Source: Kandleria vitulina DSM 20405
Lineage (GTDB): Bacteria > Bacillota_I > Bacilli_A > Erysipelotrichales > Coprobacillaceae
Length of the DNA stretch: 44,012 bases
NCBI RefSeq assembly: GCF_000702065.1
Contig: NZ_JNKN01000017.1
Coordinates: 1-44,012, forward strand
Direction: 5' to 3'
How positions within the stretch are numbered: the first letter of the stretch is position 1; each line of letters opens with the position of its first letter. Of this stretch, positions 1 through 44,012 are shown one piece after another. Made by a program: the position numbers and the translations under genes. The notes under the pieces were generated by a model. The model ran no database searches. It worked only from the letters and a program-made list of their open reading frames with translations, and was not told where the DNA came from.

Positions 1-120
1 CATTCATCACTGAAATATAAGACACCTGTATCTGGCTTGTTTGATAATAATATGCTAATGCCTGATCAGTGGCTCAAGCTCATTGAGATATCACATAAGT
101 ACCATCCAGCAGACAATTAA
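1..120 (+). CDS. possible 3' end of a transposase/integrase-core ORF (partial)
   Basis: Frame 1 stays open from the window edge to a TAA at 118-120, giving 39 residues. It begins HSSLKYKTPV, which resembles the 'PHSSLGYKTP' segment near the C-terminus of integrase-core (IS3-type) transposases. The rest of the tail is not recognisable, and the upstream part lies outside the window. The reading rests on one short motif. The opposite strand of 80-190 also reads open for about 35 codons, so this may simply be decayed DNA. Confidence 0.2.
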   Translation, partial: HSSLKYKTPVSGLFDNNMLMPDQWLKLIEISHKYHPADN

Positions 121-369
121 TCATTTCTCCAAGCAGTGCTCCAGGAGACGATACCCTCATTGCGCCTTTTTTAGGTGTTTTTTTATTACCTTCATAATCA
201 TTCGGTTTAGAAAAATTCAAAATATTCAATTTTAATACTACATGAATGATATCGCATCGTTCATCGATCCCTGAAATCTGTCATTCATCAAGTTTTTCAT
301 AAACTTTTGACTCTACCTTCCTCTATAGCATACTTCATGTTCAATTCTCTGTCGTTTGTTCAATATGAC
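121..369. other. intergenic or decayed DNA
   Basis: No ORF with a ribosome binding site is visible on either strand. A Bce-type kinase/regulator pair is usually followed by bceAB exporter genes, but here the stretch beyond the short membrane protein holds no ATPase or permease sequence. It may be the scar of a deletion or insertion. No clear terminator was found. Confidence 0.4.
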
Positions 370-837
370 TTATTGTGACAGATCTGTCACATTCTGTATG
401 AGAATAAGACTATGAAAGATGGCATATCCCATCAGCATCTTTATAAACATCGAAAGATCCATCATAAATGAATAGCTCATTATCACAAATAGGACACTTG
501 TCACTCCAAGAAAGATCACAAGTTCCATAAAGGATTCAAGACAGATTAATCTTAATCCATACCATCCAATATACTCTTCTCTTTTTTCATTGATTCTCAT
601 GTGATTAATAATCAATAATGCACTTGCACAAGCGATAAGAAGAATGATGGTAAAGATGAACATCAAAGATAAAAGCTTCTCCATCTTAAGATGCATTCCT
701 CTTTCTTTTATATGATAGACAGTATAAAACATCGGTAATAGTGTCATCACGAAAAATGTCATCATATAAACAAGTGCACCGCTCTTTAATTGTTCTAAAG
801 CATTACTAAATGCCTTGTTCCATATAGACTCCTTCAT
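370..837 (-). CDS. FtsX/BceB-like permease N-terminal fragment, membrane protein
   Basis: This is a 155-residue integral membrane protein with about four hydrophobic segments. The order is a basic N-terminus, TM1, a short loop, TM2, a charged segment with NEKREEYIGWYGLR, then TM3 and TM4. That layout matches the first four-helix block of BceB/FtsX-type ABC permeases, in which a KRKKE-x-G motif follows TM2. BceB proteins are normally about 650 residues, so most of the protein is absent. The start was placed at the ATG ending at 837 because AGGAGGAG lies just upstream; a longer in-frame start at 900 has no such site. It follows the kinase gene by 67 bases, the usual position of a bceAB-type transporter. 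It is probably a truncated, possibly non-functional permease; a small accessory protein of the kinase is the alternative. Confidence 0.5.
   Translation of the reverse strand: MKESIWNKAFSNALEQLKSGALVYMMTFFVMTLLPMFYTVYHIKERGMHLKMEKLLSLMFIFTIILLIACASALLIINHMRINEKREEYIGWYGLRLICLESFMELVIFLGVTSVLFVIMSYSFMMDLSMFIKMLMGYAIFHSLILIQNVTDLSQ
375..390. repeat. perfect 16-bp palindrome at the permease-fragment stop
   Basis: GTGACAGATCTGTCAC is a perfect palindrome inside the last codons of the permease-like ORF. No T-run follows on the minus strand, so it is not a convincing intrinsic terminator. It may mark the junction where the permease reading frame was broken. Confidence 0.35.
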
Positions 838-904
838 AGCTCTCCTCCTGTTATTATCATAGAGAAGAAGATCATTTTTGTCGTTTATTAAAAGTGACAA
901 AACA

Positions 905-1897
905 TTACAGTTTTGTCACATAGTATTTTTCTTTATAGAATATCAATGTCACCTTGGTATACTCTCCTTCTTTAGAGTCTATCGTAAGACCGTGATGTAA
1001 AGCATCGCATAGTCTTTTAGTAATAAATAGGCCCATACCGGTAGATTTTTCTTCTTCATGACCATTAAATCCCGTATAGGATTTCTTGAAGACCTGAGGC
1101 AAATCTGAAGCACGTATACCTATGCCATTATCGTAGATGGAAAGTACAACCTTGTCTTCATCTTCTGTCGCACTAAAACGAAGAAGAGGGTTTTCTTTAT
1201 GATACTTCATCGCATTAGAGACAATCTGATTTAAAATGAATTCCAACCATTTTGAATCAGATTTCACTTTGCAGTCAAGATGATCAGTTTCAATAGTAAA
1301 ATGATGCATCAGCAGTTCATCTTTATTATGCATTAAGACATGATTGATGCACTGATCTAATTGATGCTCTTTAATAAGATAATCCTGAGCATCAGATTGA
1401 CTACGAATATAATAAAGAACCTGCTCAGTATAATTTTCAATACGCTTAAGCTGATTCAAGGCTTTATTGTTTTTATCCTTATGCAACATTAAAGATAAAG
1501 CAGAAATCGGTGTTTTTACTTCATGAATCCACATTTCAATATATTCCTTGAAATGCTTTGTTTCACTTTGGTACTCATAGATCTTCTCATTCATAGATTT
1601 GGTTATTTCATATAAGGCATCATGCATTATCTCTCCTTCATAAAAAGAAGGACGATTCAATGTCTCAATAATCAAATATTTCTCTTTCATCTTTAAATGA
1701 TGATCTAATTGTCTATAAAAAGAGACTTTTCTCATATAATCATAAGTGAAGATAATAATGATAAATATGATAGTTAAGATGATCTGAGCATATAGAAAAG
1801 CTTTTTCAATATGAAAAGCTTTTCCCATTAAATACTGAATGATGATAAAAACAACGATAAGAAAAATATGTTTTTTGTGGTCTGCTAAATATTTCAT
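905..1897 (-). CDS. Bce-type intramembrane-sensing histidine kinase
   Basis: This is a 330-residue sensor kinase. Two transmembrane helices (about residues 10-26 and 34-52) are joined by a very short extracytoplasmic loop, the hallmark of intramembrane-sensing kinases. The H-box WIHEVKTPIS places the phospho-accepting histidine at about residue 125. An ATP-binding domain follows, with DNGIGI and a GMGLFITK G-box near the C-terminus. Kinases of this family (BceS, GraS, VraG partners) sense antimicrobial peptides through an associated FtsX-type permease. The gene overlaps the regulator gene by 4 bases (ATGA), so the two are translationally coupled. The stimulus cannot be read from the sequence. 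Confidence 0.88.
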   Translation of the reverse strand: MKYLADHKKHIFLIVVFIIIQYLMGKAFHIEKAFLYAQIILTIIFIIIIFTYDYMRKVSFYRQLDHHLKMKEKYLIIETLNRPSFYEGEIMHDALYEITKSMNEKIYEYQSETKHFKEYIEMWIHEVKTPISALSLMLHKDKNNKALNQLKRIENYTEQVLYYIRSQSDAQDYLIKEHQLDQCINHVLMHNKDELLMHHFTIETDHLDCKVKSDSKWLEFILNQIVSNAMKYHKENPLLRFSATEDEDKVVLSIYDNGIGIRASDLPQVFKKSYTGFNGHEEEKSTGMGLFITKRLCDALHHGLTIDSKEGEYTKVTLIFYKEKYYVTKL

Positions 1898-2556
1898 GAG
1901 AGAATATACCCCTGTCCTTTTCTTGTCATGATAACATCATCATATCCAAAATCTGATAGTTTTCCTCTTAATCTTGAAATATTGACAGTTAAGGCATTAT
2001 CACTGATATATTCCTTATTGTCCCATAGTTCTGTCATAAGATCATCTCTAGTGACAATCTCATCAATATGAGTAAGAAGAAAATGAAAGATGATCATCTC
2101 ATTTTTTGTAAGAACTACTTCCTGTTCACTATTCTTTAATGTCCCTTTAGCAAAATCTACTTCTAGATCACGATAGTGAGACAATTGACTATTAGATGGT
2201 GAAAGACGCTTCAATACGGCCTGTATTCTCAGCAGCAACAATGTTGGATTATAAGGCTTGGTAATATAATCATCTGCGCCATAGCTCATTGAAAGCACCT
2301 CATCTATCTCGTTGCTTTTACTTGTCACCATGATAACTGGCATATCCGATTCTTTTCTTAACTCCCTCAGCAGCGTTTCTCCATTCATATAGGGAATCTG
2401 TATATCCAAAAGCAATAGATCCGCATTAGCATCGAGTATCTGTTTTTTTGTTTGAGTAAAGTCTTCAACACATTCTACTTCATATCCTGCACCTTCTAGA
2501 AGAATCTTTATTTCTTCTCTAATAGAGGCATCATCTTCTACAATTATGATTTTCAT
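1894..2556 (-). CDS. OmpR-family response regulator, BceR-like
   Basis: This 220-residue protein has an N-terminal receiver domain (about 1-115) and a C-terminal winged-helix DNA-binding domain (about 125-220). Acidic pocket residues sit in VEDDAS, the phospho-accepting aspartate is D51 in LLLLDIQIP, and YGADDYITKP carries the conserved lysine region. The output domain ends RKGQGYIL, typical of OmpR/PhoB proteins. It is first in a minus-strand operon with the kinase and the permease fragment, and has a good AAGGAG site before the ATG. With no intact transporter in view, its targets are probably elsewhere in the genome. Confidence 0.9.
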   Translation of the reverse strand: MKIIIVEDDASIREEIKILLEGAGYEVECVEDFTQTKKQILDANADLLLLDIQIPYMNGETLLRELRKESDMPVIMVTSKSNEIDEVLSMSYGADDYITKPYNPTLLLLRIQAVLKRLSPSNSQLSHYRDLEVDFAKGTLKNSEQEVVLTKNEMIIFHFLLTHIDEIVTRDDLMTELWDNKEYISDNALTVNISRLRGKLSDFGYDDVIMTRKGQGYILS

Positions 2557-2576
2557 AGGCTTTCTCCTTTTTTCCT

Positions 2577-2604
2577 ATTATACCAATAATATCATTTATC
2601 ACAA
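2577..2604 (-). promoter_or_regulatory. promoter of the two-component operon
   Basis: On the minus strand TTGTGA (2599-2604) and TATAAT (2577-2582) are separated by 16 bases. The -10 is perfect, and the start codon of the regulator gene follows about 20 bases downstream of it. Confidence 0.6.
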
Positions 2605-2630
2605 CTTTCATATGACATAGAATATAAAAA

Positions 2631-2656
2631 GAAACTATTTCCTTGGAAATAGTTTC
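2631..2656 (-). terminator. intrinsic terminator of the GH32 gene
   Basis: GAAACTATTTCC and GGAAATAGTTTC form a 12-bp perfect inverted repeat. On the minus strand it is followed by a T-rich run (2626-2630). It lies just past the stop of the fructan hydrolase gene and insulates it from the two-component operon. Confidence 0.85.
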
Positions 2657-2664
2657 TTTACTTA

Positions 2665-5600
2665 TTATTTAACTTTCACTTTCTTGATAGAAGAGAATGT
2701 TCCTTTCTGCTTACCTACTACAGTTCTTACTTTTACTTCATAAGTCTTTCTAGACTTAAGTTTCTTGATAGTCAATGAAGTGCGAGAAACTTTCTTGTAG
2801 CTCCATTTCTTTGTACCTTTCTTGCGGTAAGCCACTTCATAAGTTTTCACATTCTTTATTTTCTTCCATGAAAGCTTGATAGATTTCTTCTTTGCCTTTG
2901 CTTTAGAAATCTTTACCTTTTCTAATCTTGCATCTTTGATATAGACCTTAATGCTTACAGTCAACTGACGTGCTTTTCCCACTACAATGTAAGTGCCAGG
3001 CTTTTTCACATTGACCTTAGAAACATCCCATGTTACTGGTACGTTTTCTTCAGTAATTAAGTTATCACTGCCGGCAAGTTTTACTGTCTTAGGAAGAAGT
3101 TTCTTGATTTCATCAAGTGATGCATTAACACGTGGATGTATTCCATCAGCATCCAATACAATACGATCAGGAGTTTCATAGACATAGTATTCAGAAATAC
3201 GTAGTGTACCTACATTAAAGCCGATTCCTACATAACCGTTGGCATAGAAGTGATCATTTGATACTTTTGTATCAATGGCTTTTTTACCATTGATATAGAT
3301 CATCAAGTGATGATCACGTACAGAAATCTTAACAAGATCATTACGTGTTACACTTGCTTTACCATTGGCAATAACAGCGTTATCTTTAGTATCTTTTACT
3401 ACAATGTTCCCTGAATCATCAATAGTAACTTTCCAAGCGCCACCTTTGCCCTTCTTCTGTGATTTTACGATAAACGATACTTCTTCAGTATCTTTCCAGT
3501 TGGCTTTAACCTGATAATCGAAATCTTTGTTTCTGATGTATTCACTATAAAGAGTAGATTCTCCATCTTCATATTCACCTACATACTGATCTCCATCGAT
3601 ATACCATTTACCTTCATCTGGTTCAAAGACATTGACATTTGTCTTTAAGTTATTTTCCTTAATATCAATTGTGATTTCTTTAGAATAGCTTGGATCAGCT
3701 TTTGCATAGACTCTAACTTTAGCTTTGCCTTTCTTTAGACAAGTAATAGTCGCTTTTGTACCTTCCTGCTTAATCTTAATAAGATCCTTGCCTTCTACTG
3801 CTTCATAGACTACATCCTGTTTAATATCTTCAGGTGCTAAGTCAGTATTTACTTCATAAGACTGATTAACATATCCATCAATATGATCAGTGTCACATTC
3901 AATACCATTTGGCTTTGTAAGTGTCTGCTTATTTGTCCAGATAGACTTAAGTGGAGTCACTTTCACATTACCAATCGCATTCTTATCACTATAAATCTGT
4001 AACCCATTGCTCTTAAATCCAGGGAAAATCTGCATTGCGCCTTCTACTGTATAGTCATTATTGAAGACTTCGACACTGCTTCTATCGACATAGATTTCAA
4101 GGTCAACACTGCCATCTTTATTCTTTTTCACTTTATGTGATACATTATTCATATCACCATTAACAATAACACCAGAGCTACTACGATCGATAGTTAATGT
4201 TTCTGTATCAAAATTATAAGTTACAAGTGTACCTTCCTTATCGCTTGCACGTACTTTAAATGTTACTTCTTTACTGTCTTTAGGATCAACATGAGCATTA
4301 ATCACATAACTACTTGATCTAAAATCATTGAAAGCTGTATTCTTTTTCGTTAATTTAACATCCTTGTATTCTTTTGTTTCTTCTTTTAGATCATCATATT
4401 CCTTGATTGGTGTCTGTGTTAATTCATAGTTATCCCCTGTTTTCTTGATACCCATCTTTAATGCCAAATTGAATGTTCCATTAAAGACACTGTTGCCATT
4501 CTTATCTGGAATAGAATTACAGAAGCCACCTTCCCAAGTGTTCATCCAGTTTACCGCGATAACGTTATCTACAACTGATTTATTATAGCTATTACCTGAA
4601 CCAAATTCACCAGTATAGTATGTCATAGCGGCATATGAATCATAACCGAAGTTCATGATACCATCATTTTTTTCATCGCCCATTCCTTCTCCGTTCTCAC
4701 TTGCATATTGAGATAATGGGACAAACTTGTATTGACCATCGACTTTCTTGAAGTCACCAATCTTATATTTTCTACCACCACGTGAGAATACCCATTTTAC
4801 TTCACCGGTATCTTTGCCATTTTCATCTCTGACAACGACTGGGAATAAGTCTGGACATTCAGTATGACAGTCTTTATAAGCTGATTCCTGATTCCAATGT
4901 ACTAAATCATCTGATGAATAGATTCTTAATGGTCCACCAGCGACTACCATAAACCATTTATTATCATAACGGAAGACTTTAGGATCTCTGAACGCTGAAG
5001 TATTAAGTGAATCTTCTTTCCAATGAATAAGTACTTTTCCTTTTTCATACTTATGGAATGTTTTTCCATCTAAGCTGTAAGCTCCAATGATTTTCTGATC
5101 ATCATTGCCATTATTACCATTAGCTGTAATTAAGAATACAAGACCTTCTTCTCCTTCTTTAAAGATATCTGGAGCTGTATCATGATTGGCAATGACTGCA
5201 CATCCTGAATACATTGTTCCATATTCATCTGGATAGAAGGCAATTGGATGTTCTTCCCAATGAATACCATCCTTGCTTGTGGCATGCATCCAATGCATTG
5301 GACCCCATTTATCTCCATCATAGTACTGATGGAACAAATGCCATTCTCCCTTGAAGTAGACCATACCATTAGGGTCATTAGCCCATCCATCTTTAATTGA
5401 ATAATGGAACTGGCCACGCCATTTTTCATTATAGTATGTTTCATCTTTCTGACAGCGATGTAATCTTAGACGATATACAACTTCAGCTGAACCATTTGTA
5501 GCTTTTAAAGTATAAGTCTGCATATCTTTAGTGATAGGTAGACCTTCTGAATAATCTACTTGGTTTCCTTCTTCATTATAAGCTGTAACTGTTGTACCCT

Positions 5601-6378
5601 CGTTCTTATCTAAATCAAGTTTAACTGCATGAGTATCATGCTTAACATTAGCGATATAGACATACTGTCCTTTTTGGAAGAGGATATCTTTATCGATACC
5701 ACCATCAACCGCATTAAGTTTAATGCCATTTAATTGTGGAGAATTATCATCAGTAATTGTGGCATACTTGATATTACTGTAAGTAACATCGGATTCCCAA
5801 GTAAGTAAACCTAACTTACCTTCTGTCAACGAATCATCCTGTCCCCAATGCCCATTGCTCATTGTATAATCGGCAGAATTAAGGACAAGCTGATCATCTA
5901 CATAATAGACAATGTGATTACCTATAGCGACAACTTTTAAATGATATGTATTGCTGTCTTTTACTTTCACATCTTGACTTGGTCCTAAATCAGCTGGATC
6001 TCCAAACTTAAAGACAACAACATGACCGGTTTCTCCATTTAAATTAGCTACATAAGAATATTTACCCTGAGCTCTAAATACCAATGAAGCAGCACCTTTT
6101 TTCTCATTGAATTTAACATCTGCTTCATAGACAAAGTCCTTGGCTTCAGTATTGCTGTAAAGGAATCTATCACCACTACCATGGCCTCTGATTCCTCCAT
6201 CTACTTTTTCATAATCATCATTAAGCTCATCAAACTGCAATTCCGTACTCTTTAAACCTGCCTGTTTCATTACCTGCTGATATGAATAGCTAGGTAGAGT
6301 ACGAGCATAAGCGGGGATTGTACTTGTAAAAATCATCGTTGCCCCAACAAACGACGCAAAAATCTTACTCCCTTTCAT
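2665..6378 (-). CDS. secreted multidomain GH32 fructan hydrolase (levanase/inulinase type)
   Basis: This 1237-residue exo-enzyme is predicted to hydrolyse beta-fructans or sucrose outside the cell. The order is a signal peptide (1-26, ending AYARTL), a LamG-like jelly-roll (about 40-205), a linker domain, the GH32 five-bladed propeller (about 315-600) with its C-terminal beta-sandwich, a bacterial Ig-like module, a second LamG-like domain, a Big_4-like module (about 1075-1135) and a basic fibronectin type III domain (1152-1237). All three GH32 catalytic motifs are intact: the nucleophile D335 in WANDPNG, D465 in FRDPK, and the acid/base E507 in ECPD. There is no LPXTG motif, so it is either released or held by the very lysine-rich C-terminus. 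AGGAGG precedes the ATG. Linkage specificity (levan or inulin) cannot be told from sequence alone. The gene is monocistronic. Confidence 0.92.
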   Translation of the reverse strand: MKGSKIFASFVGATMIFTSTIPAYARTLPSYSYQQVMKQAGLKSTELQFDELNDDYEKVDGGIRGHGSGDRFLYSNTEAKDFVYEADVKFNEKKGAASLVFRAQGKYSYVANLNGETGHVVVFKFGDPADLGPSQDVKVKDSNTYHLKVVAIGNHIVYYVDDQLVLNSADYTMSNGHWGQDDSLTEGKLGLLTWESDVTYSNIKYATITDDNSPQLNGIKLNAVDGGIDKDILFQKGQYVYIANVKHDTHAVKLDLDKNEGTTVTAYNEEGNQVDYSEGLPITKDMQTYTLKATNGSAEVVYRLRLHRCQKDETYYNEKWRGQFHYSIKDGWANDPNGMVYFKGEWHLFHQYYDGDKWGPMHWMHATSKDGIHWEEHPIAFYPDEYGTMYSGCAVIANHDTAPDIFKEGEEGLVFLITANGNNGNDDQKIIGAYSLDGKTFHKYEKGKVLIHWKEDSLNTSAFRDPKVFRYDNKWFMVVAGGPLRIYSSDDLVHWNQESAYKDCHTECPDLFPVVVRDENGKDTGEVKWVFSRGGRKYKIGDFKKVDGQYKFVPLSQYASENGEGMGDEKNDGIMNFGYDSYAAMTYYTGEFGSGNSYNKSVVDNVIAVNWMNTWEGGFCNSIPDKNGNSVFNGTFNLALKMGIKKTGDNYELTQTPIKEYDDLKEETKEYKDVKLTKKNTAFNDFRSSSYVINAHVDPKDSKEVTFKVRASDKEGTLVTYNFDTETLTIDRSSSGVIVNGDMNNVSHKVKKNKDGSVDLEIYVDRSSVEVFNNDYTVEGAMQIFPGFKSNGLQIYSDKNAIGNVKVTPLKSIWTNKQTLTKPNGIECDTDHIDGYVNQSYEVNTDLAPEDIKQDVVYEAVEGKDLIKIKQEGTKATITCLKKGKAKVRVYAKADPSYSKEITIDIKENNLKTNVNVFEPDEGKWYIDGDQYVGEYEDGESTLYSEYIRNKDFDYQVKANWKDTEEVSFIVKSQKKGKGGAWKVTIDDSGNIVVKDTKDNAVIANGKASVTRNDLVKISVRDHHLMIYINGKKAIDTKVSNDHFYANGYVGIGFNVGTLRISEYYVYETPDRIVLDADGIHPRVNASLDEIKKLLPKTVKLAGSDNLITEENVPVTWDVSKVNVKKPGTYIVVGKARQLTVSIKVYIKDARLEKVKISKAKAKKKSIKLSWKKIKNVKTYEVAYRKKGTKKWSYKKVSRTSLTIKKLKSRKTYEVKVRTVVGKQKGTFSSIKKVKVK

Positions 6379-6517
6379 CTTTTTCCTCCTATTGATTTGA
6401 TATCAATATTTTATAAAAAAGAAAAGATTCCTACTATTCACAAATGTCATCAATGGTAATTAACATATATAATTCAATAATATTGATTTATAAGTCATTT
6501 TCATTAAAACACAAAAA

Positions 6518-6541
6518 AACCTACTTAATTATAAGTAGGTT
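6518..6541 (-). terminator. intrinsic terminator of the tRNA operon
   Basis: AACCTACTTA and TAAGTAGGTT form a 10-bp stem with an ATTA-type loop, followed on the minus strand by seven T residues. It lies 12 bases beyond the last tRNA. Confidence 0.85.
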
Positions 6542-6553
6542 TAATGTATATGA

Positions 6554-6636
6554 TGGTGCGGGCGACAGGACTTGAACCTGCACGCCGAAGCACTAGATCC
6601 TAAGTCTAGCGTGTCTGCCAATTTCACCACGCCCGC
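6554..6636 (-). tRNA. tRNA-Leu(TAG), copy 1
   Basis: This is an 83-base type II tRNA with a short variable arm. The anticodon loop CTTAGGA gives anticodon TAG, the acceptor stem is GCGGGCG/CGCCCGC, and CCA is encoded. It is last in the tRNA operon and nearly identical to the copy at 6757-6839. Confidence 0.95.
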
Positions 6637-6648
6637 ATATAAAAAAAA

Positions 6649-6724
6649 TGGTGGGGGCTAACGGGCTCGAACCGCTGACCCTCTGCTTGTAAGGCAGATG
6701 CTCTCCCAACTGAGCTAAGCCCCC
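6649..6724 (-). tRNA. tRNA-Val(TAC), copy 1
   Basis: This 76-base tRNA has a GGGGGCT acceptor arm, anticodon loop CTTACAA (TAC) and an encoded CCA. Its sequence looks the same as the copy at 7012-7087. Confidence 0.95.
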
Positions 6725-6733
6725 AATAAAAAA

Positions 6734-6749
6734 ACACCGTTACCAGTGT
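6734..6749 (-). terminator. weak hairpin with T-run inside the tRNA cluster
   Basis: On the minus strand ACACTG-GTAA-CGGTGT forms a 6-bp stem (one G-T pair) with a GNRA-type loop, followed by six T residues. It sits between the second Leu/Val set and the terminal Val-Leu pair. It may act as a leaky terminator or a processing signal. Confidence 0.4.
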
Positions 6750-6756
6750 AATAAGA

Positions 6757-6839
6757 TGGTGCGGGTGACAGGACTTGAACCTGCACGCCGAAGCACTAGA
6801 TCCTAAGTCTAGCGTGTCTGCCAATTTCACCACACCCGC
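6757..6839 (-). tRNA. tRNA-Leu(TAG), copy 2
   Basis: This 83-base tRNA is almost the same as copy 1. The acceptor stem is GCGGGTG/CACCCGC, a compensated C-to-T change relative to copy 1, with anticodon TAG and an encoded CCA. Confidence 0.95.
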
Positions 6840-6847
6840 ACTAAGAA

Positions 6848-6923
6848 TGGTGACTCGCAGGAGATTCGAACTCCTGACCCTCTGATTAAAAGTCAGATGC
6901 TCTACCAACTGAGCTAGCGAGTC
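6848..6923 (-). tRNA. tRNA-Lys(TTT)
   Basis: This 76-base tRNA has acceptor stem GACTCGC/GCGAGTC, anticodon loop CTTTTAA (TTT) and an encoded CCA. Confidence 0.95.
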
Positions 6924-6928
6924 ATAAA

Positions 6929-7004
<76 letters not shown>

Positions 7005-7011
7005 TTATAAA

Positions 7012-7087
7012 TGGTGGGGGCTAACGGGCTCGAACCGCTGACCCTCTGCTTGTAAGGCAGATGCTCTCCCAACTGAGCTAAGCCCCC
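7012..7087 (-). tRNA. tRNA-Val(TAC), copy 2
   Basis: This 76-base tRNA looks identical to the copy at 6649-6724, with anticodon TAC and an encoded CCA. Confidence 0.95.
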
Positions 7088-7091
7088 ATAA

Positions 7092-7167
7092 TGGTGACGG
7101 ATACGGGATTCGAACCCGTGAATGCATGCGTGAAAGGCATGTGAGTTAACCGTTTCTCCAATCCGCC
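7092..7167 (-). tRNA. tRNA-Glu(TTC)
   Basis: This 76-base tRNA has anticodon loop CTTTCAC (TTC) and an encoded CCA. Its acceptor stem carries one G-T pair at position 2-71. Only two bases separate it from tRNA-Asn, so both must be cut from one precursor. Confidence 0.93.
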
Positions 7168-7169
7168 AC

Positions 7170-7246
7170 TGGCGCCTGTTGTAGGACTCGAACCTACGAC
7201 CCCCTGATTAACAGTCAGATGCTCTAACCAACTGAGCTAAACAGGC
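7170..7246 (-). tRNA. tRNA-Asn(GTT)
   Basis: This 77-base tRNA has acceptor stem GCCTGTT/AACAGGC, anticodon loop CTGTTAA (GTT) and an encoded CCA. It is first in the operon. Confidence 0.95.
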
Positions 7247-7268
7247 ATTTGTTTTTCAGTGCTCACAT

Positions 7269-7297
7269 AATATACCATGAGATTTTATATATTGCAA
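7269..7297 (-). promoter_or_regulatory. promoter of the tRNA operon
   Basis: On the minus strand TTGCAA (7292-7297) and TATATT (7269-7274) are spaced 17 bases apart. The -10 lies about 22 bases before tRNA-Asn. The consensus fit is strong, as expected for stable RNA genes. Confidence 0.8.
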
Positions 7298-7340
7298 TAG
7301 CTTTTATGAATTTTTTTACACTTTTTTTATTGAATCAGAA

Positions 7341-7360
7341 AAAGAGCCTTTCGGCTCTTT
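7341..7360 (-). terminator. terminator after the MIF-like gene
   Basis: AAAGAGCC-TTTC-GGCTCTTT is an 8-bp stem with a tetraloop and a T-run on the minus strand. It overlaps the stop codon of the MIF-like gene. Confidence 0.85.
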
Positions 7361-7703
7361 ATCCATTAAGTTTACCATTAAAACCAAACTCATCAAACTC
7401 TTGGATTGTTAAGTAAATATTGTTCTTTGGAATAGCAGTAATTTCTTCTACCTTATCCATAAGAGCTTCAGTGAAAGCCTGACGTTCTTCTTTATTTGCA
7501 TGTCTATAGATTTTACAATCCACATACATAGCGTCCTGTTCGTCTCCCTGATAATACATAATCTGATTATCTTCAATATGCATCATAAGAGCACTTTCAC
7601 TCTTGCCTGGGAAAAGTGAAATCACTTTTCCAGCAGCTTCCTTAAGTTTTCTATCCTGTTGTAATGTTAATGTTCTATTAGTTGTAAATCTTAAAAATGG
7701 CAT
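7359..7703 (-). CDS. MIF/tautomerase-superfamily protein
   Basis: This 114-residue protein resembles the macrophage migration inhibitory factor branch of the tautomerase superfamily. It begins MPF, which would expose the catalytic Pro after Met removal. Family-like features are the even length of about 115, FTTNRTLT near the N-terminus, a central MYYQGD segment and a C-terminal IYLTIQEF strand. Physiological substrates of bacterial MIF homologues are generally unknown. It lies 18 bases downstream of an aminotransferase gene, so the two are probably cotranscribed, perhaps linking keto-enol chemistry of aromatic or other 2-oxo acids to transamination; that link is inference. Confidence 0.75.
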   Translation of the reverse strand: MPFLRFTTNRTLTLQQDRKLKEAAGKVISLFPGKSESALMMHIEDNQIMYYQGDEQDAMYVDCKIYRHANKEERQAFTEALMDKVEEITAIPKNNIYLTIQEFDEFGFNGKLNG

Positions 7704-7721
7704 AAAACAAACCTCCTAAAA

Positions 7722-8906
7722 TTAGAATGTCTGCGTCATGTCTCCCAATATTTTCACACCTTTGATGATATCCTCACGAGAAGGTGTCGAAAAGTTCATA
7801 CGAAACGCATGACATTCTTGACTATCATCAGTTAAAAAAGCAGCTCCTGGCACAACCGCCACTTTTCTTTTTAAAGCCTCTTTCACAAAGGCATCTGTAT
7901 CTACATGAGAAGGAAGGTGCACCCAAATAAACATACCACCTTCTGGAGAAGTGTATGTAACCTGATCAGAAAAGTGCTTTTCCATCTCATTTAACATAAG
8001 TTCACATTTTTCTTTATAAATTTTTCTTAGTTTTTCTAAATGTGCATCCATGTCCATGGAATCTAATAAACGAGCAATAACTTTTTGTGCCCATAAGTTT
8101 GTATGAACATCCGCTCCCTGCTTTGCGACAACCATCTTTTCAATTAATTCATGATTGGCGATGGCACACGCAACACGCATACCTGGTGCCATGATTTTTG
8201 AGAAGCTTGCACCATAGAGAACTAATCCATCTTCATCTAACTGTTTAAGTGAAGGAATATCTTCTCCTTCAAATCTTAGTTCTCCATAAGGATCATCTTC
8301 TAAAATAAGCACTTCATATTGTTTTGCCAATGCAAGAACCTTTTTTCTTGTATCTAATGACATTGTTGTTCCCATTGGGTTCTGGAAATTAGGGATTAAA
8401 TACATAAACTTAGGCTTGGGCTGTGATGATAAAGCAAGTTCTAATGCTGCTAGATCAATTTCACCATCTTTATAAGGTACACCTCTTAATTGACAGCCAT
8501 TTTCCTTAAATGAATTTAATGACCCAAGAAATGATGGTTCTTCTACTACCACAACGTCTCCTTCGTTGCATAAGACCTTGGATGCAAGATCCATGATCTG
8601 CTGAGAGCCTGTCGTCGTAATAATCTGATCTCCTTCTTTAATAATGCCGCCTTTTCTATTAATAAAAGCAGCTGCTTTCTTTAAAAAGAAAGGGTCTCCT
8701 TCAGTTAAGCCATACTGCAATACGGAAATAGGGTTATCTTCAAGAAGCTCTTCTGATGCTTTTATTATCTCATCTACTGGAAATGCATCCGCTGCAGGGT
8801 TACCTCCTGCAAAGCTAATAATTTCCTTGTCGGCAAGCGCCTTGAATATTTCTCTAATCGCAGAAGCTTTAACGTTCTGCATCTTTCTAGAAAACTGATA
8901 TTTCAT
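7722..8906 (-). CDS. PLP-dependent class I aminotransferase (2-aminoadipate/LysN-like)
   Basis: This 394-residue fold-type I aminotransferase belongs to the subgroup of 2-aminoadipate, kynurenine and aromatic transaminases related to MocR C-terminal domains. N173 sits in PNFQNP, the D204/D205 pair in EDDPYGE contacts the PLP pyridine, and K237 in SFSKIMAPGMR should form the Schiff base. R384 or a nearby arginine in the HAFRMNFS segment should bind the substrate carboxylate. There is no N-terminal winged helix, so it is an enzyme rather than a MocR regulator. Substrate is not predictable. Two cre-like boxes overlap or precede its promoter, suggesting carbon-catabolite control. GAGGTAA precedes the ATG. 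Confidence 0.88.
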   Translation of the reverse strand: MKYQFSRKMQNVKASAIREIFKALADKEIISFAGGNPAADAFPVDEIIKASEELLEDNPISVLQYGLTEGDPFFLKKAAAFINRKGGIIKEGDQIITTTGSQQIMDLASKVLCNEGDVVVVEEPSFLGSLNSFKENGCQLRGVPYKDGEIDLAALELALSSQPKPKFMYLIPNFQNPMGTTMSLDTRKKVLALAKQYEVLILEDDPYGELRFEGEDIPSLKQLDEDGLVLYGASFSKIMAPGMRVACAIANHELIEKMVVAKQGADVHTNLWAQKVIARLLDSMDMDAHLEKLRKIYKEKCELMLNEMEKHFSDQVTYTSPEGGMFIWVHLPSHVDTDAFVKEALKRKVAVVPGAAFLTDDSQECHAFRMNFSTPSREDIIKGVKILGDMTQTF

Positions 8907-8928
8907 ACTGTTACCTCGTTTACTCGCT

Positions 8929-8957
8929 ATTATAGTCCAATTGAAAGCGTTTTACAA
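8929..8957 (-). promoter_or_regulatory. promoter of the aminotransferase operon
   Basis: On the minus strand TTGTAA (8952-8957) and TATAAT (8929-8934) are spaced 17 bases apart. The -35 and spacer coincide with a cre-like box. Confidence 0.7.
8941..8957. promoter_or_regulatory. cre-like site 1 (CcpA-type operator)
   Basis: TTGAAAGCGTTTTACAA carries the AAAGCGTTTT core of catabolite-responsive elements, though the outer TG/CA spacing is one base longer than the 14-bp consensus. It overlaps the -35 and spacer, a position that would repress. Confidence 0.5.
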
Positions 8958-8974
8958 GTTACCTGTAACTGTTT

Positions 8975-8990
8975 TTGCATACGCTTACAA
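8975..8990. promoter_or_regulatory. cre-like site 2 (CcpA-type operator)
   Basis: TTGCATACGCTTACAA fits the cre pattern TGNAANCGNWNNCA (minus-strand core TGTAAGCGTATGCA). It lies upstream of the -35, about 33 bases from site 1. Between the two lies a small inverted repeat, GTTACCTGTAAC. Confidence 0.6.
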
Positions 8991-9064
8991 GTTTTATATC
9001 TTTATAGCGTAATTTTTTTATTTGATTTATTTTAACATAATATTTAAGAAAAATCATAAAAAGA

Positions 9065-9085
9065 ACTCTAGAAATTTTCTAGAGT
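9065..9085 (-). terminator. terminator of metY
   Basis: ACTCTAGAAA and TTTCTAGAGT form an inverted repeat with T-rich sequence following on the minus strand. The TAG stop codon of metY lies inside the stem. Confidence 0.75.
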
Positions 9086-10356
9086 CCGATAGATGTGAAT
9101 GCTTGTGAGAGGTCTTCAATTAAATCATCCACATGTTCAGTACCGATCGATAAACGAATAGTATTCTTATAGATACCAGCTTCATTTAATTCTTCTTCAT
9201 TAAGCTGTGCATGAGTAGTAGATGCTGGATGAATGACGAGCGATTTTACATCTGCTACATTGGCAAGTAATGAGAATATTTGAAGATGATCGATAAAGTC
9301 TTTAGCTTTTCTTTCATCACCTTTAATTTCAAAAGTGAAGATTGAACCTCCTCCATGAGGGAAATACTTCTGATATAATGCATCATTGTTAATTGATGGA
9401 TGATGTACTTTTTCAACACCTGGATGCTGATTTAAGAAGTTAACAATCTTTAATGCATTTTCTACATGACGTTCTACTCTTAAAGATAATGTTTCCAACC
9501 CAAGCAAGAATAGCCATGCCTGGAAAGGTGACAATGTTGCTCCTTCATCACGAAGAAGAATGGCTCTAATTCTTGTAATATAGGCAACTTTTCCTACATC
9601 TTTTGCGAAATTGATACCATGGTATGATGGATTTGGTGTAGTAAGACCTGGGAATTTATCTTTGTGGGCAAGCCAATCGAATGTTCCTCCATCTACAATG
9701 ACACCGCCTACGCCAATACCATGTCCACCGATGAATTTAGTTGCTGAATGAATAACCACGTCTGCACCGTAAGAAATAGGTTTAACAAGATAAGGTGTAG
9801 CGAATGTATTATCTATTACTAGCGGTAAGCCGTGCTTATGAGCTACATTTGCAATTGCTTCAATGTCAGTGACTTCACTACGTGGATTTCCTAATGTTTC
9901 AATGAAAATTAATTTTGTATTGTCCTGGATTGCGGCTTCAAATGATGCTGGATCTAAATCTTTTACAAAAGTAGTAGTAATACCATCATCAACTAAAGTA
10001 TGTGCTAATAAGTTATAAGTTCCACCATAAATATTGTTAGCGGCTACCACATGATCTCCAGATTTTGTGATGTTCTTGATCGCATAAGTGACTGCTGCGG
10101 CACCAGAAGATAAGGCTAATGCTCCTACGCCTCCTTCTAAGGCTGCAATACGCTTTTCAAATACATCCACTGTTGGGTTAGTTAGTCTTCCGTAAATATT
10201 TCCTGCATCTGATAATGCAAAGCGGGCAGCTGCCTGATCCGCATCTTCAAATACATATGCGGCTGTCTGATAAATAGGTACAGCTCTAGCTCCTGTTGTT
10301 GGATCTGGCTGCTGTCCTTCATGTAATTGTAATGTTTCAAATCTATAGTTACTCAT
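9079..10356 (-). CDS. metY: O-acetylhomoserine sulfhydrylase
   Basis: This 425-residue Cys/Met-metabolism PLP enzyme converts O-acetylhomoserine plus sulfide (or a thiol) to homocysteine and acetate in the cytosol. Features are the YGRLTNPTVDVFE segment, SSGAAAV near residue 85, D182 in IDNTFATP and the PLP lysine K207 in HSATKFIGGHG. The length of about 425 and the long HYHGINFAKD-type region (here SYHGINFAKDVG) match MetY rather than the shorter cystathionine gamma-synthase or lyase. The start has a strong GAGGAGGAG site. The gene is monocistronic, with a promoter carrying two operator copies and a leader ORF containing Met and Cys codons, which fits control by sulfur amino-acid supply. Confidence 0.92.
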   Translation of the reverse strand: MSNYRFETLQLHEGQQPDPTTGARAVPIYQTAAYVFEDADQAAARFALSDAGNIYGRLTNPTVDVFEKRIAALEGGVGALALSSGAAAVTYAIKNITKSGDHVVAANNIYGGTYNLLAHTLVDDGITTTFVKDLDPASFEAAIQDNTKLIFIETLGNPRSEVTDIEAIANVAHKHGLPLVIDNTFATPYLVKPISYGADVVIHSATKFIGGHGIGVGGVIVDGGTFDWLAHKDKFPGLTTPNPSYHGINFAKDVGKVAYITRIRAILLRDEGATLSPFQAWLFLLGLETLSLRVERHVENALKIVNFLNQHPGVEKVHHPSINNDALYQKYFPHGGGSIFTFEIKGDERKAKDFIDHLQIFSLLANVADVKSLVIHPASTTHAQLNEEELNEAGIYKNTIRLSIGTEHVDDLIEDLSQAFTSIGL

Positions 10357-10397
10357 ATTCTTCTCCTCCTCATTATCTATAAATATCTATGTGATTC

Positions 10398-10457
10398 TTA
10401 TCTTGAAATGCACATTCGATCTAAGGCGAGAAAATAATCAATTGTCAGAATTTTCAT
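10398..10457 (-). CDS. 19-codon leader ORF upstream of metY
   Basis: ATG at 10457-10455 follows a very strong site (GAAGGAGG, 5-base spacing) and encodes MKILTIDYFLALDRMCISR followed by TAA. The ORF lies wholly within the predicted metY leader, 41 bases before metY itself. Adjacent Met and Cys codons near its end could sense the end products of the metY pathway. No GC-rich attenuator hairpin follows, so any effect would be through translation or mRNA stability, or the peptide could have its own role. Confidence 0.5.
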   Translation of the reverse strand: MKILTIDYFLALDRMCISR

Positions 10458-10472
10458 AGCTGCCTCCTTCAA

Positions 10473-10489
10473 CCTACTATGTTTGTAGG
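10473..10489. promoter_or_regulatory. metY operator, copy 1
   Basis: CCTACTATGTTTGTAGG is an inverted repeat (CCTAC-N7-GTAGG). It lies just downstream of the predicted transcription start, and its centre is 29 bp (about three helical turns) from copy 2. Confidence 0.65.
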
Positions 10490-10499
10490 AATTAATAAT

Positions 10500-10528
10500 A
10501 TCCTACCACTTTAGTAGTTTATTGGCAA
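10500..10528 (-). promoter_or_regulatory. promoter of metY
   Basis: On the minus strand TTGCCA (10523-10528) and TAGGAT (10500-10505) are spaced 17 bases apart. The -10 and spacer are covered by operator copy 2. Confidence 0.65.
10502..10518. promoter_or_regulatory. metY operator, copy 2
   Basis: On the minus strand ACTACTAAAGTGGTAGG matches copy 1 at 12 of 17 positions (shared CTACTA-N3-T-N-GTAGG). It overlaps the -10 and spacer, as expected for a repressor site. The dyad size suits an Rrf2-type sulfur regulator such as CymR, but the identity is inference. Confidence 0.65.
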
Positions 10529-10573
10529 TATAGTAACTTATATGCGTTTTCTATATCTAATTATTAGAGAAAT

Positions 10574-10598
10574 AAAAAAGAGCGAATCGCTCTTTTTT
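10574..10598 (-). terminator. terminator of the uvr-hprK-lgt operon
   Basis: AAAAAAGAGCGA and TCGCTCTTTTTT form an almost perfect palindrome with A and T runs on both sides. It can work in both directions, and the stop codon of the DUF898 gene overlaps it. Confidence 0.85.
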
Positions 10599-10896
10599 AA
10601 ATAAAATGAGTATGGGCAACTTTCCATTTTTTCAAAGCAATAGCTACCCAGAAAGAATAAATCCCTAATGTGATAATAATGAGAAACAGCCATTTGATCC
10701 ATTGTCCAAATAAGCCCATTGCCGTTCCATCAAATCGCAAGCGTCTTCCATCGATGACACTGTGAGAGATTTCCCAACGATAAAGGGTTACTGTGCAATA
10801 TGGGAAAGCAATCCCAAATGTAATGACTGTCAGTATGAAGCATATAGTTTTTATTACAATCAATGAAAGAAGACTACCATCAAAATAACTATTCAT
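10597..10896 (-). CDS. DUF898-type small membrane protein
   Basis: This is a 99-residue protein with two or three hydrophobic segments (about 11-33, 63-83). The pattern YFDG-x-hydrophobic, YRWEISH, VIDGRRLRFDGTA and LGIYSFW is characteristic of the DUF898/YjgN-like membrane family of unknown function. The gene overlaps the 3' end of lgt by 8 bases and is last in the long operon, so it is translationally coupled to lgt. A role in the envelope is likely from the fold and location, but nothing more specific can be said. Confidence 0.7.
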   Translation of the reverse strand: MNSYFDGSLLSLIVIKTICFILTVITFGIAFPYCTVTLYRWEISHSVIDGRRLRFDGTAMGLFGQWIKWLFLIIITLGIYSFWVAIALKKWKVAHTHFI

Positions 10897-11692
10897 CTAC
10901 TTGCTTATCCTCTCTTTTAAAGTGAATATAGAGTATTCCTGCTATACCACATACAATGAAAATCAATGAGATGATCTGAGCCATTCTTAATGACCCAAGC
11001 ATCAATGAGTCAGTTCGCATTCCTTCTACAAAGAATCGAACAATCCCATAACCTACAAAATAAGAGAAAAACTGTATTCCATTCTTTTTTGATATTCTCT
11101 TTACTACCAGAATAATCAACAAGAACAAAATGACATTTCCTACTGATTCATAAAGAAACGTAGGATGATGATAAGCACCTTCAATATACATGTGATTAAC
11201 AATAAATGAAGGAAGATGAAGTCCTTTTAAGAAAGAAAGAGATACTTCTCCACCAAAGGCTTCCTGGTTAAAGAAATTCCCCCATCGTCCACATGCCTGA
11301 GCAATAAGTACTCCTGGCATAATAGCATCACCGGCTACAAAGAAATCTATTTGATGTTTCTTAAAATAGTAGACACTATAAATAAGCCCTGTGAAAAGAC
11401 CTCCCTGTATTGCCAATCCTCCATGCCATATCGCAATGATATCTTCTGGATGACTAGCATAAAGCTCTTTCCACATGAAGATCACATACCAGATACGAGC
11501 ACCAATAATGCCAGTAACCATTACGCCAAAGAAATAGTCAGATAAAATGTTAGGCGCGTATCCTAATTTCTTGAATCTATATCTTCCTAATTGATATGCA
11601 AATAAAGCACCAAGGAGGATGCATACCGCATAATAGCGAATATTAAATCCTCCTATGGATACTAAAGTATGAAAGTTTGGAAATAGCTTCAT
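10889..11692 (-). CDS. lgt: prolipoprotein diacylglyceryl transferase
   Basis: This 267-residue polytopic membrane enzyme moves the diacylglyceryl group of phosphatidylglycerol onto the lipobox cysteine of prolipoproteins, the first step of lipoprotein maturation. The Lgt signature GRWGNFFNQEAFGG starts at about residue 135, HGGLAIQGGL lies at about 90, and seven hydrophobic segments are visible. The order hprK-lgt is conserved in many Firmicutes. It starts two bases after the hprK stop, with AAAGGGG inside hprK as ribosome binding site. A candidate substrate, a lipoprotein with lipobox LAGC, is encoded at 35115-35720. Confidence 0.96.
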   Translation of the reverse strand: MKLFPNFHTLVSIGGFNIRYYAVCILLGALFAYQLGRYRFKKLGYAPNILSDYFFGVMVTGIIGARIWYVIFMWKELYASHPEDIIAIWHGGLAIQGGLFTGLIYSVYYFKKHQIDFFVAGDAIMPGVLIAQACGRWGNFFNQEAFGGEVSLSFLKGLHLPSFIVNHMYIEGAYHHPTFLYESVGNVILFLLIILVVKRISKKNGIQFFSYFVGYGIVRFFVEGMRTDSLMLGSLRMAQIISLIFIVCGIAGILYIHFKREDKQVDE

Positions 11693-11694
11693 GA

Positions 11695-12630
11695 CTATTC
11701 CCCTTTCATCTTAATATTTTTCATGATTCTATTAACAAATTCTTTACTTGAATCAAAGCCATCAGCCTTAAGCTGCATGTTCATGAGTGCTGATTCAATA
11801 ATAACTGACATACTACGTCCACCTGTAACTGGAACAACAATCTTTGGAATAGGGACATTTAAGATTTCTTCTGTCACATCGTCTTCTTCTACACCAATAC
11901 GTGTGTATTCTCTTGATGGTAACCAACGGTCAAGCTGGATAATCAAGTCTACATTATCTTTCGCAAGACATGAGCCAATTCCAAACATCTTTGATACATC
12001 AATGACACCAATTCCTCTGATTTCTAGAAGGTTGTTCAATACAGCAGGAGCTTTACCTACAATATGTTGTCCGACATGATAAAGTTCAACAGCGTCATCC
12101 GCAATAAGCTGATGTCCTCTTTTGACTAGTTCAAGGGCAATTTCTGATTTTCCAATCCCACTATCTCCACGAATGATAACACCTTTACCATAAATATTTA
12201 AGAATACCCCATGAATCAATGTTTCAGGTGCTAGCTTCTCATCCAATTTAGACTGAAGATCAATTGAAACACGTCCAGTTGGCATATTTGTCTCAAATAT
12301 TGGGAAATTTCTCTTAATAGCAATATTTCTTAAGATATCTGCACATTTATATCCTTTACACACAATAATGCATGGTGTTTCATCATTGACTAACTTAGAG
12401 AAACAAGCTAACTGTGCTTCTCTTGTCATTTCATCAATAAATGCATTTTCTTTTTCTCCAAGAAGAATAATTCTTCTGAAGTCACTGTGCTTAAAGAATC
12501 CAGCCAATTCGAAACCTGGTCTATTTGTATCAGCTACAAATACTTCTCTTTCAAGAGAGTTTTCATCACCAGAAATCTGTACGAATGTAGACTGTGGTAA
12601 AAGATCCTTTAATTTAACTGATTTTGCCAT
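11695..12630 (-). CDS. hprK: HPr kinase/phosphorylase
   Basis: This 311-residue bifunctional enzyme phosphorylates and dephosphorylates Ser46 of HPr, setting CcpA-dependent catabolite repression and PTS activity. It has an N-terminal regulatory domain (about 1-130), H140-G141, the P-loop GDSGIGKS at about 155-162, D178/D179 in IADDAVE and the HprK signature EIRGIGVIDV at about 203. The length matches the family. It lies between uvrA (9-base gap) and lgt (2-base gap). The cre-like sites near 8.95 kb would be downstream targets of the pathway it controls. Confidence 0.97.
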   Translation of the reverse strand: MAKSVKLKDLLPQSTFVQISGDENSLEREVFVADTNRPGFELAGFFKHSDFRRIILLGEKENAFIDEMTREAQLACFSKLVNDETPCIIVCKGYKCADILRNIAIKRNFPIFETNMPTGRVSIDLQSKLDEKLAPETLIHGVFLNIYGKGVIIRGDSGIGKSEIALELVKRGHQLIADDAVELYHVGQHIVGKAPAVLNNLLEIRGIGVIDVSKMFGIGSCLAKDNVDLIIQLDRWLPSREYTRIGVEEDDVTEEILNVPIPKIVVPVTGGRSMSVIIESALMNMQLKADGFDSSKEFVNRIMKNIKMKGE

Positions 12631-12639
12631 AATGCCTCC

Positions 12640-15462
12640 TTATAATAAGTCCTTAAGGAACTGTCCAGTACGACTTTCTTCACATTTTGCGACTTTTTCA
12701 GGTGTTCCCGATACTACAATTGTACCACCTGCGTCTCCGCCTTCCAACCCTAAATCGATAATGTGATCCGCAACTTTTATGACATCGAGGTTATGTTCAA
12801 TAATGAGAACGGTATCACCGTTATCTACTATTTTATTTAATACTTCTATAAGTCTTGCCACATCATCACTATGTAAACCTGTTGTTGGTTCATCAAGAAT
12901 ATAAAGGGTCTTTCCAGTTGCACGCTTCTGTAGTTCAGACGCTAATTTAACACGCTGAGCTTCTCCACCTGACAAGGTTGTTGCCGATTGACCAAGCTTA
13001 ATGTAGCCAAGTCCCACATCATAAAGTGCTTTTAACTTATTATAAATACGAGGAAGATTTTCAAAGAAAGACAATGATTCTTCCACAGTCATTTCTAATA
13101 CATCATAGATATTCTTATCTTTAAATGTTACCTGAAGTGTCTCTTCGTTATAACGTTTTCCACCACATTCTTCACATGGCACATACACATCTGGCAAGAA
13201 GTGCATTGAAATACGTTTTACACCATCACCCTGACACGCTTCACAGCGTCCTCCTTTGACATTGAAAGAGAAACGTCCTTTATCGTATCCGCGCATCTTG
13301 GCTTCCTGTGTTTTCGCAAAGAGATCTCTGATATCATCAAAGACGCCTGTATATGTTACCGGATTAGAACGTGGTGTTCTTCCAATTGGTTCCTGAGATA
13401 CTTCAATGACCTTATCGACATTCTCAATACCTCTTATTTCTCTATGGGCACCTACACGATCTTTAGAATGATAGATTTTTTCTCTTAATCCTCTACAAAG
13501 AATATCATTAACCAATGTAGATTTACCTGAACCTGATACACCAGTTACGACAATCATCTTTCCAAGCGGGAACTTCACATTAATATTCTTTAAATTATGT
13601 TCCTTAGCTCCCCTTACTTCAAGGAATAATCCATTACCTTTACGTCTTTTCTTAGGTACTTCAATTCTTTTTGTACCTGCAAGATACTGTCCAGTAATAG
13701 AGTTAGGATTATTCATGACTTCCTGTGGTGTCCCACATGCGACAACCTGTCCACCATGAACACCAGCTCCTGGTCCGATGTCTACAATATAATCAGATTC
13801 TCTCATTGTTTCTTCATCATGTTCAACGACAAGCACACTGTTTCCAAGATCTCTCATCTCACAAAGAGTGCGAATGAGCTTTTCATTATCGCGCTGATGA
13901 AGACCAATTGATGGTTCATCTAAAACATAAAGAACACCAGTAAGACGTGAACCAATCTGTGTAGCTAAACGTATACGCTGAGCTTCTCCACCAGATAACC
14001 CACCAGCATGTCTTGCTAAAGTAAGATATCCTAATCCTACATTCTGTAAGAATGTCAATCGATCTTTGATTTCTTTTACAATCAATCTTGAAATCTTTTC
14101 TTCCATGATAGAAAGCTTTAATGAAGAAATCCATGCTAAAGCATCATTAATAGATTTATTTGTTAAATCATAAATAGATAATCCATCAACCTTAACTGAT
14201 AAGACCATCTCATTTAAACGTGCACCACCACAAGTAGGACATGTCTGTTCACGCATAAATGAAGAGTACCATTCCTTGGCCCAAGAAGAATTTGTTTCTT
14301 CATATCTTCTTGCAATTAAGGTTTTTACCCCTTCAATATACTGCGTTGCACGTGAGATATTTCCTGAAGAAGAAACTGTCTCATACGAAATAGGTTTATC
14401 TGATCCAATAAAGATAATCTTTAATTCTTTCTTAGTAAAATCTTTAAGTGGCTTATCTAAATCAATATGATAAGCTTCACATAGCTTAAGGAATTTCTGC
14501 CATTCTAATCGATCAGTTCCTACTGCTGTCTTAAAATAGCGCAATCCTCCCTGGTTAATACTTAAAGACCAATCAGGTACAAGCAGATTATCATCTACAA
14601 CACTTTTAGTACCTAATCCTTTACAATCAGGACAGGCTCCTAATGGGTTGTTAAATGAGAAAAGACGTGGTTCAAGCTTTGGTACACTGAATCCACAAAT
14701 AGGACAAGCCTGATTTTCTGAGAACAGCTTTTCTGTTTTCTTTGTAAGATTCTCTACAATACATTCTCCACCTGCTAATTTTAATGCAGTTTCTAATGAA
14801 TCAGAGAGACGTGAACGATATCCTTCTTTTTTGATAATACGATCCACAACTACATCGATCGTATGTTTTTTATTTTTTTCTAAGACTATATCTTCATCAA
14901 GAGTAAACATCTCTCCATCCACCTTGACTCTGACAAATCCTTCTTTTCTAAGCTTCTCAAAAAGATCCTTATGTGTCCCCTTCTGATTCATAGCCATTCT
15001 TGCTAATACCTGAAGCTTATCTCTTTCATCATATTGATCGACAATATCGCACATCTGCTTAATTGTTTGTGCTTCAATACGAATATTATGATGAGGACAA
15101 TACGCATGTCCAATACGCGCATATAACAATCTTAAATAATCATAGATTTCCGTAACAGTTCCAACTGTAGAACGTGGGTTATTGGATGTTGTCTTCTGAT
15201 CAATCGCAATAGCTGGTGAAAGTCCCTCAATACTATCGACGTCAGGTTTCTCCATTCCCCCAAGGAACTGTCGTGCATAGGCACTTAACGATTCTACATA
15301 TCGTCTTTGCCCTTCCGCATAGATTGTATCAAATGCCAAGGACGTCTTTCCGCTACCTGATAACCCTGTTAAGATAACAAGTTTATTTTTAGGAATCTCT
15401 ATGTCAATATTCTTCAAATTGTTTTCCCTTGCCCCTTTAATGACAATCTTATCTGAATTCAT
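12640..15462 (-). CDS. uvrA: excinuclease ABC subunit A
   Basis: This 940-residue damage-recognition ATPase of nucleotide excision repair works with UvrB in the cytoplasm. Two ABC modules are visible: Walker A GLSGSGKTS near residue 32 and GVSGSGKSTL near 640, with two ABC signatures (LSGGEAQR) and Walker B segments LYVLDEPSIGL and LYILDEPTTGL. Two CxxC zinc modules are present (CPICG...CPDC and CEAC...CEEC). The length is standard. Its start overlaps the end of cca by 14 bases, with AAGGAG inside cca. Confidence 0.98.
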   Translation of the reverse strand: MNSDKIVIKGARENNLKNIDIEIPKNKLVILTGLSGSGKTSLAFDTIYAEGQRRYVESLSAYARQFLGGMEKPDVDSIEGLSPAIAIDQKTTSNNPRSTVGTVTEIYDYLRLLYARIGHAYCPHHNIRIEAQTIKQMCDIVDQYDERDKLQVLARMAMNQKGTHKDLFEKLRKEGFVRVKVDGEMFTLDEDIVLEKNKKHTIDVVVDRIIKKEGYRSRLSDSLETALKLAGGECIVENLTKKTEKLFSENQACPICGFSVPKLEPRLFSFNNPLGACPDCKGLGTKSVVDDNLLVPDWSLSINQGGLRYFKTAVGTDRLEWQKFLKLCEAYHIDLDKPLKDFTKKELKIIFIGSDKPISYETVSSSGNISRATQYIEGVKTLIARRYEETNSSWAKEWYSSFMREQTCPTCGGARLNEMVLSVKVDGLSIYDLTNKSINDALAWISSLKLSIMEEKISRLIVKEIKDRLTFLQNVGLGYLTLARHAGGLSGGEAQRIRLATQIGSRLTGVLYVLDEPSIGLHQRDNEKLIRTLCEMRDLGNSVLVVEHDEETMRESDYIVDIGPGAGVHGGQVVACGTPQEVMNNPNSITGQYLAGTKRIEVPKKRRKGNGLFLEVRGAKEHNLKNINVKFPLGKMIVVTGVSGSGKSTLVNDILCRGLREKIYHSKDRVGAHREIRGIENVDKVIEVSQEPIGRTPRSNPVTYTGVFDDIRDLFAKTQEAKMRGYDKGRFSFNVKGGRCEACQGDGVKRISMHFLPDVYVPCEECGGKRYNEETLQVTFKDKNIYDVLEMTVEESLSFFENLPRIYNKLKALYDVGLGYIKLGQSATTLSGGEAQRVKLASELQKRATGKTLYILDEPTTGLHSDDVARLIEVLNKIVDNGDTVLIIEHNLDVIKVADHIIDLGLEGGDAGGTIVVSGTPEKVAKCEESRTGQFLKDLL

Positions 15463-16792
15463 GCAATAGTCTCCTTAATATACTTTCTTTCTTCATACCC
15501 TGAAGCTGCCATTCATAAGCCTGACGCAAAATATCACCGTATTGACGATGATCCTCTATCGGCAATGCCAATAGATCTTTCCCACTCACAAGTGCCTCTT
15601 GTGCATGATCTCCATACGAAGACACATATTCCTCTAATCTTTCATTAATCAATTCCATATCTTGAATGGCACATCTTCCTGTTCCCGCTTTATCACATCG
15701 CGAAAACCAGACCAGATCATTTAATGGGAAGATGCCATCAATCTTCTTTAATAATCTTTTATAGACAATTGGTCGAGAATGATCATAGAAGATCTTCATC
15801 AGTTCCATATGAACAAGAATCATCATTTTCACATAAGCACGAAGCTTCTTATTCTTAATGATCTTCACATCCTTAAAAACCTCCACTCCTGCTTCATGAT
15901 GACCAATAGCTCTTCCATCTTCTGTTGTCACTAACGGCTTTCCAATATCATGCAACAAAGCCGACCACATAAATGCGAGTGGCCAGCTGGTTTCCCCTTT
16001 AACTTCAGCTGCATGATCCAATACTAGCATCGTGTGATTCCAGACATTTCCTTCAGGATGATAATCAGGTCTTTGATGGGTATGAATCAATGCTTCTAAA
16101 TAAGAAGGCAAAACCCCAACATCCTTTAGAAATGTCATGCCTAATGAAGGAAAATCTCCCATGAGAATCTTGACATATTCCTCATAGATTCTCTCTTCAC
16201 TTAAATACTTTACTTTTTCTTTCATGTTCTTACAAATTGTCTTAGTACGTTCACTTGCTTCAAGATGAAATCTTGATATAAAAGATGCTCCTCTATATAA
16301 ACGTAAAGGATCTTCTTGAAAAGATTTTTCATCAATGACTTCTAAACGTTTGTCCATGAGATCATCATAGCCATGAAAGAAATCAAATAATTGTTTTGTC
16401 TTATAGTCAACCATCATCGCATTGATGGTAAAGTCTCTTCGTCTTGCAGCTTTTTCTAATGGAAGTTCACTATCGATAATGATATCGAAGTCCTGATGGC
16501 CACTTCCTCTGCTTTTTTCCTGTCTTGGTAAAGCAAATTCACAGTTTTGCAACAAATCCAGATGAACAACCGCAAATGATGCCCCAAAGGTTTCTACATG
16601 TCCAAAACGTGAAAGTATCTCACAGAGCTTATCATAGGATAGATGAAAGACTTCTACATCGATATCTTTTGATTCTCTTTTTAATAAGGTATCTCTTACA
16701 ATACCCCCTACAAAAAAGAGCTGTCCTCCTTCTGATACAATTGCATCAAAGACTTCTTTTTCTTTTTCACTGATGGGAATATTAACCTGCAT
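15449..16792 (-). CDS. cca: CCA tRNA nucleotidyltransferase (class II, with HD domain)
   Basis: This 447-residue nucleotidyltransferase adds or repairs the 3' CCA of tRNA. The head motif GGIVRD is at about 29-34, the catalytic carboxylates at D43/D45 in [18 protein letters not shown] at about 117-126 and [12 protein letters not shown] after it. An HD domain (LLHDIGKP) follows in the C-terminal half, as in many bacterial CCA enzymes. A poly(A) polymerase is the other family member it could be, but low-GC Gram-positives generally use this form for CCA. It sits between uvrB and uvrA with overlaps of 11 and 14 bases. All eight tRNA genes in the window already encode CCA, so here the enzyme mainly repairs ends. 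Confidence 0.88.
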
Positions 16793-18755
16793 TTTTTATC
16801 TCCTCTATCGCATCACGCAGTTCCATTGCACGTTCAAAATCAAGGACTTTAGCTGCTTCACGCATCTGTTTTTCAAGTTCCGCAATCAGTTCACCCTTAG
16901 CCTTCTTGCTTACTTTCTTGCCACGCTTAACAAGCTTGCTGGCTTCTTCTTGAACTTCCTGTCCTCTAATTGCATCACGAATTTCTTTCTTGATTGTCTG
17001 TGGCACAATATGATGCTCTTCATTATAAGCAATCTGAATCTTACGACGGCGTGATGTTTCATCAATAGCGGCTCTCATTGAATCTGTCATACGGTCTGCA
17101 TACATAATGACTTTCCCATTCGCATTTCTTGCAGCACGTCCGATGGTCTGAATCAATGATCGAGAATTACGTAAGAATCCTTCCTTATCCGCATCAAGAA
17201 TACAGACAAGCGATACTTCTGGAAGGTCAAGTCCTTCTCGTAAAAGATTGATACCAACAAGGACATCATATTTACCTAATCGAAGATCTCTTAATATTTC
17301 CGTACGTTCCAAGGTTTTTGTATCTGAGTGAATATAGGCAACCTTGAAGCCATATTCTTTAAGATAATCAGTTAAATCCTCAGCCATACGTTTTGTAAGG
17401 GTCGTAATAAGAACACGTTCATCCTTCTCGATACGTTCTTCTATTTCACTGATAATATCATCAATCTGCCCTTCAATAGGACGAACATCCACAATCGGAT
17501 CAAGAAGACCAGTAGGACGAATAATCTGTTCAACCACTTTACCCTTCGTACTTTCGAGTTCATAATCACCCGGTGTCGCAGACACAAATATAGCTTCCGG
17601 GATAAGCTTTTCAAATTCTTCAAAACGTAAAGGTCGGTTATCAAGGGCCGAAGGCAATCTGAATCCATATTCTACCAATGTCTCCTTACGACTGCGGTCC
17701 CCGTTGTACATTCCTCGAATCTGCGGCAACATGACATGGGATTCATCTACGATGATAAGAAAATCATCGGGGAAATAATCCAAGAGCGTATAAGGTCTCT
17801 GTCCTGGTTTTCTGCCGTCAATATGACGAGAGTAGTTCTCAATTCCGGGACATATGCCTACTTCTCTAAGCATCTCTATATCATGTCTGGTGCGCTGGTC
17901 GAGGCGTTCATATTCTAGAGGTTTCTCTTCTTCTTTATAATAAGCAAGACGATCCTCTAATTCCTCAGAAATCGTCTGGCAGGCACGCTGCATCTTTTCA
18001 GCACTTGTAACATAGTCATCTGCTGGATAGATGGTGTACGTATTATAAGATGCAAGCAGTTTTCCTGTTAATGGATCCACTTCACAGATACGATCGACTT
18101 CGTCTCCAAATAATTCTATACGAATGATATAGGCTTCAGAGTGTCCTGGTACGATTTCGATTGTATCTCCACGTACTCTGAATGTTCCTTTAATCTGATC
18201 CATATCGTTTCTTGTATATTGTCTGTCTACCAAGAATGTCAACAGTTCTTTTCTGTCGATGATCTGACCTACTCTTAATGAGAAGATCATCTCTTTATAT
18301 TGTTCTGGATTACCTAAACCGTAAATAGAGGCTACCGAAGATACGACTATCGTATCTTCTCTTTCAATTAGAGAGTTCATTGCGGCACTTCTAAGCATCT
18401 CTATTTCATAGTTGGTTTGTGCTTCTTTATCAATATAGGTATCACTTGATGGAATATAGGCTTCTGGCTGGTAGAAATCGAAGTTTGAAATAAAATATTC
18501 TACTCTATTATTAGGAAAGAATTCCTTTAATTCTGAATAAAGCTGTCCGGCCAGTGTTTTATTATGTGATAGTACAAGCGTCGGTTTATTGACCTGAGCA
18601 ATCACATTGGCAAACGTAAATGTCTTACCAGTCCCTGTTCCACCTAGTAGAACCTGTGTTTTCTTTTTATTCTTTACCCCTTCTACAAGCTCTCTGATCG
18701 CTTCAGGCTGGTCACCCATAGGGGCAAAATCAGATACGAGCTCAAATTTTTTCAT
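16782..18755 (-). CDS. uvrB: excinuclease ABC subunit B
   Basis: This 657-residue damage-verification helicase-like subunit is loaded on DNA by UvrA and recruits UvrC. Walker [10 protein letters not shown] is at about residue 39, the beta-hairpin region [13 protein letters not shown] at about 93, SATPGDYE in motif III, and helicase motif VI near [11 protein letters not shown]-terminal UVR motif (about 615-650, [18 protein letters not shown]) should bind UvrC. The length is normal. It has a GGAGG site, starts 11 bases after the protease gene and overlaps cca by 11 bases. Confidence 0.98.
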
Positions 18756-18766
18756 AATGCATCCTC

Positions 18767-20179
18767 CTATTTAAGCATGGATAAAGCTTTACTGTAGATG
18801 GGATCATAGCTCTTTGTACCAACTGCGTAAACATAAGCACTTAACAAATGATAATAGCTTTCCTGATCATAGTTTCCAGACTCTTTAAGATGTTCTTTTT
18901 TCTGGAATGCTTTTAAAGCATTTTGCGCATCCTTAGAAAAATAGCCATCCGTACGTCCTGGCTTATAGCCCAATGCATCTAACATGACTTCCATTGTTTT
19001 AATATAATCATTCAGCTGATCAAAATGATATGTAGCTGGTACTTTTTCTAGCTGTAGTTTGGCAAGTGGTGCATCACTTATTACTACATTTGGGACAATA
19101 CCCACCTTATTGATGGACGTTCCATCCGGTGTCAGCCATTTGGCATAAGTGTATTTTAAGACACCACCGTTAGCTAATGGCATTTCTACTTGTACAGTCC
19201 CTTTACCATATGTCTTCTCACCAACAATTGTGTAATTATTATTTTTCTTTAAAGATGAAGCCATAATCTCACTGGCAGATGCACTCATATTATTAACAAG
19301 AATTAATCCCTGTTCAAACTGATAATGATCATCTGTCGCATCTTTCACCTTAGTTACTTTTCCATTTTTTGTTTTTGTCATATAAAGTACAGTGTCTTTT
19401 TTATTTAATAAAGCAAGACATTCTTCTGCCGCATCGACATATCCTCCCCCATTATCTCGTAAATCAATAATGAGTGATTTCACGTTATTCTTCTTAAAAG
19501 AGGCAAGAGCCTTCTCAAACAATGAACTTGTAGCTGTACCAAACGTATTGATATCCACATATCCACAACGATGTCCATTGATATCCTTAATTCCATAATT
19601 AAGACTTGAATCCAATGATGAACGTTCAACATGAAGCACCATTCTCTTGCCGCCACGCAGTACTGTTAAAGAAACAGCTGTTCCCTTTTCACCACGGATA
19701 GCCTTGCCAATTTCTGAAGATGATTTATTATTCATTGAAATGCCAGCCACCTCAATAATAAGATCACCAGGCTGAACTTTTCCTTTTAAAGCTGGCGTAT
19801 CAGGATAGACTGTAGTCACAATCGCTCCTTCTTTAGTTGTTAAATAATCAATACCAATACCATCATAGTCACCATCGACAGTATCCTGAAAAGAATCAAA
19901 TTCTGATTTTGTCATATAGCTTGTATGAGGATCACCTGCACCAAGAACTAATCCTTTAGATAGACGTTCAAGTAAAGATGTATTTTCATTGGTTGTATCA
20001 TAAAACTGATTATTCATTGCATTATAAAGCTGAAGCAGTGTGCGATTATTCAGTGAAGACTTTTCTGTTTCTTTATGAAAAAGAACGTATCCACCTCCGA
20101 TGCCAAGAGCAAAACATAGAATACCAACAAGAAGGACAAATAGTGGCTTTATTCTTCTTTTTTTGCTTGCCATATACAC
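18767..20179 (-). CDS. S41-family carboxy-terminal processing protease with PDZ and peptidoglycan-binding domains
   Basis: This membrane-anchored serine protease (about 470 residues) belongs to the CtpA/CtpB type. It has one N-terminal TM helix (about 12-34), a PDZ domain (about 100-185), the S41 core with the catalytic serine in the SASASEI motif (about residue 301) and the lysine 25 residues later in YGKGTVQ, and a C-terminal PG_binding_1-like domain (about 385-445, with [13 protein letters not shown]). Such enzymes trim or activate envelope and sporulation-type proteins outside the membrane. The GTG at 20179 is preferred because GAGGTG lies six bases upstream; the ATG at 20173 is also possible, whereas a GTG at 20188 lies inside the ribosome binding site. 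It is first in the operon. Confidence 0.9.
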
Positions 20180-20278
20180 AATAATCACCTCGTCTACTCA
20201 TTTTATCATAATTGACTTAAATTTTATACAGTGTTGCATAGAAATGAATTTATCCCCTTTATCTTATTTTCACCTTTT

Positions 20279-20299
20279 GTAAAAAAGTCACTTTTTTAC
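20279..20299. repeat. 21-bp near-perfect palindrome in the divergent intergenic region
   Basis: GTAAAAAAGT and ACTTTTTTAC are perfect inverted arms around a single C. It lies between the protease operon and the lysozyme-like gene, about 50 bases upstream of the -35 of the latter. It may be an operator; the low GC and lack of spacer make it a poor terminator. Confidence 0.4.
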
Positions 20300-20326
20300 T
20301 GTATATAAGCAATAAATTTTAATTTC

Positions 20327-20348
20327 TTAAGAAAATCTTAAGAAACAG
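20327..20348 (+). repeat. two 11-bp TTAAGAA repeats upstream of the -35
   Basis: Units TTAAGAAAATC and TTAAGAAACAG are perfectly tandem and end two bases before the -35 hexamer. The period and position suit an OmpR-family activator site. Confidence 0.7.
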
Positions 20349-20350
20349 TG

Positions 20351-20378
20351 TTGACTTCTCCCTCATTTATGGTATAGT
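20351..20378 (+). promoter_or_regulatory. promoter of the lysozyme-like gene
   Basis: TTGACT (20351-20356) and TATAGT (20373-20378) are spaced 16 bases apart. Transcription would start near 20385, giving a leader of about 65 bases. Confidence 0.75.
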
Positions 20379-20396
20379 AACAAATGTATTCAAAAG

Positions 20397-20440
20397 TTAA
20401 GAAATTCTTAAGAATTACGTAAGAATTTCTTAAGGAAAGA
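20397..20440 (+). repeat. four tandem 11-bp TTAAGAA repeats in the predicted leader
   Basis: Units at 20397, 20408, 20419 and 20430 read TTAAGAAATTC, TTAAGAATTAC, GTAAGAATTTC and TTAAGGAAAGA. The last unit runs into the ribosome binding site. The same repeat family appears at 34358-34445 and 36293-36314. Confidence 0.75.
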
Positions 20441-20448
20441 GGATAAAT

Positions 20449-20964
20449 ATGAATAAATTAATTAAGAAATTAACAATGTTCGCATTAGCTTTTATTATAA
20501 TGGGTGGCGCATTTGCCATTAGTGCTGAAAACAGTGAAGCATTCGCTGCTACAAATAAAGCAAGAGTTTACGCTGAGTTAAAGGCATCAGGCTACAGCAA
20601 GGCTACAGCTGCTGGAATCATGGCTAACATCAAGCATGAATCTAACTACAACCCAAACGCTGGACGTGGCGCTTATGGTTTAATTCAGTGGACTGGTTCA
20701 AGAAAGAGCGCATTAAAGAGATATGCTAAATCTAAGAAATTAAGTTACAAGTCAGTTAAAGCTCAGATCGGTTATATGAACAAAGAGCTTAAGAGTGGAT
20801 ATAAAGGACTTTACAAACATCTTAAGACAGTAAAGAACAATAAATCTGGTGCTTATAAAGCAGCTCATAAGTTCTGTTATGATTTTGAAAGACCTGCCAA
20901 TAAATCAAGTCGTTCAAAGAAACGTGGCAATACTGCTAAGAAGATTTATTCAAAGCTAGCATAA
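20449..20964 (+). CDS. secreted phage-tail-lysozyme-like protein
   Basis: This 171-residue exported protein has a Sec signal peptide (about 1-34: basic start, hydrophobic core, AFA ending). The mature part resembles the phage tail lysozyme domain: YAELKASGYSKATAAGIMAN, then IKHESNYNPNA with the likely catalytic Glu, and AYGLIQWTG. The rest is very lysine-rich and contains no separate wall-binding module. It probably cleaves peptidoglycan, either for wall turnover or as an anti-competitor lysin. It stands alone with its own promoter, repeat array and terminator, and no phage genes are nearby. AAAGAGG precedes the ATG. Confidence 0.8.
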   Translation: MNKLIKKLTMFALAFIIMGGAFAISAENSEAFAATNKARVYAELKASGYSKATAAGIMANIKHESNYNPNAGRGAYGLIQWTGSRKSALKRYAKSKKLSYKSVKAQIGYMNKELKSGYKGLYKHLKTVKNNKSGAYKAAHKFCYDFERPANKSSRSKKRGNTAKKIYSKLA

Positions 20965-20970
20965 GTAATA

Positions 20971-20992
20971 ATCCTCCGGTTATCCGGAGGAT
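20971..20992 (+). terminator. terminator of the lysozyme-like gene
   Basis: ATCCTCCGG-TTAT-CCGGAGGAT followed by seven T residues is a 9-bp GC-rich stem right after the stop codon. Confidence 0.95.
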
Positions 20993-21009
20993 TTTTTTAT
21001 TGAGATCAA

Positions 21010-21035
21010 AAAAGAACTCCCGAAGGAGTTCTTTT
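21010..21035 (-). terminator. terminator of gap
   Basis: AAAAGAACTCC-CGAA-GGAGTTCTTTT is an 11-bp stem with a T-run on the minus strand. It faces the plus-strand terminator of the lysozyme-like gene. Confidence 0.92.
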
Positions 21036-21048
21036 AGAATGTCTAGTA

Positions 21049-22059
21049 TTATAATTCAGCGAAATACTTAATAGTTCTAACCATGTTAGAAGTGAATGAG
21101 TTTTCGTTATCATACCAAGATACAGTCTGAACTTCAGTATCACCATTTGGTAATTCGTTAACCATAGTCTGAGTAGCATCGAATAATGAACCATAAGTCA
21201 TACCAACGATATCAGAAGATACGATTAAGTCTTCATTGTAACCGAATGATTCAGTCTGAGCTGCTTTCATAGCTGCGTTTACTTCTTCAACTGTTACTTT
21301 ACCTTTAACTACAGAAGTTAATACAGTAGTTGATCCAGTAGGAACTGGTACACGCTGTGCAGAACCGATTAATTTACCTGCTAATTCAGGGATTACTAAA
21401 CCGATAGCTTTTGCAGCACCTGTAGTGTTAGGAACGATGTTAACTGCACCTGCTCTTGCTCTTCTTAAGTCACCTTTTCTCTGAGGACCATCTAAGATCA
21501 TCTGATCACCAGTGTAAGCATGAACTGTTAACATGATACCGCTCTGGATTGGAGCTAAATCATTTAATGCTTTAGCCATTGGAGCTAAGCAGTTTGTAGT
21601 ACATGAAGCAGCAGAGATAATCTGATCTTCTTTAGTTAATGTTTCATTATTTGTGTTGAATACGATAGTCTTTAAATCGTTTCCAGCTGGAGCTGAGATA
21701 ACAACTTTTTTAGCACCTGCTTTGATATGTGCAGAAGCTTTTTCTTTAGAAGTGTAGAAACCAGTACATTCTAATACTACGTCTACATCTAATTCACCCC
21801 AAGGTAATTCTTCAGCGTTTGGTTTAGCATAGATAGTGATTTCTTTACCATCTACAACGATTGAGTTTTCTTTAGCTTCTACTTTATCAGCTAAAGCATA
21901 TTTACCCTGTGAAGAATCATACTTTAATAAATGAGCTAACATCTTTGGTGATGTTAAATCATTGATAGCTACGACTTCGTAACCTTCTGCACCAAACATC
22001 TGTCTGAATGCTAAACGACCAATACGGCCAAAACCATTAATTGCAACTTTTACTGCCAT
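21049..22059 (-). CDS. gap: glyceraldehyde-3-phosphate dehydrogenase
   Basis: This 336-residue glycolytic enzyme oxidises glyceraldehyde-3-phosphate to 1,3-bisphosphoglycerate with NAD. It begins with the Rossmann motif [14 protein letters not shown]. The catalytic Cys is in [12 protein letters not shown] (about residue 155), and [24 protein letters not shown] contains the catalytic His. The sequence is full length and typical. It is monocistronic with a strong promoter and the ribosome binding site AAGGAGGAA. The codon usage (many GCT, GTT, AAA) fits a highly expressed gene. Confidence 0.98.
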
Positions 22060-22094
22060 TTTATGACATTCCTCCTTAATTAATTTCTGCCCTT

Positions 22095-22123
22095 ATTATA
22101 AGCCTTTGTGATTTATAAATCAA
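22095..22123 (-). promoter_or_regulatory. promoter of gap
   Basis: On the minus strand TTGATT (22118-22123) and a perfect TATAAT (22095-22100) are spaced 17 bases apart, about 35 bases before the ATG. Confidence 0.8.
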
Positions 22124-22220
22124 CTTATAATAAAGTGTTTTCATTAATTTCATTTTCACGATTCATTTTATGCCCATTTCATGAAAATAATTTAATCTAA
22201 AATATTAAAAAATTACCATT

Positions 22221-22238
22221 ATGAGAGCGCTTTCTCAT
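22221..22238. promoter_or_regulatory. LacI/CcpA-like palindromic operator upstream of gap
   Basis: ATGAGAGCGCTTTCTCAT has inverted arms ATGAGA/TCTCAT around GCGCTT, resembling an expanded cre site. It is about 100 bp upstream of the gap -35, so a role in activation or in terminator-proximal control would be unusual. Confidence 0.45.
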
Positions 22239-22272
22239 GTGAAAAATATTTTTTATTCTATGAAAAAAGTAA

Positions 22273-22300
22273 AAAATGTGCAGAATATTCTGCACATTTT
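22273..22300 (-). terminator. terminator of rpoE
   Basis: AAAATGTGCAGAAT and ATTCTGCACATTTT form a 14-bp perfect palindrome with T-rich sequence after it on the minus strand, two bases past the rpoE stop. Confidence 0.88.
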
Positions 22301-22302
22301 TA

Positions 22303-22635
22303 TTAGTCATCTGAATATTTATCTTCGATAACTGAATCATCCTGATCATCTTCGTCAGATGCTTCTTCTTCGCTGTAGATATCGTTCATATCGATATGAA
22401 CATCTTCAAACTTATGACGTACACGAAGATCCCATCTATTTTCACCAGTAGTGATCATACGTCCATCTAATGTAATATTTGTATAGAAGTTTGATTCATT
22501 TTCATCAATTTCTTCTTCAGTAAACTGTTTCTTTTCACAGATGATTGACCATAATTCATAGAAATCAATTGGCTGTGTTCTTTCCTGCATAATCTGATAA
22601 GCAAGATCAACCATTGAGATTTGTGAGTAATCCAT
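22303..22635 (-). CDS. rpoE: DNA-directed RNA polymerase delta subunit
   Basis: This 110-residue protein has an N-terminal HARE-HTH domain (about 1-75, MVDLAYQIMQ...FYTNITLDGRMITTGENRWDLR) and a very acidic C-terminal tail (EEEASDEDDQDD). Delta binds core polymerase and increases promoter selectivity and recycling in Firmicutes. The acidic tail is shorter than in Bacillus. It lies 11 bases downstream of argS and is last in that operon. Confidence 0.93.
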   Translation of the reverse strand: MDYSQISMVDLAYQIMQERTQPIDFYELWSIICEKKQFTEEEIDENESNFYTNITLDGRMITTGENRWDLRVRHKFEDVHIDMNDIYSEEEASDEDDQDDSVIEDKYSDD

Positions 22636-22646
22636 TATTAATCCTC

Positions 22647-24308
22647 CTACATTTTTTCTGGTGCGGATACACCAATGACATTTAAAGCGTTGGCAAGAGT
22701 GATTCTTGTAGCTTCACATAATGCCATTCTCTGCTGCGATAATTCTTTGTTGGCTTCATCCAATACATGACAATCATTATAGAATGAATGGAATAATTGT
22801 GCAAGTTTCTGGATATAATTTGTAATTTTATGAGGTGCTCTTGTACGTGCTGCATCATTGATCACATTTCTGAATTCACCAATCTGCTTTAATAAATCTG
22901 TTTCTTTTGAATTAGTTAATAATTCATAGCTATCTGCTAAAACAAATCCTTTTTCGTTAGCACTTCTCATAATAGAGCACATTCTTGCATGTGCGTACTG
23001 TGCATAGTAAACAGGGTTTTCATTTGACTGAGATTTTGCTAAACCTAAATCAAATTCAAATGGTGTATTAGCTGCTTTTGATACGAAGAAGTATCTAGTG
23101 GCATCTACACCGATTTCTTCAATTAAGTCCTTGATTGTAACAGCGTTTCCTGTACGTTTGCTCATCTTGACAACTTCACCGTTTTCAACCATCTGGACAA
23201 GCTGCATAATATCAATATTAAGCTGATCTTTATTATAGCCTAATGCCTGAATAGCTGCTTTCATTCTGTTGATATAACCATGATGATCTGCTCCAAGTAA
23301 GTCTACAAGATAATCATACCCTCTATTAAGCTTGTTTCTATGATAAGCAATATCAGGTGTGAAGTATGTATAGCTTCCATCTTTCTTGATTAAGACTCTG
23401 TCCTTATCATCTTCGAAGTCAGTTGTTCTAAACCATAAGGCACCATCTTCTTCATAAAGATAACCTTTTTCTCTTAGTTCATCGATAACTGGCTGAATCA
23501 TTTCTTCATTATATAATCTCGTTTCAGAGAACCATACATCAAATGATACTCTGAATTCTTTTAGAATATCCTTGATCTTCTGTAATTCATGAGCAGTTCC
23601 TAATTCTCTAAAGTAAGAGATAGCTTCTTCTTCTGATAAGTTTACATACTTATCTCCTGCTTCTTCTTTTACTTTTAATGCAATATCTTTAATATCCTGT
23701 CCAAAGTATCCATCTTCAGGCATAGCTCTTTCTATATCAAATAAAGCAAGATAACGGCTGTATAATGATAAAGCTAAGTTTGTGATCTGCTTACCGGCAT
23801 CATTAATATAATATTCTCTTGTCACATCATAACCTGCCTTGCTCATGATACGACAGATTGAATCACCGACAGCAGCACCTTTGGCATGTCCTAAATGAAG
23901 ATCACCAGTTGGATTGGCAGAAACAAATTCAACATCATATTTGATACCTTTCCCAAAATCTGTTGATCCATAGTTTTCTTTTTCTGATAAGACTTCTTTA
24001 ATAATTGATGTTAACGCATCATTTTTCATAAAGAAGTTGATAAATCCAGGACCAGCCATTTCAATTTTTTCTACCTTTGCGTCTTCTAAAGAGAAAGCAT
24101 CCATGATTGCCTGAGCAATTTCTCTTGGATTTCTATGTAGAACTCTAGTTAGCTGCATAGCGATATTTGTAGAATAATCGCCATGAGATTTATCTTTTGG
24201 AATTTCAATATTGATAGACGATGCATCATATTCTTCTAATAAAGATGATGATACAATCGCATTCTTTAAATGTTCTTGTAAAGTAGCTTCAATCTTATTA
24301 GCAGCCAT
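22647..24308 (-). CDS. argS: arginyl-tRNA synthetase
   Basis: This 553-residue class I synthetase charges tRNA-Arg. It has an N-terminal additional domain (about 1-95), the HIGH motif as HLGH at 138-141 in TGDLHLGHAKGAA, a KMSK loop (VKMSKRTGN, about 365) and a DALR anticodon-binding domain from about 430. ArgS requires tRNA for activation of arginine. The length is normal. It is cotranscribed with rpoE, and AAAGGAGAG precedes the ATG. There is no T-box in its leader. Confidence 0.97.
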   Translation of the reverse strand: MAANKIEATLQEHLKNAIVSSSLLEEYDASSINIEIPKDKSHGDYSTNIAMQLTRVLHRNPREIAQAIMDAFSLEDAKVEKIEMAGPGFINFFMKNDALTSIIKEVLSEKENYGSTDFGKGIKYDVEFVSANPTGDLHLGHAKGAAVGDSICRIMSKAGYDVTREYYINDAGKQITNLALSLYSRYLALFDIERAMPEDGYFGQDIKDIALKVKEEAGDKYVNLSEEEAISYFRELGTAHELQKIKDILKEFRVSFDVWFSETRLYNEEMIQPVIDELREKGYLYEEDGALWFRTTDFEDDKDRVLIKKDGSYTYFTPDIAYHRNKLNRGYDYLVDLLGADHHGYINRMKAAIQALGYNKDQLNIDIMQLVQMVENGEVVKMSKRTGNAVTIKDLIEEIGVDATRYFFVSKAANTPFEFDLGLAKSQSNENPVYYAQYAHARMCSIMRSANEKGFVLADSYELLTNSKETDLLKQIGEFRNVINDAARTRAPHKITNYIQKLAQLFHSFYNDCHVLDEANKELSQQRMALCEATRITLANALNVIGVSAPEKM

Positions 24309-24343
24309 TTTATCTCTCCTTTTCTCGTTTTTTAACCTTTAAT

Positions 24344-24371
24344 ACCATATCATATTTCATGTTGGTGTCAA
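24344..24371 (-). promoter_or_regulatory. promoter of argS-rpoE
   Basis: On the minus strand TTGACA (24366-24371) and TATGGT (24344-24349) are spaced 16 bases apart. The -35 is perfect and lies just past the cardiolipin synthase stop codon. Confidence 0.65.
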
Positions 24372-24383
24372 TGTTTTTTTCAT

Positions 24384-25901
24384 CTACAACAACGGAGAAA
24401 TGAGCCTTAAGAACGCTTCAATTATACCTACCTTATAATGCCAAGTCTCTTCAATCGTCATTCTTTGACTCACATACTCAAGATTCTTGAAATCCTGATA
24501 TATGGCATCTATACAATGACACTGATAAAGTAAGGTGTTACATTCAAAATGCAAATAGAGTGAACGGTAATCAAAGTTAATAGTTCCCACAGTCGCAATC
24601 TTGCGATCGACCATCATCACTTTAGCGTGAAGGAATCCTGGTGTATACTCATATACCTCAATTCCTGCCTTGATAAGCTGATAGTAATAGCTTCTTGTTA
24701 CACGAAAGACCAATCGCTTATCGGGAATATGTGGGGTAAAGACTTTTACTCTTACGCCATTTTTAGCGGCTAAGGTTAATGATTTTAACATAGTATCATC
24801 AATGATGAAATAGGGTGTCATTATCATTATTTCACGCGAAGCATGGGTAATCAGGTTTAAGTAGACATTTTCTCCTACCCATTCATCATCCAATGGTTCA
24901 TCACCATAAGGAAGAACATAGCCATTTCCCTTAAATGGTTCAGGATGATGAACATGCGGTCGAAATGCATCCACATCTTCCTCTAGATCTGGATAATAGG
25001 CATAGAATGTCGATAAGAACATTGTCGTCAAGGACCAGACCGCATCCCCTTCAAGACGTATACCCGTATCTTTCCAATGTCCAAAACGTTCTTTCGCATT
25101 GATATATTCATCTGCGATATTGAATCCACCAGAATAGCCAATATAGCCATCAATCACACAGATCTTACGGTGATCACGGTGGTTCTGACTGATTGAAAAC
25201 AGCGGTACAAAACGATTGAACGCCACACATTTAATTCCCCATGACTGTAATTTCTGCTTAAATTTAAATGGAATCGTTGATACTGAGCCAAAGTCATCGT
25301 AGATAAAACGTACATCCACGCCTTCCTTGACTTTCTCTCTTAATATTTCAAAGATAGTATCAAACATCAATCCCTTTGATACTATAAAGTATTCCATAAA
25401 GATAAAGTGTTTCGCATTTCTTAAATCCGCCAACATATCTCTATAATTATAATCTCCTAAAGAATAATAGATCGTATCCGTATTCTTATAAATAGGAAAA
25501 TGCTGGGAGATAAGATAATCTAAAGAAATAGTTTTCTTATTAATAATAGTCTTTTTAATCTGTTCATCCTGATGACGTAAAGCATTCATCTTCTCAATAC
25601 CGGGAAGCAGTTTGTTTCTAAGTAAAAAACTTGGTCGCTTGTTTCCGATAAGAATATAAAGCAGTCCGCCTATATCAGGTAAAACAAGTATCGCAATAAT
25701 CCACGCTATCTTGTAATTCGTATTTTCATCCTTAGAGACAAGATAGATAGCAATGCTATAGGAAAGGATAATGAAGAAGAGGTGAATAAGCTGATTGTAT
25801 TCTACAAGACGATAGGCCACAAATAATAAATAGATAGCCTGAAATAAGATAATTGTCATGTAGATGACTAATCTACTTAAAAAGATTTTTAATAGCTTCA
25901 T
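24384..25901 (-). CDS. cls: cardiolipin synthase
   Basis: This 505-residue membrane-bound phospholipase D-family enzyme condenses two phosphatidylglycerols to cardiolipin plus glycerol. Two to three N-terminal hydrophobic segments (about 10-90) anchor it; the LPDIGGLLYILIG segment is typical. Two HKD motifs are present: NHRDHRKICVIDG and LHAKVMMVDRKIATVG. The length is near the usual 480-510. The start overlaps the DUF1934 gene by 4 bases (ATGA), suggesting translational coupling. No clear terminator separates it from the argS promoter. Confidence 0.94.
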   Translation of the reverse strand: MKLLKIFLSRLVIYMTIILFQAIYLLFVAYRLVEYNQLIHLFFIILSYSIAIYLVSKDENTNYKIAWIIAILVLPDIGGLLYILIGNKRPSFLLRNKLLPGIEKMNALRHQDEQIKKTIINKKTISLDYLISQHFPIYKNTDTIYYSLGDYNYRDMLADLRNAKHFIFMEYFIVSKGLMFDTIFEILREKVKEGVDVRFIYDDFGSVSTIPFKFKQKLQSWGIKCVAFNRFVPLFSISQNHRDHRKICVIDGYIGYSGGFNIADEYINAKERFGHWKDTGIRLEGDAVWSLTTMFLSTFYAYYPDLEEDVDAFRPHVHHPEPFKGNGYVLPYGDEPLDDEWVGENVYLNLITHASREIMIMTPYFIIDDTMLKSLTLAAKNGVRVKVFTPHIPDKRLVFRVTRSYYYQLIKAGIEVYEYTPGFLHAKVMMVDRKIATVGTINFDYRSLYLHFECNTLLYQCHCIDAIYQDFKNLEYVSQRMTIEETWHYKVGIIEAFLRLISPLL

Positions 25902-26281
25902 GCGTAAACGCCTGGCTCTTGCATACGTACATAAAGGAAAACACGGGCGACATGCGTTTCCCCTTGATAAAGATGGTAGATAAAACGCAAAGTATCTTTT
26001 GTATAATTTAAGCTTTCCACTTCACTAACAAGTGGAATCTCACCCTGTATTGTCTTATAGTGATTTAAGATACGTTCACCTTTTTTAAATCTTAACAATG
26101 ATTGATTATGCATAAGTCTTACATTTTCATCATCATAAAAAATACGCATCTCTCCATCTTTTGTACTCATGCGAATCTGGTGCTCTTCTTCTTTAATATA
26201 AGTACCTAACTCAATATATTCTATTTTATCCTTTTGTCCTCCGTAATCGAAAAGACTCTTATAATAAATCTTTTTTCTCAT
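25898..26281 (-). CDS. DUF1934 (YwiB-like) beta-barrel protein
   Basis: This 127-residue protein has alternating beta strands. The pattern EYIELGTYIKEEEHQIRM, MRIFYDDENVRLMHNQSLLRFKKGER and a strand-rich tail fits the DUF1934 family (B. subtilis YwiB, calycin-like barrel of unknown function). In Bacillus ywiB is next to argS and rpoE, as it is close to them here. The 3' end overlaps the cls start, and the 5' end overlaps the end of the HD protein gene by 23 bases, so the three form one translational unit. Confidence 0.72.
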   Translation of the reverse strand: MRKKIYYKSLFDYGGQKDKIEYIELGTYIKEEEHQIRMSTKDGEMRIFYDDENVRLMHNQSLLRFKKGERILNHYKTIQGEIPLVSEVESLNYTKDTLRFIYHLYQGETHVARVFLYVRMQEPGVYA

Positions 26282-27533
26282 AATATTCCTCTACCTGTGG
26301 TTTCAATTCTTTCACAAAGAAGATCTTTTCATCTTCTTTTTCTTTAGCATGCAATATTGCATTTACTATTTCTGATTTATCTGGCAATGTCACAATTGTT
26401 CCATCTTCTTCTAGAATCTCAATATCCATGATATTGTTTCCTAATTCAAAATGACGATATGGTACATTTTTTGTAAAATCACTAGCAACATAGTATCGTG
26501 AATCATATCCTTCTTTATCAGATAAAGCCTTAATTTCTGCAATATCTTCTTTATGATGATATGTTCTATATTTAAGAAGATGACGATCCATATATCTTGT
26601 ACAAAGATCTCTTAAAATAGCATCTTTTTCTTTCTTGAAATATGTAAAATACGTCAACATCATATTTTCATCGACATCTTCATATTGTTCAACACTAAAA
26701 TCACCCTTTAACAATGGTTCAAGATAATCCATTGCGACATGAAAAGAATAGCCTTCTTCATAAAGATCCCTAATACGTCTAATAATCGCATATAACAGCT
26801 GTTCATGTGATCTTGCAGTAGGATGATAATATACCTGCCAATACATATGATATCGTGCAAGAATATAATCTTCTATTGCCTGTACACCTGATTCCTTAAA
26901 AACAATACGATCATCAACGATACGTAGTGTTCGTAAAATACGTGACATATCAAATTGTCCATATGTTACACCACATGCGTATGAGTCTCTTAATAAATAA
27001 TCCATACGGTCGCTATCACACTGACTTGAGACCATCTGTACAAGCATTGGCTTTCCTTTATGTTCTATTATATTAGCCACATCTTCAGGTAAATCTGGAT
27101 GAATGTCCCTTAAAATGTCACCTACTTCTGTTTCTTTAATAATCTTCACAGTCATTTCTTCATGATTAGTACGCATAGCTGACTCAAATGAATGAGAAAA
27201 TGGTCCATGCCCAATATCATGAAGAAGTCCAGCACACATAACTGTCAGTTTTTCATAATCATTGATATGATCTTTTACCTGTTCAAGATTAATGATATTT
27301 CTAACAATCTCATATACACCTAAACTATGTACAAAACGAGAATGTTCAGCAGTAGGAAAAACCATATAAGTTCCACCAAGCTGTTTAATACGACGCAATC
27401 TTTGCATCTGTGGGGTATTGATCAGCTTCCATATTGGAGTATGTTCTACACGTACATAACCATGAATGACATCTCTAAATACTTTACTGTCAAATAATTT
27501 CACATCATCTAATCGAAAATCTTCTTTACGCAT
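26259..27533 (-). CDS. HD-domain phosphohydrolase (SAMHD1/YwfO-like dNTPase family)
   Basis: This 424-residue metal-dependent phosphohydrolase has H64 and H69 in EHSRFVHSLGVY, H105/D106 in LLHDIGHGPFSHSFE and a distal D in DSDRMDYLLRD. The family includes dGTP triphosphohydrolases and HD proteins of the YwfO type that interact with stress signalling; the exact substrate is not predictable. The start was set at the ATG ending at 27533, where AAAGGAGTG is well placed; an extended in-frame start at 27629 would run back over the promoter. It is first in the operon HD protein-DUF1934-cls. Confidence 0.88.
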   Translation of the reverse strand: MRKEDFRLDDVKLFDSKVFRDVIHGYVRVEHTPIWKLINTPQMQRLRRIKQLGGTYMVFPTAEHSRFVHSLGVYEIVRNIINLEQVKDHINDYEKLTVMCAGLLHDIGHGPFSHSFESAMRTNHEEMTVKIIKETEVGDILRDIHPDLPEDVANIIEHKGKPMLVQMVSSQCDSDRMDYLLRDSYACGVTYGQFDMSRILRTLRIVDDRIVFKESGVQAIEDYILARYHMYWQVYYHPTARSHEQLLYAIIRRIRDLYEEGYSFHVAMDYLEPLLKGDFSVEQYEDVDENMMLTYFTYFKKEKDAILRDLCTRYMDRHLLKYRTYHHKEDIAEIKALSDKEGYDSRYYVASDFTKNVPYRHFELGNNIMDIEILEEDGTIVTLPDKSEIVNAILHAKEKEDEKIFFVKELKPQVEEYYEKKDLL

Positions 27534-27553
27534 ACTGATCACTCCTTTTGTAC

Positions 27554-27582
27554 ATTCTATCATTTTCTCTATTAGCTGCCAA
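27554..27582 (-). promoter_or_regulatory. promoter of the HD phosphohydrolase operon
   Basis: On the minus strand TTGGCA (27577-27582) and TAGAAT (27554-27559) are spaced 17 bases apart, 20 bases before the ATG. Confidence 0.7.
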
Positions 27583-27593
27583 ATAGAATAGGC

Positions 27594-27599
27594 TATAAT
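27594..27599 (+). promoter_or_regulatory. -10 element of the purine nucleoside phosphorylase gene
   Basis: A perfect TATAAT lies 18 bases before the ATG. No good -35 is present 16-18 bases upstream (best TTAGCT), and the candidate overlaps the -35 of the divergent HD-gene promoter, so the two may compete. Confidence 0.45.
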
Positions 27600-27617
27600 A
27601 AAGATGAGGTGATAGAA

Positions 27618-28433
27618 ATGCATGAACATTGGATTTTTGAAGCAAAAGATTATATTGACTCTTACCTAGATGATCCTATTGATGTCGCAATCATATTAGG
27701 ATCAGGTCTAGGATCATTTACTGATCATATGAAAGAACTCAAAGAGATTCCTTATGAGGAGATTCCCCATTTTCCTACTTCAACTGTTGAAGGACACGAA
27801 GGAAAACTGATTGTCGGAAAGATTGGGGATAAGAACGTTCTTATTATGAAAGGTCGCACCCATTACTATGAAGGGCACGACACATCACTTATTACCATTC
27901 CTATTCGCGTCTTTTCATCATTGTCAATTAAAACATTAATTATCACAAATGCCTGCGGTGGCATTCGTGACGATCTCACACCAGGTTCACTTTGCGCATT
28001 AGAAGATCACATCAGCTTCTTTGCCCCATCACCACTTCGTGGCAAGAACCTTTCTGACTTTGGTCCACGTTTCCCTGATATGAGCGATGTCTACTCTTCA
28101 CGTTTAAGAGAGCACGCCATCAAGTGTGCAAAAGAGCTTGATATTGATCTTAAGACTGGCATCTATGCTTTCTTTGCTGGTCCTCAATTTGAAACGCCTG
28201 CAGAGATTCGCGCATTCAGAACACTTGGTGCTGATGTAGTGGGCATGTCCACAATCCCAGAGGCCATTGTGGCTAAACATTGTGGCATGGAGACTTTGGC
28301 TATTTCTCTTATTACCAATAGAGCAGCCGGTCTTTCTAAGAACACGCTTAGTCATGAGGACGTGCAAAAAACTGCTAGTAAGGTACAGAAAGATTTTGTT
28401 TCTTTATTAAAAAATATTATTGAAACTCTCTAA
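27618..28433 (+). CDS. purine nucleoside phosphorylase (PNP/MTAP family)
   Basis: This 271-residue enzyme splits inosine or guanosine (and deoxy forms) with phosphate for purine salvage. Family motifs are IILGSGLGSF near the N-terminus, GRTHYYEG, ITNACGGI, the substrate loop GPQFETPAEIR and VVGMSTIPEAIVA with SLITNRAAG towards the end. It fits the trimeric PNP type (PunA). The ATG at 27618 is chosen because GAGGTGAT sits five bases upstream; a GTG at 27609 falls inside that site. It is monocistronic. Confidence 0.93.
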   Translation: MHEHWIFEAKDYIDSYLDDPIDVAIILGSGLGSFTDHMKELKEIPYEEIPHFPTSTVEGHEGKLIVGKIGDKNVLIMKGRTHYYEGHDTSLITIPIRVFSSLSIKTLIITNACGGIRDDLTPGSLCALEDHISFFAPSPLRGKNLSDFGPRFPDMSDVYSSRLREHAIKCAKELDIDLKTGIYAFFAGPQFETPAEIRAFRTLGADVVGMSTIPEAIVAKHCGMETLAISLITNRAAGLSKNTLSHEDVQKTASKVQKDFVSLLKNIIETL

Positions 28434-28448
28434 CGGATTAAAAAAACC

Positions 28449-28474
28449 ACGGAGCTGATCGTAGTCAGCTCCGT
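28449..28474. terminator. bidirectional terminator
   Basis: ACGGAGCTGA-TCGTAG-TCAGCTCCGT is a 10-bp stem with seven T residues on the plus side and A-rich sequence on the other. It serves the phosphorylase gene and probably also the convergent EAL gene. Confidence 0.93.
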
Positions 28475-28478
28475 TTTT

Positions 28479-31400
28479 TTAACTCTCTTTATTGAGTTTC
28501 TTTGTATAGATAAGTACAAAATTTCTTCCTTTAATAGGCATCGCTCTTGCAATGACAACGTGTGTCGCACCATTATAAATGATCTTTGCCCATTCTTCAT
28601 GTGTAATCAGTGCTTTTTTCGCAATACAAGATGAGCAAGGATGATCTTTCTCAAAGAACTCGTAACAACGCTTTTTAACTTCTTTTAATTTGCAGTCTTC
28701 TAATATGTATGTCTTATAAGAATCGATATCTACACATCTTACAACATCAAATATTTCCTGATATTTATTCATTTCTTCCGCAATCTTCTGTTTTACATCA
28801 TCGTCTTCTTGAACTGAATAATTCTTAGAAGCACGCTGCTGAGCAAGTCTAAAAGCAAGTTCCATATCATTTGTTTCACTAAATGCACATACACCAATAT
28901 TAAATCGCAATGTAAAACTGATACGATCAACTTGGGTAACTGTAGAAATATGCGCAAGGAGTTCTCTCTTAACTTTGACCATATCTTCCTTATTTTCAAA
29001 CTGCTTCAACACAACGAATTTCCCCATTCCGATATAGCCGACAACTCCAGTTACTCCAATATATTTAGAAATCTGTTCTCCTACATTTTGAAGCATGTGT
29101 GTTAGTACTTCTTTTCCGTGCAGCTGATTGTAGTAGGTTATATTAAGAACATTAATATAGACAATCATAAACTCCTGATTTCTTAATTGATAGCCTTCAA
29201 TGTAATACATACTATTAGACATGACGCCATTCCAATTAAGCATGCCTGTCTCAGAATCATGATTTCCTAAGCTCTTGATAATATTTGCACGTTTCTTTTC
29301 ATCAGTGGTATCCACAAAGTATCCCAGTAATCCAACAATCTTTCCATCATTGTATACTGGCATCTTGCTTGCCGCGATTTCTCTGTTTTCACCTTTACAC
29401 AAACATTTGCCGGGTACATTTCTTGTTCGTTCTCCTTTTTGAAGAACTCTTATTTCATCGTTCATAAATGGATCTGGATCCACATGCCAGCCCATTTCTT
29501 CATCATTTTTACCAACAATGTCATCCATTGACTTGATGTCATAATAGTCTCTAAACATCTTATTGACACCTACAAAGCGACGGTTTGTGTCTTTCCAGAA
29601 CAATCCTGCTGGCACCTGATCTTTAAGTGTATTCCACAAAGCTTCTTCAGTAAGTCCAGTATCTTTACTAACTGAATATCCATGGAAATTAAGGTATACA
29701 TTTTTCTTGCTTTCATCTAGTGGTCTAATAGAGAAAATCACTTGATCCTTATTATTGGCATAGGATAATTCAAAAATTCTCCACTTATATTCCATACTCG
29801 ATTCCGCATAGCGGAATGCCTCTGAAACGACATGAGTTTTCTCAAGTCTTGTATTAATATCTTCAAGATTCATAAACTCAATGAATCGATCTCTATCATC
29901 TATGTAGATCATAGTTTTGACAGTCTTATCAATCAGCTGTGTTAAATTACTAATATTGTTTTCCTTCTTAAGTCCCACATGAGTATAGATTGTTTCAACC
30001 GCATTATTCTTTAAATTAACCAGATAAACCTGATCAAAGAGTGCATAAATTGTCTGCTTTGTCTCATCAAGTCGCATATTTCGTAAGACCGAGTATTCTT
30101 TTGATAAGTTTCTTACAGACATGAGATATGCCTTACGATCTTTAGCAGCCGCGATATTCTTATAACGCAATGCAATAAGATTTTTTCCATCGATAAAATC
30201 CATACTTGTTTCTTCTCCGTATTCAAGAGAATCCAAGGCTTCCTGCACTCTTTTGGCTGTGGAACTTATTTGATCTTCAATTCTTCTTGCCAATTCCTCT
30301 TCCGTTTCAATTCCTATAGAAACCAATTCATTTAAAAAAAACTCATTGGTATAAAGAAACTCTACTTTATTATCCTTTTGTTGGAATATTCCAATTGGAA
30401 CATTAGTCAAATGTAATCCTTCATCTCCAAATGGATCATTTGAGAGCGGATTAATTTTACCAATATCTTTATAGTAGTAACGTTGATTTTGATCCTCAAT
30501 ATCAGCTTCACCGCAGATGACTTTATTCATAATATCGTCCATCGGTTCAGGTTTACCAAAGTAATACCCTTGAATCTTTTCACAGCAAATATCCTTCAAG
30601 AAATCAAACTGTTCTTTTGTCTCTACACCTTCAACTAAAGTATGAATACCTAAAGCTTTAGCCATATTAACCACGAATTCAATAATGGTCTTAGAACGTT
30701 CTGAGAAGTTTTTCAAGAAAAGCATATCAATCTTTAGTGTATCAACCTTGTAGTCTTTTAAGACATTAAGTGAAGAATAGCCACTACCAAAATCATCAAG
30801 CCAAACCAGATAACCTGCATCATTGAACTTTTTAATCTGTTTTTTCATATAGTCCTGATTATTACTTAATAAAGATTCAGTAACTTCAATCTGGAACATT
30901 TCTCTTGGCAAATTAACCTTTTCTAATTTACGATCAATTCTTTCCAATAGACTAGCAGATTCAAAATCAAGTATAGAAAAATTAACGCTGACAGGAACTA
31001 CCGGTACCTTATCGACATAGTAGGCATATTTCTCACATATACAATCCACCACATAATCACTCAGCTTTGTAATCAGATGATAGCGTTCAAGCACACCAAT
31101 AAAGACATCCGGTCTGATCATGCCAAACTGTGGATCATCCCATCTTGAAAGCGCCTCAAAGCCACAGATGCTTTGAGACAGCGTTCTAATGACTGGCTGG
31201 AAATAGATCTTGATCCATTTCTTTTGTAATGCTTCATCAATATGATCGACAATATGCTGTTCTAGTCTGAGCATAGAATCCATTTCACTATTGAAATAGT
31301 TGAAATGGACATTATATTTACGTTTAATCGCATCGCAGGCAATCTTAGCCTTATCACAGGCAACCGTAATGTTCTTGCTGGCAAGATGATCCACACGATA

Positions 31401-32306
31401 AATACCAGCTTTTAGTGTAATATATTTTGCCAAAAATTGTGTTGCGATACTTTCAATTTTCTCTTCGACTCCCTTTTCATATGTCAATACGAGGAAGTGA
31501 TCTTCCGCAAATCGGGAAACCAGTCGATTAGGGAATGTTTTTTTAAGTTCAGCGCCAAGGTCTCGAATCAATTCATTTCCTGCTTCAAAGCCGTAATTTT
31601 CATTATAAGCTTTAAAGTTTTCAATATTAAAATAGATAATGACCTTTTTAAGTTTCTTCGTGAATTCTGTATTGATAATTCTCTTTGAATACTCGATAAA
31701 AGCATCCATATTCATAAGACCAGTCAAATGATCTTTTCGACCATCTTTATGATATCCTAAAAGCTCCTCCAAATCTTCGATATGATCATCCACATAATAA
31801 AGATCGTTTTCAAAAGCAATACGTTGCTTCTCTTTACAATTATTCAACATGTTATCAATGGTGTTTTCATCATTGACATTACCTTCAGAAATACCTACAA
31901 ATACTTTTACTTGAGGTTTAGATAAAGAGAATTTAAATGAAGTAATAAAGCTTCTATACTCTTCTAACTTATCAATGAAATGCCATTCTTCATCAAAATG
32001 TTCAGTTACAACCAAGAAACCATCCAATCCTACACGGAAAACACAATTTTCTCCAAAGTAATCTACGAGTATATAACCTGCCACATGAAGAACTTCATCA
32101 CAGACAGCGTATCCTTTAACATCAAGCAGATAGCTCAATCCATATAGACGAATATATGCGACACGAACATACTTATTCTTAAACAATTTTTCATAATGAC
32201 TAAGATAAGCAATTTTTATTGTCCCAGTCTGTTCATCATGACGTTCTTCCCATTGAAGCTGTTCACGGATTTCTTCAATTGTTAAACCTTGTTTCTTCTC
32301 TTTCAT
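28479..32306 (-). CDS. c-di-GMP phosphodiesterase with EAL, PAS and three degenerate GGDEF domains
   Basis: This 1275-residue soluble protein (numbering here counts from an ATG two codons upstream) has a degenerate GGDEF-like domain 1 (about 25-170, VGLDGF at 94-99), domain 2 (about 183-340, FAEDHF at 268-273), an EAL domain (about 350-595), an uncharacterised middle, a PAS domain (about 893-1005), domain 3 (about 1015-1165, IGMGKF at 1094-1099) and a Cys-rich PAS-like tail with KKRCYEFFEKDHPCSSC. The EAL site looks complete: E387, N444, E476, D506/D507 in DDFGSGYS, K527, E564 and QGYYFGKP. It should therefore hydrolyse c-di-GMP, while none of the GGDEF sites can be a normal cyclase. There are no TM segments. 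The second ATG is preferred, with AGAGGGG six bases upstream. It is a single gene. Confidence 0.88.
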   Translation of the reverse strand: MKEKKQGLTIEEIREQLQWEERHDEQTGTIKIAYLSHYEKLFKNKYVRVAYIRLYGLSYLLDVKGYAVCDEVLHVAGYILVDYFGENCVFRVGLDGFLVVTEHFDEEWHFIDKLEEYRSFITSFKFSLSKPQVKVFVGISEGNVNDENTIDNMLNNCKEKQRIAFENDLYYVDDHIEDLEELLGYHKDGRKDHLTGLMNMDAFIEYSKRIINTEFTKKLKKVIIYFNIENFKAYNENYGFEAGNELIRDLGAELKKTFPNRLVSRFAEDHFLVLTYEKGVEEKIESIATQFLAKYITLKAGIYRVDHLASKNITVACDKAKIACDAIKRKYNVHFNYFNSEMDSMLRLEQHIVDHIDEALQKKWIKIYFQPVIRTLSQSICGFEALSRWDDPQFGMIRPDVFIGVLERYHLITKLSDYVVDCICEKYAYYVDKVPVVPVSVNFSILDFESASLLERIDRKLEKVNLPREMFQIEVTESLLSNNQDYMKKQIKKFNDAGYLVWLDDFGSGYSSLNVLKDYKVDTLKIDMLFLKNFSERSKTIIEFVVNMAKALGIHTLVEGVETKEQFDFLKDICCEKIQGYYFGKPEPMDDIMNKVICGEADIEDQNQRYYYKDIGKINPLSNDPFGDEGLHLTNVPIGIFQQKDNKVEFLYTNEFFLNELVSIGIETEEELARRIEDQISSTAKRVQEALDSLEYGEETSMDFIDGKNLIALRYKNIAAAKDRKAYLMSVRNLSKEYSVLRNMRLDETKQTIYALFDQVYLVNLKNNAVETIYTHVGLKKENNISNLTQLIDKTVKTMIYIDDRDRFIEFMNLEDINTRLEKTHVVSEAFRYAESSMEYKWRIFELSYANNKDQVIFSIRPLDESKKNVYLNFHGYSVSKDTGLTEEALWNTLKDQVPAGLFWKDTNRRFVGVNKMFRDYYDIKSMDDIVGKNDEEMGWHVDPDPFMNDEIRVLQKGERTRNVPGKCLCKGENREIAASKMPVYNDGKIVGLLGYFVDTTDEKKRANIIKSLGNHDSETGMLNWNGVMSNSMYYIEGYQLRNQEFMIVYINVLNITYYNQLHGKEVLTHMLQNVGEQISKYIGVTGVVGYIGMGKFVVLKQFENKEDMVKVKRELLAHISTVTQVDRISFTLRFNIGVCAFSETNDMELAFRLAQQRASKNYSVQEDDDVKQKIAEEMNKYQEIFDVVRCVDIDSYKTYILEDCKLKEVKKRCYEFFEKDHPCSSCIAKKALITHEEWAKIIYNGATHVVIARAMPIKGRNFVLIYTKKLNKES

Positions 32307-32380
32307 AGTCATCCCCTCTTATAATATTAAGGTAACACATATACAATTTTTTTACTATAAATTGACGATTTTGAAAAAAT

Positions 32381-32402
32381 AAAACACGCCTGAGCGTGTT
32401 TT
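32381..32402 (-). terminator. terminator of the 174-residue hypothetical gene
   Basis: AAAACACGC-CTGA-GCGTGTTTT forms a 9-bp stem with T-rich sequence on the minus strand, 50 bases past the stop. Confidence 0.85.
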
Positions 32403-32451
32403 ATTTATATAAAGTAATAAGTCATTAACCATCCACTTGTATTTAAATAGA

Positions 32452-32976
32452 CTACTTCCCAATAAAATCCATGTTTTTCTCATCCTCCACAAACCTGAGA
32501 ATCTTATAATAGGCTCTTTTATCACGTGAATTGCTTTTCCAATTTCCTCGGATATCTGTCAGCTCAGATAGAACACTATATGTTGCTTGGAGACTATATA
32601 CTAGATCCCAGTTTTTAAGCAGATAATCATAGATGCGAAGGAGTGTATCACTGATGTCATCTTCATTCTTTAATTCTTTAGAAAGTTTTGTTACTTCATC
32701 ATCTTCTGATCTGTCTCCTTCTTTTCTTATTGTCCTTAGTTCTTGGCCAACCCCTTCCAATTTGTTTTGAAGATATCCTGTTTCTTTACTGTATAACGGT
32801 TCTCCATAGCGCTTTTCCTGTTCCCTCGCAAACTGTACTAGCAGCAAGTTATCATACTTTGCGAAACCTTTAAGACCTAACTTGTTTTTGTCAAATTGCT
32901 TATTTAGATCCTTGCAGATTGAGAATTCTCCCCTTAATTCATTTTTATTCAATATCTTCCCAAAAATGTGCTTCAA
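32452..32976 (-). CDS. hypothetical protein, helical, TTG start
   Basis: This 174-residue protein was not recognised. It is charged and mostly helical, with a likely coiled-coil stretch (about 62-105, LQNKLEGVGQELRTIRKEGD...KLSKELKNED) and a DIRGNWKSNSRDKRAYYKI segment near the end. No signal peptide or TM segment is present. The only start consistent with length is TTG, with AAAGGA about nine bases upstream. It has its own terminator and a poorly defined promoter. It sits between the EAL gene and the Dabb/HAD pair, which give no functional clue. Confidence 0.55.
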   Translation of the reverse strand: MKHIFGKILNKNELRGEFSICKDLNKQFDKNKLGLKGFAKYDNLLLVQFAREQEKRYGEPLYSKETGYLQNKLEGVGQELRTIRKEGDRSEDDEVTKLSKELKNEDDISDTLLRIYDYLLKNWDLVYSLQATYSVLSELTDIRGNWKSNSRDKRAYYKILRFVEDEKNMDFIGK

Positions 32977-33174
32977 TTAAGTTATTTCCTTTCATGATGA
33001 TAGAATTGTACTGAAATGCGATTATATGCAGTTGTAATGTAATCAATTGTAAATCATCAGTATTGTGGTGTCGTTATCACTTCTCCTTTCATTTTGAACA
33101 TCAATATATTATAAATACATTTTAATACATATTAATTTAAAAATTAAGCATTTAGATCTTCATCACAAAAGAAA
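32977..33174. other. AT-rich intergenic region
   Basis: About 200 bases hold no convincing gene. A TATAAT at about 33023-33028 (minus strand) is a -10 candidate for the TTG-started gene, but its -35 is poor. A GAGGAG-like box before a 7-codon GTG ORF seems fortuitous. Confidence 0.4.
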
Positions 33175-33196
33175 AAACATCGCTTACGCGATGTTT
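33175..33196 (-). terminator. terminator of the HAD-Dabb operon
   Basis: AAACATCGC-TTAC-GCGATGTTT is a 9-bp stem with T-rich sequence on the minus strand, eight bases past the Dabb stop. Confidence 0.88.
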
Positions 33197-33204
33197 AAAA
33201 ATGA

Positions 33205-33498
33205 CTAATCTTCATAGTCCATACATACACGACTGCATGTATAAGGACGTACTTTTGTATTGGCGATTGCGGCATGTTCTGGATGAACTGCGTATCCCTT
33301 TAATGATTCTTCATCTTCAAAAGTAGTAATTAATAATGCATCCGCATTTGAAGATTCAAGACAATCAATCTGTACATGAATATCAATCATGCCAGGAATC
33401 TTTCCCTGAAGACTTTCAAGACCTTCCTTGATTCCTTTTTTGATTTCTTCTGTCTTATATTCTTCAGCTAACTGCCATAAAATAATGTGTTTTACCAT
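33205..33498 (-). CDS. Dabb-family stress-responsive alpha/beta barrel protein
   Basis: This 97-residue protein starts MVKHIILWQL, continues with IKKGIKEGLESLQGKIPG, and ends YAVHPEHAAIANTKVRPY. That pattern is typical of Dabb (stress-responsive A/B barrel) proteins, which form dimeric ferredoxin-like barrels, in most cases without known substrate. The start is the ATG ending at 33498, with GGAGGAAA seven bases upstream; an ATG at 33513 lies inside this site. It follows the HAD phosphatase gene by 45 bases and is probably cotranscribed with it. Confidence 0.82.
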   Translation of the reverse strand: MVKHIILWQLAEEYKTEEIKKGIKEGLESLQGKIPGMIDIHVQIDCLESSNADALLITTFEDEESLKGYAVHPEHAAIANTKVRPYTCSRVCMDYED

Positions 33499-33543
33499 CT
33501 TTGTTTCCTCCATGTCTATAATAATAAATATCTGTACTCATGT

Positions 33544-34245
33544 CTAGAGAAGAGAAGCTTTAAGTTCTTCTACTGTATCTACAATATGAATGTTTTCATA
33601 CTGTTCAAGAAAAGCTCTTTTTCTAAAGCCCCAGGATACTGACACACAATCCATCTTTGCATTCTTTGCACTTTGAATATCTATTTCTGAATCGCCGATG
33701 TAGACTGCTTCTTCTTTATTGACATGAAGTTCTGCTAGGCAAGATTCAATCATATCTGGAGCCGGTTTTCTTCTGATTCCTTCTTTTTCTCCAATAACAA
33801 AATCAAAGTAGCCTTCAAATTGATCTTTTACAAGTTCCAATACTGCATCATTTTGTTTATTAGAAACAACCGCAAGCTTGACTCCTTTTTTTCTTAGCAT
33901 CTTTAATAAAGACAAGATTCCCTCATATGGTCCAGTCTTGATTTTACAGTGTTCTTTATAATATGGTCTAAAGATTTTCTGGATATCATCAATCTCATCA
34001 CTTTCTTTAACTGATGAATCTGCAGTCCCCACCTTGACAAGTTCTTCTCCACTCATTCCTTCTTCATAAGCAATAGCTCTCATCATGGCTACCTTCACAC
34101 CACTGCCAAAAAACTGTTTTACTTCTTCTACACTGTAATTATGTCTATGACCAGCTTTTTTCATCGCATAGTTTAATGCGGAAGTCAGGTCTTCGATAGT
34201 ATTAAGAATTGTGCCATCCATATCAAAAATAGCTGCTCTATACAT
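33544..34245 (-). CDS. HAD-superfamily phosphatase (phosphoglycolate phosphatase-like)
   Basis: This 233-residue HAD hydrolase has motif I as IFDMDGTILNT (nucleophile and acid/base aspartates), a helical cap (about 15-85), motif II in LAVVSNKQN, motif III lysine in GIRRKPAPDM and motif IV in YIGDSEIDIQSAKNAKMDCVSV. It fits Gph/PpaX-type small-molecule phosphatases, but substrate cannot be assigned. The start is taken at the second ATG (34245), six bases after GAGGT. A TATAAT at 34270-34275 on the minus strand is a likely -10, with a weak -35. Confidence 0.88.
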   Translation of the reverse strand: MYRAAIFDMDGTILNTIEDLTSALNYAMKKAGHRHNYSVEEVKQFFGSGVKVAMMRAIAYEEGMSGEELVKVGTADSSVKESDEIDDIQKIFRPYYKEHCKIKTGPYEGILSLLKMLRKKGVKLAVVSNKQNDAVLELVKDQFEGYFDFVIGEKEGIRRKPAPDMIESCLAELHVNKEEAVYIGDSEIDIQSAKNAKMDCVSVSWGFRKRAFLEQYENIHIVDTVEELKASLL

Positions 34246-34330
34246 GTCCATACCTCTTTTCTAGCTGTCATTATAGTGTATTTCTTATTAAAAGAAAACA
34301 TCCTAAATATTTTCATTACAGGAAAAACTC

Positions 34331-34359
34331 TTTACATATCGGAATAAATTGTGTATATT
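34331..34359 (+). promoter_or_regulatory. candidate promoter of the 3D-like secreted protein gene
   Basis: TTTACA (34331-34336) and TATATT (34354-34359) are spaced 17 bases apart. If used, the whole repeat array lies in the leader. An alternative -10, TATTCT at 34430-34435 inside the one divergent repeat unit, would make the array an activator site instead. Confidence 0.55.
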
Positions 34360-34445
34360 AAGAAAAACTTAAGAATTACTTAAGAAGTAGTTAAGAAATA
34401 TGTAAGAACTGCTTAAGAATTATGAAAGGTATTCTTAAGAATTAA
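34358..34445 (+). repeat. eight tandem 11-bp TTAAGAA repeats
   Basis: Units start at 34358, 34369, 34380, 34391, 34402, 34413, 34424 and 34435, with no gaps. Six read TTAAGAANNNN, one GTAAGAACTGC, and one is divergent (GAAAGGTATTC). Unit 34369 is identical to unit 20408 (TTAAGAATTAC). The array ends right before the AAAGGAG site of the following gene. Confidence 0.85.
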
Positions 34446-34463
34446 AAAAAGGAGACCCACTGT

Positions 34464-35087
34464 ATGAAGAAATTATTTAGTAAGTCGCTTTTAAAAATTG
34501 TTATGATGATGACATTGGCACTAGGATTAAGTGCACTTTCAATAGATCAGGCAGCTGCCAAAACAAGTAATCAGGAAATCGCTCTTCCTATTACTCATAC
34601 CTTAGATGCTGCTACAAAAACAGCTTCTCGTAAGGTTAAGATTGCTCATAAGGCAATGCAGATGGCCAAATATAAGAAATATACTATTAAAAATGGTGTT
34701 AAGTTCTATACTTACTTTAAAGCAGAAAATGTATCAGACATTGAAAATAGTGAAACATATAAGGCTGTTCAGTCTGTAAGAACTACTAGTTCAAGATTAA
34801 CTAAATCAGCTGGTGCTATTACTGGTCCTAATGGTAAGGAAACATATTACAACTTAAATATGAACGGTGTTGTTCGTATTATGAGAAACCATGGTAATAC
34901 TGATAAGTATTGGGTAAGAAGTGATGGTGTTAAGATGCTTGGTAACTATGTTATGATTGCAGCTGATCAAGCAAGAAGACCACTTGGTTCTATCTATGAA
35001 ACATCTTTAGGATTAGGTATTGTATGTGATACAGGTTCATTTGTATCAAGCAATCATAATCAGACAGATATTGCGACAAATTGGTAA
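34464..35087 (+). CDS. secreted protein with 3D-like (double-psi barrel) domain
   Basis: This 207-residue exported protein has a signal peptide (about 1-32, ending QAAA-KT). The C-terminal half reads MLGNYVMIAADQARRPLGS, ETSLGLGIVCDTGSF and QTDIATNW, with aspartates spaced like the '3D' domain of RlpA/MltA-type barrels and Rpf2-like proteins. Such domains cut or bind peptidoglycan glycans; activity here is inference. The N-terminal half is a helical stretch of unknown role. It has AAAGGAG before the ATG, is monocistronic, and shares its upstream 11-bp repeats with the lysozyme-like gene at 20.4 kb, suggesting joint control of wall-acting secreted proteins. Confidence 0.7.
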   Translation: MKKLFSKSLLKIVMMMTLALGLSALSIDQAAAKTSNQEIALPITHTLDAATKTASRKVKIAHKAMQMAKYKKYTIKNGVKFYTYFKAENVSDIENSETYKAVQSVRTTSSRLTKSAGAITGPNGKETYYNLNMNGVVRIMRNHGNTDKYWVRSDGVKMLGNYVMIAADQARRPLGSIYETSLGLGIVCDTGSFVSSNHNQTDIATNW

Positions 35088-35091
35088 AAAG

Positions 35092-35115
35092 AAAGGGAGT
35101 CACGTGACTCCCTTT
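35092..35115. terminator. bidirectional terminator
   Basis: AAAGGGAGTCAC and GTGACTCCCTTT form a perfect 12-bp palindrome flanked by A and T runs. It serves the 3D-like gene and the convergent lipoprotein gene, whose stop codon it touches. Confidence 0.92.
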
Positions 35116-35720
35116 TATAGTGCTCTTGAAACTTGAATAATATAGCGATCATATGAAGGAACATGGGATAGTTCTATTTCAAATGAAGAACTTTTTTTCT
35201 TGTTTATTTCATCTAATTGTACACTGTTCCCACCTACTCCTTTTTTATTTCTTATAAGAAGTACGGATACCATCAAAGGTGGTGTTGTATCAGATGATTT
35301 ATTAGAAACATTTCCTTTAAAGACTATTCCACCAAGATCATCTTTTTCTACTTTTACATTATTGATCTTATATTGACTAATATCAGCCAATCCGCGATCT
35401 TTTCTCCATGATTCTACACTTGTTGTAAAGCTTACACCCTTTACTTCACTTTCACACATTATATTCCCTGCAACAATCCCCTGTTCACCATCTTTCATAC
35501 TGCTAAGAGAAGCTTCTTCAGTTAAATCCATCCCTTTGACTTTCACATTAACACTTGGATAGACAGCTTCTTTTCCAGAATGATTAGTAAGCTGACAGGC
35601 ATAATAAAGAATATGCGTCTCTTGATCCCAGTAGTAAGATGCATAAGCAATTTTTAATTTAGGATGCGTCTGGCATCCTGCTAAAATGAAAACAAGCATA
35701 GCCATGAGATATTTTTTCAT
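35115..35720 (-). CDS. lipoprotein of unknown function
   Basis: This 201-residue lipoprotein has a short signal sequence with lipobox LAGC, so Cys16 should be diacylated by Lgt and the protein held on the outer face of the membrane. The mature part is beta-rich and resembles an Ig-like/FxLYD fold: ILYYACQLTNHSGKEAVYPSVNVKVKG and a second repeat, IVFKGNVSNKSSDTTPPLMVSVLLI. The family is not recognised with certainty. Translation starts after AAAGGAG. Upstream lies a hairpin with a T-run that ends about 20 bases before the ATG. Confidence 0.75.
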   Translation of the reverse strand: MKKYLMAMLVFILAGCQTHPKLKIAYASYYWDQETHILYYACQLTNHSGKEAVYPSVNVKVKGMDLTEEASLSSMKDGEQGIVAGNIMCESEVKGVSFTTSVESWRKDRGLADISQYKINNVKVEKDDLGGIVFKGNVSNKSSDTTPPLMVSVLLIRNKKGVGGNSVQLDEINKKKSSSFEIELSHVPSYDRYIIQVSRAL

Positions 35721-35741
35721 GTTCTTTTTCTCCTTTAAAAA

Positions 35742-35758
35742 AAGCTCATTATGAGCTT
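35742..35758 (-). terminator. hairpin with T-run just upstream of the lipoprotein gene
   Basis: AAGCTCAT and ATGAGCTT flank a single T. On the minus strand six or seven T residues follow, then the lipoprotein ribosome binding site. It could terminate the two small upstream genes, attenuate the lipoprotein gene, or be a 5' stem if the TATAAT at about 35763-35768 is used. Confidence 0.5.
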
Positions 35759-35777
35759 CTTTATTATAACATACTTT

Positions 35778-35960
35778 TTATATATGACCTTTTATTGTTT
35801 CCTTCTGTATTAATTTTTGTACACTATACACATCCATTTCACCACTCTGTACGAGGTCAAAGAGCTCCTGAGCTCTTCTTTTTCCTTTATGTGTCAATAG
35901 CCAAATATACATTTCAATAGGTAATACCGGACTTTCCAATGCAACCTTCCCCCTTCGCAC
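35778..35960 (-). CDS. small hypothetical protein
   Basis: This 60-residue basic, probably helical protein was not recognised (for instance LLTHKGKRRAQELFDLVQSGEMDVYSVQKLIQ). The GTG start shares one base with the stop codon of the upstream small membrane gene (TAGTG), so it is likely coupled to it. A TTG seven codons further in, behind a GGGGGAAGG box, is an alternative start. No TM segment is present. Confidence 0.5.
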   Translation of the reverse strand: MRRGKVALESPVLPIEMYIWLLTHKGKRRAQELFDLVQSGEMDVYSVQKLIQKETIKGHI

Positions 35961-36184
35961 TAAAGTACAAGTCCAAATATAAGCAATAGCACCAAGATTA
36001 ATAATCCCGGTAATAAAAGCAAGGCAAAGCCTGACATGACCATTCCGATTAGTACTAGCGGAAGGGCAAGTAAGCTAAAAGCAATTTTTACAATTCCCCA
36101 AGATGCCTTTAATGCCAATGAGAATAAACTTCCAAAGATAATAAGAAATACAATAAACATTGTCATAACTAATAATGTGAACAT
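35960..36184 (-). CDS. small hydrophobic membrane protein
   Basis: This 74-residue protein is almost entirely hydrophobic, with two TM segments (about 3-25 and 33-72, the second perhaps a hairpin) and few charges. No family was recognised. The ATG ending at 36184 is preferred over a GTG three codons earlier because AGAAGGTGG overlaps that GTG. It is first in a likely two-gene unit. Confidence 0.55.
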   Translation of the reverse strand: MFTLLVMTMFIVFLIIFGSLFSLALKASWGIVKIAFSLLALPLVLIGMVMSGFALLLLPGLLILVLLLIFGLVL

Positions 36185-36272
36185 ACGCCCCACCTTCTTT
36201 CATATTATATATACCTATTATAATCAAAGAGTATGTGATTTCAAATATCTAAATTATGAAAATAAAAAGTGC

Positions 36273-36295
36273 TAATTTGCCTTTTTGGCAAATTA
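36273..36295. promoter_or_regulatory. 9-bp inverted repeat over the -35 (possible operator)
   Basis: TAATTTGCC-TTTTT-GGCAAATTA is a perfect dyad. It covers the -35 (TTGCCT) of the XRE regulator gene, so it may be an autoregulatory operator. Confidence 0.5.
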
Positions 36296-36304
36296 AGATA
36301 TACT
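36277..36304 (+). promoter_or_regulatory. promoter of the XRE regulator gene
   Basis: TTGCCT (36277-36282) and TATACT (36299-36304) are spaced 16 bases apart. It would give a very short leader, with transcription starting at about the ribosome binding site. Confidence 0.5.
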
Positions 36305-36314
36305 TAAGAGTAAG
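36293..36314 (+). repeat. two 11-bp TTAAG repeats
   Basis: TTAAGATATAC and TTAAGAGTAAG are tandem, overlap the -10 and abut the GGAG site. They look like a minimal version of the arrays at 20.4 and 34.4 kb, though two short AT-rich units could be chance. Confidence 0.4.
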
Positions 36315-36323
36315 GAGAACACA

Positions 36324-36854
36324 ATGGGAAAAAGATCAATCAAGGAAAATAAAAATATTTACTTTCTTACAAGAGAAGAACAAGGACTAACTAGACTAGA
36401 AGCAAGTGAACGTACGGAAGGTATCATCACTGCCAGTCGTCTAGAAAAAATAGAGAACGAAAAGATTCAGCCTCATCCTGAAGATATTCTTGCCCTTGCA
36501 AAGGCTTATAATAAACCTTCACTCATTCATCATTTTTGTTCACATGAATGTGCTATCGGCAAGATTCATCGTCATGATGTGCATATCTCATCATTATCAG
36601 AGATTGTATTAAGTACACTTTCTACATTAAATACATTAAACAAAGAAAAAGATCGACTTATTGAAATCACCGAAGATGGGATCATCTCTGATGATGAACT
36701 AGAAGATTTTGCGATGATTGCCAATCAGCTAGAAAAAATATCCATAACTGCGGACGCACTTAATCTTTGGGTCAGTGATACAATTGCCTCAGGGAAAATA
36801 GACAAAGAAAAATTCGAACTGATTCGCAACGAAAAAAGAAGTATAGAGAGGTAA
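36324..36854 (+). CDS. XRE-family helix-turn-helix regulator with Cys/His cluster
   Basis: This 176-residue protein has an N-terminal HTH (about 10-68, REEQGLTRLEASERTEGIITASRLEKIENEKIQ-like) followed at once by H69 H70 x C72 x H74 x C76 xxxx and H82, H84. That Cys/His cluster resembles the YYCSxxCPIG-type segment seen in some clostridial XRE proteins and could bind metal. The C-terminal half (about 90-176) is helical. TAAGGAG precedes the ATG. It is five bases upstream of a gene of unknown function and is probably cotranscribed with it. Confidence 0.68.
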   Translation: MGKRSIKENKNIYFLTREEQGLTRLEASERTEGIITASRLEKIENEKIQPHPEDILALAKAYNKPSLIHHFCSHECAIGKIHRHDVHISSLSEIVLSTLSTLNTLNKEKDRLIEITEDGIISDDELEDFAMIANQLEKISITADALNLWVSDTIASGKIDKEKFELIRNEKRSIER

Positions 36855-36859
36855 TAGTT

Positions 36860-37432
36860 TTGCATAAAATTGCTTTAATTAAAGATACAATTAACAAAGT
36901 AGAAGATCGTATTCTTCCTCTTATTGAAGATGAAGAAATAAAGAATAAACTACATAATAAATATCAGAATATACTAGAACATATTCCTGATAGTCAAAAA
37001 GAAACATCAAAAGATCTTAAGACAATCATTCTTCATGTTTTCCAAGAAGAACTTCCTATTGATATTGATCTCAATAAACTAAAAGAAGCCTTACATTACC
37101 AGATGCCTCAGCTTGTCGATCTAGCGACATTTGAATCATTGTTTAAGGATGTTCTTCCTGATTATCTTCAAGAAGAAAGAGAATCAAGAGAACCAATGAT
37201 CCTAGGAGAATTCTGGCCTACTGAAGAAATGCTTTTCATTGATGGAAAGAAGCGCTATGCTTCTTGGAAAAACAATGAACCAGAATATCCACACAAATAT
37301 GTAATCGCTAATACAGAAATGATCATCAATGCTACAAGTGAAGAAGTAGATAAGCTTTTATTGATGACAATCAAGACAACCTATATTGCACAAGAATACG
37401 CATATTATGGAGAATCAGATTTTTCAATTTAA
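36860..37432 (+). CDS. hypothetical protein, partner of the XRE regulator
   Basis: This 190-residue acidic protein was not recognised. The first two thirds are helical (IKDTINKVEDRILPLIEDEE), while the C-terminal part is beta-rich with KRYASWKNNEPEYPHKYVIANTEMIINATSEEVDKLLL. No TM or signal sequence is present. The start is TTG, with GAGAGGT about eight bases upstream, five bases after the regulator stop. The pairing suggests a functional link to the regulator, but none is known. Confidence 0.6.
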   Translation: MHKIALIKDTINKVEDRILPLIEDEEIKNKLHNKYQNILEHIPDSQKETSKDLKTIILHVFQEELPIDIDLNKLKEALHYQMPQLVDLATFESLFKDVLPDYLQEERESREPMILGEFWPTEEMLFIDGKKRYASWKNNEPEYPHKYVIANTEMIINATSEEVDKLLLMTIKTTYIAQEYAYYGESDFSI

Positions 37433-37454
37433 AAGAGACCTAAGGGTCTCTTTT
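37431..37454. terminator. bidirectional terminator
   Basis: AAAAGAGACC-TAAG-GGTCTCTTTT is a 10-bp stem between convergent genes, with T-runs in both directions. The stops of the ABC permease gene and the hypothetical gene both touch it. Confidence 0.92.
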
Positions 37455-38058
37455 AAAAATCTTTCTTTAACATAACTGCTCTTGAAATTAGGATAGACAT
37501 CAACATGAATAACAGTACTCCAATAGAAACCATGATTACCTTGAAGCCCTGTAATAATTTTATTATTGTCGCAAAACCTACTAAATTAAAGAGCAACGCG
37601 ATAGAACCAATGATAATAAATGAAAGTAACACCATCGCGACAGTTGATTTTGCTGATCCAAAGTAAAGATAGATAGGAATATAAAGTGAAGACGCAAATA
37701 TATATAATAACAATGATATAAAGATCATTTGAATATTAGCACCAATAATCAATGAATAAATCAGCCAAACAATGATAATTGGCAAAATAGAAAGAATACT
37801 TAAGACATATTTACTTAACACATACTGTGTTCTTGTAAATGGCAATGTAAACAAGAGAGGATAACCGTTGTCATATTCATCGTAAGTAATTGTCGTTAAT
37901 GTTTGTACACACATCATATACATCAACATGGGTACCATCTGTTCAAAATAGATCTTCTCAGAAATCAGATTTACAAAAACAATAATAATAAATCCATACA
38001 AGATTCCCATACTGTACTTCTTCATAGTCATTAAATCTTTGATCAGTAGAGCCTTCAT
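37453..38058 (-). CDS. ABC-2 type transporter permease
   Basis: This 201-residue polytopic protein has about six TM segments and the ABC-2 pattern MKALLIKDLMTMKKYSMGI at the N-terminus. It is the membrane partner of the ATPase at 38055-38879, which it overlaps by 4 bases. The cargo is unknown. Together with the YtrA-like GntR regulator it forms a unit like those that respond to cell-envelope antibiotics in Bacillus; the substrate is inferred from context only. Confidence 0.82.
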   Translation of the reverse strand: MKALLIKDLMTMKKYSMGILYGFIIIVFVNLISEKIYFEQMVPMLMYMMCVQTLTTITYDEYDNGYPLLFTLPFTRTQYVLSKYVLSILSILPIIIVWLIYSLIIGANIQMIFISLLLYIFASSLYIPIYLYFGSAKSTVAMVLLSFIIIGSIALLFNLVGFATIIKLLQGFKVIMVSIGVLLFMLMSILISRAVMLKKDF

Positions 38059-38879
38059 AGTCTTTCTCCTTTAATGTTCATGAGTAAAATATCATCGAGA
38101 TTTATATTTTCAATAATCATTTTAGGATAATTTTCTAGGTAGAATTGTTTTTCATTAGTAATAGCACCATATCCCCATTTCTCTTTACAGTAATTAGAGA
38201 TAAACTGCTTATCTAAAGTCTGCCATTCTTTTTCACTACATTTTATTAAACCATATGTTTCATTAATACGATCAATATCTTCATGGAAATTGATTTTTCC
38301 ATCATTGATAATATAGATTTCATCACACAATGTATCTAAATCATTGGTGATATGAGAACTGATAAGAATTGTACGACTTTCATCTTCTTCCATATAGTCT
38401 CTAAGCATATCATAGATATCCATTCTTGCGGATATATCAAGTCCAGTTGTAGGTTCATCTAAGATCAGAACCTTAGCCTGATGAGAAAGTGCCATCAGTA
38501 CTTTCAGTTTGGCCTTCATACCTGTAGAAAACTTTTTAATAGTCTTTTTTAATGGGAGTTTCATCTCAACTGCTTTCGTTAAAAAGAATTTTTCATCAAA
38601 GTGTTTATAGAAGGCCTTTAAGATAGTAGAAATATCCTTAACTGTATAATACTGACTTAACATAGAATCTGAAAAGACAACACCTACATCATTCTTGTCT
38701 TCAACACTATAAATAGAGCCTTCATCGATTGAAATCAAACCTAGCAATGCCTTAAATACTGTTGTTTTACCTGAACCATTTTCGCCAAGCAATCCTACTA
38801 CTGTACCACTTTTTATTTCTAGTGAAACATCCAACTGAAAATCCTTATACGTTTTCTTTACGTTCTGCATTTTTAGCAT
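38055..38879 (-). CDS. ABC transporter ATP-binding protein
   Basis: This 274-residue ATPase has Walker A GENGSGKTT at about residue 35, a signature FSTGMKAKLKV, Walker B VLILDEPTTGLD, and an H-loop in ILISSHI. It powers the ABC-2 permease encoded next to it. The signature is degenerate (FSTGM rather than LSGGQ), as in many ABC-2 exporters. It lies one base after the GntR gene. Confidence 0.9.
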   Translation of the reverse strand: MLKMQNVKKTYKDFQLDVSLEIKSGTVVGLLGENGSGKTTVFKALLGLISIDEGSIYSVEDKNDVGVVFSDSMLSQYYTVKDISTILKAFYKHFDEKFFLTKAVEMKLPLKKTIKKFSTGMKAKLKVLMALSHQAKVLILDEPTTGLDISARMDIYDMLRDYMEEDESRTILISSHITNDLDTLCDEIYIINDGKINFHEDIDRINETYGLIKCSEKEWQTLDKQFISNYCKEKWGYGAITNEKQFYLENYPKMIIENINLDDILLMNIKGERL

Positions 38880-38880
38880 A

Positions 38881-39255
38881 CTATGATTCCTCCATAATCA
38901 TTTTCATAATGTCTAATACATCTTCATTACTTAATCCACTTCTCCTTGCTTTTTTCATTATTCCAGATAACTCTTTTTCAATGTCTTTTACCTGCTGTTC
39001 ATGAACAACATTTCGATCCACTGGTGCAATATAGCTCCCTTTGCCATGTACTGTAATGATAAGTCCTTCTTGTTCTAAAGCATCATACGCTTTATTAACA
39101 GTCAATGCGCTAATTCTTAGCGTATTGGACAATGAACGTACAGAGGGCAATTTATCTTTTTCTTTAAGTTCTTCATTATAGATACTCTTTTTTATCTGAT
39201 CTACAATCTGTTCATAAATAGGTACCATTCCTTGGGTATTAATAATTATATTCAT
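38881..39255 (-). CDS. GntR-family regulator, YtrA subfamily
   Basis: This 124-residue repressor has an N-terminal winged helix (about 8-75, PIYEQIVDQIKKSIYNEELKEKDKLPSVRSLSNTLRISALTVNKAYDALEQEGLI) and a short helical dimerisation tail, characteristic of the YtrA group. YtrA proteins repress ABC exporter operons that lie directly behind them, as here. AGGAGG precedes the ATG. Its own promoter region carries a repeated operator. Confidence 0.9.
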   Translation of the reverse strand: MNIIINTQGMVPIYEQIVDQIKKSIYNEELKEKDKLPSVRSLSNTLRISALTVNKAYDALEQEGLIITVHGKGSYIAPVDRNVVHEQQVKDIEKELSGIMKKARRSGLSNEDVLDIMKMIMEES

Positions 39256-39273
39256 ATGGCCCTCCTTTCTATA

Positions 39274-39321
39274 AACAGTATATAACAGTATACAACAGTT
39301 TGTAAAGTGTTATACACTGTT
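39274..39321. promoter_or_regulatory. GntR operator region with repeated half sites
   Basis: Plus-strand half sites AACAGTATATAAC (39274-39286) and AACAGTATACAAC (39284-39296) are direct repeats with a 10-bp step. The inverted arm GTTATACACTGTT is at 39309-39321. On the minus strand they overlap a candidate promoter TTTACA-16-TATATA. This is probably the autorepression site. Confidence 0.65.
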
Positions 39322-39333
39322 TATTAAAAAAAA

Positions 39334-39349
39334 CACTACCTAAGTAGTG
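39334..39349 (-). terminator. terminator of the second ABC operon
   Basis: CACTAC-CTAA-GTAGTG is a 6-bp stem followed on the minus strand by eight T residues, right after the permease stop. Confidence 0.8.
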
Positions 39350-39352
39350 CTT

Positions 39353-40126
39353 TTAATAGATGTCTTTTCTTACATATTTAATTAGTCCAATACAAACCAT
39401 AACGATACTTACAACTGTCCATATTATAATGACTGTACCATTCAATACATGTTTTGTAAGAATATCTGCGGTATCACTTAATGAGAAAGGTGAAAGCTTA
39501 CCAAATAACTCTTTTTGATTTGAGATATTGCCTACAATATAAACAAAATACAGCAGAACAGCTAGTCCTAATCCAATCCCTGTACCATTTTGTCTTAAGA
39601 AACAAGAAAGTGAATAGGATATACTTGCGATAACCATATTGATAAAGACAACTGCCATATGGATAAGATAGAATTCTCTCACAAGGAAATCCTGTTTGAT
39701 GATAATCATGCATATGATTGCAGCTATCAGCATTAATAGGTTAAATAGTATAACTTGAATCTGCATGGCTATAAACTTAATGAATGCGACTTTTCCTCTT
39801 GAGTAGGGCTGAGTTAAAAGGAAATCTGCAGTTTTTTCATATTCTTCTTTAGATATAATGTTTATGCCAATAAAAGCCGCATATAATGAACCACCTAAGG
39901 TCATCATCATGCCACATTCTACACCATAGAATCCAAAGAATGTTAAGAAGTTAAATTGATTTAAACCAAAGGCAGAACTGAAGGCACCCATATTAGAAAA
40001 GTCTGCCTTCATATTTTTCATTTCAGGGTAAACAAGAATACATACAGCTACAAAGAAAGCAACAAGAAGACTCCAGATCAATAGGACTTTTCGTCCTCTT
40101 TTTAACTCCTGTAGAAATAGTGTCAT
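39353..40126 (-). CDS. ABC-2 type transporter permease
   Basis: This 257-residue membrane protein has about six TM segments. It begins MTLFLQELKRGRKVLLIWSLL, then a soluble loop, and carries the EEYEKTADFLLTQPYSR segment common to ABC-2 permeases. It overlaps its ATPase gene by 4 bases (ATGA). The substrate is unknown. It is distinct in sequence from the 201-residue permease of the neighbouring operon. Confidence 0.85.
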   Translation of the reverse strand: MTLFLQELKRGRKVLLIWSLLVAFFVAVCILVYPEMKNMKADFSNMGAFSSAFGLNQFNFLTFFGFYGVECGMMMTLGGSLYAAFIGINIISKEEYEKTADFLLTQPYSRGKVAFIKFIAMQIQVILFNLLMLIAAIICMIIIKQDFLVREFYLIHMAVVFINMVIASISYSLSCFLRQNGTGIGLGLAVLLYFVYIVGNISNQKELFGKLSPFSLSDTADILTKHVLNGTVIIIWTVVSIVMVCIGLIKYVRKDIY

Positions 40127-40998
40127 AGTTCATCACCTTCCTTATAGTAGTGCAAGAAAACTTCTTCAAGATCAGGATCTTCAATATTAATATCACTGAT
40201 TTTTTCTTCTGAAAGCATCTTTAATAGTGATTTCATATGACCACGATAAAGGAATGACACTTGGCCATCTTCTTTTTTAAGATTTTCCATACCATCGATT
40301 GTAAAATCAATATCTCCTGTAAGAGTTATTCGTTTAGTCGTACTGTGCATAAGCGTACGTACATAATCACAGGCAATGATATGTCCTTCTCGAATAATGG
40401 CAGCACGTTCACAATATCTTTGTATTTCAAGCAGGTTGTGACTTGATAAAAAGATCGTTGTTCCTTCCTGATGAAGTTCCTTCAAGATAGAAAAAAATTC
40501 TTTTTGAACAAGCGGATCCAATCCACTTGTTGGTTCATCCATAATAAGAAGTCTAGGCTTATGCATCAATGCAATAACAATAGAAAGCTTCTTCTTGTTT
40601 CCTAATGAAAGCTGATTAACACGTTTAGTAGTATCAAGTGATAAACGTTCACAAAGCTTATAAGCTTCATCAACACATTTTTTGTTTTTAAGCTTAGCAG
40701 TGTAGGCAATCACCTGTTTCACTTTCATCTTAGGATAAAAAAAGACTTCCGAAGGCATGTAACCAACCTCAGATAAAATCTCTATCTTATCTTTCCTAAT
40801 ATCTTTCCCAAAAATATACCCTTCTCCAGACTGATAACGCAACAATCCTAGCATTGTACGAATAGCTGTCGATTTTCCAGCTCCATTTGGACCGATGAAA
40901 CCGAAGAATTCTCCTTCTTCTACACTAAGATTCAACTTATCAATGCCACGTGATTTCCCATAACTTTTCGTTAGATCACGCAATTCAATAGCATTCAT
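40123..40998 (-). CDS. ABC transporter ATP-binding protein
   Basis: This 291-residue ATPase has Walker A GPNGAGKST at about residue 36, Q-loop region YMPSEVFFYPK, signature LSLGNKKKLSI, Walker B LLIMDEPTSGLDP and H-loop FLSSHNLLE. The C-terminal 70 residues are a regulatory extension typical of ABC-2 exporter ATPases. It is first in a two-gene operon with the permease. No regulator is adjacent on the same transcript, although the GntR protein just downstream could act on both operons. Confidence 0.9.
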   Translation of the reverse strand: MNAIELRDLTKSYGKSRGIDKLNLSVEEGEFFGFIGPNGAGKSTAIRTMLGLLRYQSGEGYIFGKDIRKDKIEILSEVGYMPSEVFFYPKMKVKQVIAYTAKLKNKKCVDEAYKLCERLSLDTTKRVNQLSLGNKKKLSIVIALMHKPRLLIMDEPTSGLDPLVQKEFFSILKELHQEGTTIFLSSHNLLEIQRYCERAAIIREGHIIACDYVRTLMHSTTKRITLTGDIDFTIDGMENLKKEDGQVSFLYRGHMKSLLKMLSEEKISDINIEDPDLEEVFLHYYKEGDEL

Positions 40999-41012
40999 AT
41001 TAGTCCCCCTTT

Positions 41013-41040
41013 CTTATATCATAATCATATCATATTGTAA
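41013..41040 (-). promoter_or_regulatory. promoter of the second ABC operon
   Basis: On the minus strand TTACAA (41035-41040) and TATAAG (41013-41018) are spaced 16 bases apart, 14 bases before the AAGGGGG ribosome binding site and ATG region. Confidence 0.5.
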
Positions 41041-41075
41041 TAACATATAAAAATAAAAGCCCACATACAAAAAAA

Positions 41076-41091
41076 GAGCTCTCGCAAGCTC
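41076..41091 (-). terminator. terminator of the 240-residue hypothetical gene
   Basis: GAGCT-CTCGCA-AGCTC is a 5-bp stem with seven T residues after it on the minus strand. It overlaps the stop codon. Confidence 0.75.
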
Positions 41092-41812
41092 AATGTGGCA
41101 ACTGCATTATTTCCATGGTATAAATACAGTTTTCATTATTTTTACTTAAATCCATATAGCATTGTGTTTCATCCATAAAACACATCAGCAGTTTATCTTC
41201 AATATTATATGAAGAAATGACTTCTTGTCCTTGAAGGATTGTCTGGTCAATTTCTTTTTCAATATCCTCAATCATCTTTCTTGAAGAAACAAGTTCCTTC
41301 TTTAACAAATCAAGATTATCATGATAATGACAATGCATAAAAGATGATGCTTCATAAAACGAAGAAAAGAACAGTATATCAAATGCCGCAAACTCACGAT
41401 CATTTACACCTGCACATAAAAGCATATAAGGCTTAGTATCTATTATATGTTTATAAATACGTTTTAACTGAATACGATGCATATAGTCAGAACCCATTTC
41501 TTTATAAAGAAATATTTCAATACAATTACATGTAAAAGTAACGACCAGTTTTTCATCACCTAACATATAATTATACTTCCCACTTTCCTCATCTGATGAA
41601 TGATAAAGTTTCTCAATAATATGAAATAGACTTTTTTTATGAAATTCTACCAATGATGAATAAGAAAGAGCATCTTTAAGATTGCTTAAAAGCAAATGAT
41701 CCATCTCTCTACAGGCATCATGATCCTCCGTAAAAAACTGGACAGGACTTTTTAAATGATGACCGTAGTCCTGATAGCTTTCTTCAAAGATTAAATAAAC
41801 ATTTTCCCCCAT
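41090..41812 (-). CDS. hypothetical cytoplasmic protein
   Basis: This 240-residue protein was not recognised. It is rich in Tyr, His and Cys, with a C-terminal coiled-coil-like stretch (about 180-210, LDLLKKELVSSRKMIEDIEKEI). No TM or signal segment is present. The start at 41812 (MGENVYLIFE) is preferred because GAGGTG lies eight bases upstream; an earlier in-frame start at 41845 has no site. A TATAAT sits just upstream of the site on the minus strand. It is monocistronic. Confidence 0.6.
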   Translation of the reverse strand: MGENVYLIFEESYQDYGHHLKSPVQFFTEDHDACREMDHLLLSNLKDALSYSSLVEFHKKSLFHIIEKLYHSSDEESGKYNYMLGDEKLVVTFTCNCIEIFLYKEMGSDYMHRIQLKRIYKHIIDTKPYMLLCAGVNDREFAAFDILFFSSFYEASSFMHCHYHDNLDLLKKELVSSRKMIEDIEKEIDQTILQGQEVISSYNIEDKLLMCFMDETQCYMDLSKNNENCIYTMEIMQLPH

Positions 41813-41905
41813 AATATACACCTCTGCTATTTCATTATAAAACAATCAGAAAAAATAACATGGTCATATGTCCTATTGTGAACCTAAAAACTGGATTTAT
41901 ATAAA

Positions 41906-41931
41906 AAACTCTATCAAAACAGATAGAGTTT
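41906..41931 (-). terminator. terminator of the GNAT gene
   Basis: AAACTCTATC-AAAACA-GATAGAGTTT forms a 10-bp stem with T-rich sequence on the minus strand. It overlaps the GNAT stop codon. Confidence 0.85.
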
Positions 41932-42199
41932 ACAGTAAATTCCTTTTTTCCAATACTCTTGTAGCATAAGAGCATACAGACTTTAATGTGATATTTTGTC
42001 TTAATGCTTCATCAATAATAGTGTCTACAAGGCGTCTTGCGATTCCCTGACCTTCATAACCAGCATTCACTTCAGTATGATCAATAATCCATGTCTGATC
42101 TTCTTCTTTATATGTACATACACCAACTAAAATGTTTTTCTTTTCATCATCATAAGCTGCAGCACGATTACGGTCTGCTTCATAATTTACAGTTATCAT
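41930..42199 (-). CDS. small GNAT-like N-acetyltransferase (YidJ/NAT_SF type)
   Basis: This 89-residue protein is a minimal GNAT fold of the type that acetylates small molecules or unknown targets. The acetyl-CoA loop is GYEGQGIARRLV, followed by a helix IIDEALRQNI and a strand LKSVCSYATRVL, where many family members have CPY. The protein is short even for this family but looks complete. AAGGAGG precedes the ATG. It is monocistronic and divergent from the T-box-controlled transporter gene. Confidence 0.8.
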   Translation of the reverse strand: MITVNYEADRNRAAAYDDEKKNILVGVCTYKEEDQTWIIDHTEVNAGYEGQGIARRLVDTIIDEALRQNITLKSVCSYATRVLEKRNLL

Positions 42200-42515
42200 T
42201 TTTATCCTCCTTGTAAAATCAACACATGAGATACTTCTTAATTCAAGAATAACGATTTATCTTCTGTTTTTCAATATAAATGCTTAATAAATATCAATAA
42301 TCAATAACTGACTGTGGATTAATAGATAAGCAAAAAATTGAAAATAGAAGAACTTAATAAGATATTTATTTGGCATATCACTGTCATTGCTTTATCCATT
42401 GATACACCTATTATAAAGGATATCTTTTTGACATAAAAGGTTATAATATATTTTTGACCAAATATACACCATTTTCATAAATAGAAATATATATAATTGT
42501 CTTTTTAACAAATAT
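42200..42515. other. AT-rich intergenic region
   Basis: About 315 bases contain no gene with a ribosome binding site. There is an imperfect inverted repeat pair (TCTTCTGTTTTTCAAT near 42258 against TTGAAAATAGAAGA near 42338) and several promoter-like TTGAC hexamers (42429, 42455), but nothing conclusive. Confidence 0.4.
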
Positions 42516-42518
42516 TTG

Positions 42519-42547
42519 TTGACTTTTAAAAAAGTGAGGTCTATTAT
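42519..42547 (+). promoter_or_regulatory. promoter of the T-box/transporter transcript
   Basis: TTGACT (42519-42524) and TATTAT (42542-42547) are spaced 17 bases apart. Transcription would start near 42554, just ahead of the T-box stem I. Confidence 0.75.
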
Positions 42548-42570
42548 ATACGCAAGAGCAAAATAAAAAA

Positions 42571-42808
42571 TTCAATGACGGGAACACGTTGTGATCAGGA
42601 AGGCAATCAGAGAGTCTGTGGCTGGTGAAAACAGATTTGCTGATGATTACAGTATCGTCCCTAAGAAGCGGATTGAACAATATAGTAGATCTAGCCGGTT
42701 TCCACCGTTATATGGATAGCGTATGGTTGTACGTAAAGTGTCATGTTTAACATGGAAAAAGGATGGTACCGCGGATATATTCGTTCCTATATTGGAACGA
42801 ATTTTTTA
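42571..42808 (+). promoter_or_regulatory. T-box riboswitch with terminator
   Basis: Stem I runs from about GACGGGAA (42577) to CGTC (42656-42659). It includes the AG-bulge AGAGAG and the apical loop motif GGCTGGTGAAAAC. The T-box sequence AAAAGGATGGTACCGCGG is at 42757-42774, where TGG should pair with an uncharged tRNA NCCA end. The terminator ATTCGTTCC-TATATT-GGAACGAAT (42779-42802) with six T residues follows. Uncharged tRNA should favour antitermination of the transporter gene. The specifier codon could not be fixed; candidates in GATTACAGTAT are ATT, TAC or ACA. Confidence 0.88.
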
Positions 42809-42832
42809 TTTGCTCAAAGGGGGATATTTTAT

Positions 42833-43858
42833 ATGAAATTTTTACAGAAATGCAGTAAACTTTTATCTGATTACACAGCATTGTTTGTTATTGCTGTCGC
42901 AATCGTAACATTTTTTGCTCATAGCTTAATGAGCTGGGTCAACTTCTCATTATTCTTTGATTTTGTTGGAAACAAATTCACTAACCAATCATTGATTATC
43001 GGCATTATCATGTTCACTATGGGATTGACTCTAACTACTGAAGATTTCAAGATCTTAGCAGCTCGTCCTTTTGATATCTGTATTGGTGCATGTGCACAGT
43101 ACTTGATCATGCCATTCTTGGCTTACACTTTAACAAAGGTTCTTAATCTTTCACCTGCTATCGCATTAGGATTAATTCTTGTTGGATGCTGTCCAGGTGG
43201 GGTTTCTTCTAATATCATGTCATACCTTTGTGGTGGTGATGTTGCTTTCTCTGTTGGAATGACTACTGTTTCTACACTTCTTTCACCAGTTATGACTCCA
43301 ATCATGGTTTCATTGCTTGCTCATGGTGCTAAGATCAGCATCCATGGATTCCCAATGTTCGTTTCTATCTTAGAAACAGTTCTTTTACCTATCGCTGTTG
43401 GATTCTATCTTAACCACAAATTTGGTCAGCATAAAGTATTTAAAGAATTACAGAGCGTAATGCCTGGTATCGCAGTTATTGGTCTAGCATGCGTTGTTGG
43501 TGGTGTTGTTTCTTCTCAGGGAGAAAACTTCTTCACTTCAGGTGTTGTCGTATTCGTTGCAGTTTTCTTACATAATAGCTTAGGATATGCACTTGGATAC
43601 TTAGCTGGTAAACTTGCTGGTATGAACGTTAAGAAAAAACGTACAATCTCAATCGAAGTTGGTATGCAGAATGCCGGTTTAGCAACTAACCTTGTTACTA
43701 CAACTGCACAGTTTGCCGCATTGCCTCAAGCCGCAATCATCTGCGCTGTCTCTTGTGTATGGCATTCTATTTCCGGAACACTTATCGCTGCGCTATATGC
43801 TCAGATGGATAAACGTTCTGTATCAGTTAAAAACAAAAGCACACAGACTGAATTCTAA
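42833..43858 (+). CDS. BASS-family (bile acid:sodium symporter-like) transporter
   Basis: This 341-residue membrane transporter has nine to ten TM segments. Family motifs are IIMFTMGLTLTTEDFK in the first third, the crossover segment GCCPGGVSSNIMSYLCGGDVAFSVGMTTVSTLLSPV, and EVGMQNAGLATNL near the end. Related proteins carry bile acids, pantoate or other organic anions with sodium; a T-box leader suggests the cargo is an amino-acid precursor or 2-oxo acid, which is inference. The ATG at 42833 is chosen because AAAGGGGGA lies upstream; a longer frame from 42743 would run through the T-box. It is monocistronic. Confidence 0.88.
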   Translation: MKFLQKCSKLLSDYTALFVIAVAIVTFFAHSLMSWVNFSLFFDFVGNKFTNQSLIIGIIMFTMGLTLTTEDFKILAARPFDICIGACAQYLIMPFLAYTLTKVLNLSPAIALGLILVGCCPGGVSSNIMSYLCGGDVAFSVGMTTVSTLLSPVMTPIMVSLLAHGAKISIHGFPMFVSILETVLLPIAVGFYLNHKFGQHKVFKELQSVMPGIAVIGLACVVGGVVSSQGENFFTSGVVVFVAVFLHNSLGYALGYLAGKLAGMNVKKKRTISIEVGMQNAGLATNLVTTTAQFAALPQAAIICAVSCVWHSISGTLIAALYAQMDKRSVSVKNKSTQTEF

Positions 43859-43861
43859 GCC

Positions 43862-43888
43862 AAAAGGACAAGCATTGCTTGTCCTTTT
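43862..43888 (+). terminator. terminator of the BASS transporter gene
   Basis: AAAAGGACAAGC-ATT-GCTTGTCCTTTT is a 12-bp stem followed by GTTTTG, three bases after the stop codon. Confidence 0.9.
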
Positions 43889-44012
43889 GTTTTGAGTTAA
43901 TCATTGTATGAAGGGAAATTATGAATAAGTTGTAGCTTTATCTTTACTACAATTACAGTATATAAATACTTCGTGGCATAATTATCTTGTGATTATCAAA
44001 AAATATGTGATA
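43889..44012. other. intergenic, no feature found
   Basis: The last 124 bases are AT-rich. An ATG after GAAGGG at 43921 opens only a four-codon frame, and a short TTGTAG/CTACAA dyad near 43930-43953 has no clear role. Confidence 0.4.

Follow-up and report, generated by a model that had tools for sequence, protein, structure and literature searches.

What is the function of the 11-bp TTAAGAA repeats that stand on both sides of the promoter of a lysozyme-like gene in Kandleria vitulina DSM 20405, and which protein reads them? The gene lies in a 44,012-nt stretch of this genome (contig NZ_JNKN01000017.1 of assembly GCF_000702065.1, positions 1 to 44,012 of the forward strand), referred to below as the window. 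A preliminary description had taken the repeats for sites of an OmpR/PhoB-family regulator controlling an undescribed cell-wall hydrolase regulon, related in their core to the CiaR repeats of streptococci and with leader units that might act in RNA. Our analysis indicates that they are probably the tandem sites of a VanR-type member of the OmpR/PhoB family, most likely the regulator on contig C19, which would most likely activate hydrolase genes. The features concerned are as follows.

18767 to 20188, minus strand: peptidase gene of S41/PDZ type, divergent from the lysozyme gene across a common intergenic region (domain recognized by eye, not by profile search)
20327 to 20348, plus strand: upstream pair TTAAGAAAATC TTAAGAAACAG, predicted activator site adjoining the -35 (from sequence; same position in 29 of 50 family promoters)
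20351 to 20378, plus strand: predicted sigma-A promoter TTGACT-16-TATAGT (read from the sequence)
20397 to 20440, plus strand: leader array of four units, one every 11 bp, reaching into the ribosome-binding site; a second predicted site (parallels in genomes G019 and G020)
20449 to 20964, plus strand: gene for a secreted 171-aa Phage_lysozyme2 (PF18013) protein (132.8 bits), the putative regulated gene
34358 to 34441, plus strand: second array, in which seven units (TTAAGAA or GTAAGAA) keep an exact 11-bp phase (window scan)
34464 to 35087, plus strand: gene that follows the second array; its secreted product (207 aa) matches no Pfam family

Within each of the two blocks at 20327-20440 the units follow one another at steps of exactly 11 bp. 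TTAAGAA starts at 20327 and 20338 in the upstream block. Two bases separate the end of the second 11-mer, at 20348, from TTGACT (20351-20356), which is followed after a 16-bp spacer by TATAGT (20373-20378). The leader units start at 20397, 20408, 20419 (GTAAGAA) and 20430 (TTAAGGA), the last overlapping the ribosome-binding site of the ATG at 20449; the protein begins with a signal-like segment ahead of the PF18013 domain found by profile search. The layout is thus as the preliminary description had it, with two units abutting the -35 and four running through the leader. Because the unit is nearly the palindrome TTCTTAAGAA, its orientation has no unique definition. Two or more direct repeats at a spacing of about 10-11 bp are what OmpR/PhoB-type regulators recognize, and they are present here. 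Four 11-bp-spaced pairs (at least 6 of 7 matching) occur within 20281-20448, a number reached by none of 2000 dinucleotide shuffles (shuffle mean 0.02), and 22 one-mismatch pairs occur in the whole window, where 7.4 were expected and the shuffle maximum was 13. These counts confirm that the arrays are real and not due to chance. The divergent peptidase gene is possibly co-regulated with the lysozyme gene; the neighbourhood of the two is kept in both G019 and G020. In the second array the units start at 34358, 34369, 34380, 34391, 34402, 34413 and 34435, leaving the slot at 34424 empty, and no clear promoter was found between this array and the 207-aa gene. Elsewhere in the window, a BceR-like response regulator is encoded at 1894-2556 on the minus strand; downstream of it come a short kinase of the intramembrane type and a permease-like gene.

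Across the K. vitulina genome, pattern searches, from which our list of targets is drawn, returned the exact pair TTAAGA-N5-TTAAGA 16 times (10 + 6) against three (1 + 2) for the reversed-pattern control, so that the random scatter by which the first proposal could have failed is not borne out. A three-unit pattern with three mismatches was too loose (265 matches against 195 in the control) and was discarded. The exact pairs lie mostly 5′ of secreted NlpC/P60 and lysozyme-like genes: C2:92010, C14:16432 and C14:17361 precede NlpC/P60 proteins, C9:14694 a Phage_lysozyme2-SH3 protein and C14:29668 a secreted multidomain protein. Sites also precede the two window genes, and the lysozyme and NlpC targets fall on contigs C2, C9, C14 and C15. 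The sites at C2:167721, C11:14528 (inside a coding region) and C15:36293 look like the chance share; the last of these (window 36293-36309) is a lone TTAAGA pair directly 5′ of a small helix-turn-helix-like gene and may be accidental.

We then scanned 244 genomes of the order with the specific pattern TTAAGAA-N3-CTTAAG. In 23 genomes of the same family, which protein resemblance suggests is Coprobacillaceae, representing 13 genera, it matched 104 times against 20 for the control, whereas the remaining 20 genomes of the family gave 3 matches against 10, and in the second family of the order matches were about as rare as controls. A protein scan of named relatives returned only two distant MAG loci, both without the motif. 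Many of the genes 3′ of the fetched sites encode Ig-like plus NlpC/P60 proteins, Phage_lysozyme2 proteins or C39 peptidases, and others in the relatives encode DUF218 proteins, a VanZ protein and small lipoproteins; a wall gene does not follow every fetched site. The arrays therefore recur before secreted wall-cutting enzymes in 13 genera of one family. No PF18013 gene was present in nine motif-poor genomes, which thus lack this target family as well. We examined 50 target promoters; in 29 of them a -35-like hexamer starts 4-8 bp (mode 6) after the end of the pair's last unit, and the -10 follows at 16-19 bp. Many of these 29 combine a poor -35 (TGGACT, TAGACA) with a perfect TATAAT, as expected of an activated promoter. 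Taken together, the arrays, their promoter position and their recurrence argue that a hydrolase regulon of the kind suggested exists in the 23 genomes; searches of the open-access literature turned up no earlier account of one. The window is low-complexity, AT-rich sequence (35% GC), in which repeats might accumulate by chance or by replication slippage. That explanation is so improbable as to be negligible, since it is opposed by the shuffles, by the genome-wide enrichment and by the same pre--35 position across genera; conservation of position and of target class across genera, which the chance reading forbids, is what was found.

The bipartite layout also recurs. In G019 (L098, L104) and G020 (L107, L108), lysozyme genes carry one set of units before TTGACA and another in the leader, and the occurrence of this two-sided layout in two genera makes the leader units a recurrent feature of lysozyme promoters rather than a property of the whole regulon. 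We considered whether these units act as RNA, with a hairpin beside the ribosome-binding site controlling translation. The leader can form a hairpin with a 14-bp stem (-14.2 kcal/mol, z -3.5); however, a unit so close to a palindrome lets any tandem array fold, the equivalent leaders of three G019 and G020 genes do no clearly better than shuffles (z -1.6, -1.3 and +0.7), and the longest array of the window has a folding z of -1.0. The hairpin is thus without a match in the related leaders, and translational control is a very improbable account of the leader units.

To which regulator, then, do the sites belong? The genome has nine OmpR-type regulator matches, eight of them above the Pfam cut-off. 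We looked for orthologues of the C13, C7, C6 and C19 regulators in the whole family; for the other regulators the comparison covered four to nine genomes. The C19 regulator (G000:C19:3632-4336) is VanR-like, a VanS-like kinase gene comes after its own gene, and its orthologues (64-90% identity) occur in exactly the 23 motif genomes, identity being at most 51% in the other 20. Several other candidates fail this comparison: the PhoB-like C7 regulator is missing in G029, which has hydrolase sites; the C3 regulator is missing in motif-bearing G011; the BceR-like C15 regulator is weak in motif-bearing G007 and G010; and neither C51 nor C27 corresponds to any of the regulators listed for four motif genomes. 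A tree of C6 orthologues places the 23 motif genomes on one side of one branch (support only 75/51), and for this reason we do not take the Fisher value of 3e-10 for the co-occurrence as a probability. Since the profile reflects one evolutionary event, co-occurrence itself leaves the nearly universal C6 and C37 regulators in contention, and the C19 VanR-like protein is, from sequence and co-occurrence, the likely regulator of the hydrolase sites.

The link to CiaR fares worse. The CiaR consensus NTTAAG-N5-TTTAAG (PMC3091779) shares the TTAAG core and the 11-bp period of the unit, and a CiaR-like pair is encoded on C13 (regulator at C13:19676). Close orthologues of its regulator are confined to g1 and g11, the two genera in which bipartite lysozyme promoters were seen and where it could thus act on the leader units; however, the 11 other motif-bearing genera have none. 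In addition, the distance between CiaR repeats and the -10 is 10 bp (PMC3091779), whereas the repeats described here precede an intact -35. CiaR-type regulation is accordingly quite unlikely. Of the preliminary description, the OmpR/PhoB-type repeats, their placement at the -35, the hydrolase regulon and the bipartite layout stand, while the CiaR link does not and the RNA role is improbable; with CiaR set aside, a VanR-type regulator is the reading that sequence and co-occurrence favour.

Several observations bear on this assignment. The curated profile nearest to the C19 regulator is VanR-ABDEGLN (279.4 bits, below the cut-off of 350), and that nearest to its partner kinase is VanS (277.5 bits, below the cut-off of 400), so the pair is VanRS-like by profile and not certified VanRS. 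Among the regulators of the genome, C19 is the closest to VanR-A, -M, -C and -N (45-48%), although its lead over C7 for VanR-A is narrow (45 against 44%); in a tree, the C19 clade falls near, not inside, the known VanR types, part of the grouping being weakly supported. The published VanR box is (T/C)CGTANGAAA(T/A)T, arranged as direct repeats 5′ of the -35 (PMC4405338). The family box consensus is TTCTTAAGAAATT, and its consensus unit TCTTAAGAAATT differs from the published box by one mismatch, a defined base at position 3. In the vanH promoter of E. faecium, TTTAGGAAAA, CTTAGGAAAT and ATTAAGAAAC lie at 0, 33 and 55 bp, all multiples of 11; CTTAGGAAAT and TTTAGGAAAA are thus readings that units of that promoter themselves show. 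The upstream pair thus occupies the position of a VanR box and shares the 11-bp phase of the enterococcal vanA and vanG boxes. The leader units are additional to it and, as the published VanR sites are 5′ of the -35, are without precedent among VanR sites.

A link between the box and a van-type gene comes from g19. In both genomes of this genus (G032 L346, G033 L349) the gene for a VanG-type D-Ala-D-Ser ligase (559 and 562 bits against an NCBIfam cut-off of 495) has a pair about 110 bp ahead of it; however, a divergent gene shares the intergenic region, and the site might belong to either one. The ligase gene is chromosomal, with no obvious van cluster within the fetched stretch. In the motif-less genera, 8 of 9 VanR-A/VanR-C-class regulator genes have upstream 11-bp KTAAGAA pairs, against 0/43 for C6/C37, 3/31 for C7, 2/8 for C3 and 1/23 for C19, which suggests that these VanR-class genes are autoregulated; VanR-A/VanR-C-class genes of motif-less genera with (T/G)TAAGAA 11-bp pairs on their 5′ side are found at L316, L318-L320, L247, L249 and L243. 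Autoregulation of the C19 operon itself was rejected, as its gene has no box upstream and a single orthologue has a pair. The missing box counts against the C19 assignment, although VanRG is likewise without autoregulation (PMC4405338).

The same sites and regulon might instead be bound by C6 (C6:46260-46940; MtrA/PhoB/YycF-like and a possible WalR analogue) or by C37, which lies beside a glmM-like gene. Autolysins are the classic target class of WalR and MtrA, C6 is present at 70-87% identity in 42 of the 43 family genomes and C37 at 71-83% in all nine examined, and, as no regulator of this genome reaches the YycF cut-off (best score 205 against 340 bits), the post of wall-hydrolase regulator is vacant for either of them. 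By target class the hydrolase regulon works like the WalR (YycF) autolysin regulon of Bacillota, with OmpR-family direct repeats before NlpC/P60 and other wall hydrolases. However, the recognition helix of C6 is unchanged in genera without the motif, none of the 43 C6 or C37 promoters carries the 11-bp pair that VanR-class promoters have, and the B. subtilis WalR motif TGTWAH-N5-TGTWAH (PMC9210968) differs from the unit. We therefore regard binding by C6 or C37 as doubtful. A walJ-like gene with rlmH is located at G000:C2:166442-167194 (L361), with no walRK or other regulator pair beside it.

A further look-alike is the Pho box of PhoB/PhoP, which also consists of 11-bp TTAAGA-type direct repeats; it has a G before and a T after TTAAGA, whereas the hydrolase box has C and A. 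Pho-type boxes GTTAAGAT-N3-GTTAAGA with an 11-bp period occur at L075:1501-1517 (G019) and L061:1501-1517 (G004), in the gap that separates phoU from the PhoB-like gene and in that separating a pstS-like from a pstC-like gene. A C7-type regulator beside phoU and such a box is what would be expected of a phosphate regulator.

Returning to the VanR-type regulator, we propose that the genes for secreted peptidoglycan hydrolases (Phage_lysozyme2, NlpC/P60) are most likely switched on by a dimer bound at the pair adjoining the -35, the targets in relatives probably extending to C39 peptidases, the VanZ protein, DUF218 proteins and the VanG-type D-Ala-D-Ser ligase. VanS is activated by wall-active drugs and by lysozyme (PMC8541618), and from these data we infer that the VanS-like kinase, by analogy with VanRS, would sense cell-envelope (wall) stress. 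The leader units may bind extra regulator across the transcript start and hinder promoter clearance or elongation, which would cap or block lysozyme transcription at high regulator levels. VanRS is the switch for vancomycin-resistance genes. The system described here differs in that its main targets are peptidoglycan hydrolases rather than resistance genes, in its extra leader units, in having no van cluster beside the C19 regulator and in scoring below the VanR and VanS profile cut-offs. More tentatively, we suggest that in this family a VanRS-like system might have assumed the hydrolase housekeeping performed by WalRK in other Bacillota, its dual sites first activating and then capping lysozyme expression; vancomycin-resistance regulation would be a specialized offshoot of such circuits.

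The VanR box and WalR-like autolysin control are each known; a VanR-type box on peptidoglycan hydrolase genes appears to be new. In the same genomes two 11-bp boxes of similar appearance, VanR-type CTTAAGAA and Pho-type GTTAAGAT, can be told apart, which offers a useful test case for OmpR-family specificity. If the proposal is true, it would supply a wall-hydrolase regulator for a genome in which none passes the WalR/YycF cut-off, wall-stress sensing would be linked to wall remodelling through a relative of VanR, and wall antibiotics are predicted to alter hydrolase output in members of the family. Control of autolysins by a close relative of VanRS in a commensal-type family would then represent a concrete ancestor-like VanRS circuit.

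Follow-up and report, generated by a model that had tools for sequence, protein, structure and literature searches.

An eight-unit array of 11-bp direct repeats before a gene for a secreted 3D-like protein in Kandleria, a predicted response-regulator operator within a small cell-wall regulon

The window analysed here, a whole stretch of 44,012 nt, contains a gene for a secreted protein with a predicted promoter, a Shine-Dalgarno sequence and an array of short direct repeats directly upstream (Table 1). Direct reading of the 88 bp of the array resolved eight 11-bp units without gaps and in a single register, namely six TTAAGAA-N4, one GTAAGAA-N4 and one GAAAGGTATTC. Strict units occur at most six in a row in the window, compared with a maximum of two in 200 Markov-1 shuffles and of one in 200 Markov-3 shuffles. 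When each unit could carry one mismatch and a single skip was permitted, the run covered 7/8 units, and 100 shuffles gave only two runs of three. These counts confirmed that the eight-unit array is real and exceeds shuffle expectation, as the initial annotation had described it (eight gapless in-register copies, seven of them fitting and one divergent). It had also reported a unit identical to one in an array 14 kb away, and indeed TTAAGAATTAC occurs both at 34369 and at 20408, within the array at 20397-20440. The divergent unit is likewise present, but it is not peculiar to this locus, with GAAAGAA-type units recurring in arrays of a sister genus. A low-complexity or slippage artefact was rejected: conservation is confined to the 7-mer, with the linker free to vary, and the orthologue of another genus has an array as well.

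Table 1 Features of the target locus, the associated regulon and the candidate regulator
Feature	Position	Strand	Sequence or remark
-35 of predicted promoter	34331..34336	+	TTTACA; together with the -10, scores best among sigma-A-like pairs of the 230-bp upstream region; G019 orthologue matching, TTGACG-16-TACAAT
-10 of predicted promoter	34354..34359	+	TATATT; predicted transcription start ~34366
Array of eight (T/G)TAAGAA-N4 units	34358..34445	+	unit 1 overlaps the -10; units 2-8 in the leader
Unit 1	34358		TTAAGAAAAAC
Unit 2	34369		TTAAGAATTAC
Unit 3	34380		TTAAGAAGTAG
Unit 4	34391		TTAAGAAATAT
Unit 5	34402		GTAAGAACTGC
Unit 6	34413		TTAAGAATTAT
Unit 7	34424-34434		GAAAGGTATTC, divergent GAAAG-type variant
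Unit 8	34435		TTAAGAATTAA
Shine-Dalgarno	34451..34455	+	GGAGA; from sequence
Target gene	34464..35087	+	secreted 207-aa protein, 3D/YuiC-like C-terminal domain (invariant D154, D189, D202)
Second regulon site, two units	20327..20344	+	ends 6 bp upstream of the -35 (TTGACT 20351, TATAGT 20373)
Second leader array, four units	20397..20440	+	between the TTGACT/TATAGT promoter and the Shine-Dalgarno
Second-site target	20449..20964	+	secreted Phage_lysozyme2 protein (PF18013, E 1.3e-38)
Exact-pair region	before the target gene (34464)		
Exact-pair region	before the lysozyme gene at 20449		
Exact-pair regions (two)	before L003 and L004		NlpC/P60 genes
Exact-pair region	before L005		secreted protein with Ig-like repeats; C39-like by eye
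L016, VanR-like response regulator	G000:C19:3632-4333		beside pyrG; own sensor kinase

The target protein starts with a signal-peptide-like segment, followed by a helical stretch and, at the C terminus, a domain that is widespread in Erysipelotrichia and Clostridia, and three Asp residues of the protein are invariant among 50 relatives. No Pfam family was found for it, and neither the target nor any of the 49 further sequences aligned with it matched the Pfam 3D family. At the fold level, YuiC of B. subtilis was the top match (VIA Z 5.3 and Foldseek E 0.043, both weak), and a profile search placed YuiC among the best matches at a weak E of 0.043, with MltA lower. The earlier description of the product as secreted and 3D-like is borne out weakly by fold, YuiC coming first in three comparisons of which none was strong, but not by a Pfam 3D match; we regard "3D-like" as a fair label.

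The TTTACA and TATATT hexamers are separated by 17 bp, and the final two bases of TATATT already belong to unit 1. Two promoter models had been proposed previously. One, in which this promoter places the array in the leader, is in our judgment highly probable, because the G019 orthologue (48% identical) has a promoter (TTGACG-16-TACAAT), then six units, then a Shine-Dalgarno sequence. Units between the -10 and the Shine-Dalgarno also occur at 20397, at L005, at lysozyme-like genes of G019 and G020 and at Ig-like genes of Sharpea. All leader arrays that were found are in forward orientation, and several end just before the Shine-Dalgarno. In the other model, the same kind of regulator would activate the target gene, with the first six units recruiting RNA polymerase to a TATTCT promoter inside the array. 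The TATTCT within units 7 and 8 is a fair match to a -10, and activated promoters often lack a -35. However, the hexamer 17 bp upstream is AACTGC, unit 8 would fall on or downstream of the start, and the G019 orthologue has a good promoter ahead of its array and no equivalent -10 inside it. This arrangement is improbable, and TATTCT was rejected as the -10 for its poor -35 partner and its lack of conservation.

Pattern searches of the whole 2.13-Mb Kandleria genome for the exact pair (T/G)TAAGAA-N4-(T/G)TAAGAA returned 11 occurrences, confined to five intergenic regions that each lie ahead of a gene for a secreted protein. The target-gene array belongs to a small regulon of secreted, mostly cell-wall enzymes. 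Among their products, that of L005 gave no Pfam C39 match. Pairs with one mismatch were rejected as further members, being found at control frequency and mostly within genes. The exception is L304 (G000:C9:14693), in which a one-mismatch pair precedes the gene for a secreted protein, lysozyme-like by eye, that is probably a further member. Additionally, TTAAGATATACTTAAGAG lies at 36293-36310 of the window, directly before the Shine-Dalgarno of an HTH_3 gene at 36324; it has two mismatches and may be due to chance.

Across 43 genomes of Coprobacillaceae, including Sharpea azabuensis and S. porci, TTAAGAA-N4-TTAAGAA precedes genes for secreted Ig-like/NlpC proteins, lysozyme-like (Phage_lysozyme2) proteins, NlpC/P60 proteins and C39-type peptidases, with a minority of other genes. 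At sites upstream of promoters, 15 of 17 cases have a gap of 4-6 bp between the last forward unit and the -35, and the other two a gap of 8 bp, while reversed units, seen at NlpC genes, end 7-8 bp before the -35 in five cases; these loci were picked from hits and many of their target genes are homologous, so the trials are not independent. The promoters concerned often have a degenerate -35 (TAGACA, TGGACA) and a good -10. Together, the spacing, the degenerate -35 and the good -10 give the picture of an OmpR-family activator. The leader arrays depart from the 4-6 bp spacing to the -35.

Arrays of at least six units were found at the target gene, its G019 orthologue (six), the G020 lysozyme gene (six) and, in an upstream position, the NlpC genes of G019 (six to seven). 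In every extracted array of at least three units, the 5'-most unit is perfect, and in most of them the match declines toward the 3' end, a polarity that was not forced by the method, as extension followed the same rule in both directions. Among the 62 units of these arrays, in which A3, A4 and G5 were fixed by the extraction rule, position 6 is A in 59, position 1 is T in 40 and G in 14, and position 2 is A in nine; TTAAG is most often preceded by C.

The initial annotation had named loss of the repeats in relatives that keep the gene as evidence against a functional array. The outcome was mixed. Sharpea keeps the gene together with the motif, but its three units, with one spacing of 12, precede the promoter rather than lying in the leader, and more distant orthologues have no array. 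A scan for at least three near-perfect units at target-homologue loci in 80 genome contigs and 45 viral contigs revealed no array of the target-gene kind, and it missed the three Sharpea units with their spacing of 12. As far as these genomes indicate, the gene retains its motif but at a changing position, which is how transcription-factor sites behave. In both Sharpea species, the signal-peptide frame of the target orthologue (L108 ~2590-2720, and L028) reads ATG ATG AAT TGA AAG AAA, with an in-frame TGA at codon 4.

A further reading is that the leader copies act in RNA, with UUAAGAA repeats either serving an RNA-binding protein or affecting translation or mRNA stability. Forward-only leader arrays, several of which end just before the Shine-Dalgarno, would fit such a role, and the lysozyme-gene leader folds better than shuffles (z -3.9). 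On the other hand, the leaders of the target gene and its G019 orthologue have no clear structure (z -1.6 and -1.7), and no structure common to the leaders was found. Moreover, units, including the GAAAGAA variant, also occur upstream of the -35 in both orientations, outside the expected transcript, and the motif of the Sharpea orthologues lies upstream of the promoter. We consider an action in RNA very improbable. The TAACTGA leader heptamers of Beggiatoaceae (PMC4679880), for which a translational role was proposed, are likewise forward-orientation heptamer repeats just before start codons, but they run head to tail without a 4-bp linker and show no functional pattern in their targets.

As a DNA element, the array is very probably the operator of an OmpR/PhoB-type response regulator, a prediction from its sequence and that of its relatives. 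It looks like an unusually long variant of a known operator type. The PHO boxes and complex operators of Streptomyces PhoP (PMC4415409) are also 11-nt direct repeats of seven conserved and four less conserved positions, variable in number and quality, although their core is GTTCACC in S. coelicolor and their context is the phosphate regulon. VanRG has the consensus (T/C)CGTANGAAA(T/A)T, and VanR sites are described as 12-bp motifs (PMC4405338). At P_YG, this OmpR-family regulator recognizes direct repeats with a GTANGAA core, upstream of the -35 and in a cell-wall context, and its consensus resembles our GTAAGAA units. Yet three 12-bp motifs precede a resistance operon there, whereas up to eight 11-bp units are found here, with T favoured over G at position 1, autolysin-type targets and an array placed in the leader.

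Nine OmpR-type regulators were matched in the Kandleria genome, none of them above a curated equivalog cut-off. L016 scored 279 bits against NCBIfam VanR (cut-off 350) with VanR still its best family, and it is accordingly called VanR-like, not VanR. An L016 orthologue was present in 23 genomes, none of which carries fewer than two pairs. The 20 other genomes lack it, and 18 of these have one pair at most. The mean number of sites was 5.6 in the genomes with the orthologue (1.2 for a reversed-pattern control) and 0.45 in those without it (control 0.35). The p-values of this co-occurrence (Fisher 3e-10; by genus, Mann-Whitney 2e-4) overstate the evidence, because the 23 genomes appear as one clade in a regulator tree of 30 genomes and may represent a single event. 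The co-occurrence supports L016, short of proof. The comparison covered four of the nine regulators, L014 to L017. L017 is present in nearly all genomes, so its co-occurrence does not discriminate. L015 was rejected, its orthologue being missing from G011, G021-G024 and G029, all with sites, and present in many genomes without them. L014 was rejected less strongly, being missing from G029, which has seven sites. In the recognition helix, 14-15 of 15 residues are identical across seven L016 orthologues; L015 shares 14 of 15 with L016, so the helix does not separate the two. Overall, L016 is the likeliest regulator of the array, with a somewhat better than even chance.

Another response regulator, the CiaR-like L020, the PhoB-like L014 or L017, might bind the operator instead, which we consider unlikely, if well short of negligible. 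CiaR of streptococci binds NTTAAG-N5-TTTAAG, an 11-bp direct repeat (PMC3091779), and RR_1586 of C. difficile binds DRTTAAGNWWW twice (PMC6222199); both consensus sequences share TTAAG at an 11-bp period with the array. CiaR also has a role in the cell envelope, and the L020 recognition helix resembles that of CiaR (VVEVYVSKVRKKL). The L014 orthologue of Sharpea has a pair 50 bp ahead of its gene, which counts against L016. However, the invariant third T of CiaR corresponds to position 2 here, the position with A in nine units, and CiaR leaves unspecified the nearly constant A of position 6. CiaR sites consist of two units 10 bp before the -10, and the CiaR recognition helix is unlike that of L016. 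RR_1586, likened here by site sequence and not by orthology, also has two units, and its targets are transport, sporulation and signalling genes. In the Kandleria genome, no pair was found near the L020, L014 or L017 genes, and the absence of L014 from G029 despite its sites weighs against that regulator.

No pair with two or fewer mismatches occurs near the L016 gene in the Kandleria genome, which counts against L016 and led us to reject its autoregulation. In favour of the VanR-like candidate, five genomes have a second VanR-like regulator gene that is preceded, at ~50 bp, by an exact pair (G032 (L226), G002:C27, G003:C26, G004:C65 and G033:C6).

The initial proposal of a long response-regulator array bound cooperatively has good support, as far as sequence comparison can speak to it, from the head-to-tail period of 7+4 bp, the fixed promoter spacing and the cell-wall regulon. 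One regulator monomer would bind each 11-bp unit, head to tail, and two near-perfect units beside the -35 would form an activator site. In long arrays, near-perfect units lie by the promoter and mostly weaker units outward, a polarity that suggests nucleation and cooperative spreading. Because the target-gene array begins at the -10 and extends over the first transcribed bases, the most likely effect of bound regulator would be to repress or limit transcription, and the 3D-like protein would then be made most when the regulator is inactive. Such a repressive role of the leader array is about an even call. In B. subtilis, the yocH product is a 3D-domain protein. WalR activates yocH and represses iseA (PMC7299342, PMC4478028). 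By analogy, one regulator here may switch on some hydrolases from upstream sites and hold down others from sites covering the start. The two systems differ in that none of the nine Kandleria regulators passes the NCBIfam YycF (WalR) cut-off of 340 bits, the best reaching 205. Taken as a whole, the combination of an extended operator, L016, a cell-wall regulon and a leader brake is the best explanation, and we hold it to be slightly on the probable side. A broader reading, in which a core VanR-like two-component system would take a WalRK-type role in part of Coprobacillaceae and long polar arrays would act as graded cooperative brakes over transcript starts, is a good deal more speculative and rather unlikely.

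These results predict that a family of gut bacteria has an undescribed regulon of cell-wall enzymes, for which a candidate regulator can be named. Moreover, the arrays occur naturally with 2 to 8 units, each at a known distance from its promoter, and so form a series in which to test how activation, repression and cooperativity depend on half-site number and position.

Some further features were noted. The kinase partner of L016 (L016:1737-2867) seemingly has, by eye, two membrane helices joined outside by a very short loop, a layout resembling that of intramembrane-sensing kinases. The L020 gene comes after a gene for a secreted protein with cell-wall-binding-like repeats that is L,D-transpeptidase-like by eye. 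In G032 (L226), a kinase-like gene and a gene for a C39-type peptidase lie downstream of the second VanR-like gene.
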